A stretch of 64,000 bases of DNA, taken from positions 124,001-188,000 of the forward strand of contig OZ004592.1 of the NCBI GenBank assembly GCA_963924555.1. Direction: 5' to 3'. The notes under the pieces were generated by a model, which was given only the letters and a program-made list of their open reading frames with translations, was not told the DNA's origin and searched no databases. How positions within the stretch are numbered: position 1 is the stretch's first letter; each line of letters opens with the position of its first letter. This DNA is from Crambe crambe. Lineage: Eukaryota; Porifera; Demospongiae; Poecilosclerida; Crambeidae. Shown one piece after another: positions 1 to 64,000 of this stretch. The translations under genes and the position numbers were made by a program.

Positions 1-3000
1 GGGATGTAGTGCACCTTGCTTCTTTGTGATGCCTTGGGCACTCCTGTGGACTCGAGACTTCTAGAGATGGGTAAGTTATCTCGCCATTTTTGTCAGCATA
101 GTCACGACAAATGCCCGTTTTCTTCCACTCTATTCAGAACCTGACAAAGTGTATATGTCACAGACTCACATAGTAGCTGCGTCCAGTACTACATTCTTTG
201 TGTGGCACTATCGTGCTCTGTCCCGCCTCGCTTCAGAACTCACTCACATCTCCAGCAGAAAGAAGGGGCGTGAAAGTAACGATAGACTGATTCATATTGA
301 TGACAACCCTTCTGTGACTAGCGTCACTAGTGTCGACTTCAAAAAGACTGCCATTGTAAGCTGAAAGTTAGGCCTTTGAAATTGATTTTAGAAATATTTT
401 ATACAGAAAACTGGAGATCCTATTGTTAGTATCTGCTGCTCTGAAAAACTCTTGATTGTGGTGAGCAGTTGTTTATCATTAATGTGTGTCAAGGTGCTAA
501 TGATGTTTATTATAATAGGGGCGAGACTCGGGGTTATTGCAACTGTACAGTCTACCAAAGCTGGCCTTAGAGGGCAAGCAGTCGGTGGATTGCAGACCTC
601 ACCAAATGGCGATCAATTCCAACTCGACGTAAGTCCATATATCTCCAGCTAAGAACTTCTTCATTCAGTGGTTCTCTCTCTCCAGTAAACTGTCAATTAT
701 CGACACTCATGGTATCTTGTCTTTGTATGATGTGGTGAGTTGGAGTCTATTTAAGTGGTCCTTACCTTCAGTTATGGTATGGACAGGATAAAAGTGGGAA
801 GGAGCTTGGAACCCGCCTCCCATTAGAGAGAAAGGAAGTGTGGGACATGTGCTGGGCCCAAGATAATCCAGATCTTTTTGCTATGATGGAAAAAACAAGA
901 ATGTACATCTTTAGAGGAATTGATCCTGAAGTGAGTTTGACCAGATAACTGCTATAGTGCATCAAGATATGACACTATCACCTGCAGGAGCCAGTGGTCA
1001 GCTCGGGAAATATTTGCCATTTTGAAGATATGCAAGTCAAGTCAGCACTGCTTGATGAGATTATGAAAGATCCAGAAAACCCAACAGAGGATTTGGTCGT
1101 AGAACTAGATATCAAGGTCTGTTCTTTAAATTCATCAGCCAGAAGGATTGCAGATCATAACAACCCCCTCTCCCTAATCCTTAGAGCCTGAGGGACACTC
1201 GAGACTTATTGAAGGTTGGGATCAAAGATGCTCACCAGTTTATTGAAGATAATCCTCACCCTCGACTCTGGTATGTGACAACATCACACTCCATTGGTGC
1301 CTCCATCTCTGTTTGCATCTATACATCCAGGCGACTCTTAGCTGAATCAGCACTCCTGAATCTGGAGCTGGAAGTAGCAGAGAAGGCTTTTGTCATGTCC
1401 AAGGATTACCAAGGCATCCATTTTGTCAAGAGACTCAAGAAATTGGATGTGAGTGGACGACATCGGTTCAGTTAGTTGTAAAGTTATAATCATTGATATT
1501 AGGAAGCCAAGCAAAAGGCTGAAGTGGAAGCTTACTTCAGAAGGTTCGAAGAAACAGAGTCACTCTATTTGGAGATGGATCGCAGGTAGGTAGAATCCAG
1601 TTATAGAATAGGCATGGGTGCAATCACTCATCCTGACAGAGATTTGGCAGTGGACTTACGTCTCAAGTTAGGAGATTGGTTTCGAGTAGTGCAGCTAATC
1701 AAAAGTGGAGGAGGAGCAGGTGGGTGTGGTCAGGAGGGGATATGTTACAAGTTTGATATAATTCTTATAGGGGATGACACACTGCTGACACAGGCATGGA
1801 ATGCAATTGGAGATTATTATGCAGAGAGACAGAAGTGGCAACATGCAGTGACCTATTACAACCAGGGCCGCAACTATGAACAACTGGCAGAGTGCTACTA
1901 TATGCTGGACGATTTCTCTGGATTGGAGACTCTCTCTTCTAGTCTCCCGCCAAATCACCCCTTACTTGGGGTGGGTGGAGTGTAATGTAAATGGACATGT
2001 CCATTCCATTGTGTTATTGTTTGCAGGAAATTGCTCGGAAGTTTATAACAGTAGGCATGTGTGAGCAAGCAGTGGATGCATTTCTCAAGGTCAACAAGAT
2101 CAAGGAGGCCATTGACTGTTGCGTCACACTCAATCATGTCAGATTTGTAGCTTGTAGCTTTACATGAAATTTATGTCCATTGTTTGATGGACTCTATTTG
2201 TATTCCAGTGGCATTTAGCAGTCGAATTAGCAAAGAAGTGGAGTATGAAGGATGTGAACTCACTCTTGTCCAAATATGCCTTTCATCTCTTGGAAACTGA
2301 CAAGATTCTCAGCGCCATTGAACTGTATCCAAACTCATTCAAATAATTCTGCAAAATAAATATCAGATTGAAAGCTCCTTGACTCTTACTGCAGCTACAG
2401 AAAGGCCAATCATTTTCTGAATGCAGCCAAACTCTTAGTCAAGGTGATTGTATAGTCAGTCACTGTATGGCTCTGTACAATTGATAATGGAGTGATTTGT
2501 GTTGAATTTGTGTAGGTAGCCAGAGGAGCTACCGCTCAACACTACAATCCCCTCAAGGTCAAGAAGATGTATGTGCTGGCTGCTATGATGGTGAGCATCA
2601 TAATGGGTGCTAAGATGGCCATGATTACCCTTGCCGTACAGATAGAGCAACACATCAAAAATGCCCTGCTCAACCAGAAGAAGAAAATCAAGGATGAAGA
2701 GGGATCAGTTTCTGATAAGAGGAGGGCTGCATTGAAAAACCTGTTGGACGAAGACTACTCCAGTGCCCTGGACAGAGGCCTTGTCAGTAACCCCTGGAGA
2801 GCAGCTGAAGCATTTCATTTCTTTCTTCTTGCCCAACGGTTCTTTTACTGCAGCAGGTTTAGAGAGAGCTTGAGGGTTGTAAGTGACAACATTGTTCAAG
2901 CCAAGTAGTTCATACATGATGCGGGACCTCCCCATAAACCTCCCCATAAATATCTCCTTAGGCAGCAATGCTTCGTGAGTATGAGGATGTGTTATTACCA

Positions 3001-3578
3001 ACTGATCTATATTCTCTGTTGGCTCTGAGTAGTTTGGTTCATAAAGCCTTTGGAGTGTGCTCCAAGGTCAGTTGTGCATCATCAATTTCATTTTAACTTA
3101 TCAAGTGACCTCTGCAGGCCTTTGTCAAACTTGAGTCACTGGAAAGTTTATCTGAACAAGAGAGGCAATCGTATGAGGCATTAGCTGTGCAAGTATTTAC
3201 TCGGTGAGAGACAACACTTATCTTCTGTAGCTGTTAAATGTGCCTTACTATAATGCAATGCAGCTATTCCCCCAAGGAACCTCAAGACATTGGTGCTATC
3301 AAGTGTCCTAGATGTGAAACCATCAACAAGGAATGGTAAGATATTTAAGACTATTCACTACTAGTCTACTGCTTCATAGTCTACTGGTTCATATTGATAA
3401 TTATTGCAGGGACACTAGATGTGCAAGTTGTGATGCAAGCTTCCCTCGTTGCTTAGCGACAGGACAGTTGATCCTGACCAGTGAGCTGTGGGTGTGTCGG
3501 ACATGCAAGCACCAGGCTGACAAACATGAAGTTGCTGGACCCTTCAAAAACTGCCCACTCTGCCACAGCCCCATCTAA
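1..3578 (+). CDS. WDR35: WDR35 / IFT121, intraflagellar transport protein (3' part)
   Basis: This is the 3' part of a WDR35-type gene; the 5' end lies before the window. Exons give WD-repeat and linker sequence, then the alpha-solenoid (for example [20 protein letters not shown] near 2785-2845), then the C-terminal zinc-binding tail at 3412-3578 with paired CxxC motifs (CASC, CRTC, CPLC) ending in HSPI and a stop. In the family, IFT121 is a core subunit of IFT-A, which drives retrograde transport and membrane-protein entry in cilia. The gene is cut into many exons by introns of roughly 50-100 bp. SPAG1, another cilium-related gene, begins 124 bp downstream on the same strand. Seen: domain order and C-terminal cysteines. 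Inferred: ciliary function in this organism. Confidence 0.9.
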
Positions 3579-3702
3579 CCAAACTTAGCTAGATTATAGC
3601 ATCAACTGAGTATTATTCATTACATATTTTAGGGGATTCCCCTGCTAGCTACTTTGCGGAACGATCCTTTACCACTTGATTTTTTTCCTATCTTTTTGAA
3701 AG

Positions 3703-6700
3703 ATGGCCTTCAGTTATGGCTTAGCCAACGGGACAGACGTGCCTACTGAACACTTAGACTATGACCACATTGGAAACTGTAACAGTGCTTCAGAAGTTGA
3801 AAAAATCTTGAAAATCTTGACGTAAGTAACCAGCCACACATGTGACATGTTTTACAATGTGAACCTGTACAGGTCCAACGAGGAAGGCTACTATCCAGAG
3901 TTGATAAAATTCACTGAAAAAAAACTTGCTGAGCTGAATCCTAAAAGGTGTGTTCCTTTAAATAATCAACTGAATGAAAACTAGATGCAATACTTTTTAA
4001 CAGCAAGTTGTTGATAAAGACAGAACAGGCAAAAAAACTGAGTGACCTTCCACTCGCCGACTCACAGAACATAGCAGCTGAACTTGAGGTCAGTAACTAG
4101 AATCACTTCAGAGAATCTTCTATCATCTTTCATCGACAGCAATGGGAGAACCAGGTCACCGGGGAAGATGCCAGCCTCCAGGCATCACTCCTTGCCAACC
4201 AAGGACTGGGAGGTGACTCCTTGGTCAATGGAGGAGAGAGTACACTACCTCCTATCAGGACGGCGGGCATTATTGGTGTAAGTATGAGAATATGGTTCAT
4301 GTTGCCTACAAATTACTAGCATTTTAACGATTTGCAGGAGAAGGAAGAAGAGGAGAAGCAGTCTTCAGGCAAAGCAGCTCAGACAAACAGGATCAAATCC
4401 AGTGATTATCATTCTTGGGATAAGTTTGATGTGGAAAAAGAGTGTGCAAAGGCAGAAAAAGATGAGGAGGGCAAGAAGAAGGAGAAGAGTGAGGTCTCAA
4501 ACTCTAACTGCCAGCCTCTAGATGTAAAATTATCAGAGAGAGGTAACCAGCTAGACATTAAAAGTCGATGGAATAATTTTATTATGTCTTCCATTAGAAC
4601 TCAGTATGTCTGCTGTGGAGAAGGAAAAGCTGGCACTGAGAGAGAAGAATAAGGGAAATGAGGTCAGTTGCTGCTGGAATATAATATTACATTAATTTTC
4701 CATCAGTTATTGTTTCATTATGTGTAGGCATTTCGGTCTGGAGACTACCAAGAAGCACTGACCTACTACTCCAAAAGCATCGAACTGGAAGAGTCAGCCC
4801 CTGCTTATAACAACAGAGCCATTGCTCTCATCAAGTTAGAACGTCATCAAGAAGCCATTCAAGATTGTTCCAAAGTACTCCAATTGGAGCCCACCAACAC
4901 TAAAGGTGCTAAAATTGATATTATTTTGTAGTGATAATCTGTTGTGCTAATTATGATGGCTGTGTGACAGCTTTACTGCGACGAGGAACAGCTTTGGTGC
5001 ACTTGAAGAGATGGGAAGAAGCAGAGGGTGACTTGGAGCAGGTACTCCACCAAGAGCCCAGCAATAAGAGAGCACAGGAACTGCTCAATCAGACAAGGAA
5101 ACAGGGAATCAAAACAGAGCGAGTTCCAACAAAGAAGAAGGGACGCAGAGTTCAAATTGAAGAGGTTGATGAGCGAGAGGAAGACTCTTCAAAGGACTCG
5201 AATGCTAAAGCTGCTACTTCTTCAAGTACTCCCATTATTATGCCCACCGCTGCCCCTAAGGCCCCACCCCCCATCCCTGATGAGGTCTTGAAATTAAAAG
5301 AAAAAGGAAACAACTTATTCCGTAGGGGGCAGTATGGGGAAGCTGTTTCCATATATACTAAGGCCATACACAAATTAGAGAAAGGTAATGCTAACCTGTC
5401 CAAGAACTGTTAATTAGTTTTTAGTTCATATGTCCTTAGCTAGTGAAGACCACACCCCCTCAATATCTGTACTGCTGAACAATAGAGCAGCATGTCACCT
5501 GAAGAATGGAAGTTCCTCATTGTGTGTCACCGATTGCACACAGTCCCTCCAACTTAACCCTGTGAACATCAAGGCCCTTATCCGTAGAGCACAGGCCTAC
5601 GAACACATGGAAAAGTAAGTCGGTTCTCTCTATCTGTAGCTGGCAAACGACTTCACTCTGTCCCTGCAGGTATCGACTAGCCTACATTGACAACCAGCTG
5701 GCTCTGAGTATTGATCGCTCCATGGTCACAGTCTATGAGGCAAACTCCAGGATCAGCAAGCTACTCAAAGATCTTGATGGACCTAACTGGAGAGAAAAAC
5801 TGCCCCAGCACCCTGATGAACCCAGGATGAAACAAGCTCTCTATCAACAGCAAACTCAAAGCAGCACTTCTGCTGGATCTGCTATAAAAGATCCTACTGG
5901 AGCTTGTGAAACAAAACCTCCTACAACAGCTGAAGGTAGCACAAAAGGAGTCAGTGAGACCAACACAAATGCAACTGCTGAGAGCAGTGCAAATAGAGTT
6001 ACTCCTGAGGTGTGTAAAGAGAGTAACAGCAGTGGAAGTAATGGAGTTACTGCTGGGGTGTGTGGGGAGAACAAGGCTAGTAATGGAGTTACTGCTGGGG
6101 TGTGTGGGGAGAACAAGGCTAGTGATAGGAATGATGGGGAAAGTATGGGTATTAATTCTTCAGTTGAAGAAGAGAACAATGCTGAGGCTGAGGTTGATAG
6201 TTCTCCAAACGTCCCAGATGTCAGTCCACCTATCACATCTGCTCCACCACCTGATCCTGTCACCACATCCACTGCCTCACCCCCTCCCACATCCACTGCC
6301 CCACCCCCTCCCTCTGTAACCATATACACTGCCAACAACTTCAAAACAGAGGTCTGTTGTGTATTGAATCAGTATTTGATGGAACTAACACCATGTACCT
6401 TCACACAGGTGACACAAGCAACTTCCCCTGTATCCACCACAACTTGCTCACAACCCACATCTCCCCCTAAACAACCATCCAATTCTGAGAAATTTGAAAA
6501 GGCCAAAACCCAAGGGAATGGTTATGTTAGAAAGGGACAGTACCTGGAGGCCTTGAACTACTATTCACTCTGCATCGATGCATGTCCTGATAATGTGGTG
6601 GGTTTCACCAATCGTGCCCTCTGTCACCTCAAACTCAGTAGCGTGAGTATTCAACATATTTATTGTTGTTGTCGTTGTTATTATTGTTGTTATTTCAGCC

Positions 6701-8325
6701 ACTCAGTGCTGAGGAAGATTGCAGCAAGGCCCTGGAACTAGAGCCAACCAATATCAAGGCCCTGTATCGCAGGGCACTCTCCAGAAAGGTCTGTAATCTT
6801 GTGCAAAAATAGTTTATGAAGCTTAAAATGTTGTCCATAGGCTACTCGGAAGTTTGCAGATGCAATGAAAGATCTGAAGCAGTTATTGGAACTGGACAGT
6901 ATGAACTCTGCAGCTAAAACAGAGTATGAAGAGATCAAGAAAATGTGGGAGAAAGACCTTCGTAAACTTCAGGAAAAAAGCAAGCAAGTGCAAGAAAAAC
7001 CACCTCGGGGAAGTAAAGCTAACCGGCCCAACAAGAAAAAAGTCGGAAGTGATCAGAAGAAGAAGGGAAGTCATCATCAACCTCACCACCACCCCCCAGC
7101 CCCTTCAGTGACAAGTCAGCACGAGGTCTTGCAACAACTCCTTGCCGAAACTAAAACCAAAATGGAAGAACTAAGAAAGGAAGTAACGGACCTTCCAGAC
7201 ACTTCTTCAGAGCATTTGACAGCCAGTAAAACAGCATACTACAACAAGACTCAGAACTTGGGCCAGCAGAATCCAAGACGCAGGAAGAAAATAGTAGTAA
7301 AAGAGGAAGAAGAGACAGTCAAGAAGAAGAAAAAAGAGCCAGTCAAGAACAAGGGAGAGGAGGCAGTTAAGGACAAGGTAAAAGAAGCAGTCAAGGACAA
7401 GGTAAAAGAAGCAATCAAGGACAAGGTAAAAGAAGCAGTCAAGGACAAGGTAAAAGAAGCAGTCAAGGACAAGGTAAAAGAAGTAGTCGAGGACAAAATA
7501 GAAGAGGCAGTAAAGGACAAGGTAGAAGAGGCAGTCAAGGACAAAGTGGAAGAGGATAAGGAAGAAGAGGCAGTCAAGGACAAGGTGGAAGAGGATAAGG
7601 AAGAAGAGGCAGTCAAGGACAAGGTAGAAGAGGCAGACAAGGAAGAGGATAAGGAAAAGGAGGAGGAAGAGGAGCTAGTGGTGGTGAAGCAAGAGGAGAA
7701 GGTGAAGAATCCTCCGCAAGCAACCAAGGGAAAGTGTTCTAAAGAGAGACAAGAGGAGTGTGCTAAACTAATAGTGAGTTCTGTAGTTGTACTGACTATG
7801 TAAGGACTTCTTTTTCTCTCTCTCCAAGACTTCACCATATGAGTTTTCTCAGTGCTGGAACAGCATCCCTCGCACTGGTTCTGCCAGGGAGTATGCCAGA
7901 TTGCTACAGAGAATCCCACCTGGCAAAATACCACAGATCATCACTAATAAACTGGAAGGCCCCATGTTAACCAGTATAATCTCGGCCATCACTGAAGAGT
8001 TTGTTCCACAGGGTAAGGTGTACTGAATAACCTCTTTGCCAGGCAGCTAATTCAAGTCATGTATACCTTTTAGAACGCTATCAGTTAAGTGTGGACATTT
8101 TAGAAAATTTATCAAAAGTACCACGTTTTCAGATGATTGCTATGTTTTTGGGGAAGAAAGAAAAGACAGGTGTGTGCTAAACATAGCATAGCAACCATTC
8201 TTTCATTGTACGACATGTACTACACTGCAGGTCTGTCAAGTATTTTATCTACTGTGGAGGGACTACCTGATATTTCAAAAGCTACCACTGACAATATAAG
8301 AAAGGCTTATGGTGTGAACACGTGA
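3703..8325 (+). CDS. SPAG1: SPAG1-like dynein-arm assembly TPR protein
   Basis: The start codon at 3703 opens MAFSYGLANGTDVPTEHLDY. Exons then give three TPR clusters: one around 4600-5060 (EKNKGNEAFRSGDYQEALTY type), one around 5290-5720, and one around 6480-6890. Low-complexity and lysine/glutamate-rich linkers separate them. The last exons (about 7830-8325) encode an RPAP3_C-type domain containing SPYEFSQCWNSIPR and RYQLSVDILENLSKVPRF. TPR clusters plus RPAP3_C is the SPAG1 arrangement. In animals SPAG1 is a cytoplasmic co-chaperone that helps preassemble axonemal dynein arms with HSP70/HSP90 and R2TP. Oddities are a perfect 42-bp tandem duplication at 6037-6120 and a run of KDKVKEAV-type repeats at about 7361-7640. 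UTP11 starts 72 bp downstream. Confidence 0.9.
6037..6120 (+). repeat. Perfect 42-bp tandem duplication inside SPAG1 coding sequence
   Basis: Two identical 42-bp units (6037-6078 and 6079-6120) encode the 14-residue segment NGVTAGVCGENKAS twice in frame. The identity at nucleotide level indicates a recent in-frame duplication in a disordered linker between TPR clusters. It probably varies in copy number between individuals (inference). Confidence 0.95.
7361..7640 (+). repeat. KDKVKEAV-type 24-bp coding repeat array in SPAG1
   Basis: About ten degenerate units of a 24-bp repeat encode the octapeptide KDKVKEAV and variants (KDKIEEAV, KDKVEEDKEEEA), grading into a pure acidic/basic run. The regular K/E spacing suggests a long charged single alpha-helix or coiled coil separating the third TPR cluster from the RPAP3_C domain. 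Upstream units are nearly identical and downstream units diverge, so the array appears to have expanded from its 5' side. Confidence 0.9.
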
Positions 8326-8373
8326 TTGGACTAATTATTATAATTATTACTATGAAAATTAATGACATGAAAC

Positions 8374-8385
8374 TGCGCATGCTCA
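8374..8385 (+). promoter_or_regulatory. NRF1-like motif upstream of UTP11
   Basis: TGCGCATGCTCA sits 12 bp before the UTP11 start codon and matches most of the NRF1 consensus YGCGCAYGCGCR. Function is inferred from recurrence of the motif at other promoters in this window. Confidence 0.4.
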
Positions 8386-8397
8386 GACGGAAAAGTC

Positions 8398-9461
8398 ATG
8401 TCTTCTTACAAGAAGAGGCAAAAGACGTTGAAGCGAACGCACAGGGAGAGGGGACAGGTTAGTAAGCTAGCCACATTAGTTTTCTATCTATGATCGATTA
8501 GACAGGGTACGTTTCTGATTAATGCTCACTTTCCACGTGGTCTTGGCAGTTACAATCTCGACAACACTTGGGACTTCTAGAAAAGCACAAAGATTATGTT
8601 CTTAGGGCGAAAGATTATCAGGAAAAGAAAGCCCAACTCAAGCTTATGCATGAGAAGGTAACTTCCTTTCATATCATCGGTAATCATGGCATAAAGAACT
8701 GTTAACATGCAGGCTCGGAACCGAAACCCAGATGAATTCTATTACAAAATGATCAAAACCAAATTGAAGGTATGCTATGACAGTATGTATTGTGATGTCC
8801 TCTGGAGTGAATATAGTAGTGCAGGATGGCCGTCATGTCATTCCACAAGAACCAGACAAGTACACACCTGAAGAACTCCAACTAATGAAGACACAAGACT
8901 GCAAGTACATCCAGATGAAACTCAGCTCAGAGACCAAAGTAAAATGCATCTGTCCTGCTTACAAGTTCAAGAGATAATATATTTGTAGAAAGTGGAGCGG
9001 CTACAGAGCTGTTTGCACCATATAAAGTTGTTTGAGAAGAACCCTCCTAATACTCACACTATCTTTGTGGATTCTGCTGAGGAAGGTACCAGTAGATGTG
9101 AATCGGTTTTGTTTTTTTAAGTATTTTGATTATTAGTTGCAAAACAAGCAAGTGAACTGAGAAACCAGAGAGATACAGTGAAGAGATGGGAAGGAGATTG
9201 TAGTGATGAAGATAGGCAGAACAAGACTAGTAGTCCCTACAGAGAGCTGAAGCAACGCATTCAAAGATGTAAAGAACTCACATGTGTGGCCACTAAGATG
9301 AAGACACGCAAAGACCTCATGGTCAGTTTATCTTTTTGTTACCATACTGCACTGTGCATGCATGCAGTTACATGTTGCAGGGAAAAGGAAAGTGTGTGAA
9401 GATCAAAGGTGATGGGACCTGCCCAGCTATTTATAAGTGGAAAAAGGAACGCCAAAAATAA
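8398..9461 (+). CDS. UTP11: UTP11-like small-subunit processome protein
   Basis: The first exon opens MSSYKKRQKTLKRTHRERGQ at 8398. Later exons give HLGLLEKHKDYVLRAKDYQE, the NPDEFYYKMIK segment, DGRHVIPQEPDKYTPEELQL and KLFEKNPPNTHTIFVDSAEE. These are hallmarks of UTP11, a basic nucleolar protein of the U3 snoRNP/SSU processome needed for 18S rRNA maturation. The last coding residues are YKWKKERQK and the stop ends at 9461. At least five short introns are present. An NRF1-like TGCGCATGCTCA lies at 8374-8385, just upstream. The convergent neighbour is RPS4, with its stop 80 bp away. Confidence 0.9.
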
Positions 9462-9541
9462 ACCTGATGATTTCATCTTTTAAAATATTTTTGTCATCAA
9501 AACCTCAATTGTCAAAACAACCAATAGAACATTGTCAACAT

Positions 9542-10865
<1,324 letters not shown>

Positions 10866-10885
<20 letters not shown>

Positions 10886-11721
10886 GATTGATCCAAAAAA
10901 AGAAAGACTTGCGCATGTGCAATCACTTTTATTAAAGCCCACGTGGACTATGGAGTTGCCCCAAAAGAAGTATTACCGGCAGAGAGCGCACTCGAACCCT
11001 CTGGCTGATCACACGTTCGATTATCCAGTTAATCCTGATGCAATAGACTGGAAAGAACACTATCCTCTGATTCAATCCGAGGAAAAACTCAAGGTGGGCT
11101 TCATTTAGAAATTCTCCAGTTAGAGAATACTATGATGGCATTGATCAGATTCGTTTCTTAGATATTGGTTGTGGGTATGGGGGACTGTTGGTGACCCTGT
11201 CAACTCTCTACCCTGACACACTTATGCTGGGGCTGGAGATCAGGGTGAAAGTGTCTGACTATGTACAAGATCGCATCAAAGCACTCCAACACAACCACCC
11301 TGGCCAGTATACAAACATTGCAGTTCTCCGTACCAATGCCATGAAATACCTCCCTAATTTGTTCCATAAGGGACAACTCCTCAAGTTATTTTTCCTGTTT
11401 CCTGACCCTCACTTCAAAAAGAACAAACATAAATGGCGCATCATCAACCCCTCCCTACTGGCCGAGTATGCATACATCCTTCAGGAAGGAGGTCTGGTCT
11501 ACACAGCTACTGATGTAGAAGAGTTGCACCAATGGATGGTCAGCCGTCTTTCAGCATTCCCTTTATTTGAGCAACTTAGTGATGAGGAGCAGTCACTTGA
11601 CCCTGTAGTCCCATTACTTGCCAGCAGCACAGAGGAAGCAAAGAAAGTTGCCAGAGAAGGAGGAAGTGTGCACATAACTTGCTTTAGAAGAACACCTGAT
11701 ACTTTCTCTCATGAGATGTGA
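10866..11721 (+). CDS. METTL1: METTL1-type tRNA (guanine-N7) methyltransferase
   Basis: Exon 1 runs to 11093 and exon 2 covers 11149-11721, with a 55-bp intron. The product contains [20 protein letters not shown], the SAM-binding motif [25 protein letters not shown], the catalytic-loop [16 protein letters not shown] and [13 protein letters not shown]. These are diagnostic for METTL1/Trm8, which with WDR4 makes m7G46 in tRNAs. In-frame ATGs at 10866, 10884 and 10950 give 266, 260 or 238 residues. I favour 10950, because the two upstream ATGs fall in or next to the start codon and promoter of the divergent RPS4 gene. The stop is only 6 bp from the stop of the convergent MIC26/27-like gene. Confidence 0.93.
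10893..10921 (-). promoter_or_regulatory. RPS4 TOP-like start tract and shared NRF1-like motif
   Basis: Just upstream of the RPS4 ATG, the minus strand carries a C/T-only tract (complement of 10895-10906), the usual form of a 5' TOP transcription start. The string GTCTTTCTTTT (complement of 10898-10908) is identical to one upstream of RPLP0. An NRF1-like TGCGCATGTGCA at 10910-10921 adjoins it and lies in the divergent RPS4/METTL1 region. The transcription start is inferred, not shown. Confidence 0.55.
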
Positions 11722-11727
11722 ACATAT

Positions 11728-12222
11728 TTATTTTTGGCCAGATTTGGATGTGAAGTATTTAGTTTTGATGTCTTTTACATGTGATTTGATTTGAGCTCTG
11801 TTCTGTACAGTGGAGAAATACAATGCACTCCACACAGCTCCTCCAGCCACAGTGGGGTACAGGATCTGCCGAGAAACAGACTTCTTTCTAGCCAGGAAGA
11901 CACCTACCAGAGCAGCACCAACCACAGCACTTGATTGCAATGCCATACTACTGTTTTGCACTCCTGCAGACTTTAAGGAATTCCTGGTAGAGGCACTGAA
12001 CCTATTCTTTGCATCCTATGCAATTGGGAATATCATTATTAGTCCAGTCAAGTAACTTATTATTATGGCCATTAAGTTTACCTTTATATTTTTCCAGATG
12101 CCTACAACTACTCCTCTCACTGTTCGAACTTGATCTTGGAATGGCAGTTTTATCACCTCATAGCGGATTTTTTCTTCTTTGCTTTCCTCTGGTCCATACA
12201 AGTCGTACTTTCTTGACCCCAT
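11728..12222 (-). CDS. MIC26/MIC27-like (apolipoprotein O family) MICOS subunit
   Basis: Two exons, complement of 12082-12222 and 11728-12015, give 142 residues starting MGSRKYDLYGPEESKEEKIR. Two hydrophobic segments are visible: SAVVGAALVGVFLA, then after the basic turn RKKSVSRQ, ILYPTVAGGAVWSALYF. This GA-G-ARK-YP-GA pattern matches the APOO/APOOL domain of MIC26 and MIC27, inner-membrane proteins of the mitochondrial cristae-junction complex MICOS that bind cardiolipin. The protein is shorter than human APOOL, lacking its long C-terminal tail. I cannot separate MIC26 from MIC27. It is divergent with MST1/2 (89-bp gap) and nearly abuts METTL1 at its 3' end. Confidence 0.75.
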
Positions 12223-12311
12223 AATCCCGCTTCTACTTCTTTAACTTCTCCTCCAATTTCAGTCACGTGCACATCACACGATCTGCAAAATCAGTAGTAG
12301 TGAAGCTGGCA

Positions 12312-14200
<1,889 letters not shown>

Positions 14201-14396
14201 CAAAATCTCTACAATCAGTCATAATACATTCACGTTCAGTCATACTGTGTACTAATTCAATTTTTAATTTTGATGAAAAGCCAAAGTCTCATGCAGCAAG
14301 TAATGAAACTGATGTTTAAAAAATCAGTCCTTGGGAAAACCAACAAAACAGTTGTCCTTGTTACATACCAAGTAGAAAAAAAAAAGTTCATGATGA

Positions 14397-16028
14397 TTAG
14401 ATTTGCATCTGCTGAAGATTCCTGATTACATCGTCCTTTCGTGAGAGTTTTGTCAACTGGTCCTGGTCAAGTGTCAGACCTTTCTCTTTCTTTTCCTCCA
14501 ACTCCACGATCTACAACACCAAGCAAGCATATCACTGCATATACTAGAACCTGATGACTTCACCTGTCGCAACATCTTCTTCAGTTTCCTCTCCTTCTTC
14601 TTCTTTTCATCAGCCTCACTGAAAGAAGTGGCCTCATTAACACTAGTGGATTGGGCAATGGCCATTTGGAGTGCAGCACCCCTTCCTCGCCCCACACTTG
14701 GGACCTGTCCCTGTAATCATAAAGGAAAAGGATTACTCGGAGAGAATCGATGGTGGGTTAGTACCTCTGAGGAGGGAGGGGAGACAACAGCTGAATGGCC
14801 TATCATTTTAGTCTGCATGAAACGAGTAGTAAGACAACATCCCAAAATGGAAACCATCTCACTTTTGGAGGGGATGGGGCTAGTCCACGCCCCCTCCCAC
14901 GTCCCCTTACAATGGACAGAGGTGCTGACTGACTGCCATTCACTTGACTCGTAGTGGCCAACTTAAACACCTAGCCATTTCAATAGTACAGCAGAAGTCA
15001 AGTGATAAAAATGAGAACTGACTGACCTCAGAACCCCCAGCTCCAGTCAGAACAGGCATTCTTGGCTGGGGAGGCTCTTTGACATGGGACTCCCGAGGCT
15101 GAGCTACTTCTTTTATAGAATTCTGTTTAGTAGTGGTTTCAAAGAGTCCATCTCGTGGCGTTACATCCACGACCACATCTGGAGTAAATAAAGAGATGAG
15201 GTCTGTGCACAGACAGACTTGGACACATACTCGAATCATCCCATGACTCAGAGGAGGCAGGAGGCACAAAGGTAGACACTGGAACATCAGTGTAACCCTT
15301 TTGCACTGAAATAATGCCTTCGTTCATCCCTACACCAGACACAAGACATCTTGAACCCCATGAACCATGCTGCTTCTGGACTTACGTTGAGTATGAAGCA
15401 TTTCTCTCTCCACAACACCCTGTCAAATTATATACTAATGCTAAGGAATGTCATTATTTCAAATACCATCATTATTTTGTCCTACCTTCAGCCCCATCCC
15501 CTTGATAGGACAATATTGTGTACTACTGATCTGTGGCACTAGCCAGGCAAGGTGTGAAGATTACTTAAATAGCTAACAAGTATCATGTGCTTTAGTCTGA
15601 GCTGCAACACAGACTATGACATAGTTCCTTCACAAGAAACTACCTCATTAGAAGCTGTGGATAAAATAGTATATGCTAGGAGAATCTACTAGGATAACGG
15701 ATTTTTTGGGAATGAAACTTGCAACACTGAGCAGGAATAGGATCGATAAACTTACCCGATCAGAACAGTGAAGTAAATGAGACTCCATGCCTCCTCTGGG
15801 GACAACATGACGCTGATTAAAAGGGCAGACACTGAAATCCTTCCTATTAAAATTCTAAAGAAAAGGAGAGAGAAAATAATAATATTGCGAGGGCGGGGTA
15901 TTCCCCGTTCTTACCTTGCCACACTTTATGATGTGGTATGGAAGTCGCTTTCTCCTTACCAAATGGACAGGATCAAAGGGACATGCTACCAACTCTTCTG
16001 GATCCCCTTCACTAAGTTCCGTGCTCAT
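14397..16028 (-). CDS. GTSF1-like double CHHC zinc-finger protein with PYM/eIF2A-like C-terminus
   Basis: Nine exons (complement of 15915-16028, 15756-15854, 15386-15419, 15231-15329, 15027-15178, 14863-14970, 14765-14812, 14564-14710, 14397-14510) join in phase to 304 residues. Two CHHC fingers open the protein: C16, H22, H32, C36 and C48, H54, H64, C68, with GTSF1-like CPFDPVHLVRRKRLPYHIIK and CPFNQRHVVPRGGMESHLLH. GTSF1/Asterix proteins bind tRNA and assist PIWI slicing or nuclear silencing. Acidic/aromatic SSESWDDS follows, as in the GTSF1 PIWI-binding tail. Unlike short GTSF1 proteins, the chain continues through RGRGRG and GRGRG patches to a helical end (KLKKMLRQIVELEEKKEKG, then LDQDQLTKLSRKDD) resembling the C-termini of PYM/WIBG and eIF2A. 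The finger assignment is firm; the tail homology is inferred. Confidence 0.8.
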
Positions 16029-16127
16029 TTCGGCAAGTGAGAAATGAACCTTAAAAAAATAAAAAAAACAACGTGATTATTATTAAGTGGGAAATGATCG
16101 TCAATCATTAAAACTAATGTTGAGGAA

Positions 16128-17260
16128 ATGTTGGGATCCTTCCTGAACAGGAGAGGAAACAGAGATCATGTGGTGAGTGCCTAATCGGTGATTTCCAGCC
16201 AAACTATCAACCTATTCTGCAGGGTCAACTGATCCTTCTATCCGATGTACTCACTGATGGTTCCTTCCTCATACACCACTTCATCACTCAAGCGCTGAAA
16301 GGTGACTGACCTTTGAATAGTCTTGCAAGCAAGAAATTGAGTTTTTTTTCCTCTACAGATGGTCATCAAACTATTCTGATTTCTCTGTCACAGTCCCTCC
16401 TTCATTACAGCTCAGTCAGTTCCAAACTCGGAGTAAACCTCCACAAGAAGAAGGATGATGGTCACTTTATCTTTGTGGATGGAGTGACTTCTTTGCTGTC
16501 TGCAGTGTTCTCCACAGACAAACCTCAACCCAGCAAAACCCTCAGTGAGACACACACAACCACAGAGGAGAGGAAGAAGTCTGAAAGACTGACTATTTCA
16601 TTGGATAGGTGAGAACGTGAAAATTTGGCATGCACAAGACAATATAATTGTATTCCTATTCCTTCAGCAATCTCTTGCTCTATGGAGCCTACACGTTCCT
16701 CCAAGAGCTCATTGCTAGTAGTCGCCATGGAGGGCCCATGTGTCTGCTTATCGATGGTCTGAGTGTCCTTTTGAATGTGGGTGTGGCATTGAGGGAAGTG
16801 GTGATGTTTGTCCAGGCATGTACTCAGCTTCTCACCTCTTCCCATGGACCCTGTCAGGTATGGTATCACACTGTATTTGTGTACTACTGAATGTACAACC
16901 ACACATATCCCGTCCTTGGCCCCAGGGAGAAGGGTACTTGGTGGTGATGACTCATTGCGAAGAAGATGGAGAAGAGGAGGCGGAGGATATGCTCCAGAAA
17001 CACCTCTTACATCTCTGTCACCTTCACCTCCATGCTCAGGGCTTGAAGACTGGCTACTCCAAGGACATCCATGGAGAGGTATGCACGGAATCACATCAAC
17101 AGTCAATGTTGAGAGTATTCTTATTTCCAAGGTGAATGTGAGATGGCGTGACCCAGCTTGCACTGGACAAGAGCTACCTTCTTCACAATCTGCTCAGTTC
17201 AAACTCACCGACAGATCTATTCAACTCTTTGCCAAAGGAATGTCAAAAGCCATTTTGTGA
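16128..17260 (+). CDS. ELP6: Elongator complex protein 6 (ELP6)
   Basis: The ATG at 16128 opens MLGSFLNRRGNRDHV. The next exons give GQLILLSDVLTDGSFLIHHF, ISLSQSLLHYSSVSSKLGVN, GPMCLLIDGLSVLLNVGVAL, GYLVVMTHCEEDGEEEAEDM and the conserved end DRSIQLFAKGMSKAIL. This order (TDGSFLVHHF, SHYS-LGV, LLIDDLSVLLSLG, FAKGMS at the C-terminus) is diagnostic for ELP6, a RecA-like ATPase-fold subunit of the Elp4-5-6 ring in Elongator, which makes mcm5/ncm5 modifications at wobble uridine of tRNAs. Its start is 99 bp from the divergent GTSF1-like gene and its stop 78 bp from the convergent adenosine deaminase. Confidence 0.9.
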
Positions 17261-17338
17261 TTAACAATAAAATTATGGTCTCCTTGTAATAGAACTGACA
17301 GAACTGAGGTAGAAAACACTAGGGTAACCTAGGTAACT

Positions 17339-18764
17339 TTACATGTCACTAAATGTTGGGTCAAACTTAATAAGCTTTTCTTTGATTTCCTTGACTAGTT
17401 CTTCCTTTTCAGAAGGTGGCAAGAAAGAAGCCTCAGCTGCACACACCACCTGTAGAAGTCGACATCATTTGGGGTCTACATGGAATGGGGTGTCAAACTC
17501 ACAGATCTCATCAGCTGTTCTTTAGAGAGACCAACTTTACTTTCTGCCACATCATATTCCCCTATCAGGTCACAGTTCATCACTCCTGGGTCGTCCGTGC
17601 TCAGTGAGAAACTGACATCATCTTTAACAAAGCTCTGAAGTGCATGGTCTTCAAATCTGCTGGAGTTTGTGAAAACACTGGAAGTGGGACATGCCTATAT
17701 GCAGAGACAAAGAAGACTCTGACATAGAGTGACATCAAGGGACAGCTCACTCACCTCAAAGTGAACCCCCCTTGCCTTGGCCAGTTCATAGACTTTCAGG
17801 TCATCCAGTACGTGGTAACCATGACCTATACGTTCTGCACCCAGCTTCTCTATGGCCTCCCTGACATTCTCAGCAGGACCAGACTCGGCCGCATGGACTG
17901 TCACATGTAACCCCAGCTCCCTTGCTCTCTGGAATCCTGCTAAATGGTTTTGATGTAGAGGTTTGAGCTCATCCCCAGACATGTCCACACCCACTACTTG
18001 TCCTTTGTAGCGTTCTGCCAGCTTCACCACATTCATCACATCATCTGCAACAGCCACACCCACACTCACTCACTACAGAAAATTCATCACACTAAACCTA
18101 CCAGGATGTTCTCTTCCAAAGCATAAAATGCAGCGAACTTTGATGCCAAAGTCTTTATGGCCTTTCTCGAGACCAGTGAAGATGCCCTCACAATAATCCT
18201 CTCCAGAACAGTGGGGCACACTCAGTAAAGGGTTAAAACGCAACTCTGCATACACCACATTTTGCTTGGCACTGTCCTCACAGAATTCATAAGCAATTCT
18301 CTCCAAGGCCTCTTTATTCCTACATTAATAGATATCGATAGGCTACCACCTTTAAAGTTCTAAACTCGTACCTGAGAATATCAGTAATTGCCTTGAAGAC
18401 AGAGAGGAAGTCTTTGAGGGAGGGAACTGCGTTGGGAAGACTCACCACCCTCCTAAACTTCTCTAGATCATCATGAGGATAAGAAAGGCCAAATTTCTGA
18501 GAGAGATCTCGCAATGTACTTAGTCGGCATGCTCCATCAGCATGGACATGTAATTCCACCTAGTAGAATAAAGGATGTGATGATTAATATGACCCTGCTC
18601 ACATTGGTGAACATCTATCATAGAACTGAACTTTGCCACTAAATCACAAACTTCATCAATATTATAATTAGTTAGTATAATATTAACTGTACACATTCTG
18701 ATTGTATTACCTTGGGCATCTTGGCGTACTTAGACTTAGAAGAAGAACTACCCATGATGTCCAT
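17339..18764 (-). CDS. ADA: Adenosine deaminase (ADA)
   Basis: Exons on the minus strand give KVELHVHADGACRLSTLRDL (the metal-binding HxH of the first strand), VYAELRFNPLL, GIKVRCILCFGREHP, GVDMSGDELKP, LHVTVHAAESG (catalytic-site His), AERIGHGYHVLDD, DVSFSLSTDDPGVM (Asp-Asp) and a C-terminal helix region ending FDPTFSDM. These are the conserved ADA motifs; the enzyme hydrolyses adenosine and deoxyadenosine to inosine forms in purine salvage. Two in-frame starts exist: MDIM at 18764 and MGSSSSKSKYAK at 18755. The second would present an N-myristoylation-type terminus. The first-strand motif reads HVHADGA rather than the common HVHLDGS. The gene is divergent with AP5S1 (142 bp). Confidence 0.93.
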
Positions 18765-18906
18765 GCTAAACCAGCAAACACCCAATCCACGATAAATACT
18801 TTTGCAGAATAAAAGTGTCTTGCTCGAAAAAACAATAAAAGCTGTATTCATGATATGCCACGCCCTTTTGGGTTCGGTCAGGATTCCCCCCAGGCTGCAC
18901 TGTACA

Positions 18907-19780
18907 ATGGTGTTTGGCTTTGTGTGTCATTCGGTGTCAGGCACTCCCTGTAGGGTTCTCTATTCTGCTATATATGGAGATGACCTCCAGCAAAGAAGCA
19001 GTCAGGTCAGGACCTTGAACTGAAAGAGTGACTGCAGAGTGACAATGATTGCAGGTGGTGTCTCAAGATTCCCTTCGTCTCATCAGAAAGAAGCAGGTGA
19101 TGGAACTGGCATGTCGGGTGCAGGCAGAGTATGGCTTCAGACTGGCCACCAGAGAACACACCTCCAAACAGAAGGAGGAGTACATGGATGCCAGTGCCGA
19201 GGAGGAGTGAGTTGATCAGGGGATGGAGGGACACAAAAATCACTTTGTTCTTTCCCCTTGTTCCCCCTGGAGAATGCTTGAGGAGAGAGGATTGTTCAGG
19301 TGATACTTAGATTGGTAGAGATGTAATGTCACGTAATGTAGGATTGTGCTCTCCATGCAATAAGATTGTCTGCGGGTGACCCTTTCCCTACAGCGAAAAC
19401 TGTCATTTGGTTGGCCAAGGAAGAGTAAGTCTGGTTGTCAAACAGTGAAGAGCTGATCATTCTGTTGGAACAGGTGTGCATATGTGCTGGTGTGTGAATT
19501 GGATGAGAATTACATGCAAGCAGAGGCAATTCTCTCACTCATCACTAAACTGGTCATTGAATATGTCACCTCTTATGAGCAAAAGAATGCTGAGGTCAGC
19601 TATATACACCATGGATTCATTATTTCACTGATATCGATATTGTTACAGTTGATGCTAAAATCAGAAAAAATGTCGGTGATTCTGAATCAGTTGCTGCCAT
19701 GTGGTCAGCTCTTATTTTTGAACCACAAACTGCAGGCACAGTTAGAGAAACAAGTGGAAAAGGCACTAGCCCTAAAATAA
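18907..19780 (+). CDS. AP5S1: AP-5 complex sigma subunit (AP5S1)
   Basis: The start at 18907 opens MVFGFVCHSVSGTPCRVLYS. Later exons give a CAYVLVCELDENYMQAEAIL segment and the C-terminal LPCGQLLFLNHKLQAQLEKQ, ending in a stop at 19780. The 'LCRVLYS' opening, 'ENLLLAEGTLRLLTRL' middle and 'LPHGQLLFLN' end are the pattern of AP5S1, the small subunit of the AP-5 coat that works with SPG11/SPG15 on late endosomes and lysosomes for retrieval to the Golgi. Sequence conservation is modest, so the assignment rests on these three blocks and on size. The 3' end converges on the GRIP-like gene (109 bp between stops). Confidence 0.82.
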
Positions 19781-19889
19781 CGGTAAACCTCCACTCATGC
19801 TCTCCACATCATAACCTCCACCCCTAAGTTCTCCACATCATTTTGAGAATTAAATTAATAAGTGATGTTGATTGGACGTTGAAGTGAGT

Positions 19890-20852
19890 TCACTTCTTAT
19901 AAAGTCCTTTTTCTTGCATCTTGCTGTACACTGCCATCCTTTCCTGTGCTGTGAAGTCAAGGATCGAAATGATGGCTCGCAGCTGCTCCTCTGCATGGAA
20001 GTCAATCAAAAGATGGTAGACAGCTTGTTTGAGGAACATCTGCTGAGTGCTGTCAATGGCAGGCAGTACAGGGCTTGTGGGACTCCTTGCTTCTTGCTGC
20101 TGGCGTTGCTCTGTATCTTTTCTGGTCTGCAGTAATATTCTGCACTGCTCGAGTTCTCCCCTTGCTTCTTTCTCCCTCTCTGAAGAGAGAACGAGGTGAC
20201 TCTCCAACTCTTGGTTTTTGACTTGTTCTGCTCTCAAAGCTGATTCCAGTCTCTCTCCTTGCACTTTGAACTCTCGCAACTGTATTGATCAGTAAACACA
20301 GCATAATTCCACATACCCCTAAAACTAGTGCAAATATGGTACCTGCAACTGCCAGTTTTGGAGGAGTTCTTCCAGCTGTGCAGCATGACTTTGACTCTGG
20401 TCCAGTGCCTGAGCTAACCTGGTCTTATTTGCTATTTCTTTTGCTGCCTGTGTCCTGTATCGATCTAGTTCATGTTTGAGCTGACCTAACTCCTTGTCCC
20501 GGGCTGCCAAGAGTTGACGAGTGTCCTGCAATGCACCCTCAAGCTCCTCCACTGTGGCCCGAAGGAGCTGCCCCATCCCCTGCCCCTCCCCTTCTTCTTC
20601 GGCATCACTGTCTCCCAGACTGTCCTCTACTGAGCTCAAGGCTAAAGGGGTGTGGTCTTTCCCACTTGGGGTCTCCTCTACCAAGTTCAAGGGGGTGTGG
20701 TTCTGGTCTCTGATTGGAGATTTGGGGGGAGGACTACCCTCAGGCCTTTCCTCTATTATTAATAGAATTCTCTTCTGAAACTATATACCACGAACGGAAT
20801 AATTATACTCACCATCAGTGATTCCAGAAGAAGGATTATCCGTTGAAGCCAT
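19890..20852 (-). CDS. Coiled-coil protein with GRIP-like C-terminal domain
   Basis: The start at 20852 opens MASTDNPSSGITD. Exons at about 20345-20810 and 19890-20280 give a long charged coiled coil (VEELEGALQDTRQLLAARDK, QALDQSQSHAAQLEELLQNW), then QQMFLKQAVYHLLIDFHAEE and QLRAIISILDFTAQE. The end fits the GRIP-domain pattern (YLKnv... then LlpvistlL.FspeE). GRIP domains bind ARL1-GTP on the trans-Golgi, which would make this a short golgin. The normally critical tyrosine of the YLK motif is phenylalanine here, so ARL1 binding is uncertain. I cannot assign it to a specific golgin. The protein is only about 270-280 residues, much shorter than known GRIP golgins. Confidence 0.6.
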
Positions 20853-21154
20853 ACTATCCACCAGCTACCATCGTTACTAGACTGTTAATTTAGTGGGCCG
20901 GGCTGTTTACCAGCAATTTGCTCATGCGCATTGGAACTTAGCTTTTTTTAACAACACAAAACCTTCAACTACTTTACAATTAAAGACAATACATTAATGA
21001 TGAAAACACTAAGTTAATTTAAAGTTCCCTGGTTGCATTCCCCCTCTGAATCTCTATCATTACTCTCTGCAGCAGACAAAAACACGAATTCTCCCCAGAA
21101 CTAGCTGGTCCCTGAAAAACAATACAGCAGCTGATCCAGACAGTAAGTACTGAC

Positions 21155-21598
21155 TCATAATTTATGAGTCAGTAAATGTGATGAGGTCATGTTTGGACAG
21201 CCAGGTTGACCATTACATTTGCTGCAATTATGTGTACGATTAGTTTTGCGATTTATTCTTCGTAATGGTTGAAAATGGCATGGTGCAACCATCACACCAC
21301 ATTCATAGCAAGGGGCAGTATCTTGCATTTCACACCGAACCACAAAAACACTGCCACAATTGCACTCAAAATGACAAATATGAACACCCTCTTCTTCCTT
21401 ACGAGGAACAGCTGGCTTCATTTTATTGCAGACGTGACATTTTGACTTTGGATCAGGTCCTGATACTCTTTCATGCCAGACACGATATTTGTGGTGTTCG
21501 AACTTTCCTGGACAACTCCTGCAGATAAACTGCCAAAGATTTGATGTGTACTCTTTAACGCAAGACATACTAACTGTTATGATTGGTGGATCCTTCAC
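21155..21598 (-). CDS. Shiftless-like (SHFL/C19orf66 family) zinc-ribbon protein
   Basis: A single clear coding exon of 147 residues starts MKDPPIITVSMSCVKEYTSN. It contains WQFICRSCPGKFEHHKYRVW, CHVCNKMKPAVP, HFECNCGSVFVVRCE, DTAPCYECGVMVAPCHFQPL and RTHNCSKCNGQPGCPN. The spacing CxxC...W/V...CxxC-K..P...FxCxCG...PCYxCG...(T)H-CxxC follows the zinc-binding core of human Shiftless, an interferon-induced factor that blocks programmed -1 ribosomal frameshifting. The human protein is longer at both ends. A splice donor (AGAG|GTAAGT) lies just upstream on the minus strand near 21600-21610, so a 5' exon may exist and the start is uncertain. The gene lies between the GRIP-like and KDM1B genes on the same strand. 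Confidence 0.68.
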   Translation of the reverse strand: MKDPPIITVSMSCVKEYTSNLWQFICRSCPGKFEHHKYRVWHERVSGPDPKSKCHVCNKMKPAVPRKEEEGVHICHFECNCGSVFVVRCEMQDTAPCYECGVMVAPCHFQPLRRINRKTNRTHNCSKCNGQPGCPNMTSSHLLTHKL

Positions 21599-21829
21599 TT
21601 ACCTCTGCCTTTTTATGTAGGATGATGAGTGATGACAATGCAAATGCCTTACCACCTATTACACACAGTCATTGCTCATACAATGAATGTGATTGGCAGG
21701 GTCATAGTTCAGCTGACCATGCAAGTTCATTTCACATGACAATTAAGTAAGGAATATTGATTTCTATATATAGCAGATCACAGACAGAGAAACAGACAAA
21801 CATAAAGCACTATGATAAAGGAATTTGCG

Positions 21830-24800
21830 TTAGTTTCCTCTGTCTATGATCTTGCTTGCCTCCCTCAATCCACTCAAATAAGCACCTGTTACAGTCTGCG
21901 GGTGTTGACGGTTTGTGGCCTACAAAAAGTACACATTCCAGTTAGTATATCATCTCTGTAATCCATGTTATACTGACCTCCCCAGCAAAGAAGATTCGAC
22001 CCTCTATATCCTCAGCCATTGCATCATAGTCATCTCCCCCCGAACCCACGGCAGCATAGGAATAAGACATCTGAGCAAACGGGTCTGCACCCCATCGGCT
22101 TACTATGTGTCCAATGGGAGCAGAGACTTGATCCTTGGGAAACATGCGACGCAGTACGCCCACACACTTCTCAACTATCTCCAAGTCCGACATCTTATCA
22201 TATTCCACCAATGCCTCCCCAGAAACTGTGGTCACCAAGATGTACTGGAGAGCTTCTTCACTGGGCAGACCTGATTGTGAGGGAAGGTCAGAGTCCAGAG
22301 AGTTGACATCTGGAGGCTTAATAGCAGGAGAAGAGAGGTCATAGAATACACCAAACATGCCACGCTGAGTCTTGGAGGAGGCTATGTGTCCAAAGAAGTC
22401 AGCACGTCCCACTGCATTGCGCCAGAAGGGGGAAGAAAATTTCAATGCCACCTAACACACAAAACATACACAAGATGACTTTGTACTAAACATAAATGAA
22501 AGCACTCGCCTTTTCCACAAGACCTGCTCCAAGGTTCTGGATGGCAGCCTTCTTCCTTGCACTCAGAGCTGGTGTGAAGTTGACCATATTGGCCTTGAGC
22601 ACGGCCAATGGTGCTGTTACTATCACCTACAATACACAAAGATACTCACAAGAACGTCTTTCTCTATCAGTAGTCACATACTCTATCAGCAATAAATATA
22701 TTCCCTCTAGTGTCTGTGACCCTAACTGCCTTGACTCCCTCCCCCTCCCTCCGCACGATCTCCACATGTTTGACAACACTGTCCAGCTGCACTTCGAACC
22801 CGTCCGCCAGTTTGGACAATATGGACATGTAACCATCTGAGAGGAGGGCGTGGCATCCAGAAAACTGTGGGAAATTATCGTTGTGGTCCCAATTGAAGGA
22901 GGATACCTGATAACAAAACCAGCATATGATCAAACCAGCATACATTCAGGCGCTAAGATTCACATATTTATTACCTTATTAAGAGAAGCACCACATGCAA
23001 ATTCCAAGTTGCTATAGTGGAAGTCCAGCAACCGGTTCTCCATCTGGCAAGTGCAACATGACAGAGGTTCAAAGGTTCAAGTGCTCACCTCAGAGTAACT
23101 GGTGCTACACTTCTCCTCTTCAAGAATTTGCTGATGCAGCTCAACAAGTTTATCTATGGTAGAACAGAAGGTGCCATTTGTGAACCACACTCCGTATCAC
23201 CTCCCAGTGTACCCTCCACCCCACATACCTCCCAGTGAAACATCCGAGATAGTAGCAGTCTTTCTCCATTCAGCCAACTTGTCCAGAGCTTTGTTGAAAT
23301 GACCCTCCACTTGTTTGTCGAGGGTTGCTTCTGGCCGCCAGCCTTGGTCACTAATCAACTCACAACAGTCTTCATTAGTGTAGCGCAGATTCACTCCAAG
23401 TTGCCGAGACAGCAAGGTCAGGGGGTTATTGTTGATCCCTGTTATGAACATGGCCCCCAGACCAACACAGGGACCCAAAGAAAAATTGTCTCTCACTCTT
23501 CCCCCAATCTGACCACTTGCCTCTAATATCTTCACCTTCAAACAGAAAAATGTGTCAGTATGGAGAGTTATGTTTGTGTTGAGTTCATTACCTTGTAGCC
23601 AAAATTTCTGAGATGGTAAGCAGCAGACAGTCCAGCTGTACCTGCTCCTATTACTAGCACTGTCTCTCGTTGGTTCTTGCTGAAGGGGAGAGGATGGGGC
23701 ACACTTGAAATGAAGCCAGTATTCACATAACCCTGTTCTGTCAGAAACTGCAACACACGAGGAATTTCACGAGCACACCAAATTCTGATCAGACCTCGGA
23801 GACTCAGACTGTGCAGGCATTTCTCTGCTGACAGATATGTCTGCATACATACAGGACAAAGTCATGTGATCAGCAGACCAAGGTCGTGTGATCAGCAGAC
23901 CAAGGTCGTGTGATCAGCAGACCAAGGTCATGTGACTACAGGTTCGTGTATACCTTATAGTTGAAGAACCAGAGGGAGAGAATGAGATTGCGCATCAGAC
24001 AGTATAACTCCATCTTGGGGGAATGGTTTTTAGACTGGGTAACATGAACCCTAAACAGAATTGTATGAGCAAGCTACTGGAATCAGTAGGTCACATACTT
24101 AAAGTATTCAGGGAAAGCTTCGATTTCCTCGGGCTCCATGTTATCTGGAGTAAAGGCCCTTGCACGAGGACCCTCTTGAGGATGGTTGAAGGGATGGAGA
24201 GGACTGCACGTCAGAGAGAAGTGACCTACCATCAAAAAAAAACATCACAAAGGTATCTCTCTCTGACATTGACAGACTCACCATTCTGGATTAACTTGTT
24301 ATCGTGGGAGCTTTCCTTCCCTTTATCTGCACTAACAGGCTGGGGGGTAGGTTGCTGGGTACTCACCTGTTCCCCTTTATTACCGTGGATCGTGGTGGGA
24401 CTTATGCCCACTCCATCAGGCATGTACTCTGAGAGAAGCGAGGCTAGAATGGAGTAGCGGAGGAGAGGGGTATAGCCCACTGTGTTGATCCAATCCGAAC
24501 ACTCAACTAACCCCACAATCTGTGCAACCATATACAACCATCTTGTACACTCGTATATTTCACACTTTCTGACCTCATCTTGTGGGATGGTGCAGTTGCT
24601 ACACTTGACGATATCCTGCTTGACATGGTGGAGGTCTATAGAGGGGGGTAGTTTCCGCCACTTTCTGCACTCAGAGGCTGTGCACTGGACCCAGACTGGG
24701 AGGTACTGGTCCACAAGGAATGCCTTGGGACCAGGGGATACTCTGTCTCCAGCCTCTCGCTCCCACACACTGCTCCATGTCTGGAAAATCTTGTGTCCAG

Positions 24801-25155
24801 GCCGGTTACTATAATATAGGGACACTAATATGAACTGCATAGATCAACAAACTCTCCAAGAAAAAATTAGCTTCCCTTAGCACTGTTTCTATATTACATA
24901 CCTCCTGTAGAAGTAGTCAAAGCACTCATTGCAGAAATGCTGACCAGCGCTGATGTGGTACCAGCGAGAAGTGTACCCACTCTTGGCACACCTCAACGAT
25001 GCTTGGACAAAGCAGAAAGGAGAGGAATGGATCAGGTCACATGACTTACGATCACACCGCTTCACTCGCCCCACTTTAGCAGCATTTGAGGTTGAGGAGG
25101 GACTACTCGGATTTTTCCGTTTACGAGATCCAGTTATTTGAGAAGATGAGGCCAT
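21830..25155 (-). CDS. KDM1B: KDM1B / LSD2 histone H3K4 demethylase
   Basis: The ATG at 25155 opens MASSSQITGSRKRKNPSSPS. The N-terminal exon gives the LSD2-specific C4H2C2-type zinc region (CDRKSCDLIHSSPFC, RCAKSGYTSRWYHISAGQHF, CNECFDYFYR). A CW-type zinc finger (YLPVWVQCTASECRKWRKLP) follows, then SWIRM (CLHSLSLRGLIRIWCAREIP), the FAD-binding ETVLVIGAGTAGLSAAYHLR, the substrate domain, and the C-terminal GRIFFAGEATNRQHPQTVTG and SGLREASKI. Zinc region, CW, SWIRM and flavin amine oxidase without a Tower insert identify KDM1B rather than KDM1A. It removes methyl groups from H3K4me1/2. The gene has many short introns; one contains a 22-bp minisatellite. Confidence 0.94.
23861..23935. repeat. 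22-bp minisatellite in a KDM1B intron
   Basis: Three full copies plus a partial copy of a 22-bp unit (GTCRTGTGATCAGCAGACCAAG) run head to tail with one variable base. There are no unique spacers between units. It lies between KDM1B exons and has no coding role. Confidence 0.9.
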
Positions 25156-25566
25156 ATCTGAGATATTCACCTAATAGAGGAAAACAAGTGCAAGGATTAT
25201 CCGTCATAGACCACTCCATCAGACAACTGGAAACATACGACACATTATAACCACTACAAAGCAACCTTCAAAGAGATTTCAATTTTTCATTCGAAAGTGG
25301 TCGACTCCATTGGACGACAGCCATTTTATCTCTTCATGATGTCTTGGCTTGGAAAAACTCTTTCACCTACACTCACATGACCAGCCACCATTTTTTTTCC
25401 TCCACACAATCCGGATTTGCCATCCGGATTTTCCATATCGTCATCAGCATAATAATGCACATGATTTCCGTTCATTCTCCACTTGCGGTTTATTAGATCA
25501 GGATATTACAGTGCGCATTAATAGGAATAGACTTATTTTTGGCACAGAAGCTGCCTGACTATAATT
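25156..25566. other. Divergent promoter region between KDM1B and MBOAT
   Basis: This 411-bp gap holds the upstream regions of both genes. A possible minus-strand 5'-UTR splice junction sits just before the KDM1B ATG near 25166. Otherwise I see no gene, repeat or strong motif. Confidence 0.5.
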
Positions 25567-27818
25567 ATGGCGCAGTCAGAGTGGAATATCAGCCCCATGG
25601 AACCTCTGTTCCAGTATCTGGCTGCTAAATCTGGATTTGTGGTGGACCAGGTGAGGATAATGTTGTCTATAGATAGTGACCTCACCTTTACATCTCTCCA
25701 GATTCGTTACATAGTGTTAATGTTGCTGAGTTTTCCAATGGCCATGGTGCTGCGTCATGCTCTCCACCCCAACCACACCTCTCAGTCAGTGCGACACATC
25801 TACTCACTCTCTGTGGGAGTTCTAATGGGCCTCGTCTGCTTCAACTTACAACAAATGCTCCTTCTCTTCTTCATCATTGCAGTCGCCTACCTCCTCCTTG
25901 TCTTCCTTCCTCCCACACATACACAGAGGTAGTTGAGCTAACCTTTTATTACCAACAATACGAATGTGATTTAATGGGTGGTGTAATGGTGTACTCTTTC
26001 AGGTATTCTATGGTTTGGGCTCTTAGCACTATGACTGCCACACATTTCTATCGTCTCTACACTGATTATGGTGGCTATACCTTGGACTTCAGTGGGTATG
26101 TATTGTTAGTGGTTCTTGGAAGTCAACCATTATGTGGACATTGCTTGTGCTCCATTGACATGCTTCTGGTTCTAAGAAATAACTCTTCTGTGTACAATAT
26201 ATGCAGGCCTTTGATGGTACTGGTGCAGAAGGTTACTCTTGTTGCATATGCTCTGCATGATGGTAAGTATGGTGTACTGTAGTGACAGGTATGATTGTCA
26301 CTCCATCAGGTAAGGCAGCTCTGCATGATGGTAAGTATGGTGTACTGTAGTGACAGGTATGATTGTCACTCCATCAGGTAAGGCAGCTCTGCATGATGGT
26401 AAGTATGGTGTACTGTAGTGACAGGTATGATTGTCACTCCATCAGGTAAGGCACGTCTACAGTCTGAACTAAACAGAGATCAGCAAAAACAGAAGATAGA
26501 ATCGTGTCCTGGTGTACTGGAGTATTTTAGTTACATGTTCAATTTCCATTCTTTCTTGGCTGGTCCTTCCTGCACCTTTCGTGAGTATCAGTCCTTCATA
26601 GACGGCTCCAACCTTCGCTGTCCCAAACCTGGCAGTGTAAGATTAACAATAGGCATTTCTTCAATAAATGTAATCTATAAATGTATTCATCTTTTATCCA
26701 TTGCAGACTGAGAAACATACCAGCGAACCATCCACACTTGTGAGTACCTTCTGTTTCTATAATGGTTGATGTTATTCTATCTGTGCAGTATCCGGTCTTG
26801 AGTAATATAGCCTTTTCTTTCCTCTCTGTATTTCTATTTGTCACTCTCAGTGGATATGTCAGTAGTGACACTGTATTAGGTATGAATGTCCCTAGTAAAT
26901 ATCATCACAATCCCCTGGCTTGTATTTCCGTATTACCATAGATCCTCAGCACTCACAGCCATTTCGACTTCTTCTCAATTATGTCAACAGCTTCAGAATT
27001 CGTACTCGCTACTACTTCATTTGGCTTCTTGCTGAGGGTATTAACAACTGTGCAGGTCTGGGTTTTTCAGGCTATGATGAGGAGGGGAAGGCCAAGTGGG
27101 ACCTCGTTTCAAATGTACAAGTCAGGAAGATAGAACTTGCTACTAATATACGACTGATAGCTAGCAGTTGGAATGCTATGACTGCTCTCTGGCTAAGGAG
27201 GTTTGGATTGTTTTGTTACCTAATACCTAGCCTTCTTTCCCTCTGTATAGGTGTGTGTATGAACGAACCACTCATTTCCCCACGATAGTCACCTTCTTTC
27301 TTTCGGCTTGGTGGCACGGCTTCTATCCAGGATACTATTTCTGCTTTCTTTTCTTTGGCGTAACAACTGAAGCTTCTCGAAAGGTGGCTTCTATCTCTTT
27401 GTTATTTGTAAATTCACCTAATTAACCCTCTCTTTCAGATGCGTCGTCTTTTTCGGCACCACTTTCAGGGGAACTCAACTCTGAAAGTGGTTTATGAAAT
27501 TCTGACGTGGTTGGTCACTCACATATTTCTGGACTTTGGAGCAGTGCCTTTAGATTTGATGTTTGCAAGCAGGTCCATCACCTATTGGAGGTATTGATTT
27601 AAACTCTACTCCTTCTGTGTCTGGTACTGACACCTTCCTCTCCTCTGTTGACCATCTGCAGGTATTATTACTTCATTCCAGCAATATTGGCATGTGTTGT
27701 GGCTTTATTCTTCCCCTCGGGCAAAAGTCAACGTTCAAGAGAATCCACCAATGATATCAAGACAGGAGGCTCTAGAGATAAAACCCAAACTGTCACTGCT
27801 TCCAAGAAAGAAGACTGA
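25567..27818 (+). CDS. MBOAT1/2-type lysophospholipid acyltransferase
   Basis: The start at 25567 opens MAQSEWNISPMEPLFQYLAA. Exons encode multiple hydrophobic membrane spans, FYRLYTDYGGYTLDFSGPLM, VLEYFSYMFNFHSFLAGPSC, YYFIWLLAEGINNCAGLGFS, the catalytic-site SSWNAMTALWL (Asn) and FFLSAWWHGFYPGYYFCF (His), and a basic tail ending KKED. This is the MBOAT1/MBOAT2 subfamily, ER-membrane enzymes that transfer acyl groups to lysophosphatidylserine or lysophosphatidylethanolamine and related lipids. Specific substrate cannot be read from sequence. The cytoplasmic-loop exon end LVAYALHDG is followed by a perfect tandem repeat that duplicates an intron and a 21-nt exon (26263-26445). The stop is at 27816-27818. 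Confidence 0.92.
26263..26445 (+). repeat. 68-bp tandem repeat = 47-bp intron + 21-nt microexon (MBOAT)
   Basis: Three identical 47-bp introns (26263-26309, 26331-26377, 26399-26445), each GTAAGT...CATCAG, alternate with two identical 21-nt segments (26310-26330, 26378-26398). Each segment would add KAALHDG in frame after the upstream exon and before KARLQSELNRD. Units are identical at nucleotide level. Exon use is predicted from splice signals. Confidence 0.88.
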
Positions 27819-27903
27819 ACTTCCATCTTTTGCATTGAATTTTGGTTTGGCTGAGAATTTTTCAAAGGTGGGGGCGTGGCTTATAAAGATCGGCGTTCAA
27901 TCT

Positions 27904-27970
27904 CTGGCGTTATCGACCCTTTACCTCCCTAACCACCAATAAAATGTAGGTAAAGGGTCGGCAACGCCAG
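27904..27970. repeat. 23-bp inverted repeat with AATAAA in its loop
   Basis: The arms at 27904-27926 and 27948-27970 are complementary at 21 of 23 positions (the left arm begins CTGGCGTTATCGACCCTTTA). The 21-nt loop holds AATAAA at 27938-27943. It lies 86 bp after the MBOAT stop codon and 84 bp before the GFOD start. It could present the MBOAT poly(A) signal in a hairpin or be a remnant of a small transposable element. Confidence 0.8.
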
Positions 27971-28054
27971 ACTATGGTATGTCAGCTGGTGTTTCATCGA
28001 AGCAGAACGGTGGGACTGTACGGAATCTTGGGGGCTAGACTTCTACAGTGATAA

Positions 28055-29335
28055 ATGAATGCGGCCATGTTGCCCAGGATAGGTATAGTGGGCCTTCCTG
28101 AACAAATCAACGTCCTGGTCCCCATCTTAAAGTCTGTTGACTTTCAAGTGACAGCCCTGTGGTGCAAGAACCCCGACACACGCAAGAAACTGGCCATCAT
28201 GTTTGACAGTAGTTTTGTACCTGGTGACTTCAGTAATCTACTGACACGTAAAGATGTGGATCTAGTTTATGTTGCCACGGAGCCAGGGAAGCAGGCAGAA
28301 GTCGCTGTAAAAGCACTCACTTCGGGTAAGCATTGTATCTGCCAGAAACCACCTACAATCAACCAATCAGAAGCCAAAAAGATGGTAGGTTTATCTCGCT
28401 ACTACGGCAAATTGCAGAGTCTCTTGGAGAGCCATTTGCGTTTCTTACCTGCCGTTTGCAAACTGAAGAGTTTATTGTCGGAGGGTTACTGTGGCAAGGT
28501 GCTGATGATGGAGGCACATGTGTTGATGGGCCCCCTTATATTTGATGAGGCTTATAGTTGGAGGTGTGAGCCCTCCATGGGAGGTGGTGCTTTGAATACG
28601 GTAGGAGCACACATCATTGACCTCATCACATTCCTGAGTAACCAGCATGCTTGCAAAGCCCATGCCACACTTAACACCTTTCGTCCTACCACTAGTACCA
28701 TCCACGGCTACAGAACTATTACGAGCGATGACTACTGCTGTTTTCAGTTGAAATGCTCTGATGGTCTCTCTGCTACTGTCATCTTAAACTCGCATGTCCC
28801 AGGGCAGTTCAATTTCCATTTCTCTGTGACAGGAACTCAAGGTCGCCTGGTGTTACGGGGATTAGACCTATTTGGAAGTCGTGGGGGTAGTGCAGGGGAG
28901 GAGGTTATCCTCAGACAAGAACAACCTGACTTGCGGGCATTTGATCTAAAGCTCAGCAGCAATTACCCCAGGAATTACATCATTCACTTTGTCTTGGGTC
29001 ACCATGAGATGTTCAAAGCCTTAAAAAAGACTTTCCTTGAAGGCCAGCAGAACAAGGCAAAGTTTTTGAGTAAGCCCATCGCTGGTTCTAGCAAAGTGCA
29101 GCACCATCAGCCACAGACCATTAGTTCTGCCACCTTTGAAGATGGCGTGTACATCAGGACGGTGCTGGATGCTCTCCATTCCTCCAATAAGGAAGGAAAG
29201 TGGCTAGATGTTCCTTATCAAATCCCTAAACTAGGATCATCCCAGGAACATTCAAATCCGTTCTGGACAACTTCTACACAATTGGCTGATGCTGAGAAGT
29301 CTTCCCCCAAATTTCAAAGACCTGTATATGTATGA
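28055..29335 (+). CDS. GFOD1/2-type glucose-fructose oxidoreductase domain protein
   Basis: A single uninterrupted exon gives 426 residues, or 422 if translation starts at the in-frame MLPRIGIVGLPEQ at 28067, where human GFOD proteins begin. It has an N-terminal Rossmann fold, DVDLVYVATEPGKQAEVAVK, GKHCICQKPPT, MGGGALNTVGAHIIDLITF, TSDDYCCFQLK and a C-terminal ATFEDGVYIRTVLDALHSSN. The family is the Gfo/Idh/MocA fold. The usual EKP catalytic lysine motif is QKP here (CICQKPP), and no substrate is established for animal GFOD proteins. The length equals that of the family. Being intronless among intron-rich neighbours, it may derive from a retrocopy or an ancient single-exon gene. Confidence 0.88.
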   Translation: MNAAMLPRIGIVGLPEQINVLVPILKSVDFQVTALWCKNPDTRKKLAIMFDSSFVPGDFSNLLTRKDVDLVYVATEPGKQAEVAVKALTSGKHCICQKPPTINQSEAKKMVGLSRYYGKLQSLLESHLRFLPAVCKLKSLLSEGYCGKVLMMEAHVLMGPLIFDEAYSWRCEPSMGGGALNTVGAHIIDLITFLSNQHACKAHATLNTFRPTTSTIHGYRTITSDDYCCFQLKCSDGLSATVILNSHVPGQFNFHFSVTGTQGRLVLRGLDLFGSRGGSAGEEVILRQEQPDLRAFDLKLSSNYPRNYIIHFVLGHHEMFKALKKTFLEGQQNKAKFLSKPIAGSSKVQHHQPQTISSATFEDGVYIRTVLDALHSSNKEGKWLDVPYQIPKLGSSQEHSNPFWTTSTQLADAEKSSPKFQRPVYV

Positions 29336-29664
29336 ATTTTTCTACTGTATTGTGGTTGTGGTAGATTGACAAGCCACAAATACAATTGCAAGTACACACA
29401 ACAGCATGGCACCCTATTATAGTCCATGCCCCTATTATTAGCTATATAGTAAAGAAAACACTCTTTCTGACAGCAGTTTCATTTTTCGTTGCTTACCATA
29501 CTTTATTCAGCATTCAAGATAGTCCCTATAACTATTAGCAGCATTAATTATTAAGGTTGCATAAGTTGCTTCCGGCTTCCTGTGATAATAAGGGAAGCTG
29601 GTATTCGTGCACAGGTGTAGGTATTTGACTTATTTATGTCGGACTCACAATCACTGCAGTTCAA
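29336..29664. other. Intergenic gap between GFOD and the KIAA0319L-like gene
   Basis: This 329-bp AT-rich stretch holds the 3' region of the GFOD gene and the upstream region of the PKD receptor gene. No ORF, RNA gene or repeat of note was seen. Confidence 0.5.
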
Positions 29665-32600
29665 ATGCGGCTCAAACTACACTCCTTTGTTGCTCTTCTC
29701 TTCTGCATTTCCTCGGGAGGTATGACCAGTCCAAGGACATAGCTAAAATAATCTAGCTCAATGGCCAGTCTATGAATGAACTTGAGCTAGCTAAGTTGAT
29801 ACTAGTTGTCATGAATATCATAATACGTTGCAGCTTTGAGCTCCAGCAGTTCTTTCCAAGACAACAGTAACAATGAGAAACATTTTAGTGGGGGACAGAC
29901 TAGTTCTTCCTCCAATCAACACCATCATAACCAGTTTTTGAACACTGTGTATGATGATTATGATTACAAGGAGCCAAATCATCACGGGTCGTGGCTAGCA
30001 TCTGAAGAGACTTCTGACAATGCACCACAGTCTCCACACTGGAAACCGAAGCCAGCAGAGAAAAAAGGATCAATGTCTAGGGAAGGGCATGTGAGCAACA
30101 ACCTCGAGGGACCAAAGGATCATGGAGAAATGTCCCATTGTAGGATTCTTAAAGTGAGCACAGCCACTATACCTCAAGGACAGACAGAGGAGGATATTTA
30201 TCCAATTATAATAAGTGATGGAGATATATTGAGTGAGTGTCCGAAGGAGTGTTGCAAGCTGGGCCCATCTCGCTGTCAATATGCATGGATCTTCAAGAAT
30301 AAATGCTTAGCTGTCAGCTGTTCCAAGAAAAAGGCAACGAACTGTCTCCCAAAACATGAATCTGGAATATCTGGCTCCATCTACATACACATGGCGTATA
30401 CCAGACATCCCACCAGCACCCACTCACCAGGTATCCATATCAGTTATCTTCTGGTATGTTTCCTTCATTTCACTTTCCAGCTCTGTTGCTTACTTATTTT
30501 TGATTTGGAAAACCATTTGTTGTTGCTCATTGTTCACTTTATGATGCACCTTCATCCCTCCTCCATCACTTAATTACCATGTCCCTTCCCTCATCACTCA
30601 GGAACTGGAAGCAGGCCCACCTCCTTCCTCACTGATAATCTCTTACTCACAACTACTCCTCCTCCTCAGTCTCACATTGTGACTCACACCACTCACCCTT
30701 CTACCAAAGTCACACTTCCCTTCACCAAAATTACACCTCCTCCTAATGTCACAGTTTCCTCCACCCACTCTCTCACAGTTCCCCCCACCGTGACCCCTCC
30801 TCCTTCTCCTCCAACAAGCTCCAAACCCAAGATCCCCACCACCAGTAGTAAGTCACCATCCATCCATTCAATTCCTGTTTGTTCACTTTACATTCAATCA
30901 TATTCAGAGTTCTCCATTTCTTTTGCTGGGAATTTGGAGATCACCCTCCCAGAGGATTCTACTCATATCTATTCCTCCACCTGGCCCACTCCAAAGTCCA
31001 ACCAGAAGTTTGTGTATCACTGGGAAAAGGTGAAGGGCCCTAATCATGGCTTTCTCAATGGTATCGATCACAAAGACCTGCTCATGTCAGAGGTAAGAGT
31101 CAGCAGATAGTGAGGCATTCTGTGAAGTTATCTCTCTTTGAAGTTGGAGGCTGGTGTGTATGTCTTAAAGCTGAGTGTGAGGAATCAGTTGGGTCCCAAG
31201 TTAGGGGAGGCAACTGTTAACGTCACTGTCCACCCACCTGTCCAAGTAGAGAGTCCTCCTACCCCTGTCATTAATCCACCTGATCGCACAGTAAGTCCCT
31301 ACCCCAGTCATTTCACACTACTCCTGTCATTATCCCTCTGATCACAGTAACCCCCTGATAACAGTACCCCTGTCATTAACCCCCCCTGGTTACACTACCC
31401 CTGTCATTAATCTCCCTGATCACACAGCGAGTCTGAGTGCAGTATCTCAGTCCGAATTTATCGTTATAGGTTGTGTTGCCGCGTAATTCTGCTTTGTTTG
31501 ATGCTTCTGGTAGCCATGACTATCTTGGTTCTAATGAGCACCTGGTTTACCACTGGGAGGAAGTGGAAGGGCCAGTGGATTCCACTCTTACCTCCTCCTC
31601 ACCAATCCTCCATTTAACAAACCTCAAGCAAGGAAATTACAGATTCAAGTAAGTGAGAAGAAGTCCACAAGTCTTCCTACATTATTAAGGACAGTGCCTG
31701 TAGGATACTAGGGTCACCACTTGGTTCCTGGAATATTCATCACTAGCTTCATTAGGCTCCTATGACAGGTTTTCTCCCATTAACTTAATTGAATGAAGCC
31801 TGCCTGTGGTGGATCACCTAACATACCCCCCAAGGGTTTTAATTTGGGCTTTGATCTGCTGCAGATTAACAGTGACTGATAGCAATGGGTTGAGTGCAGT
31901 GGCTCATGCCTCTCTCTTGGTGAAACCGGAGCCCTACTATCCTCCACAAGCCCTGGCTGGCAAGGACCTCCTCATCAAACTTCCCAATGATAAGGGCACA
32001 TTGGATGGCAGTGAAAGCACTGCATTCAAGGTAACACTTTCCAAGGATTGATTGTATAGGTAGTGAGTGTATGTCATGATATCCCATGAACAGTTGATTT
32101 AACGAGTATGTGAACTTTCACAAGTAAAGTCACATATAGAGTATACACTGACACATAATTATTATTATGCTTTTGCAGGGCAAGTTGAAGTACAGCTGGG
32201 TGATGTTAACAGGACCTGGTTCTCTGGATATGAAAGGGACAGATAGTCCTCGCCTTCATCTCTTTCACATTAGCTCTGTGGGTGACTACCTCTTTCAGTT
32301 GACAGTGACTGATTCCCAGGGGCAGTCCAGTTCTGCTAATGTGTCTGTGGTAGTTATCCCTGAACATAATCTCCCTCCTGTGGCAAATGCCGGGGCTGAC
32401 CAGGTGGTCTCCTATCCACACACCACTGCTCACCTCACAGGCAATGCTAGTACTGATGACTTCAAAATTGACACCTGGAGATGGACACAGCTCAGGTGAG
32501 AGGTTGTGTGCTTAGTGATTAATGCTCTCGTTTTGCTACAATATTATTCCTACTCTCTCTCTCTCCAGTGGTCCTCAGGATATCAAGCTCAGTGGAGTCA

Positions 32601-34332
32601 ACTCATCTTTTCTGAAGGTGGAAGGACTGCATATTGATGAGGCAGTGGGTTCTCCGACTCATTACCAGTTTGAGTTGTGTGTGTGGGACTATCACAACCT
32701 TACTGACACTTCTAATGTCACCATCAGTTACACAAAAAGTGCGTGTGGGCATAACCACTTCACCAAACTAGAATGATATGCTGTTTCTGCTCACACAGAC
32801 CCTCGAGTCCTGCCTCGTGTATCTGCCGGTCTGGATGTGAACATTAGCCTGCCTCAGAGCACTGTCATTCTCAATGGTTCAAGTAGTTATGATGACTTTG
32901 GCATCTCTTCCTACCAGTGGATGCGATCAGAGAACAGTCCTGCTGCTGGGGTGAGTTGATGAGTCCCATATCACTACCGGTGAATCAATAGTATTCTCTT
33001 AGATTGTGATGGAGGGCTCAGATAAGACAGCCATTCTCATGCTTTCTGGACTTGTGGAGGGAACTTATAACTTCACTCTGACTGTCACTAACAAAGAGGA
33101 TGTGGCAGCTTCCAGCAACGTCAGTGTCACAGTGCTCCCTCACCCAATGCAGGACTTTGTACTCCAGGTCTACTTAGATGCTGATGTTTCCTCCTTCACT
33201 CTGGCTAACCAGGTAATACACATCATGGCATGTTCATGACTGTGGGGGTGCATTATCAAACTAATTATAATCTGCAGGAGTTGTTTATTTTGATTTTATT
33301 TATATGTTTCATAATAATGTACTTACATTTTCAGTTGATGGTTACTGTGATTAGTGGCGATTCTTATTACAGAAACATTTGCAGCGTGTGTTGGGTCTGA
33401 TCTTGGATGACATTGACATGGACTATGAGACTCGAGTAGTGGAAGTACGTCCATTTGGGCCACATGTGCTTGTTGAGTTCTATGCAGTCCAGAAAGATGA
33501 CCACACCCCTGTGAATGCTCTGCAAGCCTATCAGAAATTGACTAAAATGGGACAAGATTACTACTACCCAAACTCCAACTTTCACTTTGTCAAGATTAAC
33601 ATGAAAGGTATTTGATTCACTCTCCGTGTTGTATATAACTATTCCTTTCTATTTCGATAGTATGCCAGCTGCCATGTTCTGGTCACGGATCATGTGACAA
33701 GAAGACTCACAAGTGCAAGTGTGTACGATTCTGGATGGAAAATCCCATTAAGGCATATTTCGGAAAGAAGGAGACCAATTGCGGTGAGATCCTTTACTAA
33801 CCTTCTCAAGCTCTGGATTATGGAGCCGTGGTTATCCGTGCTGCAGATTGGAGTATCTTCTATGTAGTTCTTGCTGTGGTGTTATGTGTAGCAGTACTGC
33901 TCTTTCTCACCTGGCTGGCCTGCTGCTGTTGCATGAGAAAGTAAATTTTCCTAACTCTATTCATTTTCTGTTAAGTGATCCCTTTATTTCAGGCGACGGA
34001 TAGCTCGTACCAAAAGGAGAGTCCGTTATGCCATCTTGGATCATAATAGAGATGACGAAGAGGGGCAAATGATGTTACCAAGGGATGGCTTTGGCTATCA
34101 GCAGACGAGCCTCATGGTTAGCGAGTCAGAGACAGAAGAAGAGATTCTGTTTGAGTCCTCTCAGAAGGAGAATGGGAGTGGAAGTAGATCTAGTACTAGG
34201 AATGGGACAGTGCCACTGAATGTGCAAGTGAGAAGCAACAGAGGGAATAGGTTGCCCAATGGCAGTGTCACCAGCACAACAAATCAACAAACAGGAGGAG
34301 AGGACAGAGCTTCCATTGCATCTAACACTTAA
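29665..34332 (+). CDS. KIAA0319L: KIAA0319L-like PKD-domain transmembrane receptor
   Basis: The start at 29665 opens with signal peptide MRLKLHSFVALLFCISSG. A cysteine-rich MANSC-like segment (SECPKECCKLGPSRCQYAWI) is followed by a Ser/Thr/Pro-rich stalk and about five PKD domains (for example LTVTDSQGQSSSANVSVV and VANAGADQV). Then come an EGF-like cluster (CQLPCSGHGSCDKKTHKCKC, FWMENPIKAYFGKKETNCDW), one membrane span after WSIFYVVLAVVLCVA, and a tail with CCCMRKRRIARTKRRVRYAI and SLMVSESETEEE. The WMEN...NCEWS...F juxtamembrane block and SLMVSESE tail motif are specific to KIAA0319/KIAA0319L. Human KIAA0319L cycles between plasma membrane and Golgi. About a dozen exons are present; one intron carries copies of its own splice donor region. 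Confidence 0.92.
31290..31432 (+). repeat. Degenerate tandem copies of an exon end and donor in a KIAA0319L-like intron
   Basis: The exon 3' end (CCTGTCATTAATCCACCTGA, then TCGCACA) and its donor GTAAGT are followed in the intron by at least three imperfect copies of the same CTGTCATTA...CTGATCACA block. One copy is followed by GTAAC and one by GCGAGT. The unit is about 35-40 bp and decayed. Confidence 0.7.
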
Positions 34333-34530
34333 TGATAGCTCTACTTCATAATACACCACTCTTAATCTTCCAGTCCCCCATCAAAGTCTTTTTCATTGCC
34401 TAAGTCAACAACTGGTATCTAATACATGTAACATTTCATCTCTCAACACTCGCTCACACTTAAACTTCTTTTTTATTATCAATAATCAGTAATTGTAAAT
34501 GAATACCTTAGCTTTAGCTATCAATTAAGA

Positions 34531-35601
34531 ATGCTGAGACCAAAAGTGTGTGGTTCTACGTGTAGACTTTTACGTGGGCATAGTAGGAGGACTACGGCCT
34601 GTTTCTTCTCTGCTGGCTCCAGCAGTGGTACTGGTGGTGGTGAAGAAGTGGAGGTAGAGACTAGGGGCTCTGTGAGAGTGATAGGTCTCAATAGACCTCA
34701 GGCCTCCAATGCTGTCAACCAGCACACAGCTGCACAGCTCTTACATGCCTTCAAGGAGTTTGACCAGGACACAAGTGTGCATGCAGCTGTCTTGCATGGT
34801 GTGGGGAAGAACTTCTGTGCTGGCTATGACCTAAAGGAGCTGACCGCTTCTGAAGGACATCTTCAGCCATGTGAGAAAGTGGACGAAAATCCTGCTCCAA
34901 TGGTCAGTATTGAGAATGTGGTTTTCATGGGTCCAGTTCATCAATATACGCAGGGTCCAACACATATGATATTATCAAAGCCTGTAGTGGGAGCTATAAG
35001 TGGGTATGCAGTGGCTGGAGGGTTGGAGTTGGCACTGTTTTGTGATCTGCGAGTGGTGGAAGAGGATGCTATCATGGGTGTGTTCTGCAGGAGATTCGGT
35101 GAGGGAGATAAATTCTATATAATGCCCACTGTGGTTACTTGACCCAAAATTTAGGTGTACCATTGGTTGATGGTGGTACAGTCAGACTGCCTGCCCTCAT
35201 AGGATTATCTCGAGCACTTGACCTGATCCTCACTGGACGACCAGTGGAAGCTCATGAAGCATTTAATATTGGCATGTACAACATGCACATGTATATCCCA
35301 GAATGACAGTTCTGTACTTCATTCAGGTCTTGCCAACAGAGTTGTTCCAAAGGGACAGTCTCTTGAAGAAGCAATAGCACTGGCAGAGCAGTTGAGCAAC
35401 TTCCCCCAGCAATGCCTGAGGACAGATAGGAACTCGGCACTTAGGTCAGCACTGGATGGTAACATCAAACAGTTGCTGGCTCAGGAGTACAGCAATGGAA
35501 TGGAAGTGATAGTGAAAGGGGAGGCCACCACTGGAGCTAGAAAGTTTGTTGAAGGTGATGGTCGACATGGAGACTTCCACATTCAAAAAGAAAATCAATA
35601 A
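34531..35601 (+). CDS. Enoyl-CoA hydratase/isomerase (crotonase) family protein, probably mitochondrial
   Basis: Three exons give MLRPKVCGSTCRLLRGHSRR (a basic, Arg-rich presequence suggesting a mitochondrial targeting peptide), RVIGLNRPQASNAVN, the oxyanion-hole block HGVGKNFCAGYDLKEL, KPVVGAISGYAVAGGLELAL, then FGVPLVDGGTVRLPALIGLS and LTGRPVEAHEAFNIGLANRV. These are crotonase-fold signatures. At the position of the second catalytic Glu of classical hydratases the sequence reads VPLVDGGT, so the exact reaction is open. The second intron (35272-35326) appears to use a GC donor. The last bases of the gene, including AATAAA at 35597-35602, overlap the 3' end of convergent RPLP0; the stops are 20 bp apart. 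Confidence 0.85.
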
Positions 35602-35621
35602 AATTATTATCTTTCATCTTT

Positions 35622-37168
35622 TTAATCAAAAAGTCCAAAGCCCATGTCCTCGTCAGATTCATTTTCACTCTCTTCCTTGGCAACTTCTTTGGTTTCTTCT
35701 TTGGTTTCAGCTTCCACTGCTACAGGCAGTGCAGCTGCAAACGCACTTGGGTCTGCCACAAAAGCCTTGGCCTGAAATTAAATAAAGAGCACCACATTCA
35801 CACTTGTGCAAGTCTGTTGTTAGGTAGAACCACATGGTAGGTGACAACCTCATGGTAGGTAAGAGTAGAAAATCATTGTCATTACAACTATTCCTTGAGA
35901 ATTTTAAAATCCCTGGTTGTCTATACTGTACCATAATGATGCAAAAGGTATAAATTACCTGCTCTGCCTCTTTGAATGAAATGTCTGTTGCCACTGCAAC
36001 AGCCAGCAAGTTCTGGGGGTACAAACCAAGCAAGCAGAATTAATAAAGTACCAATCTATGCACGATATCATACAAACCTTGAATCCGTTGACAATGGAGT
36101 GAGGGACAGAGGCTGCTGTGGGGTAACCGATGGCCAAGGAAACAGCTGCAACGTTAGCCACACCCTGCACAAAGATTAGGGGGCTAGTTGATGCTGCAAC
36201 ATTCTTTGCACAGACAACTCACACTGAGAAACTTCTTTATCAAGTCGTCCTCGGAAATATCCAAGATGTTAGGAGGAAAGAGCGAGCCACTATCATACAC
36301 TAGACAATCAAATTCAAAATGTCGATTGTAAACCTTGCTACTTGACACATGTCTAACCCTGTAGAATCTTGAGCCCATAAGAGAAGGGGAAAATCTTCAA
36401 CATCTGAAGCAAAGTTGCTTCAGAGTGTCCAACTTTTTCATCTTTTTTGACAAGGTGGACTTCTCCCAAGATTTCGATGGTTCCCTTTGAAATCTTGGTG
36501 GCTATAGACAGGGCTTGGAAGAAAGAGGTTTTCTCTGGACCTAACCCCGTGTTCTGGGGTGGCACAAACACATCTATAGGTGCAATGGCTCCTGCCTTCG
36601 CTGGGGCTTCAACCTATACAATAAAGAGGCGGCAATTATTTTTCAACACTAGACGCCAGGTGGCCTCACCTTATTGGACGCAATGAGGTCCCTGATATCT
36701 GTAAGTTCCTCAGAGGTGAAGACAAAACCGACATTACCCCTAATCTGGGGGAGAATTTTCTCCAGGTTAGGGTTCTGGTCCAAGTGGCCACGAATAGCCT
36801 TCCTCATGGTGGTGTTCTTTCCCATCAAGACCACACCCCTATCCCGCAGAGAAGCACGGATCTGCTGCATCTGCTTAGATCCCACATTATCCACGTTGAC
36901 AATGAAGAAACGAGGATACTCATCTAACAAAGACTAGAAAAGGAATACGATAATCAACCATTGCTATCCATCACTTCCTAATTGGCCACACCCCTGGCAA
37001 TATAAGAGTTGTGTCAGAAGGAAGGCAGCTATGGTGCTATCAACACTAAATATCTGATATTGCAATAGCATCCACCTTTCTCATCACCCACAACCACAAC
37101 TATATATATTATACCAGTAGTCTTGTGAAGTAGTTGGCCTTCCAAGTCGCTTTGTCTTCCCTGCCCAT
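35622..37168 (-). CDS. RPLP0: 60S acidic ribosomal protein P0 (uL10)
   Basis: The start at 37168 opens [18 protein letters not shown]. Exons then give [60 protein letters not shown], the P0-specific middle ([20 protein letters not shown]), SYGLKILQ then [34 protein letters not shown], and the acidic tail ending EDMGFGLFD, the shared P-stalk C-terminus that binds elongation factors. It is the base of the ribosomal stalk. Intron 1 hosts a C/D snoRNA candidate. The intergenic region with ESD suggests a non-coding first exon starting at a TOP-like tract. Confidence 0.97.
37008..37094 (-). ncRNA. C/D-box snoRNA in RPLP0 intron 1, SNORD83-like 18S guide
   Basis: On the minus strand, C box GTGATGA (complement of 37081-37087) and D box CTGA (37014-37017) are enclosed by a perfect 6-bp terminal stem, GTTGTG with CACAAC (37089-37094 and 37008-37013). 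A C'-like GTTGATA lies between. The 12 nt preceding the D box complement AAGGAAGGCAGC, a universally conserved 18S rRNA segment. The five-nucleotide rule points to the A of AAGGA, which I equate with human 18S Am468, the SNORD83 target (from memory). The position inside a ribosomal-protein intron fits normal snoRNA hosting. Confidence 0.82.
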
Positions 37169-37269
37169 CTTTGTGGATCACGGATTGCCTCAACGGGTTT
37201 AAAAACTCAGCTGCTGAAAAAAAGAGCAACTCAGTTATCATATCTCACAGAACATACACTCACCAAACG

Positions 37270-37326
37270 AAAAGAAAGACCTTGTGGTTCTGCACCACGT
37301 GTTTCTTTGGAACTAAAGCGCATGCG
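37270..37326. promoter_or_regulatory. RPLP0/ESD divergent promoter: TOP tract and NRF1-like palindrome
   Basis: The minus-strand string GTCTTTCTTTT (complement of 37270-37280) is identical to the TOP-like tract of RPS4. It is followed toward RPLP0 by a GTGAGT donor and later a polypyrimidine-AG acceptor, which implies a spliced 5' UTR. GCGCATGCG at 37318-37326 is a perfect NRF1-type core lying between the two genes. Confidence 0.6.
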
Positions 37327-37375
37327 TATATTTACACACACATAAAACTGTGCTAATTGCAGGCTCTGCACGGAC

Positions 37376-38230
37376 ATGGCTGCTCCAAAGCTTATTTCCA
37401 GCGCTAGGTGCTGTGGCGGATTCCAAAAAGTATTCGAACATACCAGCAACGTGCTCAAGTGCAATATGAAATTTGGGATCTACCTGCCAACTAAATCCGA
37501 GTCGGTCAAAGTTCCTGTCCTGTATTGGTTGTCCGGATTAACTTGCACCGAGCAGAACTTCATAACCAAAGCAGGTGCCCAAAAATATGCAGAAGAATAC
37601 GGAATAGCTATTGTTGCTCCGGATACTAGCCCCAGAGGGTGTAATATTGAAGGTGAAGAGGGTTCATGGGATTTTGGCACAGGTGCAGGCTTTTACATCA
37701 ATGCCACTCAAGAGAAATGGAAAACCAACTACAACATGTACTCCTACATCACCAGTGAACTCCCCACTTACATCAGCTCGCATTTCCCAGTGCTCATTAC
37801 AAAGCAAGCCATATGTGGTCATAGCATGGGTGGGCATGGTGCTCTCATTTGTGCCTTGAAGAATCCGGGCATGTACAAATCAGTCTCTGCATTTGCTCCC
37901 ATCTGCAACCCAGTCAACTGTCCATGGGGGCAAAAAGCATTCTCTGGCTACTTTGGGTCCAATAAGGAAGAGTGGAAGGAGTGGGATGCATGTCATCTTG
38001 TCAAAAAGTTCAAAGGTCCTTCCTTCTCGTACATTTTGATCGATCAGGGAAAAGGTGACAACTTCTTGGCTCAGAATCAGTTGCTGCCTGAGAATTTTGT
38101 TGACGCATGTCGTGAAGTGGGGATGCAGGTAGTGTTGCGTATGCAAGAAGACTACGATCACAGTTACTACTTCATATCCTCCTTCATAGGAGAACACATC
38201 AAACATCATGCTGATATTCTCAATGCTTAA
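37376..38230 (+). CDS. ESD: S-formylglutathione hydrolase / esterase D
   Basis: One intact exon encodes 284 residues from [20 protein letters not shown] to HHADILNA. The alpha/beta-hydrolase features are [53 protein letters not shown], the nucleophile elbow [12 protein letters not shown] (Ser), DQGKGDNFL (Asp) and DYDHSYYF (His). Length and motifs match human ESD, the cytosolic enzyme that hydrolyses S-formylglutathione in formaldehyde detoxification. No residue of the catalytic triad is missing. It is divergent with RPLP0 (207 bp) and converges on GATAD1 with 49 bp between stops. Confidence 0.97.
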
Positions 38231-38279
38231 AATTATTTCTTTTGTGATTAATTTGTGATTTTGTAAGAATGAATGATTT

Positions 38280-39395
38280 CTAATGAGATGGAGAGGAGAG
38301 CCAAAGTCCTGCTTGTTCCATATCGTGAAAATATGAACTCTGAAAGTGTCTCGACTGTGGTGAGTGGGAGACAAATTCAATGCAGTCCATGGACCTGGGA
38401 GCATCTTCCTCTGGTCCTGTATTGTTTTCAATAAAGAACCAAAGTGCACTTTAATAGTTACTTGCCTAGTATGAACATTGCAGGGTCAAAGTGAGTTGGG
38501 TTGGGGTGTTTGGGTAGGAGCCATGTCAAGATAGCATACTTGTTAGCATACTGGTCCAATAGAAAGCCTCGTGCCACTGCATAGTACACGCCACCATCTC
38601 TGTCCAACAGAGACACAATATCTCCAACCTCAAACATGGTTCCCTAAAGAACATAGTAACAATGGTTTCCTGTTACTGGAACACTTTTTGGATGTATTAC
38701 TCCAAATAGGACCCACTCTACAAGCAGTTCTATCAAATAGACATGTTTTATACCATGTATTCAATTGAGTTAGCAGTGACAGTGTAGGCCAAATTCTCTG
38801 GTGCTTGAATTGGTTGGCCCTGCTTCAGAGTCCTTCTATTCTTTGATACAGAAGCCATGCCATGTCCACTAACAGGAACCACTGGGGGAGATGGTGTTTC
38901 AGTCTTGTCTCGTGTGGTGTTTGACCCCTTACCACTTTCTGCTTTTGTAGAAGAAGCACCCTGGCTGCTGCTGCTCAGAGAAGTAGTGATACTAGCAGAA
39001 CTAACCTCACTAGTCAGCGAACCATTACCAGAAGATGACGGAGGTACAGAAGTATTGGATTGCTGAGCTTGCAGTTGTTGTTGTTGTTGTTGTTGTTGTT
39101 GTCTAGCTTTAGCCCTCTCATGTGACCTGGTGGTCCGTCTGGTGGTGACCCCAAGGGAAGGTAACTCTGGTTGAGTGGAAACTTGAGGTACAGGTTTTGA
39201 ATTGGATGGTGCGTGTGGCTTAAGAGAATCTTTCTTTAGAGAAGATGTGGGGCTCTCTGATGAAGTCAAGGCAGACTGAGCAGCTTTTTGTGTCCTGTGG
39301 CAATCTAAACATATCACTGCACCCTCCTGGTCTCTGTGCCACATTAAACTAGAAGTAACACCACATCTCACACACACAGGATCACACTCGGACAT
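38280..39395 (-). CDS. GATAD1: GATAD1-like GATA zinc-finger chromatin protein
   Basis: The start at 39395 opens MSECDPVCVRCGVTSSLMWH with an atypical GATA finger (CVRC...CLDC). A disordered Ser/Gln-rich region with a nine-glutamine run follows, then APENLAYTVTANSIEYM, FEVGDIVSLLDRDGGVYYAV, QYANKYAILTWLLPKHPNPT, FDPAMFILGPEEDAPRSMDC and IEFVSHSPQ. The post-finger domain is the GATAD1 signature. In mammals it reads H3K4me3 with a KDM5A/SIN3B-HDAC complex. Intron complement(38417-38465), 49 bp, uses a GC donor (CTAG|GCAAGT). The human protein has poly-Gly where this one has poly-Ser/Gln. It is divergent with the BTB-Kelch gene (137 bp). Confidence 0.88.
39074..39103 (-). repeat. Poly-glutamine CAA tract in GATAD1
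   Basis: A run of CAA codons (minus strand) ending in CTGCAA encodes nine consecutive glutamines in the disordered linker. It is a candidate length-variable microsatellite. Confidence 0.9.
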
Positions 39396-39532
39396 AATAA
39401 TCTGTCACTGGAACTTGAACTTTGACCTTTTATCGGTCAAGTGAGAAACCAAAACCCAAACAAATCAACAGGGTGCTAAAAAGTAGAATTCTGGCAATAC
39501 TCCTCTAGTACTGTGCCAGTGCAGTGCACGCC

Positions 39533-41448
39533 ATGGCCAGCAACCAACAGGACACCAATAAGCAGGACGGAGTGGCCGTCTCAGACTCCAGAATGTTCAA
39601 GATCAAAGACCACTGTTCTGAATCTTTTGCGGCCATGAACCAGTTGCGTAGGGAGGACCAGCTCTGTGATGTTGTGTTTAGGATTGGCTCGGAGACCTTC
39701 AGTGCTCATAGAGTAGTAGTAGCCAGTGTCAGTCCTTACCTCCGGGCTATGTTCACCTGTGGCATGAAAGAAAGTTCACAAGACGAAATTGAACTCAAAG
39801 ACATAGAGCCCCAGGCTATGGCATCACTTATTAACTATGCTTACACTGGAGAGGTCTTGGTCACAGTTGACAATGTACAAGACCTGCTGCCCGCTGCAGG
39901 TATCCTCCAGTTGAAGGACTTGAAGGAGGCCTGCTGCGCTTTCCTCAGTGACCACATGGACACCTCTAATTGTCTAGGGATAAAGCAATTTGCTGATCTT
40001 CACTCCTGTCCTGAACTCCTCAAGAAAGCCAACCGTTTCATTGTTCGTAAGTTTATGGCTGTCACAGCTCATGAAGAGTTCCTTCAGCTGCCACAGCCGG
40101 TGCTGAAGGAGATTCTTGAGAACAATCACTTGCATGTAGACTCAGAGATGCAGGTCTACCAAGCCTTCATGACCTGGGTCAACCACGACTTGGAATCACG
40201 TGCTCCAGCTGTCTTTGACTTATTTGACTCCATACGCATCTCTCTCATTCCCCATGAGTTTTGGATGCAAGCTTTCCAAAGTGAGCCCCTGTTTAAAAAG
40301 AGCCAGGCCTGTTATGCATTTCTGAAGGGGTACTTGATGGGAGTTCATTATGACACTCTGGATAAGGAACCTCGTTGTCCAATCAAAGCAATCTACACTG
40401 TGGGAGGTAGGAACAGTCAACAATGTCTTGCCACAGCTGAGCGCTACATGTTTGAGGACAATCGCTGGGAAGAATTGCCTCCCATGAAGCAGGTTCGGAC
40501 AGCAGTAGCAGCAGGGGCCTTGGAAGGAAAACTGTATGCTGTGGGAGGAGAATGCGAATTCAAATTTGCACGAGAAGGGACTCAGTATTTGACTTCAGTG
40601 GAACATTATGATCCTATTCACAATGTGTGGAATCCAGTGGCAGACATGAAATATGCTCGTTCCTTCACTGCTGTTTGCACTTTGAATGGTAAGTTGTACA
40701 AAAGAGGTACAATTGCATTCTAGTGGGGGGGTGACCCCTCCCTCCCTCTAGCTCTCTGGTTACAGCTTTTTTGAGGTCACAACATTATTTTACACCCATG
40801 TGTCATGCATAGCACAGATTTGCTGTAGCTTATCTAATCAACTGCCCTCTTCATCCTTTGATGTATTCTTTGTGTTCAGGGAAGTTGTATGCTGTGGGAG
40901 GAGAGACCACTGCCCATTGCTATAAGTCAGTGGAGGAATATGACCCTATCACCAACACTTGGAGAGATATGCCTGATATGCACTCTGCTCGCTCTGGTGC
41001 TGGTTGTTGTGCCATGGATCGTCATCTGTACGTTGTGGGAGGACAGGATCGTGCCATCCACCACTCCTCTATGGAGTGCTACTACCCTGAAGACAGGTGT
41101 TGGCGGGTCTGTGCATCCATGCGAATAGCTCGTTCTGGAGTGGCTGCTGTCATCTTTGGCAGACACATCTATGCTATTGGAGGGCGTGACCGACATCGGC
41201 AAGTCTACCATGACATTGTGGAGCGCTATTCACCTGAGGATAATACATGGGAAAGTTTCCATCGACTGATTCACCTGAGGGCGTGGCCATCAGCATGTGT
41301 GTACCAGGGACAGCTGTATGTCATGGGAGGCTATGATGGACAACATCGACTAAAGTCTGTGGAAAAGTTTGACGTGGAAGAGAAGAAATGGAAGAAGGTA
41401 GCTGATATGAATGAATATCGTGCTGGATGTGGTTCTGCCGTATTGTAG
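39533..41448 (+). CDS. BTB-BACK-Kelch (KLHL family) cullin-3 adaptor
   Basis: Two exons (39533-40689 and about 40880-41448) encode a BTB domain (LCDVVFRIGSETFSAHRVVV, LINYAYTGEVLVTVDNVQDL), the BACK domain (ADLHSCPELLKKANRFIVRK) and six Kelch blades with double-Gly and Tyr/Trp signatures (YTVGG, YAVGG, YVVGG, YAIGG, YVMGG). The protein ends GCGSAVL. Such proteins bridge CUL3 to substrates held in the Kelch propeller. It resembles KLHL18/KLHL20/KEAP1-type members, but no substrate can be named and KEAP1 sensor cysteines were not assessed. The single intron begins with a near copy of the start of exon 2. Confidence 0.9.
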
Positions 41449-41698
41449 CATAAAATATTAGTCTGTGTATCATCATCCTGTGTCCATCTCCTGCTCATCA
41501 AATGTGAATTAATTCTGTATCATAATATGTACTGTCTCCTGCTCATCAAGTGTTTTAACTCTGATTGATGTCAACATTTTTAAAAAAATTTCATTCCAGT
41601 TGCTGTTGTACAGCAATACTATATTAAAACGGGTTGAAAAAATATGCAGGAAAGGAATTATGAAGTGTCCCTAGTATAGTATACAGTTGGGGGTGTGG

Positions 41699-43758
41699 TC
41701 AGAGGGGACTCAAGTGTTGTTGTTTTTCTTCACTGAGGTCAGGATGCCACACATCTATAGTCAAGTACACAGCAGGTTCCTGCCCCAAATACCAGATCTC
41801 TTTCTCAAAGGACTCATCAATTACTCCTATTTGACCAGAGCCAATGATCCTGAGCACAGAAAATAAAAAATTATTGCATCTGATAAGCTTGAGGAAGAAG
41901 TTTCAGGAAGCTGAAAGTGAGTATATAGCCCCATATCAAAACAGAATCCTCTTAATAATGACTTACTTCTTATCGGTGGCCACTCTGATTTGTATTCCCC
42001 CCTGGGGGTCCAGTTGCAGCCCCACAACTACCTGCAGTTTAGTGTTGGTGCTCCCTACATGAGAACCAATGTGCGTGTTTGGGGGGATGCTGGAAAACTT
42101 GACAGTCCCTCGCCGACAACCAGCTGCTTCAGGGAATGTCTCGATCAGAGCACAGGTCTTGGGTGCCGACTGGCAGTTCCTGAAATTCTTCTTTCCATTG
42201 GAGAACAGGACAAAATGAGGTGTCATCTTTCCGCTTCCATCCACAAATGCAACCTTCTCAACATTGAAAGTTGATAATGCCTCACTGAATAGGAAGTGGT
42301 CAAAAACAGAAGTGATAAAGAAATGGTACAGGAAACGGTCTTACACACCTTCTGATGATGTCGATATTTTTCTCTACTCTGCTGATTTCGGTCATATAGT
42401 TGGTGGTGTCTGGGGACCACCATGGCGATGCTGTGAGCCCTGGTTCATTCACCAGAGACCTCTGCCAAATAGAAGGAAACAAGCCCATGGATACTCCCTC
42501 TCCAAATAGAGCGAGTGCCTAATACAAGTAAAGACAAGTACTGTAAAACTGTTCTAATATTACGTTCCATACTTGCCTCTTCTGATCGATTTAGTCTTTT
42601 AAGGGTATCACCAGCATAGTTGTAAAAGCGTCCACTTTTCCTTATATCTTGGTCATTACGAATACCTCCCATGATCAATGGCAGAGCTTGTTCATATTGC
42701 TTCTCTGAGTATAAGATAGAGCCCAGCTGAGCCCGTCCAAAGTGGTTATCCTCAAACTTGTCAATACTCTTCTTGAACTGAGTCTTGGCCTTTCTCGCGT
42801 TTCCCTGGGAGAGATAAAGCATGCCCAGTTTATTTGCAAAAGTCATATCGTCGCTGCGTAACTCCACTAGTTTCTCCATGCCTCTCACTGCCAACTGGAT
42901 CTTGCCTCTCTCCTGGGCCTTATCCACCATGGCAACCAGGGCTGGGAGTCTGATACTATCACCAGCTGTAATGGATTGAAGTCCCACCATACGAAAAAAA
43001 TCAATAGCACTATCAAGCAGTTTGTTGCTCCTCTTTTCTTTGGCCATATGGGACAGAGTGATGCCCTTTCCAAATTGTGCTCTTGCAGACTGAGGGAAGG
43101 TGCTGAGAATGGCATTGAAGCGGTCCAGGGCATCCTGGTACTTGCCATCTATCAGTAAGTTGTCTGCTGTGAGAATCTCCATCATGTGAGGACGGTCAGG
43201 GTCACTCACAGGTATGGGTTGCCGCAACACTCTGTACTTCAATTTCTCTTCATGTTCACTCATTTTGGGTGGCTTTTTCTTGACTGGTTTCTTCCCTGGT
43301 TTTTTAGCTGATGTTTTCTTTGGAGGATTAGATGTCTCAACCTTTTCACTTCCAGTCCTAGGTTTTTCCTTGGGAGACTTGGTCGTCTTAGTCTGTGGTT
43401 TGCCTGTCTTTCCCTGAGTTGTCCGAGGTTTGCTTGTCTTTTCCCGAGTTGTCCGAGGTTGAGGGGTCTGGGAGTACGAGATGTAGTAATAGAAGCCTAC
43501 CATTGCTACTATTAGCAACAATGCAAGCAGCAGCCATCTCATCTTTGAACTCTGATCTTGTTCTCTAAGTGCCCTCAGTTTTCTATCCTGTCTCTCTTTA
43601 TGCATACAATGTAGATAAGTGACTACCATCTATAGTTATTTTAATATGCTCTCACTTTTTGCTACAGAGTCTTCAGTAGATGAATGTGATGCTGCACCAC
43701 CAACATCTCCATTCTTCTTCTGTTCTGAGGAACCTTTCCCAACTCTTTGGGTAGCCAT
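41699..43758 (-). CDS. ASPH: Aspartyl/asparaginyl beta-hydroxylase (ASPH)
   Basis: The start at 43758 opens MATQRVGKGSSEQKKNGDVG. A cytosolic segment precedes one membrane anchor (MRWLLLALLLIVAMVGFYYY), giving type II topology. A Lys/Pro/Thr-rich luminal stalk, TPR repeats (NLLIDGKYQDALDRFNAILS; YLSQGNARKAKTQFKKSIDK) and the oxygenase domain (RSLVNEPGLTASPWWSPDTT, SAPKTCALIETFPEAAGCRR, THIGSHVGSTNTKLQVVVGL, SFEKEIW, VDVWHPDLSEE) follow. This is the full ASPH plan; the enzyme hydroxylates Asp/Asn in EGF-like domains in the ER using Fe(II) and 2-oxoglutarate. Metal-ligand histidines appear at HVG and in the C-terminal SFEKE/WHPD area. It is divergent with DDX54 (125 bp). Confidence 0.92.
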
Positions 43759-43883
43759 TACTCGTCCAGCTCAGCCCTTCCTCTGTCACCTCACATATTT
43801 ATTTCCGTTTCCGCTTCGTTTGCGCGCGCTTCTCGACCACGTGTAGTTTGTGGCGATCCGTACCTTATACTTTGTAGGTCGAG

Positions 43884-46800
43884 ATGGAGCTCGAGGCAGC
43901 AGTAGCTCGGACTAAGTTCCCTTCCTTTAGTGCTGAGCAGGAGAAAGAGAGTTTAGAGAATGAAGACAGTGAGTGTGAGACCACCAGAGCCATGGTGGCT
44001 CGTCAAAACAGAAAGGGGAAAAAGTCTGGTGGTTTCCAGTCCATGGGTAAGTCCTAGCCGACCCTTTAGAGGGACTTACCCTTGATGCACACATGATGAA
44101 ATCATTTATCCATGGCAGGTTTTAGTCGTGCAGTGTTCAGTGGGATCATGAAGAAAGGCTACAGAATTCCAACACCAATACAGAGGAAGGTCAGTAAAGC
44201 TCGTGATGAATGGATAACATCATGCTGAATAATGTGCTCTTTTAGTGTATGCCTCTGATAATGGATGGGAAAGATGTGGTCGCTATGGCAAGGACTGGCT
44301 CAGGAAAAACAGCTGCATTTCTATTGCCTATGTTGGAATCACTGAAAACTCACTCAACAAAGGTCATTATTATCTTTAGCCGTTTCCTCACCACTACACC
44401 CCTTTCTCCTCTCTATAGGTGGGAGCACGGGCTCTTATTCTCTCTCCCACTCGAGAACTGGCCATGCAGACTTTTAAATTCACTAAGGAGCTCGGGCGAT
44501 TCACATCACTAAGAGCTGTCCTCCTGCTGGGGGGAGACAATATGGAGGACCAATTCTCAGCCATTCATGAGAACCCTGACATGTGAGACAAAGTGCTGTA
44601 GCTTGTACCTCATAATCACTGGAACTCGTATGCCTAGTATCATAGCCACCCCTGGTCGTTTTCTCCATCTGCTGGTGGAGATGGAATTGACTCTGACATC
44701 AATAGAATATGTTGTGTTTGATGAAGCAGACAGACTATTTGAAATGGGTTTTGCAGAGCAACTTCAGGACATAATCCGACGACTTCCTGAGTCTCACCAG
44801 TCTCTTCTTTTCTCTGCCACTCTACCTCGCATGCTGGTAGAATTTGCCAAAGCTGGTCTGAAAGACCCAGTCTTGGTACGGCTTGACGTCGACTCCAAGC
44901 TCAGTGAGCAACTTAAGCTCTCATTCTTATCCGTGCGAGCAGAGGACAAGCAAACAGCCCTCCTCTACTTGCTCCAATCTGTCATCCCTTCAACAGAGCA
45001 GACTGTTATCTTCACTGCCACTAAACACCATGTGGAGTACTTAAAGGAGGTAAGCCTTATTGTTTGTCCCCTCTACCATTTTATTTTCCTTCTCCCCTCC
45101 CTCACACAGCTGCTGGAACTATCTGGTGTTTCATGCACTTATATTTATAGTTCCTTGGACCAAACTGCCAGGAAAATCAATGTTGCTAAGTTTGTCAACA
45201 AAAAGACTATGACAATGCTGGTCACTGATGTTGCTGTAAGATTATCATGACAATGTCATCATTAGAAATTAATGATCGTTCCTTTTTCAGGCAAGAGGGA
45301 TAGACATTCCTATGTTGGACAATGTCATTAATTTTAATTTCCCTGCAAAACCAAAGCTCTTTGTCCATAGAGTAGGCAAGTACTTCTCTACATAATTATC
45401 GTGATATCATGTGGCTATATCATGTGATTTACAGGTCGAGTGGCTAGAGCAGGAAGAAGTGGGTGTGCTTACTCTTTGGTGGCTCCTGATGAAGTTGCCT
45501 ACATGCTAGACTTGCATCTCTTTCTGGGACGTTCTCTAAGAATGCAAGGAGATTCACATACAGGTAAGCCCTCTACCATGTAATTTTTGACCTTTACTGG
45601 TGGATTGCCAGGTGTGTATGGGAGTATTCCAAGATCTTTGCTGAGTCAGCTAGAAGACTTGGTGAAGCAGCTACACTCCACTTCCACTGACCTCTGTGAC
45701 CTTAAACGTGTCTCAGAGAATGCTCAGAAGCAGTATGTCCGATCGCGAGGTCAACCTGCTCCCGAGTCAGTGAAACGAGCCAAGAAACTTCCCGAGTGTG
45801 TTCCCCTCCACCCAATGTTTGATACACTCTGCTCCAGTGGGGAGGTGCAGCAATGTCTGCTTCTGGACAGGCTCAAGCACTACAAACCACCACAAGTATG
45901 TCTGTAAATGCGTACCTTAAGACTTATGATAACTGTGATTCCACAGACTATCTTTGAAATACACTCTACAACAAAAACTGAAGCTAAACAAATCATGAAG
46001 TCAAAACGGTATTAATTATGGTACTCTCTTCTCTTCTGATTATACCATGGTGGGTGTTAATTAGGAATTATCACTCGGCTGTGATAGAGAGGAGTAGAGA
46101 ACAGAGGACTCGGCAGTTTGAGGAAGCTAACTCTGTAGGGAAGGACTCCAGGGACTCCGAGTGTGAGCTCCTAGAGGACGACTTGGAGATATTTCAGACC
46201 GAACAATCTGCTAAAGATCAACTGAGGAAAAGTAAGAAACCACATCTTTTAGTTTGCTCATTATGTTGAGATTTTTGGCAGAAAAGTTGAAACGGAAGGA
46301 TTCAGAGCACTACGTCAAGTATGCCCCCAGTGATGTGTACTCTGAAAAGGGATTGTCCTTGGGTGGGAGTTTTGACCTACAGGCTAACAGTGCTGTCCTG
46401 GATTTAGATGGTGATGATGAACAAACACTTGTTAAATCTTGTACCACCACCAAATGGTATGTGTGCTGTTGTGAGGAACACTTCAGTTCGATACATATTA
46501 CATCGTCCTCGTATTTTGAAGGGACAGAAAACGCAAGAAGTTTGTGGGAGAGAGTGGGCAAGAGTCTCAGAGGAAGAAACGTATCAAGACCGAATCAGGA
46601 CACTGGATCAAAGCATCCTATAAGTCAAATGCCTACAAAGAATGGAAGGAGAGGCACAAAATAGATGCCCCCCTGGCAGGGGAGGGAGTAGCCATCACAA
46701 ATCAGAAGTTAGAGGCAACAAGAGGCCCCTTCAGGCATGGTCGCCACAGGAGAGGTCAAGGTGCAAAGGGGACAGTAGCTGATCTCAAGCCAAAGGCAGT

Positions 46801-46888
46801 TATTTTTAAAAATAGACAAAAAAGAGAAGCATTGGAACACAGAAGAAAAACCAGAGCAAAAATGAAAACTAAAAAGAAGAAAAGCTGA
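43884..46888 (+). CDS. DDX54: DDX54 / Dbp10 DEAD-box RNA helicase
   Basis: The start at 43884 opens [20 protein letters not shown]. Exons give the Q-motif region ([20 protein letters not shown]), [11 protein letters not shown] (Walker A), PTRELA, ATPGRF, DEAD within [32 protein letters not shown] and [11 protein letters not shown]. The Dbp10 C-terminal domain follows ([40 protein letters not shown]), then a basic tail [11 protein letters not shown]. Dbp10/DDX54 is a nucleolar helicase of large-subunit ribosome assembly. All helicase motifs are intact. The stop codon lies 19 bp from that of convergent MTMR9, so their 3' UTRs must overlap. Confidence 0.95.
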
Positions 46889-46907
46889 CTGACTGAGTGA
46901 CTTATCA

Positions 46908-49197
46908 TTAACTCCAGTTGCTGGCATATTTTCTTCCCTGTACTTGCAGTGCCTCTAGTTCACTGTGTTATATAAAGCATCATGTATCCTTAGGCTACAC
47001 AATCACACCCTATTACTATACCTCTTAACTTCCTGCAACTTTTCTAGCCTGGAGCGATTCTCCTCTTTAAGGAGACGTACAGCCTCGTAGAGGGGAAGGT
47101 CGAGTTCTTCCTTTGCATCTGAGCGGAGATACAGTCTCTTCCACAGAGTGACATTGAGAGCTGTCACTGTGATCAATAAAACAGCAGGATTCTTCTCATA
47201 TAGGGGGTTTACCATAGACTTATGATTGACTGGCTCTATGAGGAAATCCCTGTAATATAATGGAGTGATGCGTATGAGGTCAACCTAACTTGGTGTATAT
47301 TTCAACATACCACAGGCTATGAGTCTGCTCCTTCAATTTATTAACAATTCTTTCCTTTGGAGTATCATAGAGAAAACTCCCTGCACACGTTTCAATGATC
47401 TCACTTTACATAATGATAGTGCCTTTGACTTGCCATATTGAGAACTGTAGGAATGAACAAAGAGTGTGTGTAGGAGACGCTCGTTAAATTGGAAGGAGAG
47501 TGGAAACTGCTGCATCACCTGATAACACAAAACACAAATCAATGTTATCATTGTCAGCTGTTGGTGAGTCACCTGCCAGACCGCATCCAGAAACAAGAGG
47601 AATATGGGAGCTTTCTCCTTCTCTGGGGCAGACATGACTTGGTGGTGTCGCAGGCTGAACTGGTGACCACCATCCAGCCACTCTCTCTCAATCAGCTGTA
47701 AAAACCTATATCACAATACAGAGACATAAAAGGGCTGTCTTGGCTGTAATCCTAGTCCCTGCGACTTGCCCCACTATTGTCCTGCATCTGTAGTCAAGTA
47801 GGATTTGGCTGAGGGAAGTGAGTTGCAGTGTGGCATCTCGACTGGTCGCTCCATGAACTATAACTGTACTGGCTGAGTGAAACAATGCTGTTATAACATA
47901 TTTACACAAAGAAGTACTTAGTGTATCCCTCACCATCTCCATGTAAAGCCAGGGTAACTTTCCTCGCATATTCTAAGAGTTTTGAAACGTGGACCAACCA
48001 GCCTGAGCTCTCCACTCTACCAAACCAATTGGAACTGGTATTCAGTGTAGAATCCCAACAAGCTGCAGATGACAACCTAGTGGACAGGAGTGCCAGTATC
48101 AATCATAGCAACACTTACCTTCAGTGAGCTTGCTGAATGAGCTTTGTATTACAGAAGGAGACTCAAACTTAGCATGTTCCACTTTCCACTGAGGATAATG
48201 TGCTGGCATCTCCACACCTCCACCTATCAATGAACAAGAGTAATCTCATCATACACTCTGCTCTCTCTGTATCATCATACCTTTACTCATGTGTTGGTTG
48301 GCAATGGCTTGAGGGCGAATGTCTATGATTTTCCCACGACTTCTGCTGGGCAAGCATGCATTGAGCATGTTTATATCCTCCTTCAGCTTCTTGCCGTTGT
48401 GTCCACAGAGAGGTTGACCACACCTTACCAAAACAGCTTGAGTCTTGGAATGGTGGAAACACACCACTGGAAATCTGTGTCCATGTCTAAACTGAGCCAC
48501 CTGAAGGAAAAGCTATCAGGTGTACCCATTTGCAAGTAGTATCGGCTTACTTTGATGATGTCCTCATCAGTGATGGTGCTGGGTACAATAACTTCTTCTG
48601 GATAGGAGGGACAGACCTTGAAACCCTTATTGACAGAACTGAGGCGAAATCTCTCTCTGGCACACCGCCATTGTGTGAAAAGGTCATCAGGAGAGGAACA
48701 ATTCCACTTACTAGTAGTAGGTTTGTCAGATAAAGGGTGGAAAGTGAAGGCATACAGTTGGTTTAGCCTCTCTACACATAATAGGGCAACAACATAGGTG
48801 AGTCTAACTTGTATGAATGTCTAATCCACTAACCTGGCTTGTATAGTACTTCTATGGCATCCACCATGTCCTTGCATTCTTCAGGAGAATGAAATTCTAA
48901 TTGAAACCGACGAAAGTCCTTGAGGTACAGCAAAATAGTATTAGTACCGACTTTGTAGTCCAGGTGGCTGATAGAAGTATGCAACACCTGAAGGGTACAT
49001 GTTTAAGTAAACTTTACATGATTTAGCTATTTCATACTGACTGTGATTTCATCAGAACTTTGTTTTCTGCTGGAAAAGATGAGGTAGAAAGCTGTGACAC
49101 AGAGAGTACCGCCTTCAATAGGTAGCACACCCCCACCTAATACTTTTAACTTCACTTCGTCCACTACTGGACGTTTAACGTGTTCCATAAGATCCAT
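46908..49197 (-). CDS. MTMR9: MTMR9-like catalytically inactive myotubularin
   Basis: The start at 49197 opens MDLMEHVKRPVVDEVKLKVL (PH-GRAM domain). Later exons give CPSYPEEVIVPSTITDEDII, GHRFPVVCFHHSKTQAVLVR, CLPSRSRGKIIDIRPQAIAN, VIVHGATSRDATLQLTSLSQ, LIEREWLDGGHQFSLRHHQV, PIFLLFLDAVWQ and QFPLSFQFNERLLHTLFVHS, then a short C-terminal coil ending YASNWS. The phosphatase loop reads VHGATSRDAT: the catalytic Cys of the CX5R motif is Gly, as in MTMR9, so it is a pseudophosphatase. In animals MTMR9 pairs with MTMR6/7/8 through its coil and raises their PI3P/PI(3,5)P2 phosphatase activity. It is divergent with MCM3 (176 bp). Confidence 0.9.
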
Positions 49198-49281
49198 CCT
49201 TTACGTTATGTTTTGCAAAAAAATTTTTGCAAAAAAAATTCTATTTATAGCCCACTAATGCTGCCTCAGCACATGAGCGGA

Positions 49282-49338
49282 CATGCGCCTATATTTTCTA
49301 TTTAAAGCCCACTAAAGCTGTAGTAAAGGGCATGCGCA
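49282..49338. promoter_or_regulatory. MTMR9/MCM3 divergent promoter with two CATGCGC motifs
   Basis: CATGCGCC at 49282-49289 and GGGCATGCGCA at 49328-49338 lie between the two start codons (49197 and 49374). They resemble half or full NRF1 sites. Assignment is inference. Confidence 0.4.
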
Positions 49339-49373
49339 GCAATTAGGCGGGTGTTTGGCGCAACACCCCCACC

Positions 49374-53272
<3,899 letters not shown>

Positions 53273-53489
53273 CCCACCCTGATTCCCAGAACCCTCTACG
53301 GACGATCAAAGACATTATCGGGGGAAGTAAAAAATGTTATTAAAAAGAATACTTAAAAGTACTGTAATGCCTTTTTGCAAAAACATCGATACATCAATTT
53401 AGTGGAAGCAAAAAAGACAAAGAACAACACTCAAACACAATCACACAAGATAATCATACATAGCACTAATCACTAGTTCTGCCAATGGG

Positions 53490-56238
53490 TCACAACTCCA
53501 CATCACTGATTTGTGGGGTGAATTTATCAGTATCTTCATTTGGTCTCTTCTTAGACAGAGTGAACTGAGTGGGGTTGCTATTTGGAGGACCTGGGGAGTC
53601 TTCTGAATCCAGCAGCTGCATGGATTGGTTTGGTGTAAGGAGTGAGTCCCATGCGCGCTACTGACGTACCTTTGGGGTGTAAACAGGAGGAGGAGTTGGT
53701 GGCAGTTTTAGCGGTGTCAGCTTAAAGAAAAATCCCAGAATCTTCTTTTTGGTGGGGTTATTTGGCTCGTATATGGTAGGAGGACCTAACCACCAGTTCA
53801 GACCTATAAAGACAAGTATGACCACAGCCCACTCTGTGAGGACAGTAGCCAAGCTGTCCACAGTGATCTGCCACCAGGTGTCTGGATTATAGATAATCTG
53901 CTCCACAATCCACCAGATTATGATCCCAATTCCTTCAATTGGAGCTACGAACCTGCCACAAGTATAATTATCATATTAGACCAATTGTCACAAGATTTCC
54001 AGATCTCCATGAGGGAGGGAGATCAATATTCAATATCAGTTTTACTGCACTTTGGATAACCAAGCCTACTTGAGGAAAAATGCTGAGGCCTTTACTGAAA
54101 TACCTCATCAATATTTTGCTGACAAAATTGGATGAGGGATTGGGAGGTGACAGTAAACTCAGTATTAAGTTTGCTTGGCCTTGCGTACGTAATGATGAAG
54201 ACCCAGAGGAGGGGTAGTGGCCAGTCTCCAATTCCATATTCATTGTAGAGCTCTCTCCTCACTTTGAGCACACCATGACGCAACACCATGAATACCATCA
54301 AGCAACCAGAGAGAACAAGAGCATATGCCCACACACTGTCCTGATTGACCAGCACTGTGTTATCCACTGCTGATGCTGTGCCCAATAGGAACATGCAGAT
54401 GCTCACAAGAATAGTGGCGGGAAATCGCTTCACTATAAGAGAAAACAATCAGCCTCTACACTAATCAAAGCTGAGTTATTCTTACATCCAAAATCGGTGA
54501 GGACATGGATAGGAAGTTCCATTAAAGAGATTAGTGAACTCAGGCCAGCAAATGTGAGGCAGATGAAGAAAATGATGGCCAAGAACTTGCCACCTCCTAT
54601 TCTGTTATATAGAAGAGGCATCCTAAAAAAAGAAACCAGAGAATCATCTCCACTGGAATCAGCTCTGTTTGTGCTAACCATATGAAAGTCAGGCCTGTAT
54701 TTCCTGGTCCATTGTAGCGAAGTGTTTGTACAATCATTTCTTGAGTGGCTCCTTCCTCTCGTTGCACCGAGAAGACAGTCGAAAAGACCAAAATCCCACA
54801 CATTAAGCTTACAACATTGTTAAATAATGGTGTCATGGAACCAAGCCTCACTGCTCCCTGCGTTCTCCTCATAAAGGTGGCAAAAGTCAAAAATGTCCCC
54901 AGACCAGCACCTGGAAGTATCAACTAGTAATTATGGAATGAAATAATGAACTAAAGATGCACCAGTATCCCAAGCATTCTGAGTTATAGCATCCAACCAT
55001 AAATTAGAAGACCGCAGAGTTGCTACAAGATTGATAACATTATAATCATGAAGAACTGATTGCTATTGTTCTTTCCTTTACCCCAGTTAGGTGTGAACAT
55101 GTGGATAATTCCTTCAGAAGCCCAGGGGAGGAACAGGGCCCAATAGAAGCTCAAGGTGACTATGGCTAGGAGAATGGGTACTATCACCTTATTCACGGGT
55201 TCTATGGTGGACACGCCTCTGATCACAGAGAGACCTGCGGCAATAATTGCAAGGCCATGGAAGAACACAGGCCAAGCTGAATCCTAAAGCATTTATCATC
55301 ATCAAGTGATAAAAAAATTTTTTTTGCTTACTAGATTTTAAAATTAATGATACCTGCAGTGCATTCCAGGTGCTGTTTGAGACAGTGAGGTTTATTGGAA
55401 GAGGGTCAGCACAAGAATGGAAGAAATAGTAACCACACCATCCCACCAGCACAGAATAGTAACTCCTGCAAGTAAATCGTATGCACTAACTTTAAAAGGT
55501 ATACTTTTTGTCAAGGGGTTCATCACCATGACACAGTGTGGTCTGTCATATGACTCTATAACAGCGTCGGCATGATAAGAAATACTCACTCAGTGAGTAA
55601 ATTATCCATATTAACATCTATTAGTTAAAATACATGTTGCTCCTCACCCCAAACAAAATCCCACGAATGCTTGGAACCCTCCCATGAAGCGGTAGCTTGG
55701 ACCAATCATCCTGTTGTAGGACTCTATGGTAGATTTCTTTGTGAACCTGCCCACTCCATACTCAATGAGGATCACAGGCATGGACCACAACCACAGAAAC
55801 ATGAACCACACAAGAATAAAGGCCAATGCTCCTGCAAACTTAGAAGTTGTTAGTTATATTAGTCAATGCATGTGTGTTGCTGCACCTCCTTCAGTAGCAT
55901 TGTTGGCTACGATCCTTGGGAACCGCCATATGTTTCCTGTCCCAACTACAGCTCCCAGCATGGAAAGCAAGACACCAAAGGAAGAAGAAAAGGTCCCCTG
56001 CAAATATCATTCATGCTAGAGATTCCACTGCAAATTATCTGCTAATTAATCTTGCAGCACTTGCCTCCTCGCTTGGATCTTTCTTTTTAAAGATTGTTCT
56101 TATGATTGGGACACGACCTAGTCTCTTGCTCTCCAGGCCACAGCATGCAACCACTCTCTCCTCCTCTTCCATCAGCGATGGAGTCACAGATCTGAAATCT
56201 GTCCGCTTAGTGAGTGGTGCTTTCTCCGAGTCCTCCAT
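53490..56238 (-). CDS. SLC6/SNF-family sodium-dependent transporter, copy A (bacterial-like)
   Basis: The start at 56238 opens MEDSEKAPLTKRTDFRSVTP. Exons give FGVLLSMLGAVVGTGNIWRF (the unwound TM1 sodium/substrate site), GALAFILVWFMFLWLWSMPV, LIEYGVGRFTKKSTIESYNR, GPSYRFMGGFQAFVGFCLGS, LRSSNLWLDAITQNAWDTGA, GAVRLGSMTPLFNNVVSLMC, NGPGNTGLTFIWMPLLYNRI, FAGLSSLISLMELPIHVLTD and later spans, about 12 in all. A cytosolic tail ends in SDVEL. The look is that of prokaryotic-type SNF transporters rather than the GABA/monoamine SLC6 group (no long glycosylated EL2). The substrate is unknown, perhaps an amino acid. Introns and a tandem eukaryotic paralogue argue against contamination. Copy B lies 163 bp upstream in transcription. 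Confidence 0.87.
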
Positions 56239-56401
56239 TGCGGGGAATTAATTGTTAATCGTTGCTATGCAGAATTCTACCACCACCTTGAAGTATTTAC
56301 CACCCACAATAATTATTGCATCATCATGTGACCAAAAAAATTAATAATAGTTATTATGAATATTAACACAAAGTAAATTCACTACAGCTGCTGATATGCA
56401 C

Positions 56402-58967
56402 CTACAGTTCTACATCACTAATTATAATCTTCGATGCTCCACTTTCTTTTTCATCGAGGTTCTTTTTGGACAGGGTGAATTCATTATTAGATACAGATGT
56501 CTGCATGAAGAAAAATACAAATTAATGTTTCTTTTCATAACTAGGCCAAGGCTGACTAACAGACCTTGCGACTGTAAGTTGGAGAGATAGGAGGATCAGG
56601 TCTAGGGGTCAATAAGAAGAAGAAACCTAGCACCTTCTTCAATTTTCGGTTTTTTGGCTCATAAATAACCAGAGGACTGAGCCACCAGTTCAGACCTATA
56701 AAGATGAGTAGGACCACAGCCCATTCTGTGAGGACAGTAGCCAAGCTGTTTATAGTGATCTGCCACCAAGTGTTGGGATTATTGATAATCTGCTCCACAA
56801 TCCACCAGATTATGATCCCAATTCCTTCAATTGGAGCTACGAACCTGTGAAAGTTTAAGAGAAATACTTATTAGCTATCATGCATGATCTCTGTGGTGAA
56901 AACTACACTCTGGACATCAACGTACACAATTATAAAAACCCAAATTATTGGCAGAGGCCAATCGCCTATTCCAAACTCAGTGTAGATCTTCCTTCGTAGT
57001 TTTAATGGTCCATAGCGGATGACGATGAAAACCATGAAGCAGCCAGAGAGAAGGAGAGCATAAGCCCACACGGTGTCCTGATTCACTAGCACATTGAAGT
57101 CTAAGGCTGAAGCAGAGCCCAGACCAAACATGACCAGAGTGACAAGAATAGTACCAGGAATACGCCGAACTGCATAGTAGTACAAACATCTATCTCAATA
57201 ATATAATACTCTGTCCGCTTCAACATACTTCCAAAGTCCTCCAGAACACGAACTGGTCTTTCAATAATTGATATCAGTGAACTCAAACCAGCAAAACAGA
57301 TTGATATGAAAAATAAGATTGCCAAAGCTTTTCCACCAGTAATACTGCCATAAAGAAGAGGCATCCTGCATGCATTTGAAAATTGGCTATTAATCCTATC
57401 TTATGTGGAGGTAAGAGTATGGTAGTATGGTAGCTACCATATGAAAGTCAGGCCAGAGTTTCCTGGGCCGTTATAACGTAGTGTCTCTGCTATCATTTCC
57501 CGAGTGGAGCCTTGTTGTCGTTGGACTGAGAATACTGTTGAAAAGATCAGGATCCCACACATTAAGCTGACCAGGTTGTTCAGGAGTGGAGTGATGGTGC
57601 CCAGCTTCACAGCTCCTTGCGATCTCTTCATGTAAGCAGCATAAGTCAAGAAAGACCCTGAGCCACCTCCTGAAGAGTTAAAAAGATATAGCTAGCTAAA
57701 TCACCTGGAGATCTATTCAGATACTAGCAAGCTAACTCGTGCACTAACCAGTGTCCCAAGCATTTTGTGAAATTGCATCTAGCCATATTTGAGATGTTTT
57801 TAATGTTTCTGCACACAAGTATAATAAAAATAAGTTCTGGTAATGTGAATATATTTTATAACTTACCCCAGTTTGGAGTGAACATGTGGACGATTCCTTC
57901 TGAGGCCCAAGGGAGGAACAGAGCCCAATAGAAACTGAAGACGATAATGAGGAGCAGGATGGGCACAATCACTTTGTTGATAGGCTCAATTGTGCTCACA
58001 CCCCCCAGTACGGAAAGGCCAGCAGTGGATATTGCAATTGCATGGAAACCAATGGGCCAATATGAGGCCTGATAGAATCAAGACGCTATCACACAATGAA
58101 GGAAAGTTTACAGCTAGCTAACTAACTTGTAGGTCATTCCATGTGTGATTTGAGACTGTTAAATTCACTGGAAGTGGGTTAGCACAAGTGTAGATGAAGT
58201 AGTAGCCACACCAACCCACCAGTACAGAGTAGTAACTCCTGCAAAAACAGATAAAAACAAACGATAAACAATAAATAAACACTCACCCAACACCAAGGCC
58301 TACAGCAGCCTGAAAAGCACCCATGAAGCGATAGCTGGGTCCTAGGAGTTTGCCAAAGGATTCAACAGTGGACTTCCTGGTAAACCTACCCACTCCATAC
58401 TCCAGGATAATGAGAGGCATGGACCACAGCCATAAGAACGTGAACCAGATAAGAAGAAAGGTTAATGCTCCTTCATGTTCATGCATGCAAACGATCATGA
58501 AATAATGTAAAGTTATGGAATCATGAATGTGTACCTCCTTCAACTGCATTGTTGGCTGCAATCCTTGGAAACCTCCATATGTTTCCTGTCCCAACTACAG
58601 ACCCCAACATGGAGACCAGGACACCAAAGGAGGAAGAAAAACTGCCCTGCATTTTTAATAGTATATATGTTAGCTATAAATACAAATTCTATACAAGGGA
58701 GGTAATAGATCATGCTTGCTGCACCAGCTGAAAATCTCTTCACCCTAACAGATTATATGCAGGTATTGCAATTTGGTTTAGTTAGCTGGTTGCAGCTACG
58801 CCTACCTCATCTCTCGGATCTTTCTTTCGGAAGAGAGTTCTGATAATCGGCACTCGAGCTAGCCTGGTGCTCTGCACACAACAACACTGCACCACTGCAG
58901 GCTCTTCAGGCTGTGAAAGCGCACGAAAATCTCTGCGCTTCACCAAAGGCTCCTTTTCTTCCTCCAT
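56402..58967 (-). CDS. SLC6/SNF-family sodium-dependent transporter, copy B (tandem paralogue)
   Basis: The start at 58967 opens MEEEKEPLVKRRDFRALSQP. The exon order copies that of copy A: VPIIRTLFRKKDPRDE, VVGTGNIWRFPRIAANNAVE, FLLIWFTFLWLWSMPLIILE, YGVGRFTRKSTVESFGKLLG, GAVKLGTITPLLNNLVSLMC, YNGPGNSGLTFIW, FAGLSSLISIIERPVRVLED, GIGDWPLPIIWVFIIVYV and NNPNTWWQITINSLATVLTE. The last exon ends IIISDVEL, matching the SDVEL end of copy A. The two are a tandem duplication with diverged introns and termini. As in copy A, the transport substrate cannot be read from sequence. The conserved terminal hydrophobic motif could be a PDZ ligand (inference). It is divergent with RAB32/38 (346 bp). Confidence 0.87.
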
Positions 58968-59313
58968 CGTAGCTAGCCAGCTTGCTTGCTTGCTGCGTAT
59001 GCAGGGACCATGCCCATTTTTGCAGATGCCCCGCCCATCATTATGTCACATGTCATCATGTGACAGGTGATGATAGAACTTGATTGCAAATAATAGCTTT
59101 AGCTAACAAAATTATTATTTAAGAAAATCGAAGGAGAAGGTATTCGCGAAATCTCTTTTGTACCACTGAAGAGTCAGAAGAATTCTTTTGGTAACCTTGA
59201 TTAACCATTAGTTGAGGTCATAGTGGGCGTTCCCACCTAAAACCAGGACAAACAGACAGAATAAGCCAAGCTGCAATTCTTGCCTATTCGCTGAGATACC
59301 TCCGGCCACCATT
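58968..59313. other. Divergent gap between SLC6 copy B and RAB32/38
   Basis: This 346-bp region contains a short inverted repeat TGTCACAT ... ATGTGACA (59044-59051 and 59058-59065). No ORF or RNA gene was seen. Confidence 0.5.
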
Positions 59314-60727
59314 ATGGTAAGTTTAGGGGAGTTTCAGATGCATCTATAGAGTCATGACTGTGCTGTAGTCAGGAGCTACTGGAAAGCAGGAACACTTATA
59401 CAAAGTGCTTGTAATTGGAGACCTGGGAACTGGAAAAACCAGCATCATCAAGAGATATGTCCACCAGTTCTTCTCTCCTCACTATAGAGCAACTGTATCC
59501 TCCCTCGCCTTTCAGGCTGGCCATAGAAAGCTATGACTTACTACTGTCATTTTTGCTCTATTCATTTAGCCAAGTGCCTACCAAGTGTGTTTCTTTCATG
59601 CTTCCTTGACAAGATTTCATAAAGATTGGTGTAGATTTTGCTCTGAAGGTGCTGAACTGGGATAATAATACCACCATCAGACTGCAGTTGTGGGACATAG
59701 CAGGTGCTTGAATGGGTTAGAGACATAGAGAGGAGAGAGAGAGAGAGAGGGTTAGGATCAGGACAGGGAGGAGGGTGTCAAGATCGTGTTGAGACATGTC
59801 CTGTAGCTAAAAGGGAGTTGTTCAGAATCACATGGTGTAATGTAACTTCTTGCACCACTACTAGTTCAACACTTAATCATAATCTCATTTTCCTGCAGGC
59901 CAAGAAAGATTTGGAAATATGACTAGGGTATGTCATACTTATATGTTTTCTGTTTCCGGTTTTCCTTCACTATCTTGTCCTATTAAGCCTGTCCAATAGT
60001 AGCATGTTTCAAATAAGGGACGAGTCTCACCTTAAATACCCACCCTATTTGGTTATCAGTAGTAGCCATGGATATCTCATTCTGATTCTAAATGTCCCAT
60101 TCCTATGTTTAGGTGTATTATAAAGAAGCAGTGGGGGCTTTTGTAGTTGGTTATCAGTAGTAGCCATGGATACTGTGTCTCATTCTGATTCTAAATGTCC
60201 CATTCCTATGTTTAGGTGTATTATAAAGAAGCAGTGGGGGCTTTTGTAGTGTTTGATGTCACTCGGCTATCTACCTTTGAGGCAGTTCAGATGTGGAAAC
60301 AGGATTTGGATAACAAGGTTCTCCTCCCGAATGGCAAACCAATCCCTGCCGTACTTTTGGCTAACAAGGTTTGATTCCTAAATTAATTACCAGACCACAA
60401 TGTACTGTACTTGATTTTCCACATAGTGTGACCTTGCCAGTGAAGGTTTCCTTGGCAATGTCAACCAGTTGGATGAGTATTGTAAAGACAAGAACTTCCA
60501 TGCGTGGTTTGAGACATCAGCGAAAGAGAACCTAGGAATTGATGAGGCAGCTAGGTGTCTTGTAGCAAAGGTCAGTTCTCTTCAATGTAAGAATAGCTCA
60601 CATGATCTCCTCTTTCTCTACATAGATTTTAGAAAATGATGAGACAATAGATCACCCCCAAGGTGATAGTGATGGAATTGTTTTGGACTCTGACCCTCAA
60701 CCGACTAAAAAAGGGAGATGCTGTTGA
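59314..60727 (+). CDS. RAB32/RAB38-type small GTPase
   Basis: Exon 1 contributes only the ATG (59314-59316). After splicing the product reads MSGATGKQEHLYKVLVIGDL, then GTGKTSIIKRYVHQFFSPHY, GVDFALKVLNWD, the Rab32-subfamily switch II WDIAGQERFGNMTRVYYKEA, VGAFVVFDVTRLSTFEAVQM, VLLANKCDLA, FETSAKENLGIDEAARCLVA and a C-terminal KKGRCC for geranylgeranylation. The 'DIAGQERF' wording (Ile-Ala instead of Thr-Ala) is a Rab32/38/29 mark. Members act on lysosome-related organelles and mitochondria. Ser/Thr and Gln of the GTPase site are intact, with GDLGTGKT in the P-loop. The exon beginning VYYKEAVGAF carries a tandem duplication of its own 5' end and acceptor. Confidence 0.92.
60051..60251 (+). 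repeat. Tandem duplication of intron end plus exon start in RAB32/38
   Basis: Copy 1 (60051-60148, 98 bp) and copy 2 (60149-60251, 103 bp) are identical except for a 5-bp insertion (CTGTG). Each contains a TTTAG acceptor (exon sequence would begin at 60113 or 60216) and the first 36 nt of the VYYKEAVGAFVV exon. Copy 2 is the one continuous with the rest of the exon. Confidence 0.93.
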
Positions 60728-61076
60728 TTTGTGTGAAGTATTGTGGTGTAGTCATAGTGATGATAATTGCAGATATTTATATATTATTATAATAGCACAG
60801 CATGCAAGACTATTTTGGATGTGTGTCTTGAACAGATCAGCACTTTCTCACCATTTCATCTCCATACACATTTCCATGCACTCATTTTTGTGACGCTATT
60901 AAATTAGAGTTCATTTATATTTTTTGATCTTGTTCTACATGTACCACTGCACCATAATCTATTCAATGCGCATGCGTATATGCTGCTATTGTGTAGCACG
61001 CGCGAGAGCTAATGAAGTAAACGATCCTTACCGAAAGGTATTCGCAGGGAGAAGGCGGTGGCTCAACTGAATAATT
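60728..61076. other. Gap between RAB32/38 and the ADAM17-like gene, with NRF1-like motif
   Basis: This region holds the RAB32/38 3' region and the ADAM17-like upstream region. TGCGCATGCG at 60967-60976 is a good NRF1-type core about 100 bp before the ADAM17-like ATG. The extended string GCGCATGCGTATA is the same as at the RPLP0/ESD promoter. Nothing else was seen. Confidence 0.5.
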
Positions 61077-64000
61077 ATGTTGTCTGGCTCATATTTTATG
61101 TTCATCTTGGCTTCTTCAGTGAGCCTAGGTTCTTTCATATCTATACCAGGTGAGCAACACTTAGCTGCAGTGCAGATGCCTCGGAGGCTCCAGGTCTTGT
61201 TCTTGCATTCTCACAGCTGATCACTCTCTACACCATGCCCTTCATCACTTTGAGGTGCTGCACAAACATCATCTGGAGCACAGACACATCGTAAAGAGGC
61301 GGAGACTTATTGTTCTACAAACATTAAACAGGTTAGCTCCAACAACTGTTTTAAATCTCATTCATTTAATACACCTCAACATTCAACCACAGAGAGTTCC
61401 AGTTGAACTTACAACCTCGCCAAGGAGGAGGCATCTTATTACCCGGGGCAGGGATCATTTCCATTGGGACTAATGGAATGAGAACGCACCATGCCATTGA
61501 CCCCACCCACTTCCTCACTGGTCAAGTAGCAGGTAAGTGTAGGGTAGTGATCTGGGGGTCTGTGTTGTTTTGAACATTGCCTCGTTGCCTTGAGCCCATT
61601 ACAATTAGTATGAGTATCATGTAGGAGATGAAGCAAGCAGAGTGTGGGCTCACCTGGATGGTACTGGGATTCTCACCGCCTCCATTTCCACCAGTGATGA
61701 CCACTACTTCATTGAGCCTTCACATAGACACTTTAAACAGTCACATGACTTCCACATGATCTCATATCGGGGCTCTGACCTCAAGTTCAATACTACTAGG
61801 TGAATAGTATCGGTCAGGGGAAGTTACTATAGCTCCTTACTCCATTATAATTATCATCATAATCTGTACAGCAATGGATCATCTTATTGTGGTGTTGGTA
61901 CCATTTCTAGCCTTCTCCCCCAACCACATTCCTCTCACCCTTCACTCTCCTCTCCGGAAGGACTACGGGTTCTTCGACAGACTACACCCCTCTCTAAGAA
62001 TTCCTGTCCAATGCACTTAGTGGCAACACATCGGTTCCACCAGGCCTATGGACGCTCTGGAGATGTGGAAAGCACCATTCTCTTCATGGTAAATAAGTAT
62101 GACATCACATGACATCATCACTCAGGTCAAAGATTAACGTTCCATGATGTGGTTTTTCAGTGACCCCTGAGAGGTTTTACTCTTGACTGGCTCTTTGTCT
62201 ACAAGCTAATAGTCTGCCTCCTTTGCACCTTGAAATGTATTTAGCTATACCATTGAGATTACACAAATTAAATTATGCCACCAGAAGCCTAGGGCCTTGT
62301 AAACAGGGTGTTGTGCAACATGGTCATTACGTGTTCTCATGCTTCACGTCACAGGCACAAATCTTGGATGATGTCGACCACCACATATTCAGAACAGTTA
62401 TGTGGGATCAAGACATTGTGAAGTTTGGACTTGCGATCAAAAATGTGAGTGACTTGACTTACTGCTGTCATCCCCTTGGTAACCCCTTAATTAAGCGTCT
62501 CTCGTCTGATTGGTTCCAGATTACTGTGTATGAGAGCATGAGAGAGGGTCCACGGTACAACATGATGGGAACAGGTGGAACTGCAGGCCAAATGCTCCGC
62601 TTATTCTCGCACCACGACTGGAGTGACTTCTGCCTTGCCCACCTTTTTGCCTTCCAGCAGTTTGTAGATGGGAGGGTTGGTGTAGCCTATCCAGCCAGCT
62701 CCGAGGATCATCCTGGTGGCATCTGCTCTAGAGGTATGTACCTAGCACGTGCTACTAATCATTGGAACATACACATATTGCAGCCAGGAATAACTTCAAT
62801 GGAGGGAGTATCGCCACTCCCAATGTCGGCCTGTCATCCTTATATGGGGAGGGGGGACGCGACCTCCTCTTTGCTGAAGCACGTCTCATTGTGGCACATG
62901 AAATTGGTACAGTACTAGATCTCTAGACTCCACCTCCACCCCCTCTTAACACTACCCCTGTAATCATTAGGTCACAATTGGGGGAGTGGACATGATCCCA
63001 CTCGATCCACAGGTCCATGTAACCCTGTCCTGTCTGACCAGGCAGGCAAGTTCCTCATGTTCCCCTCTAAGACTGATGGGACACAGTTCAACAATGACAA
63101 GTTCTCAAATTGTTCCCGTGAGATGATCTCCATGGTCCTCCGTAGGAAGAGTCCCTCTTGCTTCATCAGTGAGTGCATCGCTAGCCACACCCACTGTCAC
63201 GCCCACTACTTGTAATGATTATAGAGAGAGGAGAGAATACTTGTGGAAACTATGAAATAGAGGCAGACGAGGAATGTGATGCTGGTCTCCAGGGGATGCT
63301 GGGCAAAGACCCTTGCTGTGATTCAGACTGTCACTTAAAACCCGGAAAAAACTGCAGGTAAAAGTGGGATGGAGCCTCAGGCCGTTAAGATGAAGGCTTT
63401 AATTAAGGGGCAATACTCATAGGAGAGTGTGTATCTTATCTGTCTGCCTCTGCCCATCTTGTAGTGATATCAACCATATTTGCTGCACAAACTGTTTCCT
63501 ATCTTCCACAACAAAGATCTGTCGCTCCTTTCCCCCCAACAACTCCCAGTGCTACGACAACGTTCGGTGTGATGGGATGAGAAAGACGTGTCCCAAGAAT
63601 CCCCCCACACTGGAGGTCAACTCCTCCTGTCATGCTCTGGGAAAGTGTCTGCCAAATGGCACCATTTGCCAATCAGAGTGAGTCACTCAACATCGTAAAC
63701 AACTTTGTAATAAAAATGAGTTGACATCTTGTTTTGATATTTGAATGTGTTGCCAAGGCTGCTCCTGCATCCACACAAAGTTAACTCACTTAGCTAATTG
63801 AAGTGAATTAGTTGGAATGGAGTGTGGCATGTGGCCTGCCCCCTCCCTAGAAAGCTTTTTTCCCTCTGACTGTAGCCATACTGACTGCCTCTCCATGCCA
63901 CACACAAGGAGTGTGCTTCTGACAGCTTTACCCTTCCCTTACTACCACTCTAATTGTACTTGGTCACTAGATCACTGTCACTTCTGGAATGTGTCGGTCA
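61077..64000 (+). CDS. ADAM17: ADAM17-like metalloprotease/sheddase (5' part, runs off window)
   Basis: The start at 61077 opens with signal peptide MLSGSYFMFILASSVSLGSF. A histidine-rich prodomain segment follows (ADHSLHHALHHFEVLHKHHL, then EHRHIVKRR). Further prodomain (VAGDEASRVWAHLDGTGILT, DDHYFIEPSHRHF), the catalytic domain start MHLVATHRFHQAYGRSGDVE, MAQILDDVDHHIFRTVMWD, CLAHLFAFQQFVDGRVGVAY and the zinc site VAHEIGHNWGSGHD (HExxHxxGxxHD) come next. The disintegrin-like CGNYEIEADEECDAG and a membrane-proximal cysteine-rich exon end near 63681. The Cys pattern follows ADAM17/ADAM10 rather than other ADAMs. These are type I membrane sheddases. A further Cys-containing frame near 63875-64000 may be the next exon. 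TM and tail lie outside the window. Confidence 0.88.

Follow-up and report, generated by a model that had tools for sequence, protein, structure and literature searches.

The MBOAT gene and its 68-bp array

The window analysed here, 64,000 nt of the Crambe crambe contig OZ004592.1, holds an MBOAT-family gene in which a short intron and the exon ends around it are repeated in tandem (Table 1). The gene model ends in a stop codon at 27816-27818, and its nine introns outside the array measure 49-111 nt and are GT-AG in all nine cases. The family had been named by the first-pass annotation of this DNA, and the 491-aa form of the protein agrees with it, matching Pfam MBOAT PF03062 at 91.7 bits (cut-off 27) and the solved LPCAT3 structure at 98.7 bits (E = 3.7e-27). 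The conserved Asn and His regions align as SSWNAMT and SAWWHGFYPGY in the sponge protein with ASFNINT and AIWHGLHSGY in LPCAT3. A search of the 143-Mb genome for a second MBOAT1/2-like gene returned none; 6 initial candidates were scored, and 10 of 10 matches were the MBOAT locus itself.

Table 1. Features of the MBOAT gene and its tandem array (positions within the window; D, donor; A, acceptor)
Feature	Position	Strand	Remarks
MBOAT-family gene (lysophospholipid-acyltransferase type)	25567..27818	+	hand-built model, 11 coding exons, intact
Exons 1-4	25567-25650, 25702-25928, 26003-26095, 26207-26262	+	
Exons 5-8	26446-26636, 26707-26739, 26789-26879, 26942-27200	+	
Exons 9-11	27251-27383, 27439-27590, 27662-27818	+	
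Repeat unit 1	26250..26317	+	last 13 nt of exon 4, then the 47-nt intron, then the same 8 nt as at the start of exon 5
Repeat unit 2	26318..26385	+	identical to unit 1
Repeat unit 3	26386..26453	+	identical; continues into exon 5
Intron copy 1	26263..26309	+	donor D1 at 26263, acceptor A1 ending 26309
21-nt block 1, would-be microexon	26310..26330	+	starts GTAAGG right after CATCAG (tandem acceptor/donor)
Intron copy 2	26331..26377	+	donor D2, acceptor A2
21-nt block 2	26378..26398	+	identical to block 1
Intron copy 3	26399..26445	+	donor D3, acceptor A3
Possible unit-length intron, 68 nt, GTAAGG...CATCAG	26310..26377	+	block 1 plus intron copy 2; candidate from the letters
Second possible unit-length intron, 68 nt, GTAAGG...CATCAG	26378..26445	+	block 2 plus intron copy 3; candidate from the letters

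TRF reports 3.0 copies at 26250-26453 with a period of 68 and a 100% match (score 408, the top of 24 rows in the window), and a base-by-base check finds period-68 identity over exactly that span, with an immediate mismatch on either side. Because the bases immediately flanking 26250-26453 both mismatch, the unit boundaries are fixed and there is no rotation ambiguity, assuming that later substitutions did not trim the period-68 match. Each unit consists of GCTCTGCATGATG (13 nt, the end of exon 4), the 47-nt intron GTAAGT...CATCAG, and GTAAGGCA (8 nt, the start of exon 5), which means that a whole intron and both exon ends are repeated in three exact copies. The array is real in this assembly. 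The first-pass annotation was right that the unit recurs without a change, and its coordinates of 26263-26445 do extend from donor D1 to acceptor A3, but the repeat itself reaches 13 nt farther upstream and 8 nt farther downstream. It had also proposed one exonic and one intronic breakpoint, for which the period-68 boundaries substitute two exonic ones, in exon 4 and exon 5.

Left unspliced, the array meets stops in 3 of 3 frames, and excising each intron copy preserves the reading frame. Messages with 0, 1 or 2 blocks read HDG-(KAALHDG)n-KARLQ, the blocks sitting directly after the HDG motif, and encode proteins of 491, 498 or 505 aa with all frames open, as had been foreseen both for the seven residues added by each block and for every pattern of inclusion. 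The first-pass annotation took the blocks to fall in a putative cytosolic loop of the enzyme.

The copies show 0 differences in 136 aligned bases (95% upper bound on divergence of about 2.2%), and the array is therefore young or homogenised. Perfect identity would also be left by an assembly artefact, in which there is one true unit and the extra copies come from assembly error or from merging of haplotypes. We consider that very unlikely, as one locus is found in the 143-Mb genome of 119 contigs, and an array of 204 bp would be short against the long reads presumably used. Three identical intron copies could also bring to mind an introner-like mobile intron multiplying genome-wide, for which one would look to similar introns dispersed over many genes. 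The copies here are strictly tandem with exon ends attached, and the search of the 143-Mb genome gave one locus only: a 301-bp stretch matched its own locus (repeat counts are lower bounds), and a 33-nt block-plus-donor pattern, allowed 3 mismatches, hit nothing but its two array sites. The 22-nt intron core, searched in the window with up to 3 mismatches, gave 3 matches, all within the array, against 0 in 100 shuffles. An introner origin is, on these results, scarcely credible.

Splice options and donor strength

Each block begins where an acceptor abuts a donor, CATCAG/GTAAGG (the slash marking the junction), at 26310 and 26378, and is closed by a second donor, GTAAGT, at 26331 and 26399. 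The first-pass annotation overlooked the GTAAGG donor that opens each block. As far as sequence features go, this direct succession of acceptor and donor is the layout of a recursive-splice exon; the whole complex here spans 183 nt, where the typical fly case has a long intron.

Several candidate removals can be read from these sites. Splicing of three 47-nt introns would retain both blocks, whereas introns of 115 or 183 nt would skip one or both of them, and introns of 68 nt would take out exactly one unit and leave the array one unit shorter. This last option arises because a block opens with GTAAGG directly after CATCAG, making the 68-nt unit itself a possible intron. A D1-A1 splice recreates a donor where the two ends meet, so that removal could proceed recursively as well. 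The products of inclusion, skipping and recursive removal are all in frame.

As an indicator of donor strength, we use pairing energies to the 5' end of U1. In the pre-mRNA, the ratchet donor CAG/GTAAGG pairs at -11.6 kcal/mol against -11.0 for the exon donor ATG/GTAAGT, and after the first splice the regenerated ATG/GTAAGG pairs at -8.5 against -11.0. The nine other donors of the gene range from -5.5 to -11.9 kcal/mol, and the array donors at -11.0 and -11.6 each beat eight of those nine. Such energies would lean slightly to skipping if a 68-nt intron is removed first, and to inclusion if a 47-nt intron goes first. For recursive-splice exons of Drosophila, the outcome is described as depending on the competition between the two donors, on exon sequence and on prior splicing (PMC8605326).

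These values bear on the main alternative, in which the duplication is hidden from the protein. The blocks would be left out of the message by D1-A3 joining as a 183-nt intron, by the 68-nt intron, or by stepwise recursive splicing, restoring the ancestral 491-aa protein, an outcome that we regard as possible though doubtful. The donors at 26310 and 26378 outdo the downstream donor of the block in U1 pairing, as given above, and an intron of 68 nt would not stand out in this gene, which has others of 62, 70, 71 and 74 nt. However, on the path that starts with D1-A1, the regenerated donor is the weaker of the two, so that competition favours inclusion, and the sites of the 47-nt introns are the nearer pairs.

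Predicted folding would also help to hide the blocks. The first donor region is predicted to pair with the last acceptor at a mean probability of 0.93-0.99 in three spans, with D2 pairing to A2 and D3 to A1, so that the helices are concentric. The 231-nt span folds with z = -2.02, and 5 of 200 shuffles fold at least as well; the single-unit form folded alone gives donor-acceptor pairing of about 0.63. The predicted D1-A3 pairing would favour skipping, but we give it little weight, because concentric pairing is expected of any tandem repeat of a self-complementary unit. We also rejected donor-acceptor pairing as a special trait of the array, since 5-6 pairs (G-U counted) are present in 9 of 10 MBOAT introns, the array intron included.

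The protein comparisons divide in the same way. The Pfam MBOAT score climbs from 91.7 to 96.4 to 101 bits with 0, 1 and 2 blocks, which indicates that the family profile tolerates a longer loop at the block site and speaks against the blocks being hidden. Conversely, the blocks worsen the LPCAT3 match, which falls from 98.7 to 81.7 bits when both are present, and the MBOAT7 match falls from 44 to 40. Judged by these alignments, the evidence on tolerance of the blocks is split, with the LPCAT3 score going down and the Pfam score going up.

Origin of the array

The explanation that we favour starts from a 68-bp segment that held intron 4 in full, along with short ends of the exons on either side, and that would have been tandemly duplicated. 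Slippage or unequal exchange would then have added a third unit, so recently that the copies are still the same at every base. Each 47-nt intron would most likely still be spliced out by intron definition, because every copy keeps the parent intron together with its own flanks. The main message would hold both 21-nt blocks and encode the 505-aa protein, and a fraction of messages would lose one or both blocks, either via the abutting acceptor and donor or via D1-A3 joining, always in frame. That the array originated by duplication we hold with high confidence. Predominant inclusion of both blocks is our leading prediction, though we regard it as evenly poised, and the statement as a whole, from duplication and expansion through removal of the 47-nt introns to main retention of the blocks with minor in-frame loss, strikes us as somewhat probable.

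In favour of this explanation are the exact 3.00 x 68 array with its boundaries in two exons, an open reading frame whose product matches both Pfam MBOAT and LPCAT3, array donors that are strong by U1 pairing, an intron of 47 nt that is near the other shortest introns of the gene (49, 50 and 51 nt), the rise of the Pfam score with inclusion, and the precedent of Cryptococcus CNN00420 described below. Against it stand the lower LPCAT3 and MBOAT7 scores with both blocks, the competing donor of similar strength that opens every block and the predicted folding of the D1 region onto A3. Unit number is probably variable between individuals.

A further reading takes the array as a duplication-born recursive-splice cassette whose copy number rises and falls, each unit being either written into the protein as a step of seven residues or erased by the spliceosome. 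Exon 5 starts with GTAAGG, and hence each added 68-bp unit would at once be a microexon and its own intron. We think this cassette unlikely; if true, recursive-splice exons could arise directly in this way, and the array would be a coding minisatellite buffered by splicing.

Comparison with known systems

In the CNN00420 gene of Cryptococcus neoformans, a repeat of about 107 nt takes in exon ends as well as a complete intron, and ESTs support its splicing (Sharpton et al. 2008, PMC2395259). Its unit numbers differ between strains, and its introns are identical, which was explained by repeat expansion (PMC2395259). The MBOAT array likewise repeats exon ends with a full-length, identical intron, but where CNN00420 is EST-backed and strain-polymorphic, the sponge array has a 68-nt unit, a 21-nt block and an acceptor abutting a donor, and is known from sequence alone. 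The Arabidopsis gene TOUCH3 is described as having tandem internal duplications in which a complete intron is copied along with the exonic sequence that flanks it (Knowles and McLysaght 2006, cited in PMC4974935 and PMC2395259). The MBOAT array shares that plan of a whole intron with exonic sequence on both sides, and differs in that its segment is very short and present in three copies. By anatomy we would place the MBOAT array with CNN00420 and TOUCH3, as an apparently unusually small member.

Other systems resemble the array in part. In the potato RdRp gene, an intron was gained by tandem duplication over an intron-exon boundary with reuse of existing splice signals (PMC4974935); the copied segment of that gene includes part of an intron and creates a new one, whereas the MBOAT array multiplies a whole intron, and the potato case is closer to the Rab32-like duplication of the window, described below. 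The recursive-splice exons m1 and m2 of Drosophila Ubx (PMC8605326) are similar in being short exons with an acceptor then a donor, a second donor at the end, and both skipping and inclusion possible. The Ubx exons sit within long introns, and their splicing intermediates have been demonstrated, whereas the MBOAT blocks lie between 47-nt introns, are duplication-born and are predicted from the genome. As in the AG/GT intron gain of Rogers, the duplicated segment carries CAG/GTAAGG, and a unit-length intron becomes possible. The Rogers model takes a purely exonic segment, however, and the MBOAT unit, although it has AGGT, contains a pre-existing intron. Stwintrons (PMC7138796) are also complex intervening sequences, which a single splicing reaction or several in succession can remove, and donor duplication has been proposed as their origin, but in a stwintron one intron interrupts a splice element of another, and in the MBOAT array whole introns stand in tandem. 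Internal tandem duplications of FLT3 were considered as a parallel; one paper is reported to place the insertion sites of 7 of 56 types in intron 14, but duplication of a whole intron is not evident there, and the parallel was set aside.

What is distinctive in the MBOAT array is the combination of 21-nt blocks, 47-nt introns, perfect identity and an abutting acceptor and donor, each unit being a possible exon and a possible intron. It shows intron multiplication, and the possible birth of a microexon, before any divergence. Its 68-nt unit is smaller than that of the close precedent CNN00420 (about 107 nt), a comparison limited to that one repeat length. The abutting acceptor and donor point to a simple way in which mutation could give rise to recursive-splice exons, and no proposal of a duplication origin of this kind appeared among the matches listed, judged by titles and abstract openings. 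If confirmed, the locus would show how the spliceosome chooses among identical sites and whether members of a population differ in intron number.

The Rab32-like duplication and other repeats

The window contains a second repeat that crosses a splice boundary. A Rab32-like gene at about 59400-60727, with a protein match to PDB Rab-32 at E = 2.6e-88, has a tandem duplication at 60049-60249 whose copies of 98 and 103 bp are identical except for a 5-nt indel. The duplication takes in an intron's 3' splice site together with 34 nt from the start of the exon that follows. Joining 59927 to 60216 gives a hand-read protein with NMTRVYYKEAVGAFVVFD, exactly as in Rab-32 chain 4cym. The first acceptor (ending 60112) followed by reading on gives VYYKEAVGAFVVGYQ and then a stop, and the normal protein comes only from the second acceptor (ending 60215). 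The exon copy at 60113-60146 would have to be skipped for a normal protein, and this inferred skipping in the same window is a point in favour of the MBOAT blocks also being left out of the message. A 30-nt in-frame exon at 60113-60142, followed by GTAGTT, is conceivable; it would put ten residues into a highly conserved stretch.

Over 264 kb, made up of the window and the 200 kb that follow it on the contig, TRF lists 26 rows with a period of at least 25, several of them overlapping, and we recognise two arrays as crossing splice boundaries (26250 and 60049). In this survey, stop-free frames were obtained for 15 arrays, and the sequence and flanks were inspected for 4 of them plus the Rab copies. 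Most other arrays are without a gene model, and so two among 26 rows is not a rate.

Some of the other arrays fall in open frames. At 5992-6123, a 42-nt tandem repeat of about 3 copies lies within a 391-codon open frame (5566-6741, +), and at 7304-7672 an array with a 24-nt period, rich in Lys and Glu codons, lies within a 320-codon open frame (6841-7803, +). Three perfect 42-bp copies at L027:6692-6819 form a young tandem array, where the longest overlapping stop-free stretch is 58 codons.
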